Source: Sinomonas notoginsengisoli (GTDB lineage Bacteria; Actinomycetota; Actinomycetes; Actinomycetales; Micrococcaceae). Taken from it: a stretch of 64,000 nt of DNA. Position 1 is the stretch's first letter; each line of letters starts with the position of its first letter. Of this stretch, positions 1-64,000 are shown in pieces. The stretch is from NCBI RefSeq assembly GCF_021554725.1, contig NZ_JAIZDP010000001.1, forward strand, positions 620,001 to 684,000, in the 5' to 3' direction. A program made the translations under genes and the position numbers. Below the pieces are notes generated by a model. It was given only the letters and a program-made list of their open reading frames with translations, was not told where the DNA came from and made no database searches.

Positions 1-27
1 GGGCGCTGGATCGAACATCCCGCTCAT
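1..27 (-). CDS. 5' end of an unidentified gene (partial)
   Basis: A minus-strand ATG at 27 opens a reading frame that runs off the left edge (MSGMFDPAP). A Shine-Dalgarno GGGAGG lies 6 bases upstream of the ATG (plus 34-39), so the start is credible. Nine residues are too few to identify the product. A 25-bp palindrome at 109-133 lies in its presumed promoter region and may control it. Confidence 0.5.
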
Positions 28-108
28 GCGCCGCCTCCCTGCCGCAACAGTGCTTCTGCAAACGGCTGTCGGCGCGCTTGCTTTCCCTAACTGCTTTCCG
101 TAACCCTG

Positions 109-133
109 AGTTAAAGTCAATTTGACTCTAACT
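109..133. promoter_or_regulatory. 25-bp palindrome, candidate operator
   Basis: The half AGTTAAAGTCAA (109-120) and the half TTGACTCTAACT (122-133) are inverted copies with one mismatch in 12, around a single central base. The site is AT-rich in a GC-rich region. It lies between the lrp stop and the leftward partial gene, so it most likely regulates that gene. The regulator is unknown; it could be the neighbouring Lrp protein. Confidence 0.5.
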
Positions 134-190
134 AATGATACGCCTCGGCGCAGGCGAGGGCAAAAAGTGACGTTGCGGCGAAGCTGCGGC

Positions 191-661
191 TCAGCCTCTC
201 GCTGCGGCCTCGAGCAGCGGCAGGGTACGTCCCTCGAAATGAGTGTTGAGGACAATCACGGAGGATGAGCGCACCACGGCCCGGGTGGCAGTGACGGCGT
301 CCAGGACGCGCTGGAGGTCCGAGTTCGAGCGGGCCGCGACCCGCGCCATGAGGTCGCTGTCCCCAGAAACGGTATGCACCTCGAGCACCTCGGGGATTCG
401 TGCGAGCGCCGTGGCGACTGCATCGTGCCCCAGGTCCTGGTTGATGGTCAGGAAGCAGAAGGCCAGGACAGGGAACCCGAACGCCTGAGGCTGGGCGTGC
501 GGCGCCCAATGCCCGATGACGCCACTGGCGACCATGCGGTCGAGCCGGGCCTGGACGGTCGCCCGGGCCACCTTGAGGATCCGAGACGCCTCGAGCACGT
601 TCATGCGCTGCTCGTCGGTGAACAGACGAATGATCCTGGCGTCGAGCTCATCGACCTTCAT
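191..661 (-). CDS. Lrp/AsnC family transcriptional regulator
   Basis: 156 aa. Residues 4-50 form the AsnC-type winged HTH and residues about 65-145 the ligand-binding RAM domain, with the conserved GDSDLM at 100-105. The ATG at 661 follows GGAGGA at good spacing, so I prefer it to an upstream start at 724. It is transcribed away from the amino-acid permease at 896, and a 2-oxoacid dehydrogenase operon follows that. In this family such an arrangement suggests an amino-acid-responsive regulator of the neighbouring transport and keto-acid oxidation genes (inference). Palindromes at 718-734 and 771-783 in the divergent gap could be its sites. Confidence 0.88.
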   Translation of the reverse strand: MKVDELDARIIRLFTDEQRMNVLEASRILKVARATVQARLDRMVASGVIGHWAPHAQPQAFGFPVLAFCFLTINQDLGHDAVATALARIPEVLEVHTVSGDSDLMARVAARSNSDLQRVLDAVTATRAVVRSSSVIVLNTHFEGRTLPLLEAAARG

Positions 662-717
662 GCGTTCCTCCAGATGCTGGCAAGGGGTACCCCGAATGCT
701 ACAGATTGATGACCGGC

Positions 718-783
718 TGCGCATGCACTGCGCATTCTGTCAACTGCAGCAGGGTCCAATGAGCGGATACTGCACAGTGTGCA
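718..783. promoter_or_regulatory. Divergent lrp/permease control region with palindromes
   Basis: The 234-base gap between lrp and the permease contains TGCGCA repeated at 718-723 and 729-734. It also contains a perfect 13-bp palindrome, TGCACA-G-TGTGCA, at 771-783. A minus-strand TTGACA lies at 738-743. Lrp-type regulators commonly bind arrays of 13-15 bp palindromes, so these are candidate autoregulatory and operator sites. No convincing -10 box was located. Confidence 0.35.
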
Positions 784-895
784 CAGGCCCGTGAGGTGCA
801 CCACACACGGTCGACACAAAGGCGCTATGGTCATCAGGTCCTCTGGCCCGACGCGACCACCCCACGCGCGGCCACCGCTGATCCGAAAGACGGAA

Positions 896-2314
896 ATGAC
901 AGCTATGCACACGTCAGATGGCCTCGCCACCTCGTCGAAGACGACGCAGGAACCGAGGCTGGGACACTCCATGTCGCCCCGCCAGCTCACGATGATGGGG
1001 CTCGGCAGCGCGATCGGAGCCGGCCTCTTCATCGGCTCCGGAGCAGGGATCCAGGCAGCCGGACCCGCAGTCCTCATCTCCTACCTCGTCGCAGGCACCC
1101 TCATCATCATCGTGATGTGGGCCCTCGGCGAGATGGCTGCCGCGAACCCGAACAGCGGCGCCTTCTCGGTGTACACCGGCAAGGCGCTCGGCCCAGTGGC
1201 AGGCGCGACCATCGGCTGGCTGTGGTGGGCCCAGCTCGTGGTTGTGATCGCCGCTGAGGCGCTCGGCGCAGCCGGTCTCCTGGCCACAGTCTTCCCCATG
1301 CTGCCGGTATGGCTCATGGCCCTGATCTTCATGGGCTTCTTCACGGCAGTGAACCTCACGGGCGTGCGGAACTTCGGCGAGTTCGAGTTCTGGTTCGCCC
1401 TGCTCAAGGTCGCAGCGATCGTCGCCTTCCTCCTTGTCGGTGCCGCCCTGCTCCTCGGCTGGATCCCCAATGCCTCCTCCCCCGGCCTGAGCCACTTCGC
1501 CATCGACAGCGGTTTCGCACCCAACGGCATGGCGGGTATTGCCACAGGCCTGTTCGTCGTGGCCTTCGCCTTTGGCGGCACCGAGATTGTCTCGGTTGCT
1601 GCAGCCGAGACGCGAGACCCCGAGCGCAGCGTAGGCCGTGCGGTCCGCACGGTCGTGTGGCGCATCATGGTCTTCTATGTGGGCTCCATCTTCGTGATCG
1701 CGGCCGTGATCCCGTGGAACTCTCCCGAATTGAAGAGCCCGTTCGCCGGCGTCCTCGACATGGCAGGCCTTCCCGGCGCCGCGACCGTCATCACCCTCGT
1801 GGCCGTCGTTGCCCTGCTCTCGGCTCTCAACGCCAACCTCTACGGCGCCTCGCGCATGATCTTCTCCCTCGCCGAGCGCCAGGAGGCCCCACGCGCCCTC
1901 AAGGCGCTGACCGGTGCCAGGGTTCCCGCACTCGCCGTCGCAGCGTCGGTCGCGTTCGGCTTCATCGCCACCGTCCTCGAGCTGCTGTTCCCGGACCACG
2001 TCCTGCCGCTCCTGCTCAATTTCGTGGGCTCCACGTGCCTCGTCGTCTGGGGCTCGGCCCTCGTCTCCCAGATCATCCTCCGCCGCAGGGCGGACGCCGC
2101 CGGCACGCGGCTGCCCCTCCGGATGGCCGGATTCCCGTGGCTCTCGGGGTTCGGAGTCCTGCTCCTCGCGGCGACCTTCGCCGTGGGCCTTGCGGGTGCC
2201 GACAGCCGCACGCAGCTGTTGAGCACCTTCGCCCTCGTGGCCGTTATTGCGGGCGGGTCGTGGCTGCGCCGACGCTCACTTGCGAACCAGCCGGCAGGGC
2301 CAGCACGCGGCTGA
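896..2314 (+). CDS. Amino-acid permease (APC superfamily, AAT/GABA permease type)
   Basis: 472 aa from ATG 896; an in-frame ATG at 905 is an alternative. About 12 hydrophobic segments are visible. The N-terminal consensus GLGSAIGAGLFIGSG (35-49) is the substrate-binding unwound helix of APC amino-acid transporters. It probably imports an amino acid by proton symport at the cytoplasmic membrane. It is divergent from the Lrp gene and upstream of the 2-oxoacid dehydrogenase operon. This suggests uptake of an amino acid whose keto acid is oxidised by that complex (inference). Substrate specificity cannot be read from the sequence. Confidence 0.9.
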   Translation: MTAMHTSDGLATSSKTTQEPRLGHSMSPRQLTMMGLGSAIGAGLFIGSGAGIQAAGPAVLISYLVAGTLIIIVMWALGEMAAANPNSGAFSVYTGKALGPVAGATIGWLWWAQLVVVIAAEALGAAGLLATVFPMLPVWLMALIFMGFFTAVNLTGVRNFGEFEFWFALLKVAAIVAFLLVGAALLLGWIPNASSPGLSHFAIDSGFAPNGMAGIATGLFVVAFAFGGTEIVSVAAAETRDPERSVGRAVRTVVWRIMVFYVGSIFVIAAVIPWNSPELKSPFAGVLDMAGLPGAATVITLVAVVALLSALNANLYGASRMIFSLAERQEAPRALKALTGARVPALAVAASVAFGFIATVLELLFPDHVLPLLLNFVGSTCLVVWGSALVSQIILRRRADAAGTRLPLRMAGFPWLSGFGVLLLAATFAVGLAGADSRTQLLSTFALVAVIAGGSWLRRRSLANQPAGPARG

Positions 2315-2363
2315 GCCACACACGGCCGAAACCGCAGTGCCCGGCCTGACCCAACGAGCCCTC

Positions 2364-2411
2364 GGCGGGGCCCGGAACCACCGCATCCAGCGCGTGGGTC
2401 CGGGCCCCGCC
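2364..2411 (+). terminator. GC-rich hairpin after the permease gene
   Basis: GGCGGGGCCCGGAACC (2364-2379) pairs with GGTCCGGGCCCCGCC (2397-2411) as a stem of about 15 bp with one bulge and a 17-base loop. There is no T-run, so it may be a Rho-assisted or actinobacterial I-shaped terminator. Confidence 0.55.
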
Positions 2412-2481
2412 AGTCTCACCCCGACGCCGGTGTGCACGATGCTCAGTGACGTGGAACACCAACTCTCCTCGAGTAAACAAA

Positions 2482-2503
2482 ATGTCTAGTTAATAGTGGA
2501 CAT
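2482..2503. promoter_or_regulatory. Palindrome ATGTC-N12-GACAT upstream of the dehydrogenase promoter
   Basis: ATGTC at 2482-2486 and GACAT at 2499-2503 are inverted half-sites in an AT-rich stretch immediately upstream of the -35 box at 2505. The position suits an activator or a repressor of the E1 alpha operon. The Lrp protein at 191-661 is the nearest candidate (inference). Confidence 0.4.
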
Positions 2504-2504
2504 A

Positions 2505-2533
2505 TTGCACAGAATGAGGTGCGGATCTACCGT
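2505..2533 (+). promoter_or_regulatory. Leaderless promoter of the dehydrogenase operon
   Basis: TTGCAC (2505-2510), a 17-base spacer and TACCGT (2528-2533) form a sigma-70-type promoter. The -10 box ends 6 bases before ATG 2540, so transcription should begin at the start codon. This decides the start of the E1 alpha gene. Confidence 0.6.
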
Positions 2534-2539
2534 CGTGCT

Positions 2540-3673
2540 ATGCAGACTTCAGTACCTCCGAGGATGACGGTTGGCCGCGCCGGACGCGCCGGGGCACCCC
2601 CAAGGCCCGTCCCCGACCTGCCCGAGGCCGCCCGCGTGACAGGCGACGAGCTCCTGGAGCTCTACCGGCTCATGACGGCCGTGCGGCACCTCGACCAGGC
2701 GGCCATCGCCTGGCAGCGTCAGGGCATCCTGCCCGCCTACGCTCCCGAGCTCGGCCAAGAGGCCGCCCAGGTGGGCTCGGCCCTCGCGATGGACCTCTCC
2801 CGCGACTTCATCTTTCCCACGTACCGCGAGATGGGCGTGGCCCGGGCCGCAGGCGTGGACATGGTGCAGTACATGGCCACCCACCTCGCCACCTGGCACG
2901 GGGGTCTCTGGGATCCCACTGCAGCGCACGTCGCCCCGATCCAGGCCGTGGTGGGCGGTTCCGTACTGCACGCTGTGGGCTGGGCGCACGGCCAGACGCT
3001 CCAGGCCAGTTCCGTGGCTCTGGGCGCCGGCCCCGCAGCGCGTGCCCGGGACGGGCTGGCCGTGGCCCTCACGTACTTCGGAGACGGCGCCTCGAGCCAG
3101 GGCGACGTGCACGAGGCCATGAACTTCGCGGCTGTCTTCAAGGCGCCTGTCGTGTTCTTCGTCCAGAACAACGGCTGGGCCATCTCGGTGCCGACAGAAC
3201 GGCAGGTGGCCGGTGGGAGCGTCGCCGCCCGCGGAGCCGGCTACGGTATCCCGGCACTCCAGATCGACGGCAACGAGGCCGCCGCCGTGCTCGAGGCGGC
3301 CCGGCGCGCCGTCGCCCATGCCCGGGCGGGCCGCGGCCCCGTGATCGTCGAGGCCATGACCTACCGCCGCGGGCCGCATGCGACAAGCGACGACCCAGGT
3401 CGCTACCGCACGCTCGACGAGGAGCGAACCGACGGCGGCGCCGACCCGATCGCCCGGCTGCGCGAGCGCATCCTGGCGGCCGGCATCGCGGACGAGGCGA
3501 CGCTCGACGCCCGCGATGCCAAGGCCGCGGCGGAGGCCGAGGAGGTCCGCACCGGCGTCCTCTCCCTGGGGCCGCGCCCCGGCGCGGAGATGTTCGACCT
3601 CGTCTTCGACGAGCCCACTCACGAGCTACAGCGCCAGAAGAGCCAATGGCGCGAGGAGTCCGAACATGCCTGA
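2540..3673 (+). CDS. 2-oxoacid dehydrogenase E1 component, alpha subunit
   Basis: 377 aa. Thiamine-diphosphate-dependent E1 alpha that decarboxylates a 2-oxo acid and, with E1 beta, transfers the acyl group to lipoamide. The ThDP motif runs from GDG (about 181-183) to NN (about 210-211). The phosphorylation-loop region contains HATSDD (about 280-285), typical of branched-chain 2-oxoacid dehydrogenases rather than acetoin enzymes. I chose ATG 2540 because a leaderless promoter ends 6 bases upstream; a GTG at 2519 would add 7 residues. It overlaps E1 beta by 8 bases. The partner E2 is atypical (see 4732-5951), so substrate assignment is open. Confidence 0.9.
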   Translation: MQTSVPPRMTVGRAGRAGAPPRPVPDLPEAARVTGDELLELYRLMTAVRHLDQAAIAWQRQGILPAYAPELGQEAAQVGSALAMDLSRDFIFPTYREMGVARAAGVDMVQYMATHLATWHGGLWDPTAAHVAPIQAVVGGSVLHAVGWAHGQTLQASSVALGAGPAARARDGLAVALTYFGDGASSQGDVHEAMNFAAVFKAPVVFFVQNNGWAISVPTERQVAGGSVAARGAGYGIPALQIDGNEAAAVLEAARRAVAHARAGRGPVIVEAMTYRRGPHATSDDPGRYRTLDEERTDGGADPIARLRERILAAGIADEATLDARDAKAAAEAEEVRTGVLSLGPRPGAEMFDLVFDEPTHELQRQKSQWREESEHA

Positions 3674-4739
3674 GATCATCACCGACACCCGCGAGCTCTC
3701 CCTGCAGGGAGCCCTCAACCTCGCACTCGACGAGCTCCTCGCCGAGGATCCGAAGGTCCTGGTCCTTGGCGAGGATGTCGGCACCCTCGGCGGTGTCTTC
3801 CGCGTCACGAACGGGCTCGCCGTCGCGCACGGGGCTGAGCGCGTGTTCGACACGCCCCTGGCCGAGTCCGGCATCCTCGGCATGTCGATCGGCCTCGCCA
3901 TGGCCGGCTTCCGGCCCGTGCCCGAGGTCCAGTTCGACGGCTTCGCGTACCCCGCGATGAATCAGATCGTCACTCAGCTGGCCCGCATGCACTACCGCTC
4001 GCGCGGCACCATTCCCATGCCGGTCACCCTGCGCGTGCCGAGCTTCGGGGGGATCCGTGCCCCCGAGCACCACGGGGAGAGCCTCGAGGCCGTCTTCGCG
4101 CACGTGCCGGGCCTCAAGGTCGTCTCCCCCGCCGACCCGCAGCAGGGCTACACGCTGCTCAAGGCTGCGGTGCGCATGAACGATCCCGTCATGTTCATGG
4201 AGCCCAAGTCCCGCTACTGGCAGAAGGGCCCGGTGGTCACGGAGCTGGAGAGCGCCGACGCGGAGGCTAGGGGCGCGCACGACGGCGACGCCTCGCCGTC
4301 GGCCGCCGCCGCGCCCGAGGCGTGGAAGGCGACCGGGGCACGCGTCGCCCGACCGGGACGGCACCTCACCCTCGTCGCCTGGGGGGCCATGGTGGCCCGC
4401 TGCCTGCAGGTCGCCGAGCTCGCCGCCGAGGACGGCATCGACGTCGAGGTCCTCGACCTCCGCTGGCTCAAGCCGATCGATGCCGAGGCTCTGGCGACGT
4501 CCGTCGCCAAGACGCGCCGCGCCGTCGTCGTGCACGAGGCACCGCTCACCGCCGGCCTGGGCGCGGAAGTGGCCCAGCTCATCACCGAGCGCTGCTTCCG
4601 CACGCTCAAAGCGCCCGTCGAGCGCGTGACCGGCTTCGACGTGCCCTACCCGTCAGGCGACCTGGAGGACGAGTACATCCCGAATGTCGACCGCATCCTG
4701 TTCGGCATCCAGAGAGTATTGGAGTACAAGCGTGGCTGA
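3666..4739 (+). CDS. 2-oxoacid dehydrogenase E1 component, beta subunit
   Basis: 357 aa. Transketolase-like pyrimidine-binding domain (LGEDVG at 34-39, catalytic-region Glu at about 67, HH at 135-136) followed by the C-terminal transketolase domain from about residue 230. An Ala/Ser/Asp-rich insert at about 197-225 separates the two and is longer than usual. The ATG follows GAGGAG at 8 bases and overlaps the E1 alpha stop, so the subunits are translationally coupled. It completes the ThDP active site at the alpha/beta interface. Confidence 0.92.
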   Translation: MPEIITDTRELSLQGALNLALDELLAEDPKVLVLGEDVGTLGGVFRVTNGLAVAHGAERVFDTPLAESGILGMSIGLAMAGFRPVPEVQFDGFAYPAMNQIVTQLARMHYRSRGTIPMPVTLRVPSFGGIRAPEHHGESLEAVFAHVPGLKVVSPADPQQGYTLLKAAVRMNDPVMFMEPKSRYWQKGPVVTELESADAEARGAHDGDASPSAAAAPEAWKATGARVARPGRHLTLVAWGAMVARCLQVAELAAEDGIDVEVLDLRWLKPIDAEALATSVAKTRRAVVVHEAPLTAGLGAEVAQLITERCFRTLKAPVERVTGFDVPYPSGDLEDEYIPNVDRILFGIQRVLEYKRG

Positions 4740-5061
4740 GATTTCCTTCCCCCTCCCCGACCTCGGCGAAGGCCTCATCGAGGCCACCGTGCTCGACTGG
4801 CTCGTCGCCGAGGGCGACCAGGTCGAGCGCAACCAGCCGATGGTCGAGGTTGAGACCACCAAGTCCGCCCTCGAGCTGCCGTCACCGCAGGCAGGCGTCG
4901 TCAAGAAGGTGTACGGCGCGCCCGGCGAGGTCATCAAGGTCGGCGAGCCCCTCATCGTGTTCGAGGTCGCGGACGAAACGGCCGGGATCGTGGGCACGGT
5001 CCCCTCAGAGGGCACGCCGAAGCGGCGCGTGCGCCTGAACACCCCTCTGGACGAGGATTGA
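4732..5061 (+). CDS. Stand-alone lipoyl-domain protein (E2 without acyltransferase domain)
   Basis: 109 aa starting at a GTG that overlaps the E1 beta stop. Residues 3-80 form one biotinyl/lipoyl domain. The lipoylated Lys is at 44 in ETTKSAL, and the family signature DLGEG is at 10-14. After it come only about 29 residues, with no peripheral-subunit-binding domain and no CoA acyltransferase domain. A normal E2 is 400 aa or longer. The next gene is an alpha/beta hydrolase, so the pair resembles a split version of AcoC, the acetoin dehydrogenase E2, which is a lipoyl domain fused to an alpha/beta hydrolase (known family architecture). No E3 gene is present nearby. Confidence 0.88.
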   Translation: MAEISFPLPDLGEGLIEATVLDWLVAEGDQVERNQPMVEVETTKSALELPSPQAGVVKKVYGAPGEVIKVGEPLIVFEVADETAGIVGTVPSEGTPKRRVRLNTPLDED

Positions 5062-5951
5062 TGCAGGGGTCCACGCTGGACCTCGAAGGAGCACGCGGTG
5101 CGGCCGCGGTCGATGAGGAGATGGCGCACATGATGGCAGGGCAGCACGCGGGAACCGCGGTCCAGCACACAGTCGAAGGCACGGATCCGGGGCTCCACCT
5201 GGTCGTGGCCGAGCCCGAGTCCCCCGCCGCGCTCCCGCCCGTGCTCCTGATCCACGGATTCGCCTCCTCAGTGGCGCTCAACTGGGAGCAGAGCGGGTGG
5301 ATTTCAGCGCTGCTCGAGGCAGGGCGGCGCGTGATCGCCGTCGACCTTCCGGGCCACGGTGCGAGTGCGGCGCCCGAAGACGTCGACTCGTACACCCCGG
5401 GACGGATCCGAGCCGACCTCCTGCAGATCGTCACCGATGCGGGTGCGAGGCCGATCTCGGACATGCGGCGGGACAGCGGGCTCGACGTGATCGGGTACTC
5501 GCTCGGCTCGCGGCTCGCCTGGGAGTTCGGGGCAACCCAGCCCGCCCTCGTGCGGCGCCTCGTGCTCGGGGGCCCGTCGAGCCGTGACCCACTCGCGGAG
5601 TTCGACCTCCCGGCCGCCCAGCGGTTCCTCGCCGATGGGACGCCGGTCGAGGACGCCTCCACGGCCAATCTGGTGGCCATAGCGCAGGCTTCCCCCGCGT
5701 CCGACATGTACGCGCTCCTCTCGCTCGTGGAGGGCATCAAGGAGGAGCCGTTCGATGCGGCCGAGGCGGTGCCCCTTCAGCCGGTCCTCATGGTCGCGGG
5801 CGAGAAGGACGAGCGCGTCGCCGCCCTCGAGGTCCTGAAGGGCCTCGCCCCCTCCGCCGAGGTCCTCGTGGTCCCCGGGCGCAATCACGTCAATGTGGTC
5901 ACGGCGCGGGCGTTCAAACAGGCTGCGATCGATTTCCTCGCCCGGCCCTGA
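5061..5951 (+). CDS. Alpha/beta-fold hydrolase, AcoC C-terminal-domain-like
   Basis: 296 aa. Oxyanion HG at 65-66, nucleophile Ser147 in GYSLGS, acid Asp250 (GEKDERV) and His276 (GRNHVN) form a complete triad. The ATG at 5061 sits one base inside the stop of the lipoyl gene, with GAGGA upstream, so it is translationally coupled. By analogy with AcoC it could accept or release the acyl group from the lipoyl carrier (inference). A general esterase role is also possible. Confidence 0.8.
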   Translation: MQGSTLDLEGARGAAAVDEEMAHMMAGQHAGTAVQHTVEGTDPGLHLVVAEPESPAALPPVLLIHGFASSVALNWEQSGWISALLEAGRRVIAVDLPGHGASAAPEDVDSYTPGRIRADLLQIVTDAGARPISDMRRDSGLDVIGYSLGSRLAWEFGATQPALVRRLVLGGPSSRDPLAEFDLPAAQRFLADGTPVEDASTANLVAIAQASPASDMYALLSLVEGIKEEPFDAAEAVPLQPVLMVAGEKDERVAALEVLKGLAPSAEVLVVPGRNHVNVVTARAFKQAAIDFLARP

Positions 5952-5973
5952 CTCGCAGCAGACCCCGGCCCCG

Positions 5974-6480
5974 TCACGGCGTGGACTCGGTGCTCCTGGG
6001 GCCGAAGTATGGCCGCGCAGCGCGGCTCCACAGCAGCCCCACGGGCACGAAGACCAGAAGGACAGTGACGCCCTGGGTCAGGACAGTGCCGGCGGCGGAG
6101 AGGAGAACGGTTCCGAACGGAAGCTGGTGCGGCGTGTACCGGCCGGAATCGATGAGGCCTAGGACCATGGCGGCGAACATCAGGACGAGCGCGACTGCGG
6201 GAACAAGTGTGACGACGAGCCGCGGCCATCGCCCGCCGCGGCGCAGGGACAGGGCACAGACGATGTCGGTGAGGCTGGCGAGGATCATGACCGAATAGAT
6301 GGTCATGGCCGGCAGCGCGGTCATCGGGGACACGGATCCACTCATCCCCAACAGGAAGACGAAGGTCGGCACCGCGGTCAACAGGCCTGCTGCCCCCAGG
6401 GCAAGAAGGATCCACACGGCGGCCTTCTTGCGTGCTGGGAGTTCAGCCCAAGTGCGCGGGGCAACGGTCTTCTCACTCAT
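5974..6480 (-). CDS. Small multi-spanning membrane protein, unknown function
   Basis: 168 aa from ATG 6480. Four hydrophobic segments are visible (about 20-45, 50-75, 85-110 and 125-150), with a short charged N-terminus and no recognisable catalytic motif. No good Shine-Dalgarno precedes the ATG; an in-frame start 30 codons upstream exists but would add a non-hydrophobic Arg/Pro-rich leader. It converges on the hydrolase gene with a gap of about 22 bases. I do not recognise a family. Confidence 0.6.
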   Translation of the reverse strand: MSEKTVAPRTWAELPARKKAAVWILLALGAAGLLTAVPTFVFLLGMSGSVSPMTALPAMTIYSVMILASLTDIVCALSLRRGGRWPRLVVTLVPAVALVLMFAAMVLGLIDSGRYTPHQLPFGTVLLSAAGTVLTQGVTVLLVFVPVGLLWSRAARPYFGPRSTESTP

Positions 6481-6580
6481 GCGTTGACGATGGGAGCGCC
6501 GGTCGTCAAGGGTTAGAGCACGAGGTCCCGGATTCGTCGGCGGCAGGGGTTGACGGCTTGGGTGTTCCACGGCACACTGG

Positions 6581-6605
6581 ATCGTATACGATGATCGTAT
6601 ACGAT
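6581..6605. promoter_or_regulatory. Tandem GntR-type operators upstream of the hpa operon
   Basis: The 12-bp perfect palindrome ATCGTATACGAT occurs twice, at 6581-6592 and 6594-6605, with a 13-bp period. It fits the TNGT-N-ACNA pattern of FCD-type GntR regulators, and a GntR/FCD gene is the second gene of the operon just downstream (8233). Autoregulated repression relieved by a pathway intermediate is the likely role (inference). A TTGACG at 6550-6555 may be a -35 box. Confidence 0.7.
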
Positions 6606-6652
6606 TTGGCTCCCTCTGAGATGAGGGGCTGCAACTCGAGGGAGAGGGACCC

Positions 6653-8236
6653 GTGGAGCGAGCAGAACAGCGTGAGCAGCTGCGTCAGGACACCATCAGC
6701 GGCGCCGGCAAGGTCATCGCCGTCCACTTGAACTACCCCAGCCGCGCCGCCCAGCGCGGACGCACTCCCGCAGTGCCGTCCTACTTCCTCAAGCCCGCGA
6801 CCTCGCTCGCACTGAACGGCGCCAAGCTCGAGCGTCCGCAGGGCGTCGAGCTCGTCACAGTCGAGGGCGAAGTCGCCCTCGTGATGGGCGCCGACGCCCG
6901 CAACGTCTCCCCTGAGCACGCCTGGGCGCACGTGGGCTACGTCACCGCGGCAAACGACGCTGGCCTGGCCGACCTGCGCTGGCCGGACAAGGGCTCCAAC
7001 CTGCGCTCGAAGGGCGGCGACGGAATCGCACCGATCGGGCCGGCCCTGCTGCCCGCACAGGAGGTGGACCCGGCCGGTCTCCGCGTGAGGATGTGGATCA
7101 ACGGCAAGCTCATCCAGGAGGACTGGACCTCGACCCTCATCTTCCCATTCACCCAGCTCATCGCCGATCTATCCCGCCTCATGACCCTCGAGGCCGGCGA
7201 CGTGATCCTCACCGGCACCCCGGCCGGCGCCACGGTCGCCGAGCCGGGAGACGTCGTGGAGATCGAGGTCGACGGCGCAACGCTCGGGGGAGCAGGGCAC
7301 GACGGCGCAACGCTCACCACCGGGCGGCTCACCAACACCGTGGTTGACTCCTCGCTCGTCCTCGAGCCTTACGGAGCCCTGCCCAAGCTGACCGACGCGG
7401 ACCGCATCGACGCGTGGGGTTCCGCCGAGGCCGCTGGAATCGCCTCCGGGGAGGGTGCAGCGGAAGGCGAGGCGGCGCCGTCGTCCGCCGAGGACTCCCG
7501 CCCGGCAAGCGTCCTCACCCCCGAGCTCACCGAGAAGCTCAAGAGCGTGGGCACCGCGACCCTGAGCGTGCAGATGCGCAAGCGCGGCATCCAGAACTGC
7601 CACATTGAGGGACTTACCCCGACCAAGCCGGGCGCCCAGGTGGTCGGAACCGCCCGGACCCTGCGGTACATCCCCGCACGCGAAGACCTCTTCAAGCAGT
7701 TCGGCGGCGGCTACAACGCGCAGAAGCGTGCCGTGGACTCCCTCCGCCCGGGCGACATCCTCGTCATGGACGCCCGCGGCGAGAAAGGCACCGGCACGCT
7801 CGGCGACGTGCTCGCGCTCCGGGCCCAGGTGCTGGGAGCCGCGGCCGTGATCACCGACGGCGGCATCCGCGACTTCGGCCCCGTCTCGGGGATGGACATC
7901 CCCGCATGGGGCGCCAACCCGCATCCAGCGGTCCTCGGCCGCCGGCACGTGCCGTGGAGCGTCGACGACACCGTCGCGTGCGGCGGTGCTGCCGTGGTGC
8001 CTGGCGATGTGATCGTGGGCGACGAGGACGGACTCGTGGTCATCCCTCCCTCGCTCGTCGAGGAGATCGCAGACGACGCCATCTCCCAGGAGCGCATGGA
8101 GGCCTGGGTCGCGGACCGGGTCATGGAGGGGCACGCCGTTGACGGGCTGTTCCCCATGAATGCCCAATGGCGCGCGAAGTACGAGGAGTACCTCGCGGGC
8201 CAGGCGCAGCGTCAGACGGGCGCCGACCAGTCATGA
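6653..8236 (+). CDS. Fusion of fumarylacetoacetate-hydrolase-family and RraA-like domains
   Basis: 527 aa. Residues about 15-235 are an FAH-fold domain like HpaG/HpcE, with metal-ligand candidates E71, E73 and D102 and the motif ILTGTPAG at 185-192. An Ala/Glu/Ser linker follows (about 255-285). Residues about 290-515 are RraA-like, with TDGGIRD at 401-407 including the active-site Arg-Asp. In this pathway HpaG decarboxylates and isomerises 5-oxopent-3-ene-1,2,5-tricarboxylate, usually with two FAH repeats. Here the second repeat is replaced by an RraA fold, a family with known oxaloacetate decarboxylase and aldolase members. GTG start after GAGGGA. First gene of the hpa operon. Confidence 0.88.
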   Translation: MERAEQREQLRQDTISGAGKVIAVHLNYPSRAAQRGRTPAVPSYFLKPATSLALNGAKLERPQGVELVTVEGEVALVMGADARNVSPEHAWAHVGYVTAANDAGLADLRWPDKGSNLRSKGGDGIAPIGPALLPAQEVDPAGLRVRMWINGKLIQEDWTSTLIFPFTQLIADLSRLMTLEAGDVILTGTPAGATVAEPGDVVEIEVDGATLGGAGHDGATLTTGRLTNTVVDSSLVLEPYGALPKLTDADRIDAWGSAEAAGIASGEGAAEGEAAPSSAEDSRPASVLTPELTEKLKSVGTATLSVQMRKRGIQNCHIEGLTPTKPGAQVVGTARTLRYIPAREDLFKQFGGGYNAQKRAVDSLRPGDILVMDARGEKGTGTLGDVLALRAQVLGAAAVITDGGIRDFGPVSGMDIPAWGANPHPAVLGRRHVPWSVDDTVACGGAAVVPGDVIVGDEDGLVVIPPSLVEEIADDAISQERMEAWVADRVMEGHAVDGLFPMNAQWRAKYEEYLAGQAQRQTGADQS

Positions 8237-8940
8237 GCGTTGCCCCTCCCTCGGCGAGCAAGTCCGAACTCGCCTATGAGTGGCTCCACGAGCAGATCGT
8301 CTCGGGCGGGCTCGCCCCGGGAGCCCGGCTCGTCCTCTCGCAGGTGGCGGACAAGCTCGATGTCTCGGTGGTGCCCGTGCGTGAGGCCGTGCGGCGGCTC
8401 GAGGCCGAGGGGCTCGTGACGTTCGAGAAGAACATCGGAGCCACAGTGGCCGGGATCGACCCGACCGAGTACCTGTACACGATGCAGACGCTCAGCCTCG
8501 TCGAGGGCGCTGCCACCGCACTCTCGGCGCCAGCAGTCACAGCCGCGGATATCGCCGCTGCCCGCGAGGTCAACGAGCGGATGCGCGAGTTCCTCGCCGC
8601 TGGCTCTGGTCATTCTGACCCGCTCCACTTCGACCCCGTCGGGTTCACGGCGCTCAACCGGGAGTTCCACTCCGTCCTGTTCGAGCGCTGCCCGAACCCG
8701 CACATCCTCGACCTCGTCCACCGGGGGTGGAACCGGCTCAACGCGCTGCGCGGCTCGACCTTCAGCTACGTGCCCGAGCGTGCCAGCCAGTCGATCGAGG
8801 AGCACGAGGGCCTCCTCGACCTCATCGAGCATGGCGCTCCCACCTCCGAGATCGAGCTCGCGGCGCGACGCCATCGCTCGGCGACCCTCACCGCCTACCT
8901 CGCCCACACCGGTGAGAACCCGGGTTTCCCGACCCTCTAG
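8233..8940 (+). CDS. GntR family transcriptional regulator (FCD subfamily)
   Basis: 235 aa. N-terminal winged HTH (about 10-75, with VREAVRRLEAEGLV typical of GntR) and C-terminal FCD helical effector domain (about 85-225). Its ATG overlaps the stop of the FAH-RraA gene (ATGA). It probably represses the operon that contains it by binding the tandem ATCGTATACGAT sites at 6581-6605, with an aromatic-acid intermediate as inducer (inference). Confidence 0.88.
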   Translation: MSVAPPSASKSELAYEWLHEQIVSGGLAPGARLVLSQVADKLDVSVVPVREAVRRLEAEGLVTFEKNIGATVAGIDPTEYLYTMQTLSLVEGAATALSAPAVTAADIAAAREVNERMREFLAAGSGHSDPLHFDPVGFTALNREFHSVLFERCPNPHILDLVHRGWNRLNALRGSTFSYVPERASQSIEEHEGLLDLIEHGAPTSEIELAARRHRSATLTAYLAHTGENPGFPTL

Positions 8941-8997
8941 CACCCACCTCCGTCTCCCACCCACTCTTCAGATTTCCACTAGCGAAGGATCCTCACC

Positions 8998-10551
8998 GTG
9001 AGCAACCACACCGTTCCTCAGGACCTCCCGGCCCGTATCCAGCACTACATCGACGGCGAGTTCGTGGACTCGGTCGACGGCGACACGTTCGACGTGCTCG
9101 AGCCCGTGACCAACGAGGTGTATGTCAAGGCCGCCGCCGGCAAGAAGGCCGACATCGAGCTCGCCGTCGCTGCCGCCAAGCGCGCGTTCGACGAAGGCCC
9201 TTGGCCGAAGATGCTCCCCCGTGAGCGCTCCCGCGTGCTGCACCGGATCGCCGACATCGTTGAGTCCCGGGACGCGCGCCTGGCCGAACTGGAGTCCTTC
9301 GACTCCGGCCTTCCGATCACCCAGGCGCTCGGCCAGGCCCGCCGCGCGGCTGAGAACTTCCGCTTCTTCGCGGATCTGATCGTGGCCCAGGCGGATGACA
9401 CGTTCAAGGTGCCCGGCCGCCAGATCAACTACGTGAACCGCAAGCCGATCGGTGTCGCGGGCCTCATCACCCCATGGAACACACCGTTCATGCTCGAGTC
9501 CTGGAAGCTCGGCCCGGCACTCGCCACGGGCAACACCGTGGTGCTCAAGCCAGCCGAGTTCACCCCGCTGTCCGCTTCCCTGTGGGCGGGGATCTTCGAG
9601 GAGGCGGGCCTCCCCCGCGGCGTGTTCAACCTCGTGAACGGTCTCGGCGAGGACGCCGGCGACGCGCTCGTCAAGCATCCCGGCGTGCCGCTGATCTCCT
9701 TCACTGGCGAGAGCCGCACCGGTCAGATCATCTTCGGCAACGCGGCCCCGTACCTCAAGGGCCTGTCGATGGAGCTCGGCGGCAAGAGCCCCGCCATCGT
9801 ATTCGCGGACGCGGACCTCGATGCGGCGATCGACGCAACGATCTTCGGGGTCTTCTCCCTCAATGGCGAGCGCTGCACGGCCGGAAGCCGCATCCTGGTC
9901 CAGCGCGACATCTACGACGAGTTCGTAGAGCGCTACGCCGCCCAGGCCAAGCGCGTCAAGGTCGGCTACCCGCACGATCCCGAGACCGAGGTCGGCTCGC
10001 TCGTGCACCCCGAGCACTTCGAGAAGGTCATGGGCTACGTCGAGGTCGGCAAGAACGAGGGACGCCTCGTTGCCGGCGGCGGCCAGCCGGAGGGCTTCGA
10101 GTTCGGCAACTTCGTGGCGCCGACCGTTTTCGCGGACGTCAAGCCGGATGCCCGCATCTTCCAGGAGGAGATCTTCGGCCCCGTCGTGGCGATCACGCCA
10201 TTCGACTCCGATGAGGAGGCCCTCGATCTCGCCAACAACACCAAGTACGGCCTCGCCGCGTACGTGTGGACCTCCGACCTCAAGCGCGCGCACAACTTCG
10301 CGCAGTCCGTGGAGGCAGGCATGGTCTGGCTCAACTCGAACAACGTGCGCGATCTCCGCACCCCGTTCGGTGGCGTGAAGGCCTCGGGACTCGGGCACGA
10401 GGGCGGCTACCGCTCGATCGACTTCTACACCGACCAGCAGGCCGTGCACATCACGCTCGGCAAGGTGCACAACCCCACCTTCGGCAAGGCCCAGGAGGCC
10501 GAGGCCGAGACCCATGCGCCGACCGACCTCGACGACCCGGACCCCCGCTGA
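8998..10551 (+). CDS. hpaE: 5-carboxymethyl-2-hydroxymuconate semialdehyde dehydrogenase
   Basis: 517 aa. NAD-dependent aldehyde dehydrogenase that oxidises the HpaD ring-cleavage product. Catalytic Cys293 (NGERCTAGS), general-base Glu259 (MELGGKSP) and oxyanion Asn161 (PWNTPF) are intact. Length and the FTGESRTGQ segment fit HpaE. The GTG start follows GAAGGA at about 8 bases. It lies 57 bases after the GntR gene and 44 before hpaD. The C-terminal 20 residues are acidic and unconserved in appearance. Confidence 0.93.
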   Translation: MSNHTVPQDLPARIQHYIDGEFVDSVDGDTFDVLEPVTNEVYVKAAAGKKADIELAVAAAKRAFDEGPWPKMLPRERSRVLHRIADIVESRDARLAELESFDSGLPITQALGQARRAAENFRFFADLIVAQADDTFKVPGRQINYVNRKPIGVAGLITPWNTPFMLESWKLGPALATGNTVVLKPAEFTPLSASLWAGIFEEAGLPRGVFNLVNGLGEDAGDALVKHPGVPLISFTGESRTGQIIFGNAAPYLKGLSMELGGKSPAIVFADADLDAAIDATIFGVFSLNGERCTAGSRILVQRDIYDEFVERYAAQAKRVKVGYPHDPETEVGSLVHPEHFEKVMGYVEVGKNEGRLVAGGGQPEGFEFGNFVAPTVFADVKPDARIFQEEIFGPVVAITPFDSDEEALDLANNTKYGLAAYVWTSDLKRAHNFAQSVEAGMVWLNSNNVRDLRTPFGGVKASGLGHEGGYRSIDFYTDQQAVHITLGKVHNPTFGKAQEAEAETHAPTDLDDPDPR

Positions 10552-10595
10552 ACCGGCCCCACCGCCCCGCACCACCAGAAAGCAAGGACGCTGCC

Positions 10596-11762
10596 ATGAC
10601 CAACCGTGAAGACATGACCCTCACTTCCTCCGGGTTCTACGTGTCCCAGGAGGCCCCCATCAAAGCCGACAACCCGGTGCCGACTCCGTCGGTCCCGGCG
10701 CCGGACATCCTGCGCTGCGCCTACATGGAGCTCGTGGTCACGGACCTGTTGCGCTCGCGCGACTTCTACGTCGACGTGCTCGGCCTCACCGTGACCGAGG
10801 AGGACGAGAACGCCGTCTACCTGCGCTCGCTCGAGGAGTTCATCCACCACAACCTCGTGCTGCGCCAGGGCCCCGTCGCCGCCGTCGCCGCCTTCTCCTA
10901 CCGGGTTCGCACCCCCGAGGACCTGGACAAGGCCGTCGCGTTCTACACCGAGCTCGGCTGCCGGGTGGAGCGCCGCAAGGATGGCTTCACCAAGGGCATC
11001 GGCGAGTCGGTGCGCGTGACCGATCCGCTCGGCTTCCCGTACGAGTTCTTTTATGACGTCGAGCACGTCGAGCGCCTCGCGTGGCGCTACGACCTGTACA
11101 CCCCCGGCGCCCTCGTACGCCTCGACCATTTCAACCAGGTCACCCCGGACGTCCCGCGTGCCACGAAATTCATGCAGGACCTCGGCTTCCGCGTCACCGA
11201 GGACATCCAGGACCAGGAGGGCACGGTCTACGCCGCGTGGATGCGCCGCAAGCCCACCGTCCACGACACTGCGATGACCGGTGGCAACGGCCCCCGCATG
11301 CACCACGTCGCGTTCTCGACGCACGAGAAGCACAACATCCTCGCGATCTGCGACAAGCTCGGAGCGCTGCGCATGTCCGATGCGATCGAGCGCGGACCCG
11401 GCCGCCACGGCGTCTCGAACGCGTTCTACCTCTACCTGCGCGACCCGGACGGCCACCGCGTCGAGATCTACACCCAGGACTACTACACGGGCGATCCTGA
11501 CAATCCCGTCGTCACGTGGGACGTCCATGACAACCAGCGCCGCGACTGGTGGGGCAACCCGGTGGTCCCGTCCTGGTACACCGAGGCCTCGCTGGTCCTG
11601 GACCTCGACGGCAACCCGCAGCCCGTCGTCGAGCGCACCGAGGCCTCCGAGATGGCAGTGACCATCGGCGCCGACGGGTTCTCCTACACCCGGGCAGACG
11701 ACGAGTCCGGCTCGTACCGCGGCGAGGCCTCGAAGGGCTTCAAAATCGGCCACCAGCTCTGA
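10596..11762 (+). CDS. hpaD: 3,4-dihydroxyphenylacetate (homoprotocatechuate) 2,3-dioxygenase
   Basis: 388 aa. Extradiol dioxygenase of the vicinal-oxygen-chelate type, opening homoprotocatechuate to 5-carboxymethyl-2-hydroxymuconate semialdehyde. Metal ligands are His178 (RLDHFN), His237 (MHHVAF) and Glu290 (HRVEIYTQ). Their spacing of 59 and 53 residues equals that of the Brevibacterium fuscum enzyme (H155, H214, E267). Arthrobacter has a Mn-dependent homologue (MndD), so the metal may be Mn or Fe. An extra N-terminal segment of about 20 residues is present. AAGGA precedes the ATG. Confidence 0.95.
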   Translation: MTNREDMTLTSSGFYVSQEAPIKADNPVPTPSVPAPDILRCAYMELVVTDLLRSRDFYVDVLGLTVTEEDENAVYLRSLEEFIHHNLVLRQGPVAAVAAFSYRVRTPEDLDKAVAFYTELGCRVERRKDGFTKGIGESVRVTDPLGFPYEFFYDVEHVERLAWRYDLYTPGALVRLDHFNQVTPDVPRATKFMQDLGFRVTEDIQDQEGTVYAAWMRRKPTVHDTAMTGGNGPRMHHVAFSTHEKHNILAICDKLGALRMSDAIERGPGRHGVSNAFYLYLRDPDGHRVEIYTQDYYTGDPDNPVVTWDVHDNQRRDWWGNPVVPSWYTEASLVLDLDGNPQPVVERTEASEMAVTIGADGFSYTRADDESGSYRGEASKGFKIGHQL

Positions 11763-11765
11763 GCC

Positions 11766-12551
11766 ATGCTGAACAAGGAGACCATCGCGGCAATCGCCGA
11801 CGAACTCGTGGAGGCGGGGCGGACGCGCACGCCCGTCCCGCTCCTGCACACACGTTACGAGGGCATGGACGTCGAGGACTCGTACGCGGTCCAGAAGCTC
11901 TGGGCCAGCAGGCTCGAGGCCGAGGGGCGGCGGGTGGCCGGCCGCAAGATCGGACTGACGTCCAAGGCCATGCAGGCCGCCACCGGCATCAGCGAGCCGG
12001 ACTACGGCGTGATCTTCGACGACCAGGTCCTCGAGAACGGTGCCGTCGTCGAGTGGAAGCGCTACACGCACCCGCGCATCGAGGTGGAGCTCGCCTTCAA
12101 GCTCGGGCGCGACCTGAAAGGACCGGGCGTGACCATGTTCGACGTCCTGGACGCGACCCACTACGTGGTGCCCGCGCTCGAGATCCTAGACTCGCGGATC
12201 GAAATGGAGGGCCGCACGATCGTGGACACGATTTCGGACAACGCCGCGCTCGGCGCCATGGTGGTCGGCGGGCGCCCGGTGCGGCCGCACGATGTAGACC
12301 TCCGCTGGGTGTCCTCCCTCCTGTACCGCAACCAGGAAATCATCGAGACCGGCGTGGCGGCCGGTGTCCTCAACCACCCGGCAACCGGCGTGGCATGGCT
12401 CGCGGACAAGCTCGCCCAGCACGGGCAGGACCTGCGTGCAGGGGACCTCATCCTGGCGGGCTCGTTCACGCGGCCCATGTGGGTGTACGAGGGCGACACG
12501 GTGTTCGCGGACTACGGGCCTCTGGGGACAGTGACATGCCGTTTCGTCTAG
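11766..12551 (+). CDS. hpaH: 2-oxo-hept-4-ene-1,7-dioate hydratase
   Basis: 261 aa. FAH-related hydratase (MhpD/HpaH family) that adds water to the decarboxylated ring-cleavage product. Visible family features are GRKIGLTSKAMQ (about 57-68), the metal-site motif RIEVELAFKLG (about 102-112) and the C-terminal LAGSFTRPMWVYEGD. It starts 3 bases after the hpaD stop and overlaps hpaI by 16 bases, indicating tight coupling. Confidence 0.94.
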   Translation: MLNKETIAAIADELVEAGRTRTPVPLLHTRYEGMDVEDSYAVQKLWASRLEAEGRRVAGRKIGLTSKAMQAATGISEPDYGVIFDDQVLENGAVVEWKRYTHPRIEVELAFKLGRDLKGPGVTMFDVLDATHYVVPALEILDSRIEMEGRTIVDTISDNAALGAMVVGGRPVRPHDVDLRWVSSLLYRNQEIIETGVAAGVLNHPATGVAWLADKLAQHGQDLRAGDLILAGSFTRPMWVYEGDTVFADYGPLGTVTCRFV

Positions 12552-13393
12552 AACCCGAACGGACGTTCCGCCACGCGCTCGCGGCCTCCGCGGCCGCGGG
12601 CGAGGGTCCCCAGATCGGCCTGTGGGTATGCTCTGGGAGCTCGCTCGTGGCCGAGATCATGGCCGGCTCGGGCGCACAGTGGCTCCTCATCGACGCCGAG
12701 CACAGCCCCAACTCGCTCGAGTCGGTCCTCGCCCAACTGCACGCGGTCCACGGCTACCCCGTGCTGCCCATGGTGCGGCTGCCCTGGAATGACACGGTGC
12801 TCATCAAGCAGTACCTCGACCTCGGGGCGCAGAACCTCCTCATCCCGATGGTCAGTACCGCCGAGCAGGCCCGGTCCGCTGCCGCCGCCGTGCGCTATCC
12901 CCCGCATGGGGTCCGCGGCGTCGGCTCCGCCCTCGCGCGCGCAGCGCGGTGGAACCGCATCCCGGACTACCTCGCGCGAGCGGACGAGACGATCTCGCTC
13001 ATGGTGCAGATCGAGACGTCAGAGGCCGTGGACAACGTCGAGGAGATCCTCGCCGTGGACGGAGTGGACGGGATCTTCATCGGCCCGTCCGACCTGGCCG
13101 CGTCGATGGGGCTGCTCGGCCAGCAGGAGCACCCCGAGGTGCGTGCCGCCGTCGAGCGCTGCCTTGCCGCGGCGAGCGCAACGGGCAAGCCCGCGGGGGT
13201 CAACGCGTTCGTCGAGGCGACGGCTCGGCACTACCTCGACCACGGCGCCCAGTTCGTGCTCGTGGGCGCTGACGTGTCCATCCTGGCCCGCTCGAGCGAG
13301 GAGCTCGCCTCACGCTTCGCGGCTCCTGCTACGGAAGGAGCGCCTGCAGACGGAGTGCCTGCGCACGACGGCGACAGGCCGGCAAGCTACTGA
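12536..13393 (+). CDS. hpaI: 4-hydroxy-2-oxoheptanedioate aldolase
   Basis: 285 aa. Class II metal-dependent aldolase (HpcH/HpaI family) that splits 4-hydroxy-2-oxoheptanedioate to pyruvate and succinate semialdehyde. The catalytic His lies in DAEHSPN (His56) and the metal site in MVQIETSEAVDN and FIGPSDLAASMG. The C-terminal 20 residues are a low-complexity Ala/Pro/Asp tail. It is the last gene of the operon; paired hairpins follow at 13415-13498. Confidence 0.94.
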   Translation: MPFRLEPERTFRHALAASAAAGEGPQIGLWVCSGSSLVAEIMAGSGAQWLLIDAEHSPNSLESVLAQLHAVHGYPVLPMVRLPWNDTVLIKQYLDLGAQNLLIPMVSTAEQARSAAAAVRYPPHGVRGVGSALARAARWNRIPDYLARADETISLMVQIETSEAVDNVEEILAVDGVDGIFIGPSDLAASMGLLGQQEHPEVRAAVERCLAAASATGKPAGVNAFVEATARHYLDHGAQFVLVGADVSILARSSEELASRFAAPATEGAPADGVPAHDGDRPASY

Positions 13394-13414
13394 CCTCGCC
13401 ACCCGTGGTGACTG

Positions 13415-13498
13415 AGCGGAGTCGGGGTCCTGAGCCTCGGCTCCGCTTCGCCGTTCCTCAAGACCCAACTGACGGGCCGTTCGAGGGCATTCGGCCCG
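13415..13498. terminator. Two hairpins between convergent hpaI and DUF1992 genes
   Basis: AGCGGAG (13415-13421) pairs with CTCCGCT (13441-13447). CGGGCCG (13473-13479) pairs with CGGCCCG (13492-13498). Neither has a T-run. Both lie in the gap between two convergent genes, so they probably act as bidirectional terminators. Confidence 0.45.
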
Positions 13499-13537
13499 GT
13501 ATCAGGGTTGGGTTGTGCGTGTAGGCACGCACGGCGC

Positions 13538-14164
13538 TCAGCCTCCCCGCCAGCGCCGGAGCACGCGGTCCCAGAACCGCGGCGGCCGGGCGGCGGCGTC
13601 GTGCGCCTCCTCCGCGGCCCGCACAGCCTCGGATGCCGTGCGCCGCTCGCGCCACTGGGCGACCTCACGTTCGACATCCCTGAGCTTCGTGACCACCGGG
13701 GGCCCACCTAAGAGCTGGCGGCGCGCCTCGACGATGCGGCGGTTGAACGCCTCGACGCTCTCGCGGACCTGCTTCTCGGTATAGAGCGCGTCCAGCGTCT
13801 CCGTGAGGCGCGCGTCCTCGACTCTCAGGACGAGCGCCTCGGGGCCGAGGCCAGTGAGCTGCTCGCGCTCGATGAGCCCCTTGAGCCACCAGTCGGGATC
13901 ATGGACGTTGTCCAGATTGGGAATCGGCTTGCCTGCGTACTTGAGGTGGTCGAATTCGCCACGCGCGATGGCATCGCGGACGATGTAGTCGGCGCGGCGG
14001 GCGGAGTCGACCTTGCGCCGCCTGCGGTTGAGCTCGTCCTCTCGGGCGATCTCCTCGGCTTCCTCGGGGCTCTGCGCCACCTCCCCTGCTCGGATTTCGG
14101 CGGCGCGCTCGAGCCGACGCCGCAGCTCCTCTTCGCGCCGACGGCCTGGCCCGTAGTCTGCCAT
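13538..14164 (-). CDS. DUF1992 / DnaJ-homologue C28-domain protein
   Basis: 208 aa. The central motif ADYIVRDAIARGEFDHLKYAGKPIP (in part about 59-80), with NLDNVHDPDWWLKGLIEREQ after it, is the DUF1992 signature. The flanks are Arg/Glu-rich and predicted helical or coiled-coil, and no J domain is present. GGAGG precedes ATG 14164 at about 7 bases, which excludes a longer frame from 14284. The function of the family is unknown. It stands alone between two opposed units. Confidence 0.82.
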   Translation of the reverse strand: MADYGPGRRREEELRRRLERAAEIRAGEVAQSPEEAEEIAREDELNRRRRKVDSARRADYIVRDAIARGEFDHLKYAGKPIPNLDNVHDPDWWLKGLIEREQLTGLGPEALVLRVEDARLTETLDALYTEKQVRESVEAFNRRIVEARRQLLGGPPVVTKLRDVEREVAQWRERRTASEAVRAAEEAHDAAARPPRFWDRVLRRWRGG

Positions 14165-14450
14165 GTGCTCGCCTCCCATTCCTTGCCTGGCCGGGCCCGC
14201 CGCGCGCGGACCTGACCCTGCACCGGGTACTACCCCGCGTGGGCGGGCAACCTCCGGGGCATGCCACCGTGCCGTCACCTCCACGGTAGGACGCGGCGGC
14301 CCAGAGACGCGAGCGGGTTGGCTGCCCGTGGAACCAGGCTGTACTCAGTCATCCTCGCCAAGGTGTTGCGCCTTCGCTCCTTCCTCGCCATGGCAGATCC
14401 GAGCGGTGCGGGCTGCACGGGTGCCGCGGACGCGCTCGTGCGAATGACTG

Positions 14451-15245
14451 TCATCGGGAGCCCGCACGCAGGAACGGCACGAGCTCGTCGAGGATGGGGC
14501 CCGCGGGGGCGAGGGTTGCGGCGTGCGTTCGGCCCGGCAGCTCGACGAGCCTGGCGTTCGGCATGAGCTCGGCGGCACGCCTCGAGTCTGCGAGCCGCTG
14601 GGGATCACGCGTGCCTGCCATGAGGAGCGCCGGGAGGGTGAGCTGGGCGACGACCGCCTCAGGTAGCCCGGGATCTTCCTCGGTGCCCGTGAAGCACGCC
14701 GAGAGGGCGGCAGGATCATTGGCGAGGAACGCCTGGCGCGTCGCCGGGTCCACCCGCTTCCCCGCCGCGTCGAGGCCCTCCACGAACGCCTCGATGCGCC
14801 CTGTTTGAAGGGCCTCGAGGTACCCGGGGAAGAAGACCTTTGCCACCTCTCCCCCTTGTGGCCGGTACGTTCCGCCAAGCGCGGTCAGAGAGGTGATGCG
14901 ATCGGGGACGGTGGCCGCGAGCGAGAAGGCGACACGCGAGCCGAGCGAGTACCCCACCAGGTGGGCCCGATGGATCCCCTCGGCATCAAGCACCGCGAGG
15001 ACGTCTCCCGTGTGGCTCGTCATGCGGTAGGCATCGGCGTAGTCCGGTTTGCCGCTGCGCCCGTGTCCGCGCAGGTCGACCCGCACCACTCTGAAGCCGT
15101 CGAGCGCCCTGACGTAGCCGAGGCCGCGCCAGATCGCCTTGGACAGGGCCGAGCCATGGAGGAGGACGACGGCGGGGCCCTCCCCCGCGGCCTCGTAGGA
15201 GATCTCGATGCCGTCAGCGGGATTCAGGGCCGTGCTCACCGGCAT
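14451..15245 (-). CDS. Alpha/beta-fold hydrolase
   Basis: 264 aa. HG at 30-31, nucleophile Ser100 in GYSLGS, a GTRDP acid-loop segment and a C-terminal GRTHA His give a full catalytic triad. The order resembles 3-oxoadipate enol-lactonase and general esterases, but nothing fixes the substrate. It is monocistronic. The 286-base gap to DUF1992 (14165-14450) shows no further gene or clear signal. Confidence 0.8.
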   Translation of the reverse strand: MPVSTALNPADGIEISYEAAGEGPAVVLLHGSALSKAIWRGLGYVRALDGFRVVRVDLRGHGRSGKPDYADAYRMTSHTGDVLAVLDAEGIHRAHLVGYSLGSRVAFSLAATVPDRITSLTALGGTYRPQGGEVAKVFFPGYLEALQTGRIEAFVEGLDAAGKRVDPATRQAFLANDPAALSACFTGTEEDPGLPEAVVAQLTLPALLMAGTRDPQRLADSRRAAELMPNARLVELPGRTHAATLAPAGPILDELVPFLRAGSR

Positions 15246-15357
15246 ACCCTACCGCCGAGCGCGTCCGGGCTGGGAAGCGCCGTGGGCCTTGCCTCAGGAG
15301 ACGTGCGACGGCGCCACCCACCGTCCGCTGACGGCGGGTAAGGCCGCTCACGGCAGA

Positions 15358-15391
15358 GCGGCGGGCCCTCCCGGATGGGAGGACCCGCCGC
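15358..15391. terminator. Strong GC hairpin downstream of the MFS gene
   Basis: GCGGCGGGCCCTCCC (15358-15372) pairs with GGGAGGACCCGCCGC (15377-15391) around a GGAT loop, with one internal mismatch. It lies just beyond the stop of the leftward MFS gene, before the hydrolase gene, and no T-run is present. Confidence 0.65.
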
Positions 15392-15424
15392 CTCTTCAGG
15401 TGCTCCTAGTGTGTGGCCACCCGA

Positions 15425-16786
15425 TCAGCGTGTTGCTTCGGGATGCTCGTGGACGTACTCCGCGTGCGCCTCGGCGACGTGCAGGTCCACACCCTTGGTC
15501 TCCTTCACCAGCGAGACTGCGATGAGCGAGATGACCGCGGTGACCGCGATGTACACGCCGATCGTCCAGGACATCTTGAACTCGTTCATGAGCATTTCGG
15601 CGATCATGGGGGCGAACGCACCGCCCAGGATCGCCCCGAGGGCGTAGCCGATTGAGACGCCCGAGTAGCGGACCTTCGCCGGGAACATCTCGGCGTACAG
15701 TGCGGACTGCGGGCCATAGGAGAGGCCGAGGCCGAGGGTCATGACGAAGAGCGCGGTGAAATACCAGACGATGTTCTTGGTGTCGATGAGGAACCACATC
15801 GGCACCGCCCACACCGCCAGGAACGCGTAGCCGATCTGGAACGTGCGCACGCGGCCGAGCCGGTCCGAGATGATCCCGCCCCACAGCGTGAAGATCAGCC
15901 ATCCGAAGGACGCGAGGGTGGTCGCGAGCAGCACCGTGGCCTGATCCATCTTCAGGGCCTTGACCGCGTAGGTCGCGAAGTACGCGATGAGCAGGTAGCC
16001 GGCCGCGTTGTTCGCGATGAAGATGACCGCGGTGAGGATGACCTGCTTCCAGTTGTAGCGGAAGAGCTGGCCGAGGGGTGCCGAAGACTCCTTCTGGCGC
16101 TCCTGGAGCTGCTTGAACACCGGGCTCTCCTCGACGGCACGGCGGATCACGTAGCCCACGACGATGAGGATGATCGAGAACAGGAACGGGATGCGCCAGC
16201 CCCACTCGTTGAAGGCAGGGCCCATGAGGGTGGTGAGGATCCACAGCGTGAACGTCGCGAGGATCATGCCGATGGGGACGCCGATCTGCGGGTAGGCGCC
16301 GAAGTAGCCGCGGCGGTCCTTCGGCGCGTGCTCAACGGACATGAGGGCAGCGCCCCACTCGCCGCCGGCTGAGAAGCCCTGCAGGACACGGAGCAGGATC
16401 AGCAGGACCGGTGCGAGGACCCCTACCTGCGCGTACGTGGGAAGGACGCCAATGAGGGATGTCGAGAGGCCCATGAGGATGAGCGTGAACACGAGCATCT
16501 TCTTGCGCCCGAGCCTGTCGCCGAGGTGGCCTGCGACGATCGCGCCGAGCGGGCGGAAGAGGAAGGAGATGCCGATCGTTGCGAAGGCGATGATCTGGGA
16601 CAGGCCCGGGTTCTCCTTGGCGACGGGGGCAAGGAACAGCGGACCGAGCACAACGCCGGCCGCCTGGGCATAAATGAAGAAGTCGTACCACTCGATCGTG
16701 GTGCCAACAAGGGTGCTAGCCAGAACCCGGCGCTCCTCGCGCGACATTGCTGAGGCGGGCTGGGCGGCGTTGACTGCCTGGGTCAT
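15425..16786 (-). CDS. MFS metabolite:H+ symporter (MHS family)
   Basis: 453 aa, 12 predicted transmembrane segments. The MHS signature is present: GTTIEWYDFFIY near the N-terminus, GDRLGRKK in the loop 2-3 region and RVLQGFSAGGEWGAA. Such carriers import dicarboxylates and aromatic acids. Its place among homoprotocatechuate genes suggests uptake of 4-hydroxyphenylacetate or a related acid (inference). ACGGAG precedes ATG 16786. A TetR-type palindrome lies about 90 bases upstream at 16875-16896. Confidence 0.88.
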   Translation of the reverse strand: MTQAVNAAQPASAMSREERRVLASTLVGTTIEWYDFFIYAQAAGVVLGPLFLAPVAKENPGLSQIIAFATIGISFLFRPLGAIVAGHLGDRLGRKKMLVFTLILMGLSTSLIGVLPTYAQVGVLAPVLLILLRVLQGFSAGGEWGAALMSVEHAPKDRRGYFGAYPQIGVPIGMILATFTLWILTTLMGPAFNEWGWRIPFLFSIILIVVGYVIRRAVEESPVFKQLQERQKESSAPLGQLFRYNWKQVILTAVIFIANNAAGYLLIAYFATYAVKALKMDQATVLLATTLASFGWLIFTLWGGIISDRLGRVRTFQIGYAFLAVWAVPMWFLIDTKNIVWYFTALFVMTLGLGLSYGPQSALYAEMFPAKVRYSGVSIGYALGAILGGAFAPMIAEMLMNEFKMSWTIGVYIAVTAVISLIAVSLVKETKGVDLHVAEAHAEYVHEHPEATR

Positions 16787-16874
16787 TCGAACTCCGTGGG
16801 TTTCTCTGGGTGCGGGGCCCTGGCGGGCCAAATCCATTGACGTGGACCGGCGACGGTCCCCGACCTCCCGATTT

Positions 16875-16896
16875 ACTTACCGATTGGTCGGTCAAT
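16875..16896. promoter_or_regulatory. TetR-type palindrome upstream of the MHS transporter
   Basis: ACCGA-TTGG-TCGGT (16879-16892) is a perfect inverted repeat, extended by ACT and AAT ends to 22 bp. From memory, the form ACTNACCG-N6-CGGTNA resembles the site described for the phenylacetate repressor PaaR of corynebacteria (TetR family). A TAAGTA at 16874-16879 on the minus strand may be the -10 box. No TetR gene occurs in the window. Confidence 0.55.
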
Positions 16897-17045
16897 AAAA
16901 GGAGGATACACGAAATGTGAAGTGCGGCACACCATCCTTCGCCTCTAGTGGGGAAGTGGACCGAGCGGTATTTTCCACGCGCCGGGCGGAAGCGTGCCAC
17001 GCGGTGGCCTCGTGTGCCCCCGTCGTGCAGGCCTCGCGGAAGCCT

Positions 17046-17585
17046 CTAGAGGAGGTCATCGACGCCCAGCTGGTCCTCGCGGAGGGCGGTGAATCGGCCG
17101 CCTTGGAACGCCAGCGCGTCGCCGGAGCGGTAGCCGAAGTCGAGGACCTCTCCCAGGTACAGGGTGTGGTCACCCCCGTCATAGGCCGCCCAGGGCGTGC
17201 ACTCGAAGTAGGCCAGTGGTCGGGTGAGCCGTGGCGCCGTCGGACCCTCGACCCAGAGAGGCTCCTCGTCGGAGGCCAACCCCGGCTTGCCCGCGAAATG
17301 GAGGGCGAGCGCCACCTGCTCGGCACCGAGGACGTTCACCGTGAAGGGCCGCCCCGCGAGCTCGTCGTGGGCCCTCGTGCTCCTCGCGATGCTCACGAGG
17401 ACGAGCGGCGGCTCAAGCGAGACTGAGGTGAAGGAGTTGACGGTGATCCCGTGGCGCTTCGTCGCGCCGTCGAAGCCCACGACAGCCACACCCGTTGCGA
17501 AGCGGCCGAGGCTGCCGCGGAAGTGGTGGGACCGGGACCCGCTCGCCCGTCCCGCCTCCGCAGCGGCACCAGGATTGACGATGAT
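17046..17585 (-). CDS. Flavin reductase (HpaC-type reductase of a two-component monooxygenase)
   Basis: 179 aa if read from ATC 17585. FMN-binding split-barrel domain: LGRFATGVAVV, then HGITVNSFTSVSLEPPLVLVSI, then a C-terminal GGRFTALRE. It would supply reduced flavin to an HpaB-type monooxygenase. The only ordinary start (GTG 17489) falls after the conserved RFATG segment and would give 147 aa. The open frame continues upstream to a stop at 17657, with no ATG, GTG or TTG. A strong GGGGAGGAG at 17592-17600 sits 5-8 bases before ATC ATC codons at 17585/17582. A non-standard AUC start or a local sequence error is therefore likely. Confidence 0.75.
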   Translation of the reverse strand: MIVNPGAAAEAGRASGSRSHHFRGSLGRFATGVAVVGFDGATKRHGITVNSFTSVSLEPPLVLVSIARSTRAHDELAGRPFTVNVLGAEQVALALHFAGKPGLASDEEPLWVEGPTAPRLTRPLAYFECTPWAAYDGGDHTLYLGEVLDFGYRSGDALAFQGGRFTALREDQLGVDDLL

Positions 17586-17640
17586 GGTCGCTCCTCCCCG
17601 TCGGCCCGGCGCCCTTGCTTGGACAGCAGGTCTGTCCGAT

Positions 17641-17666
17641 ACTTTAGCTCTGTTCTATATTTGAAC
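17641..17666. promoter_or_regulatory. Candidate IclR operator and flavin-reductase promoter
   Basis: GTTC-N7-GAAC at 17652-17666 is an IclR-like inverted repeat in an AT-rich island, and another GAAC half-site lies at 17683-17686. On the minus strand TAAAGT (17641-17646) could be the -10 box of the flavin-reductase gene, placing the palindrome over its -35 spacer. The IclR gene starts at 17796 in the opposite direction. Confidence 0.45.
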
Positions 17667-17795
17667 TACATGTGCTGATATCGAACATTGCTTACTGTAG
17701 GACGCCGAGGTGCAGGGGACAACCCTCTGCCGGGGCGTCGCGCGCCGAGGCCCGCAGCTGCGGCACGCCTGTCCCAACCGTACGTGAGGATGACC

Positions 17796-18506
17796 ATGCC
17801 GCACACTGCCGAGACCGGACCGCACTCACAGACCCTCTCTCGTGGCATCCGCGCCCTCGAGATCCTCGCGGACGCGAGGAACCCGTTGACGATCGCCGAG
17901 CTCTCAGCCGCGCTCGACGTGCACCGCTCGATCGCGTACAGGATCGTGCGCACCCTCGAGGACCATACGCTCGTCACGCGCGACGATTCCGGGCGCCTCC
18001 AGCCCGGGGCTGGCCTCGCCGTCCTCGCACGCTCCGTCTCCAGAGACCTCCAGGCCGCCGCGCTGCCCGAGCTGGGACGCCTCGCAAGCGAATTCCATAT
18101 GACGGCCTTCGTGGCCGTGTGGGACCGCACCGACTGCATCACGCTCGCCACCGTGGAGCCACAGCACAACGGTGCCACCCTCGCCCAGCACCCCGGCACG
18201 CGCCACCCGCTCGACCGGGGCGGTCCGGGGATTGCGATCCAGTCCGCGCTCGGGCGTCAGGAGTGGGAGCAGCGGGTCCCCGGGGTGGCATACCGGGCCG
18301 AATCCGATGCCTCCCGAGCGCGCGGGTATGCCCTGAGCCACGACGAGGTCATCCCGGGCCTCTCCTCGGTTGCCGTCCCACTTCTGCTGCCGCACCAACG
18401 GCCCGCGGCGCTCGCAGTCGTCTACCTCGGAACCGGAATCGATCCCGAGCCGATCGGCGCTGCACTCGGCGCAGCGGCGGCGAGGATCGCGCGCGCCGTC
18501 GGCTAA
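17796..18506 (+). CDS. IclR family transcriptional regulator
   Basis: 236 aa. N-terminal winged HTH (about 14-75; SRGIRALEILADARNPLTIAE is typical) and C-terminal effector domain (about 85-235). ATG 17796 follows GAGGA at 5 bases and is preferred to ATG 17790. It is divergent from the flavin reductase. IclR proteins often control aromatic catabolism, so it may regulate the reductase and the transporter (inference). Confidence 0.85.
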   Translation: MPHTAETGPHSQTLSRGIRALEILADARNPLTIAELSAALDVHRSIAYRIVRTLEDHTLVTRDDSGRLQPGAGLAVLARSVSRDLQAAALPELGRLASEFHMTAFVAVWDRTDCITLATVEPQHNGATLAQHPGTRHPLDRGGPGIAIQSALGRQEWEQRVPGVAYRAESDASRARGYALSHDEVIPGLSSVAVPLLLPHQRPAALAVVYLGTGIDPEPIGAALGAAAARIARAVG

Positions 18507-18531
18507 GCCTCAGCTGGGGTCCCCGGCGCAG

Positions 18532-18561
18532 GACGAGCAGCGCAGCGACGAGCAGCGCAGC
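18532..18561. repeat. Tandem 15-bp duplication
   Basis: GACGAGCAGCGCAGC occurs twice head to tail (18532-18546 and 18547-18561) in the short gap between the IclR gene and the sbcC 3' end. It is probably a slippage duplication with no evident role. Confidence 0.7.
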
Positions 18562-18584
18562 TGCGGCCGCGATGGTTGCCCGAT

Positions 18585-21500
18585 TCAGGCCGAGCGGGGA
18601 ATGAGGCCTACAGACTCGACGTGGGAACCCGTGCGACCCTTGCTCACCCGGATCTGTGCGGGAATGCGCTGTTTGAGCTCAGAGACGTGGCTCACCAGGC
18701 CGACTACGCGTCCGCCCACACGCAAGCCTTCCATCGCGTCCATGACCTGTTCGAGGGCCTGCTCGTCGAGGCTCCCGAACCCCTCATCGACGAACAGTGT
18801 CTCGATGTCGATCCCTCCCGACTCCTGCTGGACCACATCGGCGAGTCCGAGCGCGAGAGCAAGCGAGGCCATGAACGACTCGCCGCCAGACAGAGTCGAG
18901 GGGTCGCGCCTCTGGCCAGTCCACCCGTCCACCACCTCGATGCCCAGCCCAGAGGCGGCGCCGCGCGCGGCCAGCGCATCGGTGTGATCGAGGCTGAAGC
19001 GGCCGTCACTCATGGCAAGCAGCCGCTGGGTCGCCGCAGCGGCGACCTGTTCGAGGCGCGCCGCGAGGACGTAGGAGTGCAACGACATGCGCCGGTCATT
19101 CTCTCCCTGGCCACGGATGGTCTTGGCAAGCTCACCGAGGGCATGGGACCTGCTGCGGGCCTTCTCGAGCGTCGGGACTGACGCCTCGAACTGCTCACGC
19201 AGCACGGCGCTTCGCGCTCGCGCCGACTCGGCTTCCCTCGCCGCGAGTTCCGCGGCCCTGACCCGACGCTCGCAGGCCGCCTCCACGGTCCTGAGGCCAG
19301 CAAGGGATTCCGCTGATGCGATGCTGCCACCACCCTCCGCCTCAAGTGCACGGAGAACCGCCGCGGATGCGAACAGCCCGTTCAGCTGTTGGCCCTCCGC
19401 CTCATGGGCCGCAGTCTGGGCCTCGAGCCGTTCCGCCTCGGGACTGTCCATGAGCGCCGACCGCGCGTCCGCCTCGTCGGCGAACTCAGTGTCGGCGAGT
19501 GCCGCGCGGAGGGCGTCGCTAGCCCGGACCCGTGCCGCAGCGGCTGCGCTATACCGCACGAGCGATTGCTCGAGCGCCCCGAGCGTACGCGCGCGGGCCT
19601 CCACGTCCGCCTGCCGTTGAGCGACGCTCGGGAATCCGGCGCGCCAACGGACAACCTCGGCACCCCGCCGCTCGATCTCCTCGTTCCTGCGAGCCAACGT
19701 CTCCTCCGCACGGATCCGCTGGGCAGACGCCTCGTCCAGTTCGGCGATGACAGCCGCACGTCGTTGGGCACCCCTCAGTGCCTGCTCGGAGACGGTGGCG
19801 AGGTTTACTCGGGCGTCCCTCGCGTTCCGGACCAGCGCGAGCTTGTCCTCACGGACGCGCACCGCCTTGTCCGGGTCGGTCGATCCGCCGCGCGCGTCGA
19901 CGCCGGCCAGACGCTCCCGGGCTGACGCGACGGCATCGTGGGCCCGGCGCTCGAGCTCGGAGGCCGCGTCCGACTCCCGCGCCGCCTTGCGTTCCGCATC
20001 CACAAGCGCCAGCGGATCCTCGGTGGCGGCCGCGGGCGCGGGATGGTCCGGCGAACCGCACACAGGACAGGGTGCGTGGGGGGTGAGCTGGGCTGCGAGC
20101 TCTGCCGCCGTCTCGTCCAGACGGCGTTCGCGCAGCTCGAGCCACGCCTTCTTCGCGTCGAGGGCAGCGCCACGGCACCGCACATGCTCTGCCTCCGCAG
20201 TGGTGGCGGCTCGGAGCGCCTCCGCATGGTCTTGGACGGCCTTGACCACGGCTTCGGCAGCCTCGGCCTCCATCTCGGCGACCGGAAGGGTCGAGGCTAT
20301 CGGCTCGAGCCGGGCGCGCTCGTCCTCGAGCGCAGCCAGCTCGCGGTTCAGGCTCTCCAACTCCGCTGCCAAGCGCCGAGCGGTCCCGACTGCGCGTTCG
20401 AGCCCACTACGGTCCGCGTCGCGTTGGCCCTCAAGTGCGGTGAGTTCGCGTTCGAGCGGGACCCGCTCGGCCAGCACGGCCGCCTCCGAGGACGCTGACG
20501 ACGCCGCCGCACGCACCTGCCCTGCATCCGGGAGAGCCGGTCCGCCGGGCGCCAGCGCCAACGTCGGCGGCTCCCAGCCGGTCGCGGACGCCGCCTCAAC
20601 TGCGGTGGCGGCGTCGGCTTGCGCAATCGTTGCCTCCCGGGAAGTGCGCCCGGACTCCCCGAGAGGAGACCGCAGGGAGCCCGCCGCACGGTGCGCCGCG
20701 AGTCGGGACAGGCGCTCTGCCTGGGCGCCGGCCTGCGCCTCCCATGTCACCCTCCGTGCCCGGGCCCGTTCGAGCTCTCTGGCGTCCTCGAGCAGCCGCT
20801 CGGCGGCAGCGGCCTCCGTGCGCACCCGGACAAGCTCGCCCCGGGCCGAGCCGCACTCGCCCAGAGCCTCGGCGTGCCGTCTGCTGAAGGATGAGTCCGC
20901 CCAGTCGAACAGCTCCCTCACCCGGAGGGGATCCACTGGTTCCTGCGGATCCAGCATGGCCGCTGTGCCGCGGATTCCTGGATCGGTGTCCGTCTCGTGC
21001 TCCCCTTGCACCTTCCCTCCGGACGGAGACTCACCGTCCGGATCGGGGCGGGCGTGCTCCGCGAGCTCGGCCTCGAGCCTCCCGACGGGTGCCGCAGAGG
21101 CACGCTCGGCGCTCTCGGCCGCCGCGCGCGCATTCTGAGAGAGGGTGCCGAGTTGGGCCTCGACTTCCGCGAAGCGCTGCGTCCCGAACAGCTTCTCAAG
21201 GAGATCCACCCGCTCAGACGCCTTGGCCCGCAGGAACGATGCGAACTCGCCCTGTGGAAGGAGCACCACGCGAGTGAACTGCTCGCGTGCCATGCCGAGG
21301 ACCGAGGCCAGGAGCGACCCTGCCTCATCATTGCGGGACGTCAGCGGCCGCCAGTCGCCGTCCACGAACTCTCGCACGTGGGTCGAGGCCTTCTGCACGG
21401 ACGAGCCCGCGGCGGCTCGGGTACTGGGCTTCGACCACTCCGGTGTCCGCCTGACTTCGAGCCGGCGGCCCTGTGCCGTGACTTCGAGCAGGACCGAGGG

Positions 21501-21728
21501 CTCTGCGTCTGCGGGTGAGTGGTGGCTCTTGAGTGCCCGCGTCCCTTGGCGTGCTCCGGGGAGACTGCCATAGAGGGCGAAGCAGACCGCGTCGAGGATG
21601 CTCGTCTTGCCGGAACCGGTCGGGCCGTTGAGCAGGAAGAGCCCGTGCTCGGCGAGGGCGTCGAAGTCGATGGTCTCGCGACCGGCGAAGGGGCCGAAGC
21701 AGGTGATCTCCAGCCGGTGCAGCCTCAT
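18585..21728 (-). CDS. sbcC: Exonuclease SbcC, ATPase subunit of SbcCD
   Basis: 1047 aa, SMC/Rad50-like. Walker A NGPTGSGKTS lies at 34-43 and the zinc hook CPVCG at about 551-555, between long coiled-coil arms. The ABC signature LSGGES is at about 945 and Walker B LFVDEGFGSLD at about 975. With SbcD it cleaves hairpin and blocked DNA ends. The start overlaps the sbcD stop (ATGA), so the subunits are coupled. Confidence 0.95.
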   Translation of the reverse strand: MRLHRLEITCFGPFAGRETIDFDALAEHGLFLLNGPTGSGKTSILDAVCFALYGSLPGARQGTRALKSHHSPADAEPSVLLEVTAQGRRLEVRRTPEWSKPSTRAAAGSSVQKASTHVREFVDGDWRPLTSRNDEAGSLLASVLGMAREQFTRVVLLPQGEFASFLRAKASERVDLLEKLFGTQRFAEVEAQLGTLSQNARAAAESAERASAAPVGRLEAELAEHARPDPDGESPSGGKVQGEHETDTDPGIRGTAAMLDPQEPVDPLRVRELFDWADSSFSRRHAEALGECGSARGELVRVRTEAAAAERLLEDARELERARARRVTWEAQAGAQAERLSRLAAHRAAGSLRSPLGESGRTSREATIAQADAATAVEAASATGWEPPTLALAPGGPALPDAGQVRAAASSASSEAAVLAERVPLERELTALEGQRDADRSGLERAVGTARRLAAELESLNRELAALEDERARLEPIASTLPVAEMEAEAAEAVVKAVQDHAEALRAATTAEAEHVRCRGAALDAKKAWLELRERRLDETAAELAAQLTPHAPCPVCGSPDHPAPAAATEDPLALVDAERKAARESDAASELERRAHDAVASARERLAGVDARGGSTDPDKAVRVREDKLALVRNARDARVNLATVSEQALRGAQRRAAVIAELDEASAQRIRAEETLARRNEEIERRGAEVVRWRAGFPSVAQRQADVEARARTLGALEQSLVRYSAAAAARVRASDALRAALADTEFADEADARSALMDSPEAERLEAQTAAHEAEGQQLNGLFASAAVLRALEAEGGGSIASAESLAGLRTVEAACERRVRAAELAAREAESARARSAVLREQFEASVPTLEKARSRSHALGELAKTIRGQGENDRRMSLHSYVLAARLEQVAAAATQRLLAMSDGRFSLDHTDALAARGAASGLGIEVVDGWTGQRRDPSTLSGGESFMASLALALGLADVVQQESGGIDIETLFVDEGFGSLDEQALEQVMDAMEGLRVGGRVVGLVSHVSELKQRIPAQIRVSKGRTGSHVESVGLIPRSA

Positions 21729-22888
21729 CGCGAGACCTCTGCGAGCCTGACGGCTTCGAGCGCCTCGGTCAGTGCCGCTTCTTCCGTGCCGTTCGCGCTA
21801 CGTCCTCGGACGTGCTCGAGGAATCCGCAGCACACCTCGAGATCGCTCCGTGCCTCCGCGAGCCGTTCGCTGTAGCTGGCCACTGCGGCCCTCGCGCCGC
21901 CCTCGGGGTCGAAGGCGAGCGCGACCGTGAGCGGAAACCGGCTGCGGAGCCGCTCCATGGCCCTCTGCGGCCGCTCGGCATCCGTGAGCGTCACGTGGCA
22001 GTACGCCGTCTCTGCATGCTCGTGCGCCTGATCTGCCAGCAGGTCCTCAAGGGTCCCCCTCAGGACGGCAAGCCGGTGGCTGGTGGGCCAGCTAACTGGC
22101 TCGATCGAGCTGATCCCGGCGGACCCTACCGTGAGCATCCAGACGCCCTTCGCCTGGCGCGCTTCCGAGAATGAGTAGGCGAGGGGCGAACCGGAATAGC
22201 GAATCTCCCGCGTGAGCTCCTGCCGCCCATGGAGATGGCCGAGCGCGACGTAGTCGAACCCTTCGAAAACGCTCAACGGAACGACATCGAGCCCTCCGAC
22301 CGACAGGGACCGTTCGCTGTCCGTCGGAGTGCCGCCACCGGCGAACGTGTGTGCCATGACGACGGCGTGCACTGTTCCCTCCTCCCGTCGGCGCGCGAGA
22401 TCCTCCCGGACCCGCGAGAGTGCCGCAGTGGTGACGGGGACATGCCCCGACCCGCTGGCCCCGAGTGACTCAGCGACGAGGCGGGGTTCCAGGTAGGGCA
22501 CTCCATAGACCGCAACCTGGCTGCCGGACTCCAAGGGGAGCATGACGGGGGCAGCAAGGTCCTCCACCCGTGTCCTGAGGTGGACGCCCCCCCGTTCGAG
22601 CAGCCGCGACGCGAAACCAAGGCGGACGGCCGAATCGTGGTTGCCGCTGCTGATGATTACGCGGGCACCTGCCTCGGTGAGCCGGACGAGTGTGCGGTCC
22701 AGGAGTTCGACGACATCCACGGCCGGAAGGGCCCGATCATAGACGTCCCCCGAGATGAGGACCGCATCGACCCCCTCCGACACGACGCAGTCGACGAGGC
22801 GGTCAAGCCATTCGGACTGCGCACGGAGCATTCCCACGCCGTGGAACGAACGGCCCAAATGCCAGTCCGAGGTGTGCAGGATCTTCAT
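21725..22888 (-). CDS. sbcD: Exonuclease SbcD, nuclease subunit of SbcCD
   Basis: 387 aa, Mre11-like metallophosphoesterase. Metal ligands are visible in SDWH (7-10), GDVYD (47-51), GNHD (82-85), MAHTF and GHLHG. The ATG at 22888 is fixed by a TAGCGT box ending 7 bases upstream, so the message is leaderless; longer upstream frames have no support. It is transcribed with sbcC. Confidence 0.95.
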   Translation of the reverse strand: MKILHTSDWHLGRSFHGVGMLRAQSEWLDRLVDCVVSEGVDAVLISGDVYDRALPAVDVVELLDRTLVRLTEAGARVIISSGNHDSAVRLGFASRLLERGGVHLRTRVEDLAAPVMLPLESGSQVAVYGVPYLEPRLVAESLGASGSGHVPVTTAALSRVREDLARRREEGTVHAVVMAHTFAGGGTPTDSERSLSVGGLDVVPLSVFEGFDYVALGHLHGRQELTREIRYSGSPLAYSFSEARQAKGVWMLTVGSAGISSIEPVSWPTSHRLAVLRGTLEDLLADQAHEHAETAYCHVTLTDAERPQRAMERLRSRFPLTVALAFDPEGGARAAVASYSERLAEARSDLEVCCGFLEHVRGRSANGTEEAALTEALEAVRLAEVSR

Positions 22889-22895
22889 GCCAACG

Positions 22896-22901
22896 ACGCT
22901 A
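22896..22901 (-). promoter_or_regulatory. Leaderless -10 box of sbcD
   Basis: TAGCGT on the minus strand ends 7 bases before ATG 22888. Confidence 0.6.
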
Positions 22902-22970
22902 GTCGGTGGCACCGACATTCCTGGGGTGCCACCGGCGCGTGCCGCCATTCTTGCCGGCGGCGGCTCGTGC

Positions 22971-23966
22971 TCAGCGGTTCTTGTCGAAGAAGTCGCGCGC
23001 GTCGTCGTCCGGCGTCCGGCCCGCAGTCGGCTCGGGCGCTGCTGGCTCCGAGCCGGTGACTGCACGATCTGCACCGGTGTCGGCGACGTGCTTGGGCTCG
23101 GCGGCTTCCGCCGTCGTGCTCACGGGAGTTCCCTCGACAGCTTCGGAGACACGCACGCTGTCATCGCGGGTGGCCTCCGCAGTCAGGTCGGTGACGCCGC
23201 CGGCAGTTGCGCTATGCAGCTCGTCTGGGGAGCCGAAGCCGCGGAAGATGAGGCCCGTGATCGCCCCGCCCAGGATCGGGGCGACCCAGAAGATCCACAG
23301 CTGGCCGAGAGCAGTCCAGTCGGCAAACACCGCGGTCGCGGTAGAGCGGGCTGGGTTCAGGGAGGCGTTCGTGATCGGGGCAATGGCCTGGACGAGGACC
23401 GCGAGGCCGAGGCCGATGGCCCAGGGCGCCATGCCCTTCACGGCGCGCTTGCTCGTGACGAAGAGGATGATGGCCACGAACGCGGCGGTCGCGACGACCT
23501 CGGCGAGGAGGCCGCCGGCCATCGGGAACTTGCTCGGGGAGAGATCGTCAACGCCATTCGACAGCTGTGTGAAGATCGTCTGGACGTTGTTGCTCTGGGC
23601 CAGGCTCGGCAGCGTGCGCACGGTCACCCACAGCAGCAGGGTGCCGACGATGCCGCCGACCAGCTGGGAGGCGATGTACCCGGGGACGAGGCGCCAGTTG
23701 GTGCGCCCAGCCACGGCGAGACCGACCGTCACGGCGGGGTTGAAGTGGCCGCCCGAGATGTGCCCCACAGACGCGATGCCCACGGCGATGCTGAGGCCGA
23801 CCGCGAAGGGGGTCGGGATCGGAGCTGAGGAAGGGCTGCTGAACAGGGCGACGCCGAGGGCGCCGAACGTGAGCAGGAAGGTGCCGAAGGCCTCTGCGAC
23901 GAGCTTGGAGACGACGCCGAATTCGGCTGGCGCCTTGACTGCGGTGGCGGGCACGCCTGTGGTCAT
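22971..23966 (-). CDS. Aquaporin (MIP family) with long acidic C-terminal tail
   Basis: 331 aa. Six-helix channel core (about 20-245) with both NPA motifs (NPA at 76-78 in GGHFNPAVT and 204-206 in SLNPAR). Residues 12 before the second NPA, where AqpZ has its filter His, are Val here, so strict water selectivity is doubtful (inference). The last 85 residues are a hydrophilic Asp/Glu/Ala/Thr-rich cytoplasmic tail, absent from classical AqpZ. AGAGGA precedes ATG 23966 at 7 bases. Confidence 0.9.
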   Translation of the reverse strand: MTTGVPATAVKAPAEFGVVSKLVAEAFGTFLLTFGALGVALFSSPSSAPIPTPFAVGLSIAVGIASVGHISGGHFNPAVTVGLAVAGRTNWRLVPGYIASQLVGGIVGTLLLWVTVRTLPSLAQSNNVQTIFTQLSNGVDDLSPSKFPMAGGLLAEVVATAAFVAIILFVTSKRAVKGMAPWAIGLGLAVLVQAIAPITNASLNPARSTATAVFADWTALGQLWIFWVAPILGGAITGLIFRGFGSPDELHSATAGGVTDLTAEATRDDSVRVSEAVEGTPVSTTAEAAEPKHVADTGADRAVTGSEPAAPEPTAGRTPDDDARDFFDKNR

Positions 23967-24045
23967 GGTGAATCCTCTTTTCGTGGGAATGCATGCGGCG
24001 CGCCCGCGCCGTGAGCCGGCGCGGCACCCGTGATCCGTGTGAAGA

Positions 24046-24414
24046 CTACCGCCCCAGCACGGCGACGGCGATTGTGGCCAGCCCGAGCAGTGCGAAGGCG
24101 GCCGTCGCTGTACGCATGACGACGGCGGGAGGCGCCTCGGTGCCGTGACGAAGCTCACGCGCACGGACCCGGGCGCAGACCGCCAGCACGAGGGTCGATG
24201 CAGCGGCTGCAAACGCGCACACGCTCAGGACGGCGACGATTCCCGGGCCGTGGTCACCGCGTCCCTCGAGGGCAAGGAGCCATGCCCTGAAGATCAGCAG
24301 GTCCAGGACGAGGAGGGACAGGAGCGTGCGCCGCCAGGCCAGCGAAGTCCGCTCCGGCTGGAGTCCCGGATCGCGGGCGGGCTGGCCGGCCGTCGGCGCC
24401 GGCGGGACGGTCAC
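24046..24414 (-). CDS. DUF202 small membrane protein (second of pair)
   Basis: 122 aa. It shows the DUF202 pattern: an N-terminal LQPERTSLAWRRT motif followed by three transmembrane segments. Its GTG start overlaps the stop of the preceding DUF202 gene (GTGA). The two probably form a hetero-oligomer. The function is unknown. Confidence 0.82.
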   Translation of the reverse strand: MTVPPAPTAGQPARDPGLQPERTSLAWRRTLLSLLVLDLLIFRAWLLALEGRGDHGPGIVAVLSVCAFAAAASTLVLAVCARVRARELRHGTEAPPAVVMRTATAAFALLGLATIAVAVLGR

Positions 24415-24767
24415 GGCCTCACCACGACGAGCACCGCGAACACGAGGGCGGCGAGGAAGACGGTGACAGTCATGGCGAGCATGACCCTTGAGAACGGCAG
24501 CTCACGGCCGTGGCGCATGGCCTGCTCGGCGTGGGCCCACCGGCGGTAGGCGAGCACGGCGAGGGAGGCACCGACGCCGGCGAGCGCCACGGCGAGGACG
24601 CCGCGCACGAGGGTCGGGGCGATGTTGGGGGTGAGCTGGTCCAGGGCGACCGCGCCGGCGAGCAGTGCCAGCGACGTCCGCAGCCAGGCGAGGAAGGTGC
24701 GCTCGTTGGCGAGGGAGAAGCGATAGTCAGGGGTGTTCCCACTCCTGCGCCACTCGGGTTCCCGCAT
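24411..24767 (-). CDS. DUF202 / YidH-type membrane protein (first of pair)
   Basis: 118 aa. FSLANERTFLAWLRTSLAL near the N-terminus is the DUF202 signature, followed by three hydrophobic segments. ATG 24767 gives the usual family length; the frame extends far upstream without homology. It overlaps its paralogue by 4 bases. Confidence 0.85.
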   Translation of the reverse strand: MREPEWRRSGNTPDYRFSLANERTFLAWLRTSLALLAGAVALDQLTPNIAPTLVRGVLAVALAGVGASLAVLAYRRWAHAEQAMRHGRELPFSRVMLAMTVTVFLAALVFAVLVVVRP

Positions 24768-24884
24768 AGACCTCTCCTCCGTCGTCTGGCCAGGCGAGGT
24801 GCCCGTGCAGGCAACGCCTGCGGCCGCCCGTGCAGGATACCGTGCGGACGGCGCTCGACTGGGACGGGGCCGCGGAGGGACCGG

Positions 24885-24890
24885 TAGATT
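24885..24890 (+). promoter_or_regulatory. Leaderless -10 box
   Basis: TAGATT ends 7 bases before ATG 24898. Confidence 0.6.
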
Positions 24891-24897
24891 GTGGCCC

Positions 24898-25878
24898 ATG
24901 AGCTCCCCCTCCCCCGCGTCCCGCATCCAGGGCTGCCTCGTGGGCACGGCCGTTGCCGAGTCGGCGGTGCTGGCCGGCCTCTCCGCCGAAGGGGCGGGAA
25001 ACGAGGGGACCCTGCGCCCGTTGGGGGCCGCGGGACAGCTCACGCTCTTCACGGCGGATGCGCTCCTGGAGGCCATCGAGTGGGCCAACAGCGGCGTCCA
25101 TGCCGACGAGGCGGCGTGCGTATGGCTCGCCTCGCTGCGCTGGGTCTCGGCCCAAGGGGTGCCGATCTCGCCGACCGCCCCCGTCGGCCAGCCGCGTTGG
25201 CTCGACACGCAGGACGGCGTCCTCGTCCCGGTCGCGTCTGCGCCGGCCTGGACGAGCTCTCTCACGGGCGGGGAGATGGGCTCGCCGTCACGGCCCGTCG
25301 GCCTGGAGTTCGACGACGCCGGCGCAGCCGCCCATGCCGCCCCCTTCGGGCTCGTCCCCCACATCACGGCCGCGGCTGTTGCGAAGATGAGCGTCGACGG
25401 CGCATCGCTCACGCACGGCGCGGCCGTCGCTGTGCAGGCCGCCGCCGCTGTGGCCTGCGTCGTGCACTTCCTCACGCTCGGCGCAGACCTCAGGACGGCC
25501 GCGGAGTCCGCGCGCGCACAGATCGGCTCGTTCCGCTCCCCCGAGGCGGGCATCTCCGAGGCCCTCGAACCGGTGCCGGAACCGGAGGCGGACTTTTCCG
25601 GGGACCGTCGCGGCGCCGGAAGGACTCTCGCAGGAGCTGTCTCGGCCGTCCTGGCCGCGGAGAGCGCGGCGGAAGCGGGCGACGCCCCACAGGCGGCCTT
25701 CGTGGGAGGGGTTCAGCTGGCGGCCGCTCACGGGCCCGATGCAGCAGCGATCGCAGGTGCGCTGCTCGGGACTCGGTGGGGGCGCGAGGCCGTCCCTTCA
25801 CGCTGGGTTTCCGCAACGGCGGGGATGAAGGCTGCAGCGGGTCTCGCCGCTCGGCTCGCCGAGGCCGCCGGCGCCTGA
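24898..25878 (+). CDS. Degenerate ADP-ribosylglycohydrolase-family protein
   Basis: 326 aa. The fold landmarks of the family are recognisable: RIQGCLVGTAV (9-19), GQLTLFTADALLEA (46-59), PFGLVPH (about 147-153) and a C-terminal AIAGALLGTRWGREAVPSRW. The Mg-binding acidic motifs are lost. The usual DDT before the LTLFT segment reads AAGQ, and the usual DSDS before the C-terminal AIAG reads GPDAA. It is therefore probably a catalytically dead homologue, perhaps an ADP-ribose sensor (inference). The ATG is set by the leaderless TAGATT box. Confidence 0.72.
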   Translation: MSSPSPASRIQGCLVGTAVAESAVLAGLSAEGAGNEGTLRPLGAAGQLTLFTADALLEAIEWANSGVHADEAACVWLASLRWVSAQGVPISPTAPVGQPRWLDTQDGVLVPVASAPAWTSSLTGGEMGSPSRPVGLEFDDAGAAAHAAPFGLVPHITAAAVAKMSVDGASLTHGAAVAVQAAAAVACVVHFLTLGADLRTAAESARAQIGSFRSPEAGISEALEPVPEPEADFSGDRRGAGRTLAGAVSAVLAAESAAEAGDAPQAAFVGGVQLAAAHGPDAAAIAGALLGTRWGREAVPSRWVSATAGMKAAAGLAARLAEAAGA

Positions 25879-25922
25879 CCGACCTCAGCGTCCTCGTCGC
25901 GCCCTTGGCATGCTTCGCGCCC

Positions 25923-26543
25923 TCAGGCGTCCTTCGCACGAGTCGGGCCGGACCGCCGGACGGCGAGGTCGCTGCACGCCTCGCACACGGAGGCCGGCAC
26001 GAGGCCCGCGAGCTGGAGCCTGCCGAAGATCCAGCATCCGAGGCAGAATCCGGCGAACGCCTCAAGCGAGGCAGCCGCGATGAGGACCACGAGCACCGCC
26101 CATGCCGCCGGAGCGAGGCCCACCGCGGCCAGAATCGCCGCGGTGGTCGAGACTGCGGCCCCGATGCCCTGGGCGAACCGCTTGGGCGGCCCCGCGACGA
26201 GCCGCGCCGGCCCCAGACGAGGGGCGATGACGTGGACTGCGATCCGGCCCACAGGCGAGAAGCGCGGACCCCAGGCCAGCCGGAGCCAGAACCCCACGGC
26301 GATCGCCCAGAGCCCCCAGACCGAGCCCGTGGCAAGCCCGAGCGCGAGGACCACCGCGCTGAGCACAACGACGATTCCGGCAGTCGATCGCGCGGCGAAC
26401 TCGTTGACCGGGTTGGGGAACGGGAACAAGCGCGCCGCGAAGCGCCGCGCGGGTTCCACGGGCGCCACCAAAGGCTCGGCGGTCGCATTGTCGAACACAG
26501 AGGCAATGGCGGAATCGGAGTCAGGAAGCGCTCGCGTGGACAT
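25923..26543 (-). CDS. DUF4395 integral membrane protein
   Basis: 206 aa. Four hydrophobic segments (about 55-75, 78-95, 120-140 and 145-170), with FCLGC in the last, match DUF4395; the CxxC pair may be redox-active or bind metal. In many actinobacteria DUF4395 genes neighbour thioredoxin or sulfurtransferase genes, but not here. The ATG is set by TAGCAT 6 bases upstream. Confidence 0.8.
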   Translation of the reverse strand: MSTRALPDSDSAIASVFDNATAEPLVAPVEPARRFAARLFPFPNPVNEFAARSTAGIVVVLSAVVLALGLATGSVWGLWAIAVGFWLRLAWGPRFSPVGRIAVHVIAPRLGPARLVAGPPKRFAQGIGAAVSTTAAILAAVGLAPAAWAVLVVLIAAASLEAFAGFCLGCWIFGRLQLAGLVPASVCEACSDLAVRRSGPTRAKDA

Positions 26544-26549
26544 GCAGCC

Positions 26550-26555
26550 ATGCTA
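26550..26555 (-). promoter_or_regulatory. Leaderless -10 box of the DUF4395 gene
   Basis: TAGCAT on the minus strand ends 6 bases before ATG 26543. Confidence 0.6.
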
Positions 26556-26623
26556 GGAACGGGCGCTGGGATCAGGAAGGAACGTTGCTCCGCATGACGC
26601 TGAAGGCGGCGATGGAGCGCGTG

Positions 26624-27652
26624 TCAGACACTGGCTGCCGGCCAGCGGACGCCGAGCATCTGCAGGAACTCACCCTCAGAGAGCACCTCGACGCGCTGCC
26701 CCCTCTCCCGCAGCGCGAGCGCCCGCCGTGCCTTGTTGGTGGCCCGGCCGGCGCTGAGGTCAGCGGCCACAAACCCGTCGCCGACCACGAGTAGCGTGGT
26801 CGCGCGAGTGACTGAGCTGGCCGGCTGGGCGCCGAGTTCGGCGGCGCGGGCCTTGGCCTCGCTCCGCGGCATGCCGAGGGCACCGGTGAAGACGATCCGG
26901 TGTCCGAAGAGCGGGTGGTGCGGGTCGGCGGCTGTGTTCGCCGGCGGGTTCGTTCCCTCGTCCGGCCAGGGCACCCAGGTGCGGCCGGCGCGCGGGCCGC
27001 TGCCCGCCGTCGTGCGTCCGCCGGTGCCCGCGCTGCGGGCGAGGATGCGGGCCGTGGCGGGCGAGACGGCGTCGCCGGGCGTGAATGCCTGCTGACGCGG
27101 CAGGGGGAGCCCCAAGGCGCCATACACGCCGGCGACGCTTTCGGCGCCGTGCCGACGGGCAATGTCGATGAGGATGCCAGCGCACGCCGCGGCGTCCTCA
27201 GTCGCATCATGATGGTGCTCGAGCGGAACCCCGGCCTCGGCGGCGGCAAATGGCAGCGAGTGGGACACGAGCCGGTACGTCCTGCGGGAGAGGACCACGG
27301 TGCATGCGTAGTCGTAGGCGGGAGCCGCCATGCCGCTCACCTCAAGTGCCGAGCGGATCACCCCGAGGTCGAAAGCAGCGTTGTGGGCCACCAGCACGTC
27401 CTCACCGATGAAGCCGCCGATCTCGGCGAACAAGTCTGCGAAGCGGGGCGCCCCTGCGACCTCGTGCGGGCGGATCCCGTGGATGGCGACATTCCGCGGG
27501 TCGAACTCGTCGTACCCCTCGGGCGGCCTCATGAGCCAGGAGGCGCGTTCGACGGCGCGCCCTCCCCGGACCTTGATGAGGCCGACGGAGCAGGGGGAGC
27601 CTCGGAATCCATTCGCCGTCTCGAAATCGATCGCGGTGAAGTCCAATGCCAC
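26624..27652 (-). CDS. DnaQ-like DEDDh 3'-5' exonuclease with C-terminal BRCT domain
   Basis: 342 aa. Exonuclease motifs: Exo I D9-E11 (AIDFETA), Exo II Asp95 (HNAAFD) and Exo III HHDATEDA (about 147-154). A Pro/Gly-rich linker (about 205-245) leads to a BRCT-like domain (about 248-335; HRIVFTGALGMPRSEA, LLVVGDG). It is probably a repair or proofreading-type exonuclease. GTG 27652 is supported by TAGGCT 6 bases upstream. It is divergent from dedA. Confidence 0.88.
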   Translation of the reverse strand: MALDFTAIDFETANGFRGSPCSVGLIKVRGGRAVERASWLMRPPEGYDEFDPRNVAIHGIRPHEVAGAPRFADLFAEIGGFIGEDVLVAHNAAFDLGVIRSALEVSGMAAPAYDYACTVVLSRRTYRLVSHSLPFAAAEAGVPLEHHHDATEDAAACAGILIDIARRHGAESVAGVYGALGLPLPRQQAFTPGDAVSPATARILARSAGTGGRTTAGSGPRAGRTWVPWPDEGTNPPANTAADPHHPLFGHRIVFTGALGMPRSEAKARAAELGAQPASSVTRATTLLVVGDGFVAADLSAGRATNKARRALALRERGQRVEVLSEGEFLQMLGVRWPAASV

Positions 27653-27658
27653 GCGGCG

Positions 27659-27664
27659 AGCCTA
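27659..27664 (-). promoter_or_regulatory. Leaderless -10 box of the DnaQ-BRCT gene
   Basis: TAGGCT on the minus strand ends 6 bases before GTG 27652. Confidence 0.6.
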
Positions 27665-27745
27665 GCGCGAGAGCGGTCGAGGACCCGGGAACGGCGCGCA
27701 GTCCAAACGTGGGGGCCTCCGCGGATCCCGCGTCTGCGGGGCCGG

Positions 27746-27751
27746 TACCCT
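27746..27751 (+). promoter_or_regulatory. Leaderless -10 box of the dedA gene
   Basis: TACCCT ends 6 bases before GTG 27758 and 3 before ATG 27755. The usual 6-base spacing favours GTG as the start. Confidence 0.5.
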
Positions 27752-27757
27752 TGGATG

Positions 27758-28540
27758 GTGATCCCTGCAGCCCTGGCCGACGCCGCCTCCGTCCTCACGC
27801 TGGCCGTCCAGCCCAAGACCGCCTCGTTCCTTCCCGACTGGCTCAACCCCGACGTGTTCCTGCGGGACTCGCCCCTGGGGCCGTGGGTCGTCCTCGTTGT
27901 CTGCGGAATCATCTTCGCCGAGACTGGCCTGCTCGTCGGCTTCTTCCTCCCCGGCGACTCGATGCTCTTCACTGCCGGCCTGCTCGTAGCCACGGGCGCC
28001 ATCAAGTTCAACCTCTGGCTCATGGCCGCGCTCGTCATCGTCGCCGCCATCATCGGCAATCAATGCGGCTATCTGATCGGCTCCAAGGCAGGCCCAGCAA
28101 TCTTCAACCGGCCGAATTCTCGGCTGTTCAAGCGCGAGAACGTCGAGAAGGCCCACGCGTTCTTCGAAAAGCACGGGGGCAAGGCCCTCATCCTGGCCCG
28201 CTTCGTGCCGATCATCCGCACCTTCGTTCCCGTCATCGTCGGCGTGGCCGGCATGAACCGCGCGCGATTCTTCCTCTTCAACGTGATCGGTGCCGTGCTG
28301 TGGGGCGGTGGCGTCACGCTCCTGGGCGCATGGCTCGGGCAGTACGAGTGGGTGGGGAAGAACATCGACGTCATCTTCATCGCGATCGTCCTCGTCTCGA
28401 TTCTGCCCATCGTGATCGAGTTCGTCCGAGGCCGCTCCGCCAGGCGCCAGTCAGAGGCGTTCGGCACCGACCCGGTGGACGAGTTCATCGAGGAGCACGA
28501 GCCGATCGAGGAGCGCAAGACGCGCCCCGACTGGAAGTAG
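27758..28540 (+). CDS. DedA family membrane protein
   Basis: 260 aa. The DedA/SNARE-associated domain has the conserved acidic and Gly-rich segment FAETGLLVGFFLPGDS (about 50-65) and the FxRxxP motif ARFVPIIRTFVPVIVG (about 149-164). Five or six hydrophobic segments are present and the C-terminus is charged. The family takes part in lipid-carrier translocation and envelope maintenance. It converges on rdgB with a 28-base gap. Confidence 0.9.
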   Translation: MIPAALADAASVLTLAVQPKTASFLPDWLNPDVFLRDSPLGPWVVLVVCGIIFAETGLLVGFFLPGDSMLFTAGLLVATGAIKFNLWLMAALVIVAAIIGNQCGYLIGSKAGPAIFNRPNSRLFKRENVEKAHAFFEKHGGKALILARFVPIIRTFVPVIVGVAGMNRARFFLFNVIGAVLWGGGVTLLGAWLGQYEWVGKNIDVIFIAIVLVSILPIVIEFVRGRSARRQSEAFGTDPVDEFIEEHEPIEERKTRPDWK

Positions 28541-28568
28541 AGCAGCGGGCACAAGGCCACCAGCCCAG

Positions 28569-29273
28569 TCAGCCCGCGAGGGCGGTGACGATCGCCGGCA
28601 GAAGGGCGCGGAACGCATGGCCGCGGTGGCTGATCGCATTCTTCTCCTCGCGGGTCAGCTCGGCGACGCTCACCCCCAGGCCATCGGGCCGCAGGATCGG
28701 GTCATATCCGAACCCGCCATCTCCGCGGGGCTCGCGCAGCAGCGTTCCCGGCATCTCGCCCAGCTCCACCGCCTCATGCCCTGCGCTGGCGGTGCCGGGC
28801 ACCGCAAGAGCCGCGGCACACACGAAGGCCGCCTGCCGATGCTCGTCCCTCACATCCTTCAGCTGGGCCAGGAGGAGCTCGAGGTTCGCCTGGTCGTCGC
28901 CATGCCGTCCCGACCATCGGGCTGAGAAGATCCCCGGCGCGCCACCCAGCACTGCAACGGACAGCCCCGAGTCGTCGGCGATCGAGGGCAGGCCGGTCGC
29001 ATGGGCTACCGCCCTGGCCTTCTTCAGGGCGTTCTCCTCGAACGTCACCCCGTCCTCCACCACGTCCGGTGCGCCCACTGCGCCTGCGTCCACCACCTGG
29101 ACGTCCACGTCGAGGCCTGGGACCTGGCCTCGCAGGAGCTCTCGCAGTTCGGCGAGCTTGCCCTGGTTGTGCGTTGCGAGCACGAGCCTGGGGCGGCCCA
29201 CCTCGGCGGTGGGCCGGACGGACGACGGCGAATGCTCGCCCTCGTGCGCACCGCCACCGTGCTCGGCGCTCAC
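28569..29273 (-). CDS. rdgB: Non-canonical purine NTP pyrophosphatase (XTP/dITP diphosphatase)
   Basis: 234 aa. Motifs [10 protein letters not shown] (about 34-43), ADDSGLSV (about 98-105), [18 protein letters not shown] and [10 protein letters not shown] identify RdgB/HAM1, which removes ITP and XTP from the nucleotide pool. The N-terminal 28 residues are a hydrophilic extension. The GTG start overlaps the rph stop (GTGA), so the two are coupled. Confidence 0.95.
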
Positions 29274-30034
29274 CGCAGTGCCTCGGACAGGGTCTCCCTC
29301 TGGATATCCGCCAGCTGGGTCGTCCCGATGAGGGCAAGGTCAAGCAGGCTGTCGAGCTCCTCCCGGTCGAACGGCACGCCCTCAGCGGTGCCCTGCACCT
29401 CGACGAACTTGCCCGAACCGGTGACCACCACGTTCATGTCCGTCTCGGCACGCACATCCTCGACATAGGGCAGGTCCAGCATCGGCACCCCGTCGATGAT
29501 GCCCACCGAGACGGCGGAGACGGTGTCGACGAGCGGCTCGGCCCCGGTCTCGACGAGCCCCTTGTCCTTCGCCCAGCGAACGGCCTCCGCGAGGGCGACG
29601 AAGGCACCGGTGATCGCAGCCGTGCGGGTGCCCCCATCCGCTTGGAGCACGTCGCAGTCCAGCACGATCGTGTTCTCACCCAGCGCCTGGGTGTCGATGA
29701 TGGAGCGCAGCGACCGTCCAATGAGCCGGGAGATCTCATGCGTCCGCCCACCGATACGGCCCTTGACCGACTCCCGGTCGGAGCGGGTGTTGGTAGCGCG
29801 CGGGAGCATCGCGTACTCGGCGGTCACCCAGCCGCGGCCCTCGCCCTTGAGCCAGCGCGGCACGCCCTCCGTGAACGAGGCGGTGCAGAGCACACGGGTG
29901 TTGCCGAACTCGATGAGGGCGGATCCTTCGGCCTGCTTCGACCAGCCTCGTGTAATCGAGATGGGTCTCAGCTGGTCGGGGGCGCGCCCGTCTGCGCGCA
30001 CAACAGTAGGACTTCCAGGGGTGCTCGGGGTCAT
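29270..30034 (-). CDS. rph: Ribonuclease PH
   Basis: 254 aa. Phosphorolytic 3'-tRNA processing exoribonuclease. Family motifs [44 protein letters not shown] and [10 protein letters not shown] are present over the full length. TAAGCT ends 6 bases before the ATG, indicating a leaderless message covering rph-rdgB. Confidence 0.96.
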
Positions 30035-30040
30035 GGCACC

Positions 30041-30046
30041 AGCTTA
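30041..30046 (-). promoter_or_regulatory. Leaderless -10 box of rph
   Basis: TAAGCT on the minus strand ends 6 bases before ATG 30034. Confidence 0.6.
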
Positions 30047-30119
30047 TCGACTCGGTCCCACGGTCGGTGAAGTCCGCACCGTCGCCCTGCCCAACCGGCG
30101 TCATCGCGATCCCCAGGGG

Positions 30120-30917
30120 TCAGACGGTGTAGTGCACCCCCGCGACCGCGACGGCGATCGGCCCCTCGTACGCCTTCTGGGCCTCCGCGACAGAGAGGTT
30201 CGCGTCATTCCACACCGGGAGGTGGGTCAGCAGCAGGCGCTTCGCATCGGCGTCGTGCGCCGCCTGGCCCGCACGCAGGCCGGTGAGGTGGACACCGTCG
30301 ATCGCGTCGTCCCGTCCCTCGTGGTACGCGGCTTCGCACAGGAACAGGTCCGCCCCACGTGTCGCCTCGACGAGCCCGGAGCACGAGTCGGTGTCCCCGG
30401 AGTAGGCCAGCACCCGGCGCTCCACCCCGCCCGCGGTGTCGGGCTCGGCGCACTCGACGCGCAAGGCATAAGCCTCCGCGATCGGATGGCGGGCCACGAA
30501 GGGCGTGAACCGGAAGGGGCCGAAGTCGACGGCCTGCCCGGCCTTCCACTCGTGGAACTCGAAGTCCTCGTCGAGGTCCGCCTCGGGTTGCATGTCCAAG
30601 GCGGTCGTGATGCGCTTCTTCGTCGCAGCCGGCCCCCATACGGGCACGCGCCCGGCGGTCCATCCGTTCGGGTCCCAGTGGACCGCAACATGCAGGCCTG
30701 TCAGGTCCATGCAGTGGTCCGGGTGCAGGTGGCTGAGGAGGACACCGTCGATGTCGGCCAGGTCGACATACCTCTGCAGGACGCCGAGCGCGCCCGAGCC
30801 GAGGTCCAGCAGGATCCGCCAGTCCCGCTCTCCGTCGTTGGCTGTCAGGAGATAGCACGAGGCGGGGGAACTCGGGCCCGGAAACGAGCCCGAACAGCCG
30901 ACGATGGTGAGCTTCAC
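30120..30917 (-). CDS. Metallo-beta-lactamase-fold hydrolase (RNase Z-like)
   Basis: 265 aa. The zinc motif [10 protein letters not shown] (about 61-70), further ligands in SGDTD and a C-terminal THLPVW are intact. It resembles ribonuclease Z and cyclic-nucleotide phosphodiesterase relatives, commonly found between murI and rph in Micrococcales. The substrate is not known. The GTG start overlaps the murI stop. Confidence 0.85.
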
Positions 30918-31879
30918 GGTGCCATCCTCCCGGTGTCGCGCGCGGCGAAGTGGGAGATCCGCGCCGACCCGCCGCGGGCGCGCGCCGCCTCGAGCATCTC
31001 GGGGGTGATCTTGGCCAAGCTTGCCGTGGGATAGCGGGCCGCGACGTGGTCCGCGTGCTGGACCCCCTGGACCTCCGGTCCGAGGAAGCGCCGCGCCAGG
31101 ACTTCGAACTGGACGGGGTCGCCGGTCGCGACGAAGCTGTGCATCGGCGGCCCGTCACCGGAGCGAACCAGCCCGTTGCGCATGAGCGCGCGGTACACGT
31201 CCTTGGCGGTCTCCTCCGCGCTCGAGACGAGGGTCACACCCTCGCCCATGACATAGGAGATGACGCCGGTCAGCAGCGGGTAGTGGGTGCAGCCGAGCAC
31301 TAGCGTGTCTACCCCGGCCGCCTTGAGCGGGGCCAGATAGCGCTCTGCGACCTCGAGGAGCTCGGGGCCGGTGGTGATCCCTGCCTCGACGAACGGCACG
31401 AATGCGGGGCACGCCCCAGACGTGATCTCAAGGTCCGGGGCCGCGGCGAACGTGTCATCGTAGGCCCGCGAGCCGACCGTCGCGCTCGTCCCGATCACCC
31501 CGACGCGGCCGTTGCGGGTGGCGACGACTGCGCGCCGCACGGCCGGCTGGATCACCTCGATGACGGGAATGCCGTAGCGGGCCGTGTAGCGCTCACGGGC
31601 ATCCCTCAGGACCGCTGCCGAGGCCGAGTTGCAGGCGATCGTGAGGGCCTTGACCCCCGAGGCCACGAGCTCGTCCATCACGCCGAGCGCGAAGGCCCGC
31701 ACCTCGGCGATGGGCAGCGGACCGTACGGTCCGTTCGCGGTGTCTCCCACGTAGACGATCGATTCCTGGGGCAGCTGGTCGATCACTGCCCGAGCCACCG
31801 TGAGGCCGCCCACCCCCGAATCGAAGATGCCGATCGGCCGTTCGGAGGCCGGCAGTTCCGCTGTGCCCGGCTCACTCAT
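30914..31879 (-). CDS. murI: Glutamate racemase
   Basis: 321 aa. It makes D-glutamate for peptidoglycan. FDSGVGG at 19-25, catalytic Cys83 in ACNSAS and the second catalytic Cys in GCTHYPLL (about 198) are present. It has about 35-45 more C-terminal residues than typical racemases, Ala/Arg-rich. Its start overlaps the DUF2017 stop by 8 bases. Confidence 0.95.
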
Positions 31880-32453
31880 GGCCGCTGCCGTGGGAACGGG
31901 TCCGGTGTGCGTCCAGCATGGCCTCGAGGAGTGTGGTCTGGAGCCACGTGACGAAGTTGTACACCAGGGCGAGGTACGCATCGACGTCCTCGGCCTCTGA
32001 CCAGTCGGTAATCCCGTGGACCTTCTCGGCATCCTCCTCGCTGCGGATGCCGAGGCGCTCGGCGAGGACGAGGCGCACGTCGTTGAGCGCCGTCGACCAG
32101 TGCCGGGCGGCGGCGTCGTCAAGGACGAGATGCACGGACTCGAGGGACAGCGAGGCGGCACGCAGCGCACCGGCCTTCCCTTCCCTCAGCGAGCGTTCGG
32201 TGAGCCGACGGAAATCCAGGGAGGCCGCGGCGTCGTCCGTGAACGCATTGGGAAGCAGCCGGGCCAGGGCGGGGTCCTCGGGCTCGCTCGCATTCGGGCT
32301 GAAGCCCACGAGCGCCTCAAGCGGGTCCTCGTCGGCAGGGCCGAGATCCAGCATGCCCACCACGTCGTTGAAGAGCCCGCGGAGCAGCTCCCGCTCTGGT
32401 TCCTCGAGGCGCCCGGTGATGCCCCGGCGACCATACGTGAACGGTTCAGCCAT
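31872..32453 (-). CDS. DUF2017 protein
   Basis: 193 aa. Soluble, largely helical protein conserved in actinobacteria immediately after clpS, as here (8-base overlap). No catalytic motif is visible. The context links it to ClpS-dependent proteolysis or to murI; the role is unknown. Confidence 0.85.
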
Positions 32454-32763
32454 TCTGTCCGGACCTCTCCACCGTGGCCCACAGGCCGTAGGTGTGCATC
32501 GCGACCGCGTGCTGCTCGACGGCCTCCTTCGATCCGTGGGTCACGATCGAGCGGCCCTCGGTGTGGACCTGCATCATGAGGGCGTCCGCCTTGGCCTCTG
32601 TGTAGCCGAAGTACGTCTGGAACACGTAGCTGACGTAGCTCATCAGGTTGACGGGGTCATTCCAGACGACAAGGTTCCACGGGGTCAGCCGGACTGTGTC
32701 CTCCCTCGCCTCGGCCTGCCCGGCGACCTCCTGCGAAGGCTCGGTGGCGACGCTGATGCTCAT
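32446..32763 (-). CDS. clpS: ATP-dependent Clp protease adaptor ClpS
   Basis: 105 aa. The core WNLVVWNDPVNLMSYVSYVF (about 29-48) and the HTEGRSIVTHG segment are the ClpS N-degron pocket and ClpA/C docking features. It delivers N-end-rule substrates to the Clp protease. A TAGAAT box 7 bases upstream sets ATG 32763. It is divergent from pncB. Confidence 0.95.
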   Translation of the reverse strand: MSISVATEPSQEVAGQAEAREDTVRLTPWNLVVWNDPVNLMSYVSYVFQTYFGYTEAKADALMMQVHTEGRSIVTHGSKEAVEQHAVAMHTYGLWATVERSGQNG

Positions 32764-32770
32764 GGCGTCC

Positions 32771-32776
32771 ATTCTA
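32771..32776 (-). promoter_or_regulatory. Leaderless -10 box of clpS
   Basis: TAGAAT on the minus strand ends 7 bases before ATG 32763. Confidence 0.65.
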
Positions 32777-32821
32777 GGCAGGCTGGATCGCACTGCCCGG
32801 CCCCAGCGCGCCGCGCGCGTA

Positions 32822-32827
32822 TAGAGT
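32822..32827 (+). promoter_or_regulatory. Leaderless -10 box of pncB
   Basis: TAGAGT ends 6 bases before GTG 32834. Confidence 0.65.
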
Positions 32828-32833
32828 GGCAGC

Positions 32834-34162
32834 GTGACCGACACGAGTCCGTGGGTGCAGCCCCGCACTTCACTGTTCACCGACCACTACGAGCTCACGA
32901 TGCTCCAGGCCTCGCTCCACTCCGGTGCCGCACAGCGTCGGTGCGTGTTCGAGGCCTTCGCCCGCAGGCTTCCGGACGGGCGGCGGTATGGAGTGGTGGG
33001 CGGCACCGGACGCCTGCTCGAGGGCATCATGGACTTCCGGTTCTCAGATGCCGAGCTCGGCTTCCTCGAACGCACGCACGTGGTCAACCGCGAGACGCTC
33101 GACTACCTCGCGAACTACCGCTTCACGGGTAACGTGTACGGCTACGCCGAGGGCGAAGCCTACTTCCCGAACTCGCCAATCCTCATCGTCGAGTCCACGT
33201 TTGCCGAGGCCTGCATCCTGGAGACCTACGTCCTGTCGGTGCTCAACCACGACTCGGCGATCGCTGCCGCGGCCTCCCGCATGACCACGGCGGCCCATGG
33301 ACGTCCGTGCATCGAGATGGGCTCGCGTCGAACCCACGAGGAATCCGCGGTCGCCGCCGCGCGCGCTGCCGTCATCGCCGGGTTCGCCAGCACCTCGAAC
33401 CTCGAGGCGGGACTGCGGTACGGCATCGCAACGGTCGGCACGGCGGCACACTCCTTCACGCTCCTGCACGACACCGAACGGGACGCCTTCGAGGCACAGG
33501 TTGCGTCGATGGGCGTCGGGACGTCGCTACTGGTGGACACCTACGACGTCGAGACGGCAGTCCGCAGTGCCGTCGAGATCGCCGGTGACAAGCTAGGCGC
33601 AGTCCGCCTCGACTCTGGCGATCTGATCGAACAGGCGCACTGGGTCCGCGAGCTCCTCGACGAGCTCGGCAACGTCAACACGCGCATCATGGTCACCTCG
33701 GACCTGGACGAGTACGCGATAGCCGCGCTGCAGTCCGCGCCCGTGGACGCGTACGGCGTCGGCACCTCCCTCGTCACCGGCTCCGGCGCCCCCACCGCGT
33801 CCATGGTGTACAAGCTCGTGAGCCACACCGACGACGACGGCAGGGAGGTCTCCGTCGCCAAGGCGTCCAAGAACAAGGCGACCGTGGGCGGCCGCAAGTA
33901 CGCCCTCAGGCGCCTGGACGAGCGGGGGCGTGCGACGCACGAGATCATCGGCGTGGGACACCGCCCGCACGACGACGGCAATGACCGCCCGCTGCTAGAG
34001 CACTTCATCGTCGACGGCGAGCTGAAGCCGGGATGGACGGGCCCGGAGGGCGTTGCACGCGCGCGGGAGCGCCATGCGGCGTCGCTTGCCGAGTTGCCCT
34101 CCTCCGTCCAGCGCATGCACCGGGGAGAAGCTGCAATCCCGACGGTCTACGAGGACAACTGA
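32834..34162 (+). CDS. pncB: Nicotinate phosphoribosyltransferase
   Basis: 442 aa. It converts nicotinate to nicotinate mononucleotide. TDHYELTMLQA (16-26), GTAAHSFTLLH and VRLDSGDL (phosphoribosyl site) are family hallmarks. It converges with pncA 15 bases away, and together they carry out the salvage route nicotinamide to nicotinate to NaMN. The GTG start is leaderless. Confidence 0.95.
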   Translation: MTDTSPWVQPRTSLFTDHYELTMLQASLHSGAAQRRCVFEAFARRLPDGRRYGVVGGTGRLLEGIMDFRFSDAELGFLERTHVVNRETLDYLANYRFTGNVYGYAEGEAYFPNSPILIVESTFAEACILETYVLSVLNHDSAIAAAASRMTTAAHGRPCIEMGSRRTHEESAVAAARAAVIAGFASTSNLEAGLRYGIATVGTAAHSFTLLHDTERDAFEAQVASMGVGTSLLVDTYDVETAVRSAVEIAGDKLGAVRLDSGDLIEQAHWVRELLDELGNVNTRIMVTSDLDEYAIAALQSAPVDAYGVGTSLVTGSGAPTASMVYKLVSHTDDDGREVSVAKASKNKATVGGRKYALRRLDERGRATHEIIGVGHRPHDDGNDRPLLEHFIVDGELKPGWTGPEGVARARERHAASLAELPSSVQRMHRGEAAIPTVYEDN

Positions 34163-34177
34163 CGTCCAGGCCGGTGC

Positions 34178-34771
34178 TCAGGACTCGAGGGTTACGCCGG
34201 CTGTCTCGAGGTCACGGTACGTAAGCGTGAGATCCTGCGCGATTCCCGCACAGAGTCCGGTCAGGACCCGAGTGCTGTAGCCGGCGTGCGCTGCGTCGAG
34301 AGCCGTCGCCTTGACGCAGTAGTCGGTCGCGATGCCGACGACGTCGACCGCTTGGATACGGCGTTCGCGGAGCCACTCGTCGAGCGTGGAGGAATCATCT
34401 GCATGGCCGGCCGCGTCGCCGTATTGGGCGAGATGGCCCTCAAAGCCCGAGTATGCCGCGGCATACTGCCCCTTGCGGAACATCGCGTCCACACCTGCAA
34501 CGTCGAGCGAGGGGTGGAATTCCGCGCCAGGGCTCCCTGCCACGCAATGCGCGGGCCATGAGTCGACGAAGTCCGGGTGCTCCGAGAAGTGGTCGCCCGG
34601 GTCAACGTGCCAATCCTGGGTGGTGACGATCGCGTCGTACTCGGCCGCATGCTCCGCGAGGAACGAGCTGATGCGGGAGGCGGCTGAAGCGCCGCCCTCG
34701 ACCGCGAGGGAGCCGCCCTCGCAGAAGTCATTCTGGACATCGACGATCACGAGTGCGCGGGATGCATCCAT
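34178..34771 (-). CDS. pncA: Nicotinamidase
   Basis: 197 aa, isochorismatase-fold amidase. The catalytic triad is Asp11 (IVDVQNDF), a Lys in MFRKGQ and a Cys in GIATDYCVKAT. The metal site is in QDWHVDPGDHFSEHPDF. It deamidates nicotinamide to nicotinate, the PncB substrate. GAGAAT 6 bases upstream of the ATG may be the -10 box of a leaderless message. Confidence 0.95.
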   Translation of the reverse strand: MDASRALVIVDVQNDFCEGGSLAVEGGASAASRISSFLAEHAAEYDAIVTTQDWHVDPGDHFSEHPDFVDSWPAHCVAGSPGAEFHPSLDVAGVDAMFRKGQYAAAYSGFEGHLAQYGDAAGHADDSSTLDEWLRERRIQAVDVVGIATDYCVKATALDAAHAGYSTRVLTGLCAGIAQDLTLTYRDLETAGVTLES

Positions 34772-34777
34772 GGCACC

Positions 34778-34807
34778 ATTCTCGCCCTTACTTCACGCAG
34801 CGCGTGA
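34778..34807 (-). promoter_or_regulatory. pncA promoter with overlapping palindrome
   Basis: GAGAAT (34778-34783, minus strand) ends 6 bases before ATG 34771. A 15-bp perfect palindrome, TCACGC-AGC-GCGTGA (34793-34807), covers the spacer and -35 region. The 10-mer CTCGCCCTTA occurs at 34781-34790 and again at 34819-34828. An operator for an NAD-biosynthesis regulator is possible (inference). Confidence 0.4.
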
Positions 34808-34841
34808 TGGCCAGAAGGCTCGCCCTTAGGAGGGGAGGATG

Positions 34842-36650
34842 TCAGGCGCGCCCAACGAACCAGTCCGCAAGCTTCGCCAGCCGCGCCTTGAGCTGCTCCT
34901 CGCTCGCCTGCGCCACAGCGGGGCCCCCGCACAGCTCGCGGAGCTTGTTGTGCACCATTCCATGGGGGGTGCCGGTGCGGGCGCTCCAGGCTGAGACGTT
35001 CTTCGCGAGCTCGTGCCGCAGGTCCATGAGCCGGCGGTGGTCGGGGACGCCGGACGGCCCCGAGGACGGGGGCCGCGAGCGGTGCCGTGAGACCTGCTCC
35101 TGCTGTCGCTGCCTCAGCAGCGTCGCGACCTGGTCAGCGTCGAGCAGCCCCGGGATGCCGAGGAAGTCGAGCTCCTCGTCCGAGCCGACGTCGCCGCCCA
35201 TACCGAACTCGCCGCCGTCGAACAGCACGCGGTCAAACGCCGCCTGCGACTCGAGGGCCTCGTACGTGCCCTTGGCCAGGGTATCGGAGGCCTTCTCCTC
35301 ACGGTTTGCCTCCTCCATGAGGGACTCCTCGAGGTCCATGAGCCCGTCCTCGTCATGGGACGGCCGGTCGAGCGCGTGGTCCCTCTCGAGCTCCATGGAG
35401 TTCGCGAGCGCCATGAGCTGCGGCACCGAGGGCAGGAAGACCGAGGCTGTCTCCCCCCGGCGCCGAGCGCGCACGAACCGCCCCACCGCCTGGGCGAAGA
35501 ACAGCGGCGTCGATGTCGACGTCGCGTAGACACCGACCGCGAGGCGCGGCACGTCGACGCCCTCGGACACCATGCGGACCGCTACCATCCAGCGTTTGTC
35601 CCCGGCTGAGAAGTCCTCGATCTTGGTGGAGGCCTTTGCGTCATCGGACAGGATGACCGCGGGCGACTCGCCCGTGATCTTCTTCAGCAGGCCAGCGTAC
35701 GCCCGCGCGTCGTCATGGTCGGTCGCGATGACGAGGCCGCCGGCGTCCGGTACTGAGCGGCGCACCTCGGTGAGCCTCCGATCGGCGCCCGCGAGCACCG
35801 CAGGAATCCACTCGCCCTGTGGGTTGAGGGCCGTCCGCCACGCTTGGGCGGTCACGTCCTTGGTCACGGCGGCCTCTCCGAGGGACGCGGCCATTTCCTC
35901 GCCCGCGCTCGTGCGCCACCGCATCTGCCCCGAGTACGCCATGAAGATCACGGGCCGGACCACGTGGTCGCGCAGAGCCTCCCCGTAGCCGTACGTGTAG
36001 TCGGCCTTGGACCGGCGGATTCCGTCCTTGTCCTCGGCGTACTCAACGAACGGGATCGGCGAGGTGTCCGAGCGGAAGGGGGTTCCGGTCAGGGCAACGC
36101 GTCGGACGGCGGGGTCGAACGCCTCACGGAGGCCGTCGCCCCACGAGAGGGACTCCCCGCCGTGGTGGATCTCGTCGAGGACCACGAGCGTCCGTGCGGC
36201 CTCGGTCTTGGCCCGGTGCAGGAGGGGCTTGCTCGCGACCTGCGCATAGGTCACGGCCACCCCGACGAAGTCGCGGCCGTGCGCGCCGTCGGCGTTCTTG
36301 AAGTTCGGGTCGATGGCAATGCCGACGCGTGCAGCGGCATCAGCCCACTGGCGCTTGAGGTGATCGGTCGGCGCGACGATGGTGACCCGGTTGACGATGC
36401 CCCGCTCGATGAGTGTCGACGCGACGCGCAGGGCGAAGGTCGTCTTGCCGGCGCCGGGCGTCGCGACGGCGAGGTAATCCCTCGGTGCGAGGGATAGGTA
36501 CTTGTCGAGCGCCTCCTGCTGCCATGCGCGCAGCTTTGGTGCGGTGCCCCAGGCGGCCCGGTCGGGGAACGCAGGGGGGAGGGTGGGAGAGGCCGGGGGG
36601 AGGGATGAACCGGGGGTCGACGACGGATCCCCGAACAGGGTTTCCCTCAC
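34842..36650 (-). CDS. Superfamily 2 DEAD/DEAH-box helicase
   Basis: 602 aa. Walker A ATPGAGKT (63-70), motif II DEIHH (about 154), motif III ALTGTPFRSD (about 192) and motif VI QAVGRFVRARR (about 380) are visible. It is an SSL2/XPB-like DNA helicase or translocase with an acidic, Glu-rich linker (about 430-490) and an Arg-rich C-terminal region. It is widespread in actinobacteria with unknown role, probably DNA repair. The GTG start overlaps the stop of the MFS gene (GTGA). Confidence 0.9.
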   Translation of the reverse strand: MRETLFGDPSSTPGSSLPPASPTLPPAFPDRAAWGTAPKLRAWQQEALDKYLSLAPRDYLAVATPGAGKTTFALRVASTLIERGIVNRVTIVAPTDHLKRQWADAAARVGIAIDPNFKNADGAHGRDFVGVAVTYAQVASKPLLHRAKTEAARTLVVLDEIHHGGESLSWGDGLREAFDPAVRRVALTGTPFRSDTSPIPFVEYAEDKDGIRRSKADYTYGYGEALRDHVVRPVIFMAYSGQMRWRTSAGEEMAASLGEAAVTKDVTAQAWRTALNPQGEWIPAVLAGADRRLTEVRRSVPDAGGLVIATDHDDARAYAGLLKKITGESPAVILSDDAKASTKIEDFSAGDKRWMVAVRMVSEGVDVPRLAVGVYATSTSTPLFFAQAVGRFVRARRRGETASVFLPSVPQLMALANSMELERDHALDRPSHDEDGLMDLEESLMEEANREEKASDTLAKGTYEALESQAAFDRVLFDGGEFGMGGDVGSDEELDFLGIPGLLDADQVATLLRQRQQEQVSRHRSRPPSSGPSGVPDHRRLMDLRHELAKNVSAWSARTGTPHGMVHNKLRELCGGPAVAQASEEQLKARLAKLADWFVGRA

Positions 36651-38116
36651 GCGCTCTCCCCGTCGGCGCGTCCCTCGGACACAGGCGACCGCGCGTCGCG
36701 CGACCTCCCACTGGCGGACGCTGCCAGAAGCGCAGAAACCATGAGGGCCGTGGCCAACGGGACGAAGACCGAGGGCCCAGGAACCGCCCCCGGGGTCAGT
36801 AGCAGCGAGTACAGCGTTCCAGCTCCGGCGGTTCCAATCACTCCACCGAGCATATCGGCCATCTGGAGGGAGGCCGAATTCCGCCCCCTCGTGGCGGCAT
36901 CACTGTAGTCGAGCACGAGCACCGATGTCGTAGTCACGGACAGGCCCATGCCCGTCCCGGCGAGGAACCACGAGGCCGCGAGGAGCCACGGGGTGACTCC
37001 TGCGGCGACCGTGGCGGCGATGGATCCGAGGCCTACCGTCAGGATCACCGACCCGAGCACGAGGAAGGCCGGCTTGGGGAGCCATCCACGGGCCTGCGCG
37101 AACGAGCCGATGGTCCATCCGACAGCCCCGCCGGTGAGGGCGAGGCCCGCGACCGACGGCTCGAGTCCGTACGCGTCGACCAGGATGAGGGGAATGAAGG
37201 CCTCCGCGCCGAAGAACGCGAGGGTCAGGAGCGCGCGCACCACCATGACGGCTGGCAGCCCCCTCGCGACCCGTGCCACACCGGGGGGCATGAGCCTCGG
37301 TGCCGTCGCCACGACGCCTGCGATCCCGGCAAGCACGACGGCGGCGAGTGCGGCCGGCGGGATTGTCACCGCCGTCCCGGGGTCGGCCCAGGATTGGACC
37401 GCCCATTGCGCCCCTGCGACGCCACCGGCGAGGATGACGCCCAGGAGGGCACGCCGTCGTCCTTCGCCGCGACCCAGTGCGACCTCGTCGGGTGCCCCCA
37501 GTCCGCGCACGCGTGGCCACGTCAGCCCTACCGCCACCACGACAATCGGTGCAACCCCGAAGAACACCCATCTCCAGCTCGCGTGCTGGGCGAGGAGCCC
37601 CGAGACGTATGGCCCCACGAGGGACGGGACGACCCACGCGGCCGAGAACCAGCTGAACAGGACGGGCTGGAGGGCGGACGGCAGCGTCTGGCCGATGATG
37701 ACGTAGAGCGGGACAATCATGAGCCCGGTGCCCGCACCGGATACCATGCGCCCGATCGTGAAGACCGAGAAGTCCCACGCGCCGCCGGCCAGCACGAGCC
37801 CGCCGGTCATGAGCACGAGCCCCGTCAGGAGGGATGGCCGGGGCCCGCTGCGGTCGCACCACGGACCGGCAGCCGCAGTGGCCGCCAAGGACGCCGTGAG
37901 GAAGAGGGAGAACGCGAGCCCGTACGCACGCTGGCCGCCGAGGTCCGCTGCGACAACCGGCATCGCCGTCGTGACGGCCATCGCCTCGAACGCGCTGCAC
38001 GTGACGATAGCCAGGAGCCCGATCACCAGTCCCCGGTAGACGGAGGACATGAGCCGGGGTGAGCGCGACGGGGTTCCAGCTGCCCCGTGGGGACCGTCCC
38101 CCACAGGTGCCGTCAC
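36647..38116 (-). CDS. MFS transporter (multidrug efflux, DHA-type)
   Basis: 489 aa with 12-14 hydrophobic segments. VTTAMPVVAADLGG in helix 1 and CDRSGPRPSLL in the loop 2-3 region fit drug:H+ antiporters. GTG 38116 lies 4 bases after the DUF3039 stop, suggesting coupling; ATG 38050 is an alternative that drops a 22-residue leader. It forms a unit DUF3039-MFS-helicase. Confidence 0.85.
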   Translation of the reverse strand: MTAPVGDGPHGAAGTPSRSPRLMSSVYRGLVIGLLAIVTCSAFEAMAVTTAMPVVAADLGGQRAYGLAFSLFLTASLAATAAAGPWCDRSGPRPSLLTGLVLMTGGLVLAGGAWDFSVFTIGRMVSGAGTGLMIVPLYVIIGQTLPSALQPVLFSWFSAAWVVPSLVGPYVSGLLAQHASWRWVFFGVAPIVVVAVGLTWPRVRGLGAPDEVALGRGEGRRRALLGVILAGGVAGAQWAVQSWADPGTAVTIPPAALAAVVLAGIAGVVATAPRLMPPGVARVARGLPAVMVVRALLTLAFFGAEAFIPLILVDAYGLEPSVAGLALTGGAVGWTIGSFAQARGWLPKPAFLVLGSVILTVGLGSIAATVAAGVTPWLLAASWFLAGTGMGLSVTTTSVLVLDYSDAATRGRNSASLQMADMLGGVIGTAGAGTLYSLLLTPGAVPGPSVFVPLATALMVSALLAASASGRSRDARSPVSEGRADGESA

Positions 38117-38120
38117 CGGG

Positions 38121-38447
38121 TCAGGACTTGTTGTCGTCGCCGCCGGGGCGCAGGCCCTCGTAGATCTCCTTGCATGTAGGGCAGACAGGGAACTTCTTGG
38201 GGTCGCGGCCTGGGGTCCAGACCTTGCCGCAGAGCGCGATCACAGGTTCGCCGGTGAGGGCGGACTCCATGATCTTCTCCTTGCGCACATAGTGGGAGAA
38301 CCGTTCGCGGTCACCAGGCTCAAGCTCCTCACGGAGTTCCTCGCGCTCGATCGTCGCGGTGGATCCGCCGCGCGTAGGCTCGCCGGGGTCGGTGCCGAAG
38401 GGATCGCCGGGCTGGGACTGGAATGGGTCCGGAGGCATCGTGGTCAT
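38121..38447 (-). CDS. DUF3039 protein
   Basis: 108 aa. The C-terminal half has ALCGKVWTPGRDPKKFPVC followed by PTCKEIYEGL, the DUF3039 signature; the Cys residues could bind zinc. The N-terminal half is Pro/Asp/Glu-rich. ATG 38447 is set by TAGCAT 7 bases upstream. Function unknown. Confidence 0.88.
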   Translation of the reverse strand: MTTMPPDPFQSQPGDPFGTDPGEPTRGGSTATIEREELREELEPGDRERFSHYVRKEKIMESALTGEPVIALCGKVWTPGRDPKKFPVCPTCKEIYEGLRPGGDDNKS

Positions 38448-38454
38448 GGATTCC

Positions 38455-38460
38455 ATGCTA
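38455..38460 (-). promoter_or_regulatory. Leaderless -10 box of the DUF3039 gene
   Basis: TAGCAT on the minus strand ends 7 bases before ATG 38447. It lies just beyond the end of the nagB remnant. Confidence 0.6.
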
Positions 38461-38482
38461 GCTCGCGCGCATGGACCTGGGC

Positions 38483-38874
38483 TCAGAGCTTCTGCCACGG
38501 CGGCTTGTTCTCGTAGGCGTGGCGGTAGTAGTCGGCGAGCCGGAGCGAGGACGCCGCCGCCTCGTCGACGATCACCGTGGCGTGGGGGTGGAACCTCGTC
38601 GATCGAGGCCGCCTCGTACGCACCGCAGGGCGCCTCGAGGTCGTCGGCGCAGGCGTCCGGGCTGTGGACCCGCTCTGGGTCGATGGTGACGCGCGAGGCG
38701 AAGTCGCGCCGGATGACTCACCGGTACGACTCCGGATGGTTCGCCGGCAGGCCAACGTACTCGTCCAGCACGAACGCGGAGGACTCCGTCCGGCTTGCTC
38801 TCCAGGAGCGTCGAGAATACTGACGCAGCGATCCTGCCCACATCCCGCGAGTCCTTGAGGATGACAACTTCCAG
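38483..38874 (-). pseudogene. nagB: Decayed glucosamine-6-phosphate deaminase gene
   Basis: Three blocks of NagB occur in order but in three different frames. An N-terminal block begins [18 protein letters not shown] (about 38780-38874). A middle block contains [18 protein letters not shown] (about 38705-38765). A C-terminal block contains [22 protein letters not shown] and ends PPWQKL (38483 to about 38600). About 390 bases remain of the roughly 780 expected. The active-site centre is deleted, and the expected ATG reads CTG at 38874 after GGGGAG. The gene cannot make an enzyme. Confidence 0.85.
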
Positions 38875-38917
38875 GGTGGATCTCCCCTCGCCTGGCCTGC
38901 AGCCGGTGTGCGGACCG

Positions 38918-40516
38918 TCACCCCGCCTTGGTGAGGCTTGCGTACAGTTCCGGGGCGCGCACATCCATGAGCCTGCCGCCCAGGAGGACTCCGAGGGCGA
39001 GGAGTCCGCCGCCCAGCAGGACCCCGACACCGAGGCATGCCCACCCGTACACCGGCGCGCCGCCCGTCGCGGCGAGGGCAGTGAGCACGATCTCGGGCAA
39101 GGCGAGGATTCCGAGTGCCGCGATCCCGCCGAGCTGGACGAGGATGGTCTGCGTGCTCGCGCCAGCCGGCCTGCGGAAGGGGCTCTCCCCCGGCAACGGC
39201 ACCGTGACCGTGTAGCGGGCGGAGACCACCGAGGAGAGCCCGACGCCGGAGAGGAGCACGCCGAGTGCGAGTCCCAGGAAGGACGGGAACAGCCGCCAGT
39301 CTCCCGCGAGCAGGAACGGGAGCGCTGTGATCAGGGTCATTATGGGGAGTGCGAACAGCAGCAGCGCCGCCGCCCGTCCCATCCGGTCGGACCGGCCCCT
39401 CACTCCGGCGGAAACGTGCAGCGAGAAGGCTGTGGAGTCGTACGAGACGTCCGCGGAGATCGACCACGCGAGGATGAATGCGGCGAGCGGGCCGGCGATG
39501 ACAAGCGGCCCGTCGAGCAGCGAGACGTGCTCCGCGCGGCGGGTGATCGAGGAGGCGTAGAGGACCACGGGCAGGAGCGGAACGACGATCAGGCCAGTGG
39601 TGTACCGCGGGTCCCGGATCCAGTAGGTCAGGGCGCGGGCGGCGACCGCCCCCGCAGGGCTCGGCGGCATCCATCCGAAGGCCCCGAGCCCGCGGCGGGA
39701 GGACCGTGCCCTCGGCGCCGAGCGGCTGCCCGGGCTCTCGAGCGCCCGCGCCAAGGCCCAGGACCAGCCCCAGGCGGCAAGGACGAGGGCCGCGGCCGCG
39801 ATGACGAGCTTGGCCAGTGCCTCGAGGACGTTGCCCTCGGCCGCGGCGGCAGGCGCCGAGAACGGTGCGCCCAGTGGAGTCCAGGCCAGTACGTCGGCCC
39901 AGGCGACGAGGCCCGGTGTCCCGCCGCCGCCCATGCCCCTCGCCAGCAGGGAGATAGCCGGCCCGAGCAGCATGAGGGGGACGACGAACGCGATCCGGCT
40001 CACGTCGCGGAAGCGGCGCGAGGAGGCCAGCTCCGAGGCGATGCTCGCGACGAGCCGGCTCACGACCACGCACAGTCCGAGCGCGAGCACCGCCCCGACA
40101 GCCGCCACGATGAAGGCCAGCAGCCCACGCGTCCAGGGAACCGTCGACGCGGCAAGTACGAGCGTGGTGCACACTCCGGGCACCCCGATGAGCCCCGTGA
40201 CTGCCTGCCCCATGAGGAGCTGGCGCAGCGGGATGGGGAAGAGCGCGAAGCGGGCCGGGTCCAGTGTGAGGTCGATGCCCGCGAAGAGGACCGGCGTGAG
40301 CGCCCACCCGACCACCAGGAGCGAACCGGCCAGAACCATCACCGTCTCGGCCAACGGCGTGGGCAGCACACTGAGCGCGAGGAGGCCCACGACCGCGAGG
40401 AACACGAGCCACAGCCCGTAGAGGGCGCCGAGAACGATGCCCACGAGCTGCCACGGGCTGCGGCGCAGGCCGTTGCGCAGAAGGAGCAGCTTGAGCCGGA
40501 TCAGGTGTGCAACCAC
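38918..40516 (-). CDS. ABC exporter permease, unknown substrate
   Basis: 532 aa with about 12 hydrophobic segments in two halves. The middle hydrophilic loop (about 275-300) is Arg/Ser-rich. Its GTG start lies 16 bases inside the 3' end of the ATPase gene, so both form one transporter. It looks like actinobacterial ABC-2-type permeases. No substrate clue is present. Confidence 0.82.
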   Translation of the reverse strand: MVAHLIRLKLLLLRNGLRRSPWQLVGIVLGALYGLWLVFLAVVGLLALSVLPTPLAETVMVLAGSLLVVGWALTPVLFAGIDLTLDPARFALFPIPLRQLLMGQAVTGLIGVPGVCTTLVLAASTVPWTRGLLAFIVAAVGAVLALGLCVVVSRLVASIASELASSRRFRDVSRIAFVVPLMLLGPAISLLARGMGGGGTPGLVAWADVLAWTPLGAPFSAPAAAAEGNVLEALAKLVIAAAALVLAAWGWSWALARALESPGSRSAPRARSSRRGLGAFGWMPPSPAGAVAARALTYWIRDPRYTTGLIVVPLLPVVLYASSITRRAEHVSLLDGPLVIAGPLAAFILAWSISADVSYDSTAFSLHVSAGVRGRSDRMGRAAALLLFALPIMTLITALPFLLAGDWRLFPSFLGLALGVLLSGVGLSSVVSARYTVTVPLPGESPFRRPAGASTQTILVQLGGIAALGILALPEIVLTALAATGGAPVYGWACLGVGVLLGGGLLALGVLLGGRLMDVRAPELYASLTKAG

Positions 40517-41274
40517 GTCAGGCCCTCGGTGTGCCCCCGGCCTCCCATGAGGGCCACGAAGCGGTCCTCGAGGGTCTCCCCATCGCGGACCTCATCCACC
40601 GTCCCGGCGGCGAGGATGCGGCCCTGGGCCACGACGGCGACGTGGTCGCACATGCGCTGGACCAGGTCCATGACGTGGCTCGAGACCACAACGGTGCCCC
40701 CCGAGCGGACGAAGTCGGACAGGATGGCCCGGATGCTCGAGGCCGAGACCGGGTCCACCGACTCGAAGGGCTCGTCGAGGACGAGGACCTTCGGCGCGTG
40801 GACCAGCGATGCCGCGAGCGCGATCTTCTTGGTCATGCCCGCGGAGTAGTCGACGACGAGCGTCCGAGCGTCCGGTGTCAGGTCGAACGCCTCGAGCAGG
40901 TCGCGGGTGCGCTGTGCCACGGTGGCGCGGTCCAGACCGCGGAGCAGGCCCGAGTAGGTCAGGAGCTGCTCGCCGCTGAGCCGGTCAAAGAGCCGGACAC
41001 CGTCAGGGAGGACGCCCAGCAGGCGCTTCGCTGCGAGGGGGTCCGCCCACACGTCCACACCAAGCACGGATGCGCTTCCCACGTCGGGCCGCAGGAGGCC
41101 CGTGGCCATGGACAACGTGGTGGTCTTGCCCGCGCCGTTCGGCCCGACGAGGCCGTAGAACGACCCCGTGGGAACCTCGAGGCTGATGCCGTTGACGGCG
41201 ACCTTGCCGCCGAAGGCCTTGACCAGGCCGCGCAGCGACAGCGCGGAGTGCGTGGACGGGACGGGATCAGCCAT
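40501..41274 (-). CDS. ABC transporter ATP-binding protein
   Basis: 257 aa. Walker A GPNGAGKTT (about 44-52), a signature-like motif YSAGMTKKIAL (about 144) in place of LSGGQ, Walker B KVLVLDEPFESVD and switch His in SSHVMD. It is the motor for the permease encoded by the overlapping downstream gene. It is 14 bases downstream of the thioredoxin-like gene. Confidence 0.92.
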   Translation of the reverse strand: MADPVPSTHSALSLRGLVKAFGGKVAVNGISLEVPTGSFYGLVGPNGAGKTTTLSMATGLLRPDVGSASVLGVDVWADPLAAKRLLGVLPDGVRLFDRLSGEQLLTYSGLLRGLDRATVAQRTRDLLEAFDLTPDARTLVVDYSAGMTKKIALAASLVHAPKVLVLDEPFESVDPVSASSIRAILSDFVRSGGTVVVSSHVMDLVQRMCDHVAVVAQGRILAAGTVDEVRDGETLEDRFVALMGGRGHTEGLTWLHT

Positions 41275-41288
41275 GAGAGCCTGCCGGA

Positions 41289-42296
41289 CTAGAACAGGGC
41301 CCGGGCAAGCTGCTGCCGTGCGGAGCTCACGCGGGGGTCCGTCGGCCCGACGACCTCGAAGAGTTCGAGGAGCCGGACCCTGGCGGCCTCGCGGTCCTCT
41401 CCCGCGCTTCGGGTGATGAAGGCGACGAGCCGGGAGAACGCGTCCTCGACGTGGCCGCCGGCGACGTCGAGGTCCGCGACGGCCAGCTGCGCCTCGAGGC
41501 TCTCGGGGGCCGCCGCCGCTTGGGCGCGCGCCTTCGCGGCACCGGGATGGTCCACCTCGGCGACGCGCGCCATGAGCTGGACCTGGACGAGCCCGGCCTT
41601 CGCCTCGCGGTCCGCGGGCTGCTCGGCCAGGGCCTTCCGGTACGCGGCTTCCGCAGCAGCGAAGTCGCCGCGGTCGATCGCGTCGAATGCCTCCTGATGC
41701 AGCGGTGGCAGCTCGGGCTCGGCGGCAGCGGCAGGGGCGCCGTCTACCGTACCAGTCACACCGTTGGCCTCGGCGACCCGAAGGAGCTCGTCGAGGAGCT
41801 GACGAGACTGCTGCTCAGCCGCTGCCCCCTGGAAGAGCGGGATGGGCTGGCCCTTCAGGATCGCCACCGCCGTCGGGACGGACTGAGCCTGGAAGGCCTG
41901 CGCGAGCTGGGGGAAGGCCTCTACGTCCGCAGTGGCATAGAGCAGGCGGCCGCCGTACGAGCCGATTATGGTGCCCAGCTCGTCGCGGAGGCGCTGCGAC
42001 TCTGGGGAGTAGGAGGCCCAGAGGAGCACGACGACGGGCACGGTCGCCGAGTGCTGGACCACGTCCCCGAAGGTGCGCTCGTCGAGGTCGATCCGGCCGG
42101 AGGACGGCGCCGGTGCACTGCCTTCGCCCGCCGGAACGCTCGCGCCTGCAGCCTGGGCGCCCCCTGGTGGGGCAGCTGGGCCATTGGGCGATGCGGCCGG
42201 GGGCGTCGCGGTGGCGCGGGCCTTGAGGGCCGAGAGGTCGACGGCGCCGCGGAAGTTCAGCTGCGGCTGGGGCTGGCGGGAACCGGGAACGCTCAT
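41289..42296 (-). CDS. Thioredoxin-fold TPR protein (YbbN/CnoX-like), no CxxC
   Basis: 335 aa. A disordered Ala/Pro/Gly-rich N-terminus (1-68), a thioredoxin-like domain (about 70-180) and a TPR-like helical C-terminus (about 205-330). The expected WCxxC reads WASYSPES (about 93-100), so the redox cysteines are absent and a chaperone-like holdase role is more likely than disulfide exchange. TAAGCT 6 bases upstream sets the ATG. Confidence 0.85.
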   Translation of the reverse strand: MSVPGSRQPQPQLNFRGAVDLSALKARATATPPAASPNGPAAPPGGAQAAGASVPAGEGSAPAPSSGRIDLDERTFGDVVQHSATVPVVVLLWASYSPESQRLRDELGTIIGSYGGRLLYATADVEAFPQLAQAFQAQSVPTAVAILKGQPIPLFQGAAAEQQSRQLLDELLRVAEANGVTGTVDGAPAAAAEPELPPLHQEAFDAIDRGDFAAAEAAYRKALAEQPADREAKAGLVQVQLMARVAEVDHPGAAKARAQAAAAPESLEAQLAVADLDVAGGHVEDAFSRLVAFITRSAGEDREAARVRLLELFEVVGPTDPRVSSARQQLARALF

Positions 42297-42302
42297 GGGT
42301 CC

Positions 42303-42308
42303 AGCTTA
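42303..42308 (-). promoter_or_regulatory. Leaderless -10 box of the YbbN-like gene
   Basis: TAAGCT on the minus strand ends 6 bases before ATG 42296. Confidence 0.6.
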
Positions 42309-42404
42309 GCGAAGGGCCGGGGCGCAGGAGGGCGGGTCGAGAAGAGCGGGACGGCACCCTCCGATGGGGTGGTGCCGCCCCGCACCTGGCGGCTTCGCAG
42401 CTGG

Positions 42405-44129
42405 TCAGCTCACGCTGGCAGCCGAGAGATTGCGCGTGGCGCCGATGAGGTTCACCGGCTGCGCTGCCCCGTCCTTGGACACGTAGAGCATGACCGACTC
42501 CCGGAACGTCAAGGCCATCTTCTTACTGGCCTCCTTGCCGCCGGCCAGCGCGGCGGCGTCATCCTGCAGGGTGACCTTGTCGCCTTCGGCCTTCGGAGTG
42601 CCCTCCACGACGAAGTCGAGCGGGGCGATGACGATCGCGCCCCCGTCGGCGGTGCGGAACGCCGCGGCCTCGTCGCCGACCGGCGAGTGCTTGAAGGTGA
42701 ACGTGGCGTTCTCGGCCTTGGAAATGTCGGTCTGGTAGCCGAAGGTGTCCTTGATGTAGGCGTTGTCCGGGATCTTGTCCTTCCACGCGCTGCCACCGGT
42801 GGACAACCTGTCTGCCACGCCTCCGATCGCGTCCTTGGGGCTCACGGCGAGACCGGCCTTGTCATCGAGGGAGATCTGGTCAGCTCCGGATTTGGGCGTG
42901 CCGGGGAACGTCGCACCCGGCAGGAGCGGGGCGGCCTCGATGAGCTTGTAGTTGTCCCGTGCCGACGCCTGGCGGAGCGTGACGAGCTGTGGGGTGCTGT
43001 TGCCCTCGCCCTGCGTCACGGCAACGACAGTCCGCGGCCACGATCGCTGCGTGGTCACGACGCTCGTGAGGAGCTTGGACGCGCGGACGGGTGCGATGGC
43101 GGGTGCATTGGCCACGGCCGCCCGGACCTTGTAGTTCTGGGTGCGTGCGAGCAGCGCCGAGCCATCGACGCGCGCGGCGAGCTTGCCCGCGTCCTTCGCG
43201 TCGTCGCCGCCCTGGACAGCGTTCGCGGTCTGATCGAGGATGCGCGAGAGCTGGTCCTCCGTGACCACCCGGGCCTTGGCCGGCTCCGACGCACTCGGCG
43301 TCGGCGTGCTCGTGGCCTGGGCCGGGAGGGCGCCCACCCCGCTGCCGAGGACAGCCGCGAGCACGACGGCGAGCGGCCCGCCCAGGCGGCCCAAGGCACT
43401 CAGGCGAGGCACGGCGTCGGGCGTGCGCTCAGACTTTCCCGGCGCGCGGCGGGACGCCTCCGGGATGGCGGCGGTCGCCGGATCGTTCGTTGGCGCGGTA
43501 CGGCGCCGCCCAGCGCCGCGGCCGGAACCCCCCCGACCGAGCCTGTCCAGAGCGGCGAGGACCACGGCGCCGACTATGAGGAGTGCCCCGATCACGAGCA
43601 GGGGGACGGCCCAGGGCGTGGTGGCGTGGCTCGGCCACGTGATGCTGACGTCCTGCGGGGCCGCAGCCTTTCCATCGCTCGCGAGGAGGAGCTGCCAGTC
43701 TCCCGAGTCAGGGAGGTCCCAGTGGTACTCGAGAGTGCCGCTCGCGCTCTGCGTGGCGGCGAACAAGTCCGCGCCAGCCGGGCTGGGCGACTCTGCGTCG
43801 CCGTCCGCGTGGGTCGCGGCGAGCATCTTGCCGTCCTCCGAGGCGCCGGCAATAGTGGTGTGGGCGGCCTTGCCGACCCAGGCGGCCATATCGTCCGGAC
43901 GTGCCGTGGCCAGGACGTAGTTGCCCTGGCCGTGGATGGTCAGTGTTGCCTCTCCCCCACGGAGATCACGGAGCTTGGTGTCGATCACGGTCAGCGGAGC
44001 AGCCGGGGTGTCTGCGGGGAGCGTGGCCGTGACCTGCTCGTCCGGCGCCCACCACGTCAACTGGCCGATGCCGGCCACAAGGGCTACAAGGCCGAGCAGC
44101 AGGAGCGCGGCTGCGGTCTTCAATCGCAC
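42405..44129 (-). CDS. Membrane-anchored extracytoplasmic protein, unknown function
   Basis: 574 aa. The GTG at 44129 follows GTGAGG at 8 bases. A hydrophobic signal or anchor lies at about 5-25 and a second transmembrane segment at about 160-182. An Arg-rich cytoplasmic stretch follows (about 185-230), then a third hydrophobic segment (about 240-262) and a 310-residue probable exterior domain rich in Ala, Thr, Asp and Lys. The N-terminal outside part (about 30-155) looks beta-rich. No catalytic motif was recognised. It is divergent from the AI-2E permease. Confidence 0.7.
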   Translation of the reverse strand: MRLKTAAALLLLGLVALVAGIGQLTWWAPDEQVTATLPADTPAAPLTVIDTKLRDLRGGEATLTIHGQGNYVLATARPDDMAAWVGKAAHTTIAGASEDGKMLAATHADGDAESPSPAGADLFAATQSASGTLEYHWDLPDSGDWQLLLASDGKAAAPQDVSITWPSHATTPWAVPLLVIGALLIVGAVVLAALDRLGRGGSGRGAGRRRTAPTNDPATAAIPEASRRAPGKSERTPDAVPRLSALGRLGGPLAVVLAAVLGSGVGALPAQATSTPTPSASEPAKARVVTEDQLSRILDQTANAVQGGDDAKDAGKLAARVDGSALLARTQNYKVRAAVANAPAIAPVRASKLLTSVVTTQRSWPRTVVAVTQGEGNSTPQLVTLRQASARDNYKLIEAAPLLPGATFPGTPKSGADQISLDDKAGLAVSPKDAIGGVADRLSTGGSAWKDKIPDNAYIKDTFGYQTDISKAENATFTFKHSPVGDEAAAFRTADGGAIVIAPLDFVVEGTPKAEGDKVTLQDDAAALAGGKEASKKMALTFRESVMLYVSKDGAAQPVNLIGATRNLSAASVS

Positions 44130-44315
44130 AGGAATAACCTCACGTCGGGGAAGGGGACGCATCCATGGTAACCAAATCGTGATCATCGGGCCGCATCGGA
44201 CCGGCTGGTAACGTGTCCGCGTAAGGTGCGGGGACGCCCGTACGGCCGGCGCCGGGCGGTGCAATGGGCGCCTGTCGCCGACCGTCAGGACCCAAATCGA
44301 GCAGAAGGCGGGGGC

Positions 44316-45623
44316 GTGGGAGAGAAGCACCAGCCGGGACCGATCGATCCGAAGTCTCCTTCATCGGCCGATCCTCATCCTCCGATCAGCAAACCCGTCA
44401 TCGGCGGCGACCTGCCGCAGGCGCACGGGGTGAGAAGACTCGCGCGCGGTGTCCTCCGCCGGCTCCGGACGCCGCTGCCCGGGGCACAGCCACGGATCCG
44501 CTTCGAGATGCCGCCCCTCGCAGAGGACGAGTCGGCCCATATCCTCGAGCCGGGTGAGCACGGGTTCGGAGAGCCCGGACCGCGCGTCTCCGCGCGCAAC
44601 CCGGTTTACATGGGCTTCATGGGCGCGGTCGGCGTTGGGATCGCCCTCGCACTGTATTACGTGGTGGCCCACACGACCCAGCTCCTGCTGTGGATCTTGG
44701 CAGCGCTCTTCATCGCCCTCGGGCTGGACCCAGTCGTCCGGTGGCTCGAATCGCACCGCATACCCCGGGCGCTGGGGATCATCGCGACGATCTTCGCGCT
44801 CCTGGCGATCCTGGGCGCATTCTTCGGAACGCTCATACCGACGATGGTCGAGCAGATCACGCAGCTGGTGAACAACGTTCCAACGTGGATCCAGGACTTC
44901 CTGAAGTCCGACTTCTACCGCAGCATTGACGAGCAGTTCGGCATCAAGAACCGCGTCACAGAGGAGCTGCAGAAGTTCGGCCAGGACTCGACCGCGATCA
45001 CGAACATCTTCGGCGGGGTCCTCGGCTTCGGCACCACGGTGGCCAATTCCCTGTTCGGCGTGCTGATCGTCGTGGTCCTGAGCCTCTACTTCCTCGCGGC
45101 GATGCCGACGATGAAGCTCTGGGCCTACCGGCTCGCGCCGCGTTCGCGCCGCCGCCGGGTCCAGGCACTGAGCGAGGAGATCACCCGCTCGGTCGGCAAC
45201 TATGTGATCGGGCAGGTGTGCGTCGCGGCCCTGAACGCTACGTTCGCCTTCGTCGTCATGAGCATCCTGACGGTGCCCTTCGCCGCGCTGCTCGCGTTCA
45301 TGGTGGGGTTCCTCGCGTTCATCCCACTGGTCGGCGGCGTCGTGGCGGGAACCATCATCTCCCTCGTCGCCCTGACCTCGGGATGGCAGACGGCCGTCAT
45401 CCTGGCCATCGCATACTTCGCATACCTCCAGTTCGAGGCGTACTTCGTCTCACCGCGCATCATGCAGCGTGCGGTGGCCGTCCCCGGCCCGGTGGCGGTC
45501 ATCTCGGTGATCGCCGGCGGTACCCTTCTGGGCGTGCTCGGAGCACTCATCGCAATCCCTACCGCCGCCTCGGTGATGCTCCTAATCAGGGAGGTCTTCA
45601 TCACACGTCAGGACCAGCACTGA
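44316..45623 (+). CDS. AI-2E family transporter
   Basis: 435 aa from GTG 44316, which has AAGGCG upstream; a GTG at 44226 would add 30 Arg/Pro-rich residues. A disordered N-terminus of about 90 residues precedes the AI-2E domain with eight hydrophobic segments. Typical segments are LFIALGLDPVVRWLE, FLAFIPLVGGVVAGTI and FEAYFVSPRIMQRAV. Members include the AI-2 exporter TqsA and Na+/H+ antiporters, so the substrate is open. Confidence 0.85.
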   Translation: MGEKHQPGPIDPKSPSSADPHPPISKPVIGGDLPQAHGVRRLARGVLRRLRTPLPGAQPRIRFEMPPLAEDESAHILEPGEHGFGEPGPRVSARNPVYMGFMGAVGVGIALALYYVVAHTTQLLLWILAALFIALGLDPVVRWLESHRIPRALGIIATIFALLAILGAFFGTLIPTMVEQITQLVNNVPTWIQDFLKSDFYRSIDEQFGIKNRVTEELQKFGQDSTAITNIFGGVLGFGTTVANSLFGVLIVVVLSLYFLAAMPTMKLWAYRLAPRSRRRRVQALSEEITRSVGNYVIGQVCVAALNATFAFVVMSILTVPFAALLAFMVGFLAFIPLVGGVVAGTIISLVALTSGWQTAVILAIAYFAYLQFEAYFVSPRIMQRAVAVPGPVAVISVIAGGTLLGVLGALIAIPTAASVMLLIREVFITRQDQH

Positions 45624-45628
45624 CCGCT

Positions 45629-45648
45629 CAGTGCCGGCTCTGGCACTG
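45629..45648. terminator. Small hairpin between convergent genes
   Basis: CAGTGCC (45629-45635) pairs with GGCACTG (45642-45648) around a 6-base loop, in the 57-base gap between the AI-2E gene and the hydrolase gene. No T-run is present. Confidence 0.35.
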
Positions 45649-45680
45649 GAGCGCCGGGACAGCATTGTCGGCGCGCGGCC

Positions 45681-46478
45681 CTATGCCGCCGTCGCGGAAG
45701 GACCCTCCCACGTCGTCGGAATACCGTCAGGGCCAGACCCGGCGCTTGTGGTCTCGTCGACGATCTCACTGAGTGCCCTGTGCACGAACTTCTCCCCGAC
45801 CCACAAGTGCTTCGCGCCGTCGACTCCAACGACTCTGGCCTGTGGCACTCGGGCGAACCGCCGGGCGGCCTCGGCTGGGCGGAGATAGTCGTCGAACTCC
45901 GGCACGAGTGCCGTGAGCGGGGCGCCCGATGCCGCCCAGGCATCCAGATCGGCATCGCCCGCTCGGTGCAGGGGCGGTGAGAGCAGGACTGCGCCCTCAA
46001 TCTCGCTGACGACAGGGGCGAGGGCGCCGTATTTGAGGACGAGTTCGGTGCCGAACGACCAGCCGACGAGCCAGCGGTGGGGAAGCCCGCGGTCACCGGC
46101 GAAGCGCACGGCGGCCTCGATGTCGGCCCTCTCCCCGACCCCGTCCTCGAAGCTGCCCTCGCTCGTACCGCGGGGGCTCGCGGTCCCGCGGGTGTTGAAC
46201 CTCAGCACGGCCAGCCCTGCGAGTGTGGGAAGGCGGAACGAGGCCTTGCGGAACACGTGCGAGTCCATGAACCCGCCGTGGGTCGGCAGGGGGTGGAGGG
46301 TCACGAGCGTGGCGACTGGCTCCCGGTCCATGGGCAGGGCAAGCTCGCCGACGAGGGTGAGCCCGTCCTCGGTGTGCAGTTCGATGTTCTCCCGGCGCGC
46401 GGGCAGTACCGTGTTGGCGCGGATCTGCGTCGGACCGTCTGACTCGGCGAACACATAGGATGCGGGATCGAAGCTCAT
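45681..46478 (-). CDS. Alpha/beta hydrolase (dienelactone-hydrolase/KANL3-like fold)
   Basis: 265 aa. TLHPLPTHGGFMDSHV (about 65-80), RFNTRGTASPRGTSEG (about 100-115), nucleophile in GWSFGTE (about 145) and GAKHLW near the C-terminus mark an alpha/beta hydrolase of the type common in actinobacteria. Substrate unknown. TACTGT 7 bases upstream of ATG 46478 indicates a leaderless message. Confidence 0.82.
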   Translation of the reverse strand: MSFDPASYVFAESDGPTQIRANTVLPARRENIELHTEDGLTLVGELALPMDREPVATLVTLHPLPTHGGFMDSHVFRKASFRLPTLAGLAVLRFNTRGTASPRGTSEGSFEDGVGERADIEAAVRFAGDRGLPHRWLVGWSFGTELVLKYGALAPVVSEIEGAVLLSPPLHRAGDADLDAWAASGAPLTALVPEFDDYLRPAEAARRFARVPQARVVGVDGAKHLWVGEKFVHRALSEIVDETTSAGSGPDGIPTTWEGPSATAA

Positions 46479-46485
46479 GCGCCCC

Positions 46486-46491
46486 ACAGTA
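46486..46491 (-). promoter_or_regulatory. Leaderless -10 box of the hydrolase gene
   Basis: TACTGT on the minus strand ends 7 bases before ATG 46478. Confidence 0.55.
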
Positions 46492-46527
46492 TCGGCTGCG
46501 TGCTGTGTCCCTGGCCGCGCTGCTGGG

Positions 46528-46872
46528 CTATCGGCGGCGGTACGTGCGCGTGCGCCAGCAGTGCGTGTGCCAATGGCGCCGGTCCGCGATGGCCGCCTCC
46601 TCGCCGAAGAGATGGTCCTCGGCCCAGACGACCACATGGGCAACCCCCGGCGGGATGATCCGCGAGCAGCCGGGGCAGGTGTAGTCCTTCGCCGCGTTCC
46701 GGGTCGTCACCCGCCGGACTCGCCACTCGCCGTCGGGCGCAGACTCGAGCCGCGCGAACCCCGCAAGGACGCGTTCGGGGTTGAAGTCGTCGAGCTCCTC
46801 GCGTGCTCCCGCCGCTGCACGCTCGGCCCGGGGGACGGCGGGACGGCGGCGGGGTCGGTTCGAGCGCGGCAT
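46528..46872 (-). CDS. Small zinc-finger-like protein divergent from nucS
   Basis: 114 aa. An Arg/Pro-rich basic N-terminus is followed by DYTCPGCSRIIPPGVAHVV (about 64-82) and RRHWHTHCW near the C-terminus. The CxxC plus HxHxxC arrangement suggests a single zinc site related to treble-clef or HNH-like folds. CAGAAT 6 bases upstream may give a leaderless message; GGAGG is also present but too close. Function unknown; the genomic link to nucS suggests DNA metabolism (inference). Confidence 0.72.
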   Translation of the reverse strand: MPRSNRPRRRPAVPRAERAAAGAREELDDFNPERVLAGFARLESAPDGEWRVRRVTTRNAAKDYTCPGCSRIIPPGVAHVVVWAEDHLFGEEAAIADRRHWHTHCWRTRTYRRR

Positions 46873-46878
46873 GCCTCC

Positions 46879-46884
46879 ATTCTG
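46879..46884 (-). promoter_or_regulatory. Possible leaderless -10 box of the zinc-finger-like gene
   Basis: CAGAAT on the minus strand ends 6 bases before ATG 46872. It is one mismatch away from TAGAAT. Confidence 0.4.
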
Positions 46885-46949
46885 CCGTGCTGCGCCCACC
46901 GGGCCGCCCGCGGGGGATCTCGGTTCAGCCCGGCGGCGGTGCCGAAAGG

Positions 46950-46955
46950 TAGAGT
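46950..46955 (+). promoter_or_regulatory. Leaderless -10 box of nucS
   Basis: TAGAGT ends 6 bases before GTG 46962. Confidence 0.65.
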
Positions 46956-46961
46956 TCTCGG

Positions 46962-47657
46962 GTGCGACTTGTCATTGCCCGCTGCTCCGTCGACTACGTG
47001 GGGCGCCTCAAGGCCCACCTGCCCCTCGCCACGCGCCTCCTCGTGGTCAAGGCGGACGGCTCGGTGCTCGTGCACTCCGACGGCGGGTCCTACAAGCCGC
47101 TGAACTGGATGAGCCCGCCAGCCCGCCTGCACGTTGTAGGCCCCGATCAGACGGAGCTCGAGGAAGGGGTCCTCGAGCAGTGGACGGTCCAGTCGGCGAA
47201 GGCGGACGACCGCCTCATCGTCAACGTCCACGAGTTCCTCCACGACTCCTCGCATGAGCTGGGGGTGGATCCCGGGCTCGTGAAGGACGGCGTCGAGTCG
47301 GACCTGCAGCGGCTGCTCGCGGAACAGATCGAGACGCTGGGCGCGGGCTACACGCTCATCCGGCGTGAGTACTACACGGCCATCGGACCCGTGGACATCC
47401 TCGCCCGCGACGCGACTGGAACCACCGTGGCAGTGGAGCTCAAGCGGCGCGGCGACATCGACGGCGTCGAGCAGCTCACGCGCTACCTCGAACTGCTCAA
47501 CCGGGATCCCCTCCTGGCCCCCGTCCGCGGCGTCTTCGCAGCCCAGCAGATCAAGCCTCAGGCGCGCGTCCTGGCGCTCGACCGGGGCATCGACTGCGTG
47601 ACGTTGGACTACGACGCGATGCGTGGAGTGGATGACGTGGAGTCCCGCCTGTTCTGA
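46962..47657 (+). CDS. nucS: Mismatch-specific endonuclease NucS/EndoMS
   Basis: 231 aa. An N-terminal dimerisation/DNA-binding domain and a C-terminal RecB-like nuclease domain, with catalytic residues Asp145, Glu159 and Lys161 in GPVDILARD and VAVELKRRG. It cuts G-T, G-G and T-T mismatches and replaces MutSL repair in most actinobacteria. The C-terminus ESRLF resembles a sliding-clamp-binding tail (inference). The GTG start is leaderless. Confidence 0.95.
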
Positions 47658-47682
47658 CCGGTCCCAGTCCGAGGTGGACCGG
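47658..47682 (+). terminator. Hairpin after nucS
   Basis: CCGGTCC (47658-47664) pairs with GGACCGG (47676-47682) with an 11-base loop immediately after the nucS stop. No T-run is present. Confidence 0.4.
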
Positions 47683-47705
47683 GGTCGAGAATGCCGACCC
47701 TCGCC

Positions 47706-47711
47706 TAAGGT
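47706..47711 (+). promoter_or_regulatory. Leaderless -10 box of nagA
   Basis: TAAGGT ends 6 bases before ATG 47718. Confidence 0.55.
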
Positions 47712-47717
47712 AGAGCC

Positions 47718-48959
47718 ATGACCTCCGCAGAGTCTTCCGCTACGGTTCCCGCCCGCCTGACCCTCACGGGCAGGATCGTGAGTGATGGCACGGAACTCGA
47801 GGACGGCCTCGTCGCCGTCGAGGACGATCGGATTGAGTATGCGGGAGAAGCCTCGGGCTTCGATTCTGCGGCCTTCGGGGGCACGCAGGTCCCGCTGCCC
47901 ACCGGTGCGCTCCTGCTCCCCGGCCTCGTGGACCTGCACTGCCACGGCGGGCAAGGGGTGGACTTCACGAGCACCGACGAGGACGGGGCGCGCCGCGCGA
48001 TCGCACTCCTCCATGCGGAAGGCACCACCATGCTGCTGGCGAGCCTCATGACGGCGTCGAAGGACGAGCTCCTGCGCGGCGTCGCCCTCTTCTCCCAGCT
48101 CGACGCGGAAGACCTGATCGCCGGCGTCCATGCGGAAGGCCCGTTCCTCTCCCCCTCCCGCTGCGGGGCGCAGAATCCCGACTTCCTCCTGGAGCCGGAC
48201 GTCGACGTCGCGATGGAACTCATCGAGACGGCCGACGGCGCGCTCGCCACGATGACGTATGCTCCGGAACTGCCCGGCGCGTCGGACCTCGTGGACCTCC
48301 TGACCGCGCACGGCGTGACGCCCTCGCTGGGGCACACCGACTGCGACGACGCGACCGCCGAGGCGTCCCTCGAGCAGGCCCGCGATGGCCTCACGGCCGC
48401 GGGGTTCGATGGCGCCGAGGGCCTGCCCACCGTGACCCACCTCTTCAACGGCATGCCTCCCCTCCATCACCGCTCCCCTGGTCCGGTTGCGGCGTGCCTT
48501 CGGGCGGCAGCGGTTGGCGGGGCGGTGGTCGAACTCGTGGCCGACGACGTGCACCTCGCCCCGGCCACGGTACGGACCATGTTCGGGCTCGTCGGCTCGG
48601 CCAACATCGCGCTCGTGACGGATTCCATTGCTGCCGCAGGGCTGGGCGATGGGCACTACATGCTCGGCCCGTCCTCCGTGACGGTCGCGGGCGGAGTGGC
48701 GACGCTCGACACGACGGGGGCAATTGCGGGCAGCACCGCAACACTCCTTGACGTCGTAGCCCACGCCGCCGCCGCGGGCGTTCCGCTGGCCGACGCCGTG
48801 TTCTCGGCCAGCGCCGTCCCCGCCGCGGTGCTCGGCAAATCGGACGAGTTCGGCAGCCTCCGCCGAGGACTGCGTGCAGACATCGTGGCCACTGACCCGG
48901 ACCTGGGACTCGTCTCCGTCGTCCGTTCTGGCGTTCTCCTTCCCCCCAAACTAGGCTGA
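47718..48959 (+). CDS. nagA: N-acetylglucosamine-6-phosphate deacetylase
   Basis: 413 aa, amidohydrolase fold. Metal and substrate motifs DLHCHGGQG (72-80), HAEGPFLS (about 136-143), GHTDCDD (about 202), HLFNGMPPLHHR and TDSIAAAG are intact. It deacetylates GlcNAc-6-P from cell-wall recycling or chitin. Its usual partner nagB is a wrecked remnant at 38483-38874, so the deaminase step must come from another locus. Confidence 0.94.
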   Translation: MTSAESSATVPARLTLTGRIVSDGTELEDGLVAVEDDRIEYAGEASGFDSAAFGGTQVPLPTGALLLPGLVDLHCHGGQGVDFTSTDEDGARRAIALLHAEGTTMLLASLMTASKDELLRGVALFSQLDAEDLIAGVHAEGPFLSPSRCGAQNPDFLLEPDVDVAMELIETADGALATMTYAPELPGASDLVDLLTAHGVTPSLGHTDCDDATAEASLEQARDGLTAAGFDGAEGLPTVTHLFNGMPPLHHRSPGPVAACLRAAAVGGAVVELVADDVHLAPATVRTMFGLVGSANIALVTDSIAAAGLGDGHYMLGPSSVTVAGGVATLDTTGAIAGSTATLLDVVAHAAAAGVPLADAVFSASAVPAAVLGKSDEFGSLRRGLRADIVATDPDLGLVSVVRSGVLLPPKLG

Positions 48960-48960
48960 G

Positions 48961-49044
48961 TTCTCAACGGAAGAAAGTCGCGTCCGGGGGGACCGAGAAC
49001 GGGTTCTCTCTGCGTTCGCCTGAATTTCTTTCGGACGTTGAGAA
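48961..49044. promoter_or_regulatory. Nested-hairpin RNA element between nagA and csp
   Basis: The outer stem TTCTCAACG (48961-48969) pairs perfectly with CGTTGAGAA (49036-49044). GAAAG (48973-48977) can pair with CTTTC (49028-49032). An inner hairpin GAGAAC-GG-GTTCTC spans 48995-49008. It follows the nagA stop by one base, so it may terminate nagA; no T-run supports this, and a regulatory or 3'-stabilising role is possible. Confidence 0.5.
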
Positions 49045-49136
49045 GAAAACGGTGGTGTGCCGTTGACCGCACATGCCTGTCATGATTGGCTAGTGCCAGT
49101 CTTGATGTAGGTAGCAGTGTTTTTCATGCAATGCAT

Positions 49137-49218
49137 GCTCGCAAGACCGTTGCGAGCGTGGAGTTCCCGGTAGCCCGGGTCCTCCCGCGGAGTAACTCGG
49201 CCGGCACATAAGTGCCGG
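49137..49218 (+). promoter_or_regulatory. Structured 5' leader of the cold-shock gene
   Basis: Three consecutive hairpins precede the ribosome site: GCTCGCAA/TTGCGAGC (49137-49157, 8 bp), CCCGG/CCGGG (49166-49179) and CCGGCAC-ATAA-GTGCCGG (49201-49218, 7 bp). A TTGACC at 49063-49068 may be the -35 box of the promoter. A long folded leader is typical of cold-shock mRNAs, which switch structure with temperature (established for cspA; inferred here). Confidence 0.55.
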
Positions 49219-49252
49219 TGTCACGATGCAATTCCACAGGAGAACGCAGGAC

Positions 49253-49456
49253 ATGGCACAGGGGACCGTCAAGTGGTTTAACGCAGAAAAGGGCTTTGGC
49301 TTCATCACGCCAGATGACGCCGAGTCGGACGTTTTCGTCCATTACTCCGAGATCAAGTCGAATGGCTTCCGGACGCTCGAGGAGAATCAGCGCGTCGAGT
49401 TCGAAATCGGTCAGGGCGCGAAGGGCCCGCAGGCGACAGGTGTGATCGCTCTCTGA
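49253..49456 (+). CDS. Cold-shock domain protein
   Basis: 67 aa single CSD. RNA-binding motifs RNP1 KGFGFITP (13-20) and RNP2 VFVHYSEI (27-34) are intact, starting [15 protein letters not shown]. It is an RNA chaperone or antiterminator. AGGAG (49239-49243) lies 9 bases before the ATG. A strong intrinsic terminator follows, so it is monocistronic. Confidence 0.96.
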
Positions 49457-49484
49457 GTGATTGATCGAGCCGGTCGATGCCGGC

Positions 49485-49519
49485 GGAGGGGTTCCGGTTC
49501 GCCGGAACCCCTCCTTTTT
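49485..49519 (+). terminator. Intrinsic terminator of the cold-shock gene
   Basis: GGAGGGGTTCCGG (49485-49497), TTCG loop, CCGGAACCCCTCC (49502-49514), then TTTTT. A perfect 13-bp stem with a T-run; the clearest terminator in the window. Confidence 0.95.
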
Positions 49520-49562
49520 CCTTGAGGTGACGCTAATTGCAATTGCTCACGTCCGATGCGGA

Positions 49563-52073
49563 TTATGCAACCATCTGCCGCAGGATTCTCATCCGGTGGC
49601 GCATTGTCAGGCCCGGCAGATAAGCCTGCGCGAGGGCCTGCCCGATGGCTGGGAGTTGGAGCGGATCCTGATAATACATATACAGTGAGTGGTATTCGGG
49701 TTGAAACCGTGACTTGAACTTCGCAAGCGACCGGAAGCCGTAGACAGGCTCCAAGGCATGTCCCACAGCGTTCAGGAGCCCCGAGAGAAGCTCATCCCCG
49801 GCATCGACTTCAGCACGCTCGCTTGCCGGATCGGCCGCGAGCGGCGAGCCGGAGAGCGAGATCCATTCGACACTATTACGCAGCTCCGTGACGGCCGAGG
49901 CGATGAGGAATTCCATGACGCCTGAGAAGGCGCCCGGTCCACGGCGCATGAAGTCCAGGGTCCAGCCCACCACCCGGTTCTCCTCGAACACCGGCAGCCA
50001 GCTCGTGACGGCGTGGATCTTCCCGTCCCCGTCCATGGCCAGGCAGACCAGCACCTCAGGGTCGTCGATCTCGTCGAGTCCTCCGAGGGTGAACCCCATG
50101 TCGGGCAAGGCCTTCTGGGCTGACCATTCCTCCGAAAGCGCGCTGAGCTGCTGGCGCTGCGACGGCGAGAGCAGGTGGTACCGCGTCCACACCGCCCGCA
50201 CTCCGAGCTTTCCGGCCTTGTTCACGGCGGTGCGGACGTTCTGCCACTCCTTGCCGACGAACTCGAGTTCACGCACCGACAGGCGGGTCTCCTGCGCCAC
50301 CTCGACGCGGTGGAAGCCCCTCGAGCGGAACGTCGGCCACAGGTCGCCCGAGAGTGAGTAGAAGCAGGGTACGAGTGCATGCTCGGCGCAATGCGCTATG
50401 AATTCCCCGACAGCTGCTGGCCCTCTGCCCGGCGCACCGATGGGCCCGGCGACCGAGAGCGCGACTCGGCCGTGCAGTTGGAACGCGAGTCCCGCCGTAG
50501 CATGGCTGTCGAACCAGAATTGGTTGGGTGGCCAGAGCGTCATCCATGAGAGCGAGCCTCCACCCCGGCGCACAAGGCTGCGCGCCAAGTGGAGGCTGTC
50601 ATCCCGAGCACCCAGCGACTGGCGTCCCTTCAGCACCACGACCGCCACGAGGATCAGGCCCACGAGCCACAGGATGAGTCCGCTGTGGGTGAACAGCCAG
50701 AGCTCAGCGGCACTCCGGTTCCGGAACACCACCTCGTAGCTGTTGGGGATCGGCGATGGGAGGTACTGGCGGACGAGCTCTGTCAGGAGTCCCCAGACAG
50801 AGTCGCGGCGGCCCAGTCCTCCCCCCTGCCACCACAGCACTGTGTAGGTGAGCACGAGTCCTCCGGCCACCACGGCCGCTACACCACCCAGGCGCCGCCG
50901 CATGCCCCTCGCCGTCTCGACCGGAAACAAGTTGCGGTTGAGCAGGAGCACCACGATGAGAGCCACCGCGGTCAGGGCAATGGGCAGGATGTGCACGAAC
51001 CCAGAGGCGAGGAGCGAGAAGCGCGGCCGCCGTGGCGAGGCCGGCATCCTCAAGAACAGTGCGAGGTAGCCGATGGCGAGGACGCCCACCGCAACCTGCA
51101 CGGCGACGGCCAGCCGCAGTGCCACGCTGCGACCGCGCCGGAGGCCCTCAGCGCATACCAGCAGGATGGCCATCGGCACGAGCGCCGTCACATATCCCTC
51201 CGGCGAGAGGAAGGCCGGCTGCGCCGCCTGAAGGCACCCAGCATCCACCGTACCCCCGCAGTCCTGCTGCAGCTGGACCAGGGCGGGCATCGGGTTGAGC
51301 ACCATCTCCCGCACGAGCGCGAGCGGACCGGACGGGCTGAGCGAGAGCGCGGTGAGGACCGGGCCGACCGCTGCGAGGGTGACGATGACCACGATGATGT
51401 TCCGGCGCTCGCGGACGGATGGAACGACCAGGTGTGGTGGGTCGTGACGCCGGCCTCTGAACCACCAGGAGGCAACGATCCCGAGCGAGGCCCCGATGAG
51501 ACCAAGGACGGTCTCCGAGTGGCCCACATACAGCGTGAGCATCGCCGCGATCCCCACGACCGCTGTCCGGAGTCGGCGCCGCCAGAGGATCCCAAGCGAT
51601 GGGCTCGCGGCCATGGCGGTAAAGAGCGCGGCCGGGTAAGGCCCCAGGACCGGGTCCTCTACCATCGAACCCAGCCAGCCGTCCCCGCCAATCCGGGCAA
51701 GCTGCGTGAGCGCGAAGAAGACCGTGACCGATGCGAAGTCGCCGACGAAGAACAGGGCTGCGGCCTTCAGCGTTCCGTAAGCTGTCTCCGCCACGGGAAC
51801 GAGCACGCCGACCACCACGGTCGCGGCGAGGTAGGCGAGCGGATTCGTGACGAAGAAGATCGACGTCATCGCTGCCCACCACTGGCCCGACTGCAGCGAG
51901 CCGAGGTCGCCGCCCACCACGTCGAGGACCTCCGGCGACGGACCGGACAGGATGCTGCCCGTGGCCAGACCGGCAATCCACATGGCCGCGATGACAGAGA
52001 GCGTGAAGGGGACTCGCCGGGCACCGCGCAACGCGGCCTTCCCCGGCGACACCAGGGCGGAGGGCCCGATCAT
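49563..52073 (-). CDS. Membrane protein with C-terminal DUF2156 (aminoacyl-phosphatidylglycerol synthase-like)
   Basis: 836 aa from ATG 52073, chosen for its ATGA overlap with the esterase stop; ATG 52085 would add 4 residues. A six-helix N-terminal part with a rhomboid-like look (QWWAAMTSIFF, YVGHSETVLGLIGASLG) is followed by further membrane helices to about residue 500. A soluble DUF2156 domain then runs from about 520 to 830, with family motifs such as WPPNQFWFDSHATAGLAFQ in part and WTLDFMRRGPGAFSGVMEFL in part. DUF2156 is the MprF catalytic GNAT-like domain, so lipid aminoacylation is likely (inference). Confidence 0.82.
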   Translation of the reverse strand: MIGPSALVSPGKAALRGARRVPFTLSVIAAMWIAGLATGSILSGPSPEVLDVVGGDLGSLQSGQWWAAMTSIFFVTNPLAYLAATVVVGVLVPVAETAYGTLKAAALFFVGDFASVTVFFALTQLARIGGDGWLGSMVEDPVLGPYPAALFTAMAASPSLGILWRRRLRTAVVGIAAMLTLYVGHSETVLGLIGASLGIVASWWFRGRRHDPPHLVVPSVRERRNIIVVIVTLAAVGPVLTALSLSPSGPLALVREMVLNPMPALVQLQQDCGGTVDAGCLQAAQPAFLSPEGYVTALVPMAILLVCAEGLRRGRSVALRLAVAVQVAVGVLAIGYLALFLRMPASPRRPRFSLLASGFVHILPIALTAVALIVVLLLNRNLFPVETARGMRRRLGGVAAVVAGGLVLTYTVLWWQGGGLGRRDSVWGLLTELVRQYLPSPIPNSYEVVFRNRSAAELWLFTHSGLILWLVGLILVAVVVLKGRQSLGARDDSLHLARSLVRRGGGSLSWMTLWPPNQFWFDSHATAGLAFQLHGRVALSVAGPIGAPGRGPAAVGEFIAHCAEHALVPCFYSLSGDLWPTFRSRGFHRVEVAQETRLSVRELEFVGKEWQNVRTAVNKAGKLGVRAVWTRYHLLSPSQRQQLSALSEEWSAQKALPDMGFTLGGLDEIDDPEVLVCLAMDGDGKIHAVTSWLPVFEENRVVGWTLDFMRRGPGAFSGVMEFLIASAVTELRNSVEWISLSGSPLAADPASERAEVDAGDELLSGLLNAVGHALEPVYGFRSLAKFKSRFQPEYHSLYMYYQDPLQLPAIGQALAQAYLPGLTMRHRMRILRQMVA

Positions 52074-53389
52074 GGCAGCCGCCATCGCGTCGCGAGCATG
52101 TCAAGGCCTACGGGAATCGCCTTGGCAATCATTTCCCACGAATGGGCCTCGCCCGGCACGAACTCCTCGTGCACCTCGGCGCCACCGCCTCGGGCCTGTT
52201 TCGCGATGACGTCTGCTTGGGCCATGAAGTCAGGATCCCGCCTGCCGGCCGCGAGGAAAAGGAATTGGCCCTCATGACCGCCCTCTGCGAAGAAATGGGC
52301 GGGGACCTGCGCCTCGAAGGCGGCCTCGTCGCCGTCGAACGCAGTGTCGATCGTCTTGCGGCGCTCCTTGGCCAGCGCAGGCTCCTTTTCGGCCCCGAAT
52401 CCGAGCGCGGAGCTGAACAGCTCGGGGTGCTGGGCCAGCAGCTGGACGGCGCATGTGCCGCCGAAGGAGAACCCGCCCGCGGCCCAATGGGTGGGATCCT
52501 TCGCCACCGTGAGGTGCTCCTTGATCCATGGGACAACGTCCTGGGTGAGGTAGGTTTCGACCTTGCCGAGTTTGGTGTCCATGCAGAGCGTGTTGTTGCT
52601 CGGCGTCCCGATCGGATCCACGACCACGGCGACGGGGGCAACGCCGCCGTGCTTCGCGGCGAGCCGGTCCATCGTGGCCCTGAGCCTGCCCCCTGAGAGC
52701 CAGTCCGAGGGATTGCCCGGCTGGCCCGCCATGAGGACGAGGACCGGCAGCTCGGGCCGAGGCACGGCGAAGTATGCAGGCGGCATGTACACGTAGGCGT
52801 CTCGGGCGGAGAACCCGGACGCCGCGTTGGGGAGGTGGACCTTGCGGAGTTCGCCATTGTCGGGGAGGTCCGCCGGCGCCCTCCAATCGGCCAGGGGCAC
52901 AGAAGCTGCGCCTGCGCGCTCGAGTGCCTGGCTCATCGGCTGGATGCGGTTCACCGAGACCCCCGCGAGATCCGCGATAGTCAGATTGAGGCCGAAGTAT
53001 GCGTTGACCTGCTGGGCGGACAGGAGCACTGCGGCAACCACGGAAACGACTGCGGCCGCTCGACGGCCCCATGCGCGTCGGGCCGCACCGAGCCTGATAA
53101 TTCCGACGAGGCCCAGCACCACCCCGAGAATGCCGACACCCGACCAGAAGAGCACCTCGGGCGGCAGGTCCTCCGGGAAGATAGACAGGACATCGACGAT
53201 CAGCCAATGGAGCACCAGTGTCGCAGCCACCGCGAAGGCCGCCGATGCGACTGCCAGGATCGCACCGCGGGCACGGGGCCGGGGCACCAGGACGAGGGCC
53301 GCGAGGAATGCCAGGCCGGCAATTCCCAGCACCCAGCATGCGACAGCCACGGGCCCGTCGACGACGCGCAGCTCGTAAAGCCAGTCCAT
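52070..53389 (-). CDS. Membrane-anchored esterase (D-family, mycolyltransferase-like fold)
   Basis: 439 aa. Four N-terminal hydrophobic segments (about 15-35, 40-60, 75-100 and 108-130) are followed by an exterior esterase domain. Nucleophile Ser lies in GGFSFGGTCA (about 317) and a C-terminal His in PGEAHSWE. The order and VYMPPAYF segment resemble antigen-85/esterase D-type enzymes. TGAGG precedes the ATG. It lies between DUF2550 and DUF2156 genes, so envelope modification is plausible. Confidence 0.82.
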   Translation of the reverse strand: MDWLYELRVVDGPVAVACWVLGIAGLAFLAALVLVPRPRARGAILAVASAAFAVAATLVLHWLIVDVLSIFPEDLPPEVLFWSGVGILGVVLGLVGIIRLGAARRAWGRRAAAVVSVVAAVLLSAQQVNAYFGLNLTIADLAGVSVNRIQPMSQALERAGAASVPLADWRAPADLPDNGELRKVHLPNAASGFSARDAYVYMPPAYFAVPRPELPVLVLMAGQPGNPSDWLSGGRLRATMDRLAAKHGGVAPVAVVVDPIGTPSNNTLCMDTKLGKVETYLTQDVVPWIKEHLTVAKDPTHWAAGGFSFGGTCAVQLLAQHPELFSSALGFGAEKEPALAKERRKTIDTAFDGDEAAFEAQVPAHFFAEGGHEGQFLFLAAGRRDPDFMAQADVIAKQARGGGAEVHEEFVPGEAHSWEMIAKAIPVGLDMLATRWRLP

Positions 53390-53396
53390 CCCGGCC

Positions 53397-53828
53397 TCAG
53401 CGCCACGTTCCGATGCCGATGACCGGTCCGGCTTCAAGCCAGGACGCCAGACCTGCGTAGGCACTGAAGTCCATCGCAAAGCGGACCGTCTCGCTGAGGT
53501 ACTTCAGCTCGACGACGACGACATCAGCCTGAACACGTGTGCGCTCGGACTCCGTCGGGGCCCTCCGTCCGAGCAGTTCGAGTGAACTGCGGGTGAACCG
53601 ATGCCGGGGCACCGGGCTGAGGGAGAGCAGATTGAACCATTCGAGTTCAGTGTCCTGATAACGGCAAACCCCCATCCGCCACGGCCCGGAGGCCATGGAG
53701 ATGGAGGCATCAACCGTCCCCAGGGTGCGCCGCAGGACGAACCGGCGCACCCCGAGGGCGCACAGCATCGCTGCGAGGAGCAGGAAGACCGCTGCCAGGA
53801 CGATGAACGGAAGGGCAGAATCGTCCAT
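53397..53828 (-). CDS. DUF2550 protein
   Basis: 143 aa. One N-terminal transmembrane helix (about 5-25) followed by a soluble domain with GPWRMGVCRYQDTELEWFNLLS-like DUF2550 residues (split at about 58-76). This family is conserved directly downstream of atpC in actinobacteria, as here. Function unknown. TAGCCT 7 bases upstream sets ATG 53828. Confidence 0.85.
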   Translation of the reverse strand: MDDSALPFIVLAAVFLLLAAMLCALGVRRFVLRRTLGTVDASISMASGPWRMGVCRYQDTELEWFNLLSLSPVPRHRFTRSSLELLGRRAPTESERTRVQADVVVVELKYLSETVRFAMDFSAYAGLASWLEAGPVIGIGTWR

Positions 53829-53835
53829 CGAGGTC

Positions 53836-53841
53836 AGGCTA
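53836..53841 (-). promoter_or_regulatory. Leaderless -10 box of the DUF2550 gene, overlapping the atpC stop
   Basis: TAGCCT on the minus strand ends 7 bases before ATG 53828. Its TAG is the atpC stop codon (53839-53841). Confidence 0.5.
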
Positions 53842-54120
53842 ACGGGTTCCCGCGGCCGATTCGCCGATCTGGGCGTTGTCGGCGACAATCACGACTCGGT
53901 CGGAGTCGACCGAGAAGAACCCGCCGTCGACCGTCGCCGTAATCCTCGAGCCGGAGGCCGGCTCGATCACAATGTCACCCGCATGCATAATCGCGAGGAC
54001 GGGAGTGTGGCCCGGAAGAATCCCGATTTCCCCGTCCGCTGTGCGGGCCTTGACCATCTTCGCCGGGCCAGACCACACGAAGTGGTCCGCCGCGACGATC
54101 TCGACCTCGAGCTCAGCCAT
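53839..54120 (-). CDS. atpC: ATP synthase epsilon subunit
   Basis: 93 aa, the short actinobacterial epsilon consisting mostly of the N-terminal beta-sandwich (MVKARTADGEIGILPGHTPVLAI) without the full C-terminal helical hairpin. It couples rotation of the central stalk. It follows atpD by 1 base. Confidence 0.95.
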   Translation of the reverse strand: MAELEVEIVAADHFVWSGPAKMVKARTADGEIGILPGHTPVLAIMHAGDIVIEPASGSRITATVDGGFFSVDSDRVVIVADNAQIGESAAGTR

Positions 54121-54121
54121 G

Positions 54122-55609
<1,488 letters not shown>

Positions 55610-55640
55610 CTATCGGTGGGTGCTCGTACGGACCGTGCGC

Positions 55641-56531
55641 TCAGGCACTGAGCGCGTCCGCGCCAGCGATGATCTCGGTCAGCTCTTGCGTGATCTCCGC
55701 CTGCCGGGCGGTGTTGCGCAGTCGCGTGTACTTCTTGATCAGGTCGGTCGCGTTGTCGCCCGCGTTCTTCATGGCACGCTGGCGCGAGGCGAGCTCGCTG
55801 GCGGCGGCCTGCAGCATCGCCGCGAAGATCCGCGACTCGATGTAGCGCGGGAGTAGCGCGTCGAGCACCTGCTCGGGCTCGGGCTCGTACTCGTAGAGCG
55901 GCAGGATCTCGTTCGGGTCCGCCACGTACTCCTCGACGACCTCGAGGGGAAGCAGCCGGATCACGGTGGGTTCCTGCACCACCATCGACTTGAACTGGGT
56001 GTAGACGACATGGATCTCGTCGACCCCGCCGTCCTCATAGCGCTCAGCGAAGGCCTCGAGGAGCACCTTGCTGATCTCGCGTGCGGTCGAGAATTCTGGA
56101 TTGTCGGTTCCGCCAGTCCACACCCGCACGTAGTCGCGGTTGCGGAAGTCGAAGTAGGCTTGGCCCTTGCGGCCGACGATGTAGCTGGACACCTCTTTGC
56201 CCTCTCCGCGGAGGAGCTCGGCAAGGGACTCGCCCTGCTTCAGGATGCTGGCCGAGTAGGCGCCGGCCTGGCCCCGGTCTGCCGTGAGGACCAGCACCGC
56301 CGCGCGCCGCACCTGCGTGGGTTCGGTGGTCAGCGGGTGGTCGATCTCGGACGAAGAGGAGACAGCAGAAACGGCGCGAGTAATGGCATTCGCGTACGGC
56401 AGGGAAGCGGCCACGCGGGCACGCGCCTTGCCGATGCGGGAGGTAGCAATCAGCTCCATCGCCTTGAACATCTTGCGCATCGACGACGTCGAGGCAATCT
56501 TCTGGCGGTAGACCCGGATCTGGGCTCCCAT
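55641..56531 (-). CDS. atpG: ATP synthase gamma subunit
   Basis: 296 aa central rotor. N-terminal [30 protein letters not shown] and C-terminal [17 protein letters not shown] with [15 protein letters not shown] are the conserved helices. AAAGGAC precedes ATG 56531. A loop at about 190-220 with acidic residues is typical of actinobacteria. Confidence 0.97.
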
Positions 56532-56608
56532 TCTTGTCCTTTCCTCACCCTCGCTGACTGGCCGGGTCGGTGCCATGGGCCCCGACCCAGCCGATCAGCC
56601 GCAGGGAA

Positions 56609-58246
56609 TCAGCGCTTCTGCTTGACGATCTTTTCCTGGTTGACATCGCCCTCGGCAAGAGCGGCGTGCTCTTCGTGGCCGGCGCCGACCAGCTGGTTGT
56701 CGCCCTCGCCGAAGAAGCCCTTCTTGAAGTCCGTCACCGCGGTCTTGAGGGCCTCGACGGTGTCGTCCTCGAGCTTGCCGGTCTGGGCGAGCGTCGTCAG
56801 GATCGAGGTCTTGCGCTTGAGGTAGTCAAGGAAGTCGGCCTCGAAGCGACGGACGTCCTCGACAGGGACGTCGTCCAGATAGCCGCGGGTGCCGGCCCAG
56901 ATGGAGACGACCTGCTCCTCGACGGGGTAGGGGTTGTGCTGGCCCTGCTTGAGCAGCTCCATGAGGCGGGCGCCACGGGTGAGCTGCTGACGCGACGCGG
57001 CGTCAAGGTCCGACGCGAACATCGCGAACGCCTGCATGTCGCGGTACTGCGCGAGGTCCAGTTTGAGCGTGCCCGAGACCGCCTTCATCGACTTGACCTG
57101 AGCGGCGCCACCGACTCGGGAGACGGAGATGCCGACATCCACCGCGGGGCGCTGGTTCGCATTGAACAGGTCCGACTGGAGGAAGATCTGGCCGTCCGTG
57201 ATGGAAATGACGTTGGTCGGGATGTACGCCGAGACGTCGTTCGCCTTGGTCTCGATGATGGGGAGGCCAGTCATCGAGCCAGCACCGAGCTCGTCCGAGA
57301 GCTTCGCGCAGCGCTCGAGCAGGCGGGAGTGCAGGTAGAACACGTCACCCGGGTAGGCCTCGCGGCCCGGCGGCCGGCGCAGGAGGAGGGAGACGGCGCG
57401 GTAGGCCTCGGCCTGCTTCGAGAGGTCATCGAAGATGATGAGGACGTGCTTGCCCCCGTACATCCAGTGCTGGCCGATGGCGGAGCCGGCGTAAGGGGCG
57501 AGGTACTTGAAGCCGGCCGGATCGGACGCCGGCGAGGCCACGATCGTCGTGTACTCGAGGGCACCGTGGTCCTCGAGGGTCTGGCGCACGCCAGCGACCG
57601 TCGAAGCCTTCTGACCGATCGCGACGTAGATGCAGCGGACCTGCTTCGTGGCGTCGCCTGAAGCCCAGTTGGCCTTCTGGTTGATGATCGTGTCCACCGC
57701 GATGGCCGTCTTGCCGGTCTGCCGGTCACCGATGAGCAGCTGACGCTGGCCACGGCCGATCGGGATCATCGCGTCGATTGCCTTGAGGCCCGTCTGCATC
57801 GGCTCGTGGACCGACTTACGCTGTGTCACGCCCGGGGCCTGGAGCTCGAGCGCGCGGGTGGTCTCCGCGGCGATCGGCCCGAGGTCGTCGATCGGCGCAC
57901 CGAGCGGGTCGACCACGCGGCCCAGGAAGGCGTCCCCGACCGGCACCGAAAGGATCTGGCCGGTGCGGTGCACCTCCTGGCCCTCCTCGATACCGCCGAA
58001 GTCGCCGAGGATGATGACGCCGATTTCGCGGACGTCGAGGTTCTGGGCCAGGCCCAGGGTTCCGTCCTCGAAGCGGAGGAGCTCGTTCGCCATGACCGAG
58101 GGGAGGCCCTCGACACGGGCAATGCCGTCGCCGGCGGTGGTCACCCGACCGACCTCGACGCGCTCAGCCGTGCCAGGCTCGTAGGAAGCCGCGAAGTCGT
58201 TCAGCGCGCTGCGGACGTCGTCGGCATTGATGGTCAATTCGGCCAT
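56609..58246 (-). CDS. atpA: ATP synthase alpha subunit
   Basis: 545 aa regulatory/structural F1 subunit. P-loop GDRQTGKT at 173-180, [17 protein letters not shown] and the [11 protein letters not shown] segment are intact. The C-terminal extension of about 35 residues is typical of actinobacterial alpha subunits, where it can suppress ATP hydrolysis (known for mycobacteria). Confidence 0.98.
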
Positions 58247-58336
58247 CTTGCAGTCCTGCTCTCTTGATTCTCGTGGTCACCGAAGAGCCGTACTGCCTGC
58301 GATGACCGAATTGTCTGATACAAGTGTGCTGATGCC

Positions 58337-59169
58337 TCAGCGTGCCTGCACGGCGAGCTGACGGCGCAGCTCGCCGAGCCTCGTCACCGTCGAGGCATCC
58401 AGCACCTCGTCGCCGACCGTCACGCGGACGCCGCCGACAAGCGACGGGTCCACGGTCGTGTTGATCTTGAGCTCGCGCCCGTAGAGGGCATTGAGCCCCC
58501 TCTGGAGCCGCTCAGCCTGCGCCCCGCTAAGGGGGCGAGCGACGGCGACGTCGGCGATCCACCGCTTCTGGCGCCCTGCGGCGAGGGAAGCGAACTTCTC
58601 GACGAGTGCAGTCGGCTTGCTCCCGCGGGGAGCCGTGACGGCCTGGCTGATGAGCAGCTTCGCCTCCTCGGAGACATCCGGCACGAGCCGGAGCGCGAGG
58701 GAACGCCTCGCCTCAGGCGAGGCCTGCTGCTCGGTCAAGGCCGACTGGACCTCGTGGCTCGACTCGACCGTGTGGTTGAAGGCGAACAGATCGTTCTGGA
58801 TCTTCTCCAGACCGCTGAGGCCGCTCGCGGAACCGGAGCCTTGCTCGGCCACAGCGATTGCCACCGTCGAGGCAAGGGTCTCGAGTGCATCGCTGACGTC
58901 GCGAGCGTCGGCCCAGCGCGAGGCGGCCAGCTTTGCCGTGATCTCCACGGCCTCAGCAGATGCCTTTCCCTCCAGCAGGCTCCGTACGAGCGCCGACTTC
59001 TCCGTGCCCTCGCGGGATGGATCGGTCAGCGCACGGCGAAGGCCGGCGGAGCTGTCAAGGACGCCCAGGATGCCGAAGAGCTCCCGCGCCAGCGACAGCG
59101 AGGCCGTGGGCAGCGTGGTCTCCAGGTCGGCCAGCGCGGCGGCCAGCGATTCGCTCGATACTCCTGCCA

Positions 59170-59170
<1 letters not shown>
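58337..59170 (-). CDS. atpH: ATP synthase delta subunit
   Basis: 277 aa. Peripheral-stalk OSCP-type subunit; C-terminal region PLSGAQAERLQRGLNALYGRE and VDPSLVGGVRVTVGDEVLDAS is diagnostic. It is longer than the Escherichia coli protein (177 aa) by an N-terminal extension common in actinobacteria. Start ATG 59170 overlaps the atpF stop by 1 base. Confidence 0.95.
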
Positions 59171-59742
<572 letters not shown>

Positions 59743-59780
59743 CTACTCGGTTCTGGCTGCGTGCGCCGTGTTCTGGAGGA

Positions 59781-59984
59781 TCAGAGCACGAAGGCGAACA
59801 CGAGGCCGAGGATCGCGAGCGCCTCGGTGAGCGCGAGGCCGAGGAAGGCGATCGGCTGGAGCACGCGCTGCGCCTCCGGCTGGCGGGCCACGCCGTTGAT
59901 GTAGGCCGCGAAGACGAGACCCACGCCGATGGCACCGCCGATGGCGGATAGACCGTAGCCGACGAGGTTGAGGTTGCCGGTCAT
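59781..59984 (-). CDS. atpE: ATP synthase c subunit
   Basis: 67 aa helical hairpin. Gly-rich first helix ([18 protein letters not shown]), polar loop ARQPEAQ and proton-binding Glu54 in the second helix ([10 protein letters not shown]). AAAGGA precedes the ATG. Confidence 0.98.
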
Positions 59985-60064
59985 TGTGTTCCTTTCAGGT
60001 TGCCCAGGCGGGCTGATTGAGTGTTCGGTTCATCCCCCGAAGGGGGGAAGTCTCAGGGGTGGAT

Positions 60065-60865
60065 TCAGTGCGCGTCCGCGTGGAGCGCGCCCTGGATGTA
60101 GATGGCGGTCAGAAGGGTGAAGACGTACGCCTGCAGGACCATGATCAGCGCCTCGAGCATGTACATCGCGGTCGCGCCGACGAGTACGAGGAGCGAGGTG
60201 CCCTTGAGCAGGACGCTCTCCTGCGCGATGAGGAATGCGATGCCGGAGCCGGCGAGGGCAACCACGAGGTGCCCGGCAAGCATGGTCGCGAAGAGACGGA
60301 GGCTGTGCGTCATCGGGCGGACGATGAAGTTCGAGATGATCTCGATGGGGACGACGATTGGCAGGATGTACCACGGCACGCCTGCCGGGACGACGGTGAG
60401 CTTGATGAACCGCGCGCCGAACTTGCGCAGGCCGACGCCGATCCAGGTCACGTAGACGAGGGCAGCAAGGAAGTAGGCGCCGCCGACGTGCGACATCGTG
60501 GGGAGCTGGAAGAACGGGATCGCGCCGTAGATGTTGTTGACCAGGATGAAGAAGAACAGCGCGAAGAGCAGTGGCACGAACTTCATGAAGTCGCGGCCGC
60601 CGATGATGTCCTTGCCGATCGAGTTGCGCACGAACCCGTACAGGTACTCGCCCGCGAACTGGAGCTTGCCGGGGACGAGCTGGCCCCTGCGGGACGCAAC
60701 GAGGAAGAACCAGGCGATGAAGACGACGGAGAGCAGGACCATCAGCATCTGCTTCGAGAAGCCTTCAGCTGCGCCCCACGGGAAGATGGCCGGGAGGTGC
60801 ATTTCCTCGAGAGTGGGCGGGGTGAAGGCGCCGGTGTCATCGGCCGGAAGCGTGAGCGGGGTCAA
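60065..60865 (-). CDS. atpB: ATP synthase a subunit
   Basis: 266 aa with about six membrane helices. The essential Arg lies in MTHSLRLFATMLAGH, the proton half-channel segment. I chose TTG 60865 because AGAGGA lies 6 bases upstream and the protein then begins MTPLTLPADDTGAFTPP, matching family starts; there is no ATG before the conserved region except far upstream at 61030, which would overlap the next gene. Confidence 0.94.
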   Translation of the reverse strand: MTPLTLPADDTGAFTPPTLEEMHLPAIFPWGAAEGFSKQMLMVLLSVVFIAWFFLVASRRGQLVPGKLQFAGEYLYGFVRNSIGKDIIGGRDFMKFVPLLFALFFFILVNNIYGAIPFFQLPTMSHVGGAYFLAALVYVTWIGVGLRKFGARFIKLTVVPAGVPWYILPIVVPIEIISNFIVRPMTHSLRLFATMLAGHLVVALAGSGIAFLIAQESVLLKGTSLLVLVGATAMYMLEALIMVLQAYVFTLLTAIYIQGALHADAH

Positions 60866-60953
60866 CGCGATTCCTCTCTGCAGTGTCCATCGTCGGGCAG
60901 ATGCCGGGGCGAGTAGCTTTCGACCCCCACATGTGAAATTTTCGGGTGCTCCA

Positions 60954-61244
60954 TCAGCGACGTTCCGTCTCGGCGTCGTCCCCTGAGCCCTGAGGCTCGC
61001 CAGAGCTCTTTCGGTGCGTGAGGAGCCCATGCTTCATGGTCAGGTAGATGCCACCGGCAATCCCCACCAGAGCGCCAACGAGCACAAGCCAGCGCGTTTT
61101 CAGGAGATTGTCCAGCCCCCACCCTATCAAACTCCAGACAACGATCCCGCCAATTACATAGCTGAAGACCGCCATCCCGGAGTTGTAGCCGCGGTCACCC
61201 TCGGGGGCGCCGGAAGGCCTGTTCGCCGGGTTCTTCTCAGGCAT
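60954..61244 (-). CDS. AtpZ/AtpI-like small membrane protein
   Basis: 96 aa. Two transmembrane helices (about 24-46 and 50-70; GGIVVWSLIGWGLDNLLKT is typical of AtpZ) and a charged C-terminus. It probably assists c-ring assembly or Mg uptake with AtpI (family inference). Its start overlaps the preceding gene by 8 bases. Confidence 0.82.
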   Translation of the reverse strand: MPEKNPANRPSGAPEGDRGYNSGMAVFSYVIGGIVVWSLIGWGLDNLLKTRWLVLVGALVGIAGGIYLTMKHGLLTHRKSSGEPQGSGDDAETERR

Positions 61245-61758
61245 GGGGGCCCTCCTGGCCGGACGACGGCGCCGCGTCTGACCGCCCGCTGCCGGTAGGG
61301 GGTACGTCGTCGAAGATCTGCAGCCGGAGGCGGCTGAACGCGAGAACTTCGACTGTCTGCCAGATCACCACCGTGGCGATTCCAGCCGCTCCGAACCAGG
61401 GGCCAGCCACCCATGCGGGCTTGCCGAGCCACAGCAGGAGTGCGGCGAATCCCACGACCTTGAGCACGTAGACGACCGCGAAGACGCCGATCGCCCCCGA
61501 GGGGTTGTTGCGTCCCGCGAAGTGGCCGGCAATGAGGCTCAGCGCGAAGAAGGCGATCACGATTCCGGCGGCGAAGAGCACGCTGCCAGCCGCGCCGGGG
61601 CCCGAGGCGACGAGTCCCGCGATCGCCAGCAGGATCGCCCCTGCCGCCGAGGCCGCCGAGGATGTGGCGGCGAGGCCGAGCCATGGAGTCCGCCCGCCGC
61701 CGGATCCGCCGACGCGGGGACGGCCGACGAAGCCGAACTTGCGCATCATAGGGTCCAT
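61237..61758 (-). CDS. ATP synthase protein I-like membrane protein
   Basis: 173 aa with four hydrophobic segments (about 28-50, 56-78, 88-110 and 118-140). First gene of the ATP synthase operon, in the position of atpI. ATG 61758 and ATG 61746 are both possible starts; neither has a clear Shine-Dalgarno. Sequence similarity to classic AtpI is weak, so the call rests mainly on position and topology. Confidence 0.72.
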   Translation of the reverse strand: MDPMMRKFGFVGRPRVGGSGGGRTPWLGLAATSSAASAAGAILLAIAGLVASGPGAAGSVLFAAGIVIAFFALSLIAGHFAGRNNPSGAIGVFAVVYVLKVVGFAALLLWLGKPAWVAGPWFGAAGIATVVIWQTVEVLAFSRLRLQIFDDVPPTGSGRSDAAPSSGQEGPHA

Positions 61759-61817
61759 TTCATGCCAATTCGTCGGCGGCCTGCAGCCAGGAGGCCGGCG
61801 GGGAGGGGTGCGAAACT

Positions 61818-61823
61818 ATTCTA
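61818..61823 (-). promoter_or_regulatory. Candidate -10 box of the ATP synthase operon
   Basis: TAGAAT on the minus strand lies in the 106-base AT-richer gap before the atpI-like gene, which would give a leader of about 50 bases. No clear -35 box was seen. Confidence 0.4.
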
Positions 61824-61864
61824 CACGGGATAGAACTGGGCCCGTGCCGGCAGGGAGGCCAGCG

Positions 61865-63403
61865 TCAGGAGGCGCTCCGCCGCGCCGTCGTGCGCCATCT
61901 CCGTTCGAGCGCGCGCCACTGCCACACCGCGACGCACACCTGGGCGAGCAGCCACACGGCCGCAGAGGTGGCCAGAGTCAGCCAGAACCAAGGGGTGTCC
62001 GACCACGGCAGCCTCTGAACGACGAGGAGCACGATGGAGGAGGCGATGACCTTCATGAGCGCATCGGCGACAAGGGTGCGGCGTCCAAACGGCAATGACC
62101 GCGCCGCGAAGTGCAGGATCATCACGGCCGCTCCCCCGCACACGGTGACGACGCCGAGCGCGAGGAACGTGGGATAGATCATGGGCACACCGCCGATGCC
62201 CAGGCCGGTGAAGCCGAGCAGCGTGGTGGCGGCCACGACGGCGGTGATGGGGACCGAGAAGCGCTTGGTCCACGCGCTCGGGTGGAGCCAAACTGGCCGT
62301 CCCTGCCCGCTCCCGACCGCGTCTCGGGCCCAGGGGTGCAGCGTGAGGAAGGCCATGGCCGGCAGGACGATCGCATTGACGATCGTGAGCGGGATCCACG
62401 GCACGAACGCATAGGCCACTCCGCCGAACGCCACGAGCGCCGTCCAGACGTACATGACGGCCACTGCCTGACGGTGCGTATAGCCGAGGTCGAGCAGCTT
62501 GTGGTGGACATGCTCACGGTCCGGCGAGAACGGCGAGCGGCCACTCGTGGTCCTCCGGAGCACCGCAAGGACAAGGTCCAGGAAGGGAAGGAGCATGACG
62601 ACGATGGGAAGGACGACCGGGATGAAGGTCGGGATGCCCTCCGCCCGGTCGTAGAGGCCTGACGCAACTTGGCCGGTCGCCACCACAGCACCGGTCGCCA
62701 TGAGGAGCCCGAGCAGCATGGACCCCGAGTCCCCCATGAAGATCCGGGCGGGATGGACATTGTGTGGGAGAAACCCGAGACAAATCCCCACGAGGAGTGC
62801 CATCAGCAGTGTGGCGAGGTCCGTGTAGTCCGGCAGGAAAGCATTGCGGTGCACCCAGTAGGCCGTGAGGAAGAACGCAATGCCGCCAATGGCGGCGACG
62901 CCCGCGGCGAGGCCGTCCAGTCCGTCGACGAAGTTGATCGCGTTGACCGTGAGCACGATGAGGAACATCGTCAGGCCGATCTGGAGCCACTCGGCGGTGA
63001 TCGGGATGGAACCGAGGGGCACGAAGGTGACACGTGGTCCCCACAGCGCCACGACTCCGGCGGCGAGGGCCTGTCCACCGAGCTTGACCCAGCTGTTAAG
63101 GTCCACCACGTCGTCGACGGCCCCCACGACGGCGATGACCGCGGCGCCACCCAGCACCGCCCACGGTTGGGGGGTGTCGAGGAAGATGGCGCGCACCCAG
63201 ACCGTCTGGGACGCCGCCCAGAAGGCCACGGCGAATCCAGTCAGCATCGCCACGCCCCCGAGGCGGGGGACGCTGCGGGTATGCACATCACGTTCGCGCA
63301 CGGGAGAGACGATGCCCCAATGGAGCGCGAGCACCCGGACTACTCCGGTGGCCGCGTAGGTGACAATTGCCGCGAGCATCGCCACGAGGACGTATATGAA
63401 CAT
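61865..63403 (-). CDS. WecA/MraY-family undecaprenyl-phosphate glycosyl-1-phosphate transferase with C-terminal membrane extension
   Basis: 512 aa. Catalytic motifs DDVVD (97-101), NAINFVDGLDGLAAG (about 155-169), FMGDSGSM (about 223-230) and HVHHKLLDLGYTHRQ (about 313-327) identify a polyprenyl-phosphate sugar transferase starting glycan synthesis on the lipid carrier. The family usually ends near 360-390 aa. Here about 140 further residues add about four membrane helices. It begins 3 bases after the stop of the GT2 gene. Confidence 0.88.
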   Translation of the reverse strand: MFIYVLVAMLAAIVTYAATGVVRVLALHWGIVSPVRERDVHTRSVPRLGGVAMLTGFAVAFWAASQTVWVRAIFLDTPQPWAVLGGAAVIAVVGAVDDVVDLNSWVKLGGQALAAGVVALWGPRVTFVPLGSIPITAEWLQIGLTMFLIVLTVNAINFVDGLDGLAAGVAAIGGIAFFLTAYWVHRNAFLPDYTDLATLLMALLVGICLGFLPHNVHPARIFMGDSGSMLLGLLMATGAVVATGQVASGLYDRAEGIPTFIPVVLPIVVMLLPFLDLVLAVLRRTTSGRSPFSPDREHVHHKLLDLGYTHRQAVAVMYVWTALVAFGGVAYAFVPWIPLTIVNAIVLPAMAFLTLHPWARDAVGSGQGRPVWLHPSAWTKRFSVPITAVVAATTLLGFTGLGIGGVPMIYPTFLALGVVTVCGGAAVMILHFAARSLPFGRRTLVADALMKVIASSIVLLVVQRLPWSDTPWFWLTLATSAAVWLLAQVCVAVWQWRALERRWRTTARRSAS

Positions 63404-63406
63404 GGG

Positions 63407-64000
63407 CTAGCCGGCGGCCTCTCCGGAGCCGCGTGCGCCGATCAATGACGACGCCTCCTCGGGGCGCTCGGTGAACGCCCGGCGGTACCCCCGCCGTCGC
63501 AGCCGGGTCGGAACGATGCGGTAGATCCCACGCACGAGCACGTTCCGGGCGAACGTCCACGGGCCGATGTAGTGTGCTTCGAGCATTTTCGACTGGAGGC
63601 GCATCTCGGCCATGAGCATGCGCAGGCCACCTCGACGTGCGTACGCGCCCTCACTGACCCGGTAGAGGACGAGCACGTCGGGCACATTCGCTCCCCTGCT
63701 GCCGCGATGCAGCATTCGGACCCAGAGCCAGTAGTCCTCCATGTCGGGGACGCCGCGGTATCCTCCAGCGGCCCGCACCGCCCCGGCACGGTACATGACG
63801 CTGGGGTGGTTGAACGGCGTCCGGAAGGCGAGCTGCGCCATGATCTCACGATGGGAGGCGGGGACCGGACGGCTCGCGAGCACCTCCGATTCGTCCTCAC
63901 CGACCTCGGCAATGGCCGACCCGACGACGTCGTACCCCTCCGCCAGAAGCCTCAGCTGACGCTCGAACCGCTCTGGGAGCGCCACGTCGTCGGCGTCCAT
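63407..64000 (-). CDS. GT2-family glycosyltransferase (partial, 5' end outside)
   Basis: 197 C-terminal residues are visible. The frame is open to the right edge. The visible part begins with the metal-binding DADD motif (MDADDVALPERFERQL), and FNHPSVMYRA with DMEDYWLWVRML fits GT-A family 2 enzymes of polysaccharide synthesis. It is coupled to the WecA-like gene, so the pair probably builds a cell-wall glycan. Confidence 0.9.
   Translation of the reverse strand: MDADDVALPERFERQLRLLAEGYDVVGSAIAEVGEDESEVLASRPVPASHREIMAQLAFRTPFNHPSVMYRAGAVRAAGGYRGVPDMEDYWLWVRMLHRGSRGANVPDVLVLYRVSEGAYARRGGLRMLMAEMRLQSKMLEAHYIGPWTFARNVLVRGIYRIVPTRLRRRGYRRAFTERPEEASSLIGARGSGEAAG

Follow-up and report, generated by a model that had tools for sequence, protein, structure and literature searches.

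Where does the acyl group go when the E1 of a 2-oxo acid dehydrogenase is accompanied by a free lipoyl carrier and an alpha/beta hydrolase, and no E2 is encoded beside it? In the textbook picture a 2-oxo acid dehydrogenase is an E1-E2-E3 machine with a large E2 core, inside which a lipoyl arm on a tether delivers the acyl group to CoA. The locus that raises the question lies in a stretch of 64,000 nucleotides of Sinomonas notoginsengisoli (the window) and is a tight operon at positions 2540-5951, consisting of four open frames on one strand, each overlapping the next. E1-alpha, a ThDP-dependent 2-oxo acid dehydrogenase component by its E1_dh profile (2540-3673, plus strand), carries the sequence HATSDD at 3377-3394 and is followed by E1-beta (3666-4739, plus strand; Transket_pyr and Transketolase_C). 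Next come a stand-alone lipoyl-domain protein of 109 residues with a GTG start (4732-5061, plus strand; Biotin_lipoyl over its full length) and an alpha/beta hydrolase of 296 residues (5061-5951, plus strand; Abhydrolase_1) with Ser147, Asp250 and His276 as catalytic triad. Upstream of the module are a divergent gene for an Lrp/AsnC-family regulator (191-724, minus strand; AsnC_trans_reg and HTH_AsnC) and an APC/AAT-family permease (896-2314, plus strand), whose nearest NCBIfam model is the GABA permease TIGR01773 (429.9 bits, below the cut-off of 678).

Re-reading of the letters found the coordinates, the one-base overlap, the HATSDD loop and the intact triad of the initial annotation all correct. 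The overlap, a single A at 5061 shared by the lipoyl and hydrolase genes, stands for the window; across loci it is tight spacing that is kept in most, and not the exact overlap. Pfam and NCBIfam profiles detected neither a PF00198 (2-oxoacid_dh) E2 nor an E3 within 2540-5951, which bears out the claim that a CoA acyltransferase and an E3 are missing from the module. Among the features of a classical complex, the E1 alpha/beta domains and a lipoyl carrier with its lysine motif are present, and a PF00198 E2 at the same locus is absent.

The same searches confirm that the third gene encodes nothing more than a lipoyl domain and a short tail. Biotin_lipoyl matches residues 6-76 of 109 (positions 3-72 of 73 in the profile), and no other curated Pfam or NCBIfam domain was found above cut-off in this protein. 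The predicted lipoyl lysine is encoded by codon 4861-4863 in the motif ETTKS. This motif or its variants ETSKS and ETAKS is present in 72 of 74 lipoyl matches; the two exceptions are decayed copies in loci that have no module E1 (E1-negative loci L077 and L079). In all 74 homologues the match ends at a stop after at most 114 residues, and in the window, too, a stop separates the lipoyl gene from the hydrolase. Judged by its sequence, the carrier has what a lipoyl arm requires, with no detectable anchoring or acyl-transfer domain.

The HATSDD loop had been taken as typical of branched-chain enzymes. The E1 does belong to the group that comprises BCKDH and the Gram-positive PDH, but an HxTxDD loop is also found in two other E1-alphas of the same genome, which read GAHTTADDP. 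Among solved relatives of E1-alpha, the scores are nearly equal for human BCKDH, at 191.8 bits, and Gram-positive PDH, at 189 bits, and the PDH-type model TIGR03181 gives 375.4, under its cut-off of 411.35. Because the solved BCKDH and PDH relatives score alike and the paralogues share the HxTxDD loop, the label "branched-chain type" is right only in so far as it names the BCKDH/Gram-positive-PDH group as a whole. In module E1-alphas the loop is GPH[SA]T[SA]DDPGRYR (15 rows with a read-out) and in paralogues GAHTT[AS]DDP (three with a read-out); six rows of a far family (f24) and three paralogues gave no read-out. In the tree, the 21 rows of module E1-alphas group together with support 97/96 and exclude the six paralogues, which come from two genomes; the references in this tree are genome paralogues only, and one of them (G353par_C23) has a very long branch, near which joins may be false according to a program warning. 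Compared with BCKDH and the TIGR03181-type PDH, the module thus shares the E1-alpha and E1-beta domains, the HxTxDD loop and a lipoyl carrier, but lacks the PF00198 acyltransferase core and E3, and its E1-alpha is sub-cut-off and groups apart from the six sampled paralogues.

Complete complexes are encoded elsewhere in the 3.59-Mb genome of Sinomonas notoginsengisoli, which has five PF00198 matches, all outside the module. Each of three further alpha/beta-type E1-alphas (C23, C28 and C32) is located about 3 kb or less from a PF00198 E2, one long open frame contains both E1 and PF00198 domains (2-oxoglutarate type by reading), and another E2 is preceded by two lipoyl domains. The module is therefore an extra E1 without an E2. 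This holds beyond the window. Across 21 genomes outside Micrococcaceae (G379 included), PF00198 was detected within 6 kb of none of the 21 module E1s as against 64 of 68 other E1s; the remaining 4 of 68 also have no PF00198 within that distance. The comparison uses 89 alpha/beta-type E1-alphas above 215 bits and excludes 21 fused 2-oxoglutarate-type rows and 13 rows at or below 163 bits. The only other enzyme that accompanies the carrier throughout is the hydrolase.

By its domain (Abhydrolase_1), its Ser-Asp-His triad and its esterase-like model matches, the fourth protein is a serine hydrolase. The triad was read from motifs and conservation. Its columns are invariant in 62 hydrolases from E1-positive loci and 28 from E1-negative loci above 180 bits (90/90), as they are in all 40 rows of alignment A1, which includes f24. 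An AlphaFold2 model has a mean pLDDT of 87.1, low for residues 1-39 and good from 40 onward. Since the first ~25-39 residues are weakly conserved across homologues and disordered in the model, the true start may be located further in. The nearest folds to this model are generic esterases and an enol-lactonase (2xua_A, Z 26.2, 2.5 Å over 230 residues), taken from nearest-structure lists from which a family may still be missing. Among NCBIfam models the best is PRK14875 (AcoC, NF011457, 372 aa), which the hydrolase matches in its second part at 51.4 bits, nearly tied with MenH at 50.9, and the lipoyl protein in its first part at 54.9 bits. The hydrolase half of the AcoC model matches all 40 aligned hydrolases; so do the PcaD and MenH models. 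In AcoC, the lipoyl and hydrolase parts serve an E1 partner, that of acetoin dehydrogenase. The combination of a lipoyl part and an alpha/beta hydrolase, an architecture taken from the coverage of PRK14875, is thus the likeness between the two systems; the difference is that AcoC is one chain whereas the module has two genes with a stop between them, both products scoring far below the model cut-off of 307. As family membership, the "AcoC-like E2" of the initial annotation is not supported by the NCBIfam model, and "split AcoC" is a description of how the sequences look.

How firmly the hydrolase belongs to this E1 was asked from both sides. A hydrolase scan of 84,980 species genomes returned 183 relatives, the best 80 of which were kept; the closest named ones are from Sinomonas, of the family Micrococcaceae. 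Fifty-seven of these best 80 of 183 have E1-alpha, E1-beta, lipoyl protein and hydrolase in the same order (the lipoyl match of L068 is short), and 22 have the hydrolase without E1 in the stretch; the contig of L038 is too short to judge and was left out. Within this set the permease has an upstream match in every one of the 57 E1-positive loci and in 20 of the 22 E1-negative ones, and the Lrp gene is found upstream in 56 of 57 E1-positive and none of 22 E1-negative loci; the E1-negative relative L170 does keep the Lrp gene. In L064 and L087, 2-4 kb separate the permease from E1.

Starting from E1, module E1-alpha (>340 bits) is present in 51 and the hydrolase (E 1e-20) in 101 of 149 Micrococcaceae genomes, and the hydrolase adjoins the module E1 in 51 of 51. 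Whole-genome search placed it less than 4 kb from E1 in 49 of these; in the other two (G013 and G067), local tblastn placed a less similar hydrolase 3' of the lipoyl gene, scoring 88-90 bits and carrying the motifs GYSFG and GR[NT]H. Among 394 genomes of the class, module E1 (E 1e-86) occurs in 21, namely the window's own, G342 (f4, a different family within the order) and 19 of family f24. Hydrolase stands beside E1 in 19 of 19 f24 genomes and in G342, 17 by whole-genome search and three (G397, G218 and G505) by local tblastn. The pairing therefore amounts to 71 of 71 genomes found by E1; G379 (f24), which has the module, was found via the hydrolase and is left out of this count. The four-gene order, which the initial annotation had proposed to look for in other genomes, is thus found far beyond Sinomonas, in two distant actinobacterial families, and the refutation it had allowed for, a hydrolase rarely conserved next to the lipoyl gene, is contradicted by these counts. 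As the hydrolases of Micrococcaceae and f24 are only ~40% identical, the pairing is old. All 7 f24 loci inspected have an Lrp-like gene that diverges from the module, and the permease had no match in the f24 and G342 stretches examined. The operon is real, conserved and unusual.

Plasmids gave no close relative: E1-alpha matched 98 records, all below 60% identity (best 44% among the matches listed), and the hydrolase 10 records (best 35%). Distant f4 relatives of the hydrolase (~35-44%) have varied surroundings in the loci printed and are excluded from the counts. No description of an operon of E1, free lipoyl protein and hydrolase was found in the literature, as judged by titles and the openings of abstracts, with subscription journals thinly covered.

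Seen from the hydrolase, the association is loose. In the sampled genomes E1 comes with the hydrolase, which for its part does not depend on E1: module E1 is absent genome-wide from 52 of the 101 Micrococcaceae genomes that have the hydrolase, which argues against the hydrolase being a dedicated part of an E2, as initially proposed. In 30 of these 52 the hydrolase is 54-84% identical (for five of them the match carries a flag for a single stop), and in the remainder it is more distant. A nadA-like gene (by reading) is located upstream in all 13 E1-negative loci printed, of 22, and in the E1-positive locus L030. Three E1-negative loci have lipoyl remnants between permease and hydrolase, broken in L077 and L079 and without its 5' end in L085; because these remnants are there, the E1/lipoyl cassette must have been lost from these loci. 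Within the genus, G121 retains Lrp, permease, hydrolase and homoprotocatechuate genes; the 17 kb read there contain no match to E1-alpha, E1-beta or the lipoyl gene, and module E1 is not found elsewhere in its genome either.

The hydrolase is open and conserved in the 28 E1-negative loci examined. Its median dN/dS is 0.140 in E1-positive loci (874 pairs) and 0.147 in E1-negative loci (205 pairs), that is, constraint is equal. These values come from the 62 E1-positive and 28 E1-negative hydrolases above 180 bits, using pairs with dS of 0.1-1; hydrolases of f24 and g13 (below 180 bits) and of L038 (too short) stand outside both this set and the triad count. The sole apparent inner stop in the set (L096) is the natural end. 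A quick tree of the hydrolases shows at least nine switches of E1 state. Because repeated losses of E1 and the lipoyl gene have left the hydrolase open and constrained, with its triad invariant, the hydrolase probably has a job beyond the module E1. Its main substrate need not be this carrier, since it is kept under equal constraint where E1 or a whole lipoyl gene is gone.

The reading we favour, tentatively and at a little short of even confidence, is that the module acts as a 2-oxo acid decarboxylase without an E2: the hydrolase would strip the acyl group off the untethered lipoyl carrier, probably releasing it as the free acid, and would have a second role of its own. It builds on direct observations (the genes and domains, the intact residues, the conserved order, a module with no E2, and the one-sided loss). 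E1-alpha/beta with ThDP would decarboxylate a 2-oxo acid and reductively acylate the lipoyl-lysine of the small carrier, which would substitute for the tethered E2 arm. The hydrolase would then cleave the acyl-S-lipoyl thioester, most likely with water, to yield a free carboxylic acid, and a lipoamide dehydrogenase (E3) encoded elsewhere would re-oxidise the carrier. Outside the module, other acyl-lipoyl or small ester or thioester substrates may be used, a second role suggested because the hydrolase outlives the loss of E1 and carrier. A precedent for the proposed chemistry is the mammalian serine hydrolase ABHD11, for which cleavage of an acyl-lipoyl thioester is reported (PMC12643935, PMC7426941), including removal of glutaryl from a lipoylated E2 peptide in vitro (PMC12643935). 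If our reading is right, the likeness would be that of a serine hydrolase acting on acyl-lipoyl, in chemistry only and with no homology claimed; 7c4d, the template of the ABHD11 model, is a weak match to the hydrolase profile (E 7.5e-9) among many other hydrolases. ABHD11 differs in being a repair enzyme of the full OGDH complex. Against the E2-less reading count the retention of the hydrolase under equal constraint where E1 or a whole lipoyl gene is gone, the nearest esterase and lactonase folds, which are silent on lipoyl, the other E2s in the genome, and the 4 of 68 non-module E1s that likewise have no E2 nearby.

It is also possible, although rather unlikely, that the hydrolase works apart from the module, as an esterase, lactonase or thioesterase linked to the permease and the homoprotocatechuate genes, and that a resident E2 or some other acceptor takes the acyl group from the neighbouring E1 and carrier. 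The esterase/lactonase-like fold, the E1-state changes on the hydrolase tree, the permease and hydrolase that stay together in 20 of 22 E1-negative loci (best 80 of 183 relatives) and the location of HpaD less than 15 kb from the hydrolase in 14 of 52 E1-negative genomes would all be expected. It accounts poorly for the pairing in all 71 genomes, and for the E1 and lipoyl pairing in f24 and G342, where the permease is unmatched in the stretches examined. Somewhat more doubtful is a split AcoC-type E2, in which the hydrolase-fold protein would be an acyltransferase that moves the acyl group from carrier to CoA, with acyl-CoA as product. A single NCBIfam model, PRK14875, covers both proteins and is the best one for the hydrolase, so an ancestral link or a CoA-transfer role is possible, and the f24 loci L154 and L157 adjoin acyl-CoA carboxylase-like and AtuA-like genes (by reading), which act on CoA esters. 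However, PcaD and MenH match as widely, the scores of 51-55 bits are far from 307 and equalled by MenH, the hydrolase is retained without E1 and carrier, and the role of AcoC itself rests on annotation, an in-vitro activity not being found in the literature searched. A general repair function as in ABHD11, by which the hydrolase clears dead-end acyl groups from lipoyl proteins at large and the module needs it most, would explain both the strict pairing with an E2-less carrier and the retention after E1 loss, and it has the reported ABHD11 activity (PMC12643935, PMC7426941) as its model. We consider it improbable: 48 of 149 Micrococcaceae genomes have no hydrolase (E 1e-20), yet 148 of 149 have some E1-alpha (E 1e-60), so the hydrolase is not generally needed.

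Gene neighbourhood offers a lead to the substrate. Downstream in the window, FAH-RraA, a GntR-like gene (by reading), HpaE, HpaD and HpaH represent homoprotocatechuate meta cleavage. The hydrolase is located less than 15 kb from HpaD in 26 of 49 E1-positive genomes (26 of 51 with G013 and G067 added, where the hydrolase is on another contig) and in the 14 E1-negative genomes mentioned above, over 11 coded genera; chance proximity is estimated at ~1% per genome (30 kb in ~4 Mb), and shared ancestry inflates the count. Proximity was used because HpaD is present in 135 of 149 Micrococcaceae genomes and its mere presence cannot discriminate; co-occurrence was dropped as a tyrosine test. HPPD, which would offer another route for tyrosine, had no match at E 1e-40 in any of the 149 Micrococcaceae genomes (1 of 14 control genomes had one), so it does not split E1-positive from E1-negative genomes. 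HpaB (PF03241) has no match in the Sinomonas notoginsengisoli genome, which leaves the step after 4-hydroxyphenylacetate also unplaced. Arthrobacter arilaitensis is reported to grow on tyrosine, and its authors could not locate genes for 4-hydroxyphenylpyruvate oxidase (PMC2991359), a step reviewed as EC 1.2.3.13 (PMC9338888); in the parts of these sources consulted, no sequence is linked to that activity (PMC2991359, PMC9338888). Strain Rue61a, reported to grow on tyrosine and 4-hydroxyphenylacetate, has TC-1 as closest sequenced relative (PMC3534580), and locus L060 of Paenarthrobacter aurescens TC1 has the module. Given the homoprotocatechuate genes nearby, HPPD in 0 of 149, the ungened oxidase step in tyrosine-growing Arthrobacter and the TC1 module, 4-hydroxyphenylpyruvate is a fair candidate. 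Against the tyrosine idea count the 86 of 135 HpaD genomes without module E1, Arthrobacter globiformis NBRC 12137 (L055), in which the hydrolase is present and the module is not beside it (locus only), and the neighbours in f24: some resemble nucleoside-catabolism genes, and those of L154 and L157 include acyl-CoA carboxylase-like genes that would fit a branched-chain acid as well. Such a patchy distribution argues against a universal tyrosine-pathway role.

A comparable E1 pair has been proposed for an aryl 2-oxo acid: PglB/PglC of Streptomyces pristinaespiralis are described as a phenylpyruvate dehydrogenase-like alpha/beta pair in a five-gene operon with a thioesterase (PMC7089894). It differs in that no lipoyl gene is named for the Pgl operon in the part of that source consulted, and in that its thioesterase is proposed for a CoA ester (PMC7089894). 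A more specific proposal is a long shot: the module would be the 4-hydroxyphenylpyruvate oxidase (EC 1.2.3.13) that still lacks a gene in tyrosine catabolism of the Arthrobacter type, or a near relative acting on another arylpyruvate, and its hydrolase would be a genuine acyl-lipoyl thioesterase. E1 would decarboxylate the arylpyruvate onto the free carrier and the hydrolase would free arylacetate, a product that would suit the homoprotocatechuate pathway because that pathway works on free acids. If true, this would be a lipoyl-dependent oxidative decarboxylation that ends in the acid and not in acyl-CoA, and the module is one candidate for the tyrosine-pathway enzyme whose gene was reported as unlocated (PMC2991359).

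The most useful new facts are that the pairing is strict in both families and that loss runs one way only. They describe a conserved lineage which, with no E2 core in its locus, keeps a free carrier and a hydrolase, unlike the E1-E2-E3 scheme. The four proteins are a compact set, easily reconstituted, with which the function of AcoC-type hydrolases can be asked. Should acyl-lipoyl indeed be what the hydrolase clears, the recently described ABHD11 would have a chemical counterpart in bacteria, and the free acid would be a new outcome for this enzyme class.

Three relatives' loci (L077, L079 and L085) contain the alpha/beta hydrolase gene but not the E1 genes of the module, and in all three of them remnants of the lipoyl gene lie between the permease and the hydrolase. 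These remnants mark a loss of the E1-lipoyl cassette with retention of the hydrolase. In family f24, which is far from Micrococcaceae and also carries the module, nucleoside-type ABC transporter and thymidine-phosphorylase-like genes adjoin it at several of the loci L152-L158, and acyl-CoA carboxylase-like and AtuA-like genes also adjoin it at L154 and L157 (all names assigned by reading).

In the window, a gene for a fumarylacetoacetate-hydrolase and RraA-like fusion protein (6653-8236; PRK12764, 776.6 bits against a cut-off of 444) is located between the module hydrolase and the homoprotocatechuate meta-cleavage genes HpaE, HpaD and HpaH (8998-12551), all three of which score above their model cut-offs. 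Despite the presence of this set, HpaB-type proteins (PF03241) have no match across the genome. Among 149 Micrococcaceae genomes, HPPD, an alternative tyrosine route (TIGR01263, E 1e-40), is found in none while HpaD is present in 135, which argues that tyrosine breakdown in this family, where present, should proceed via homoprotocatechuate.
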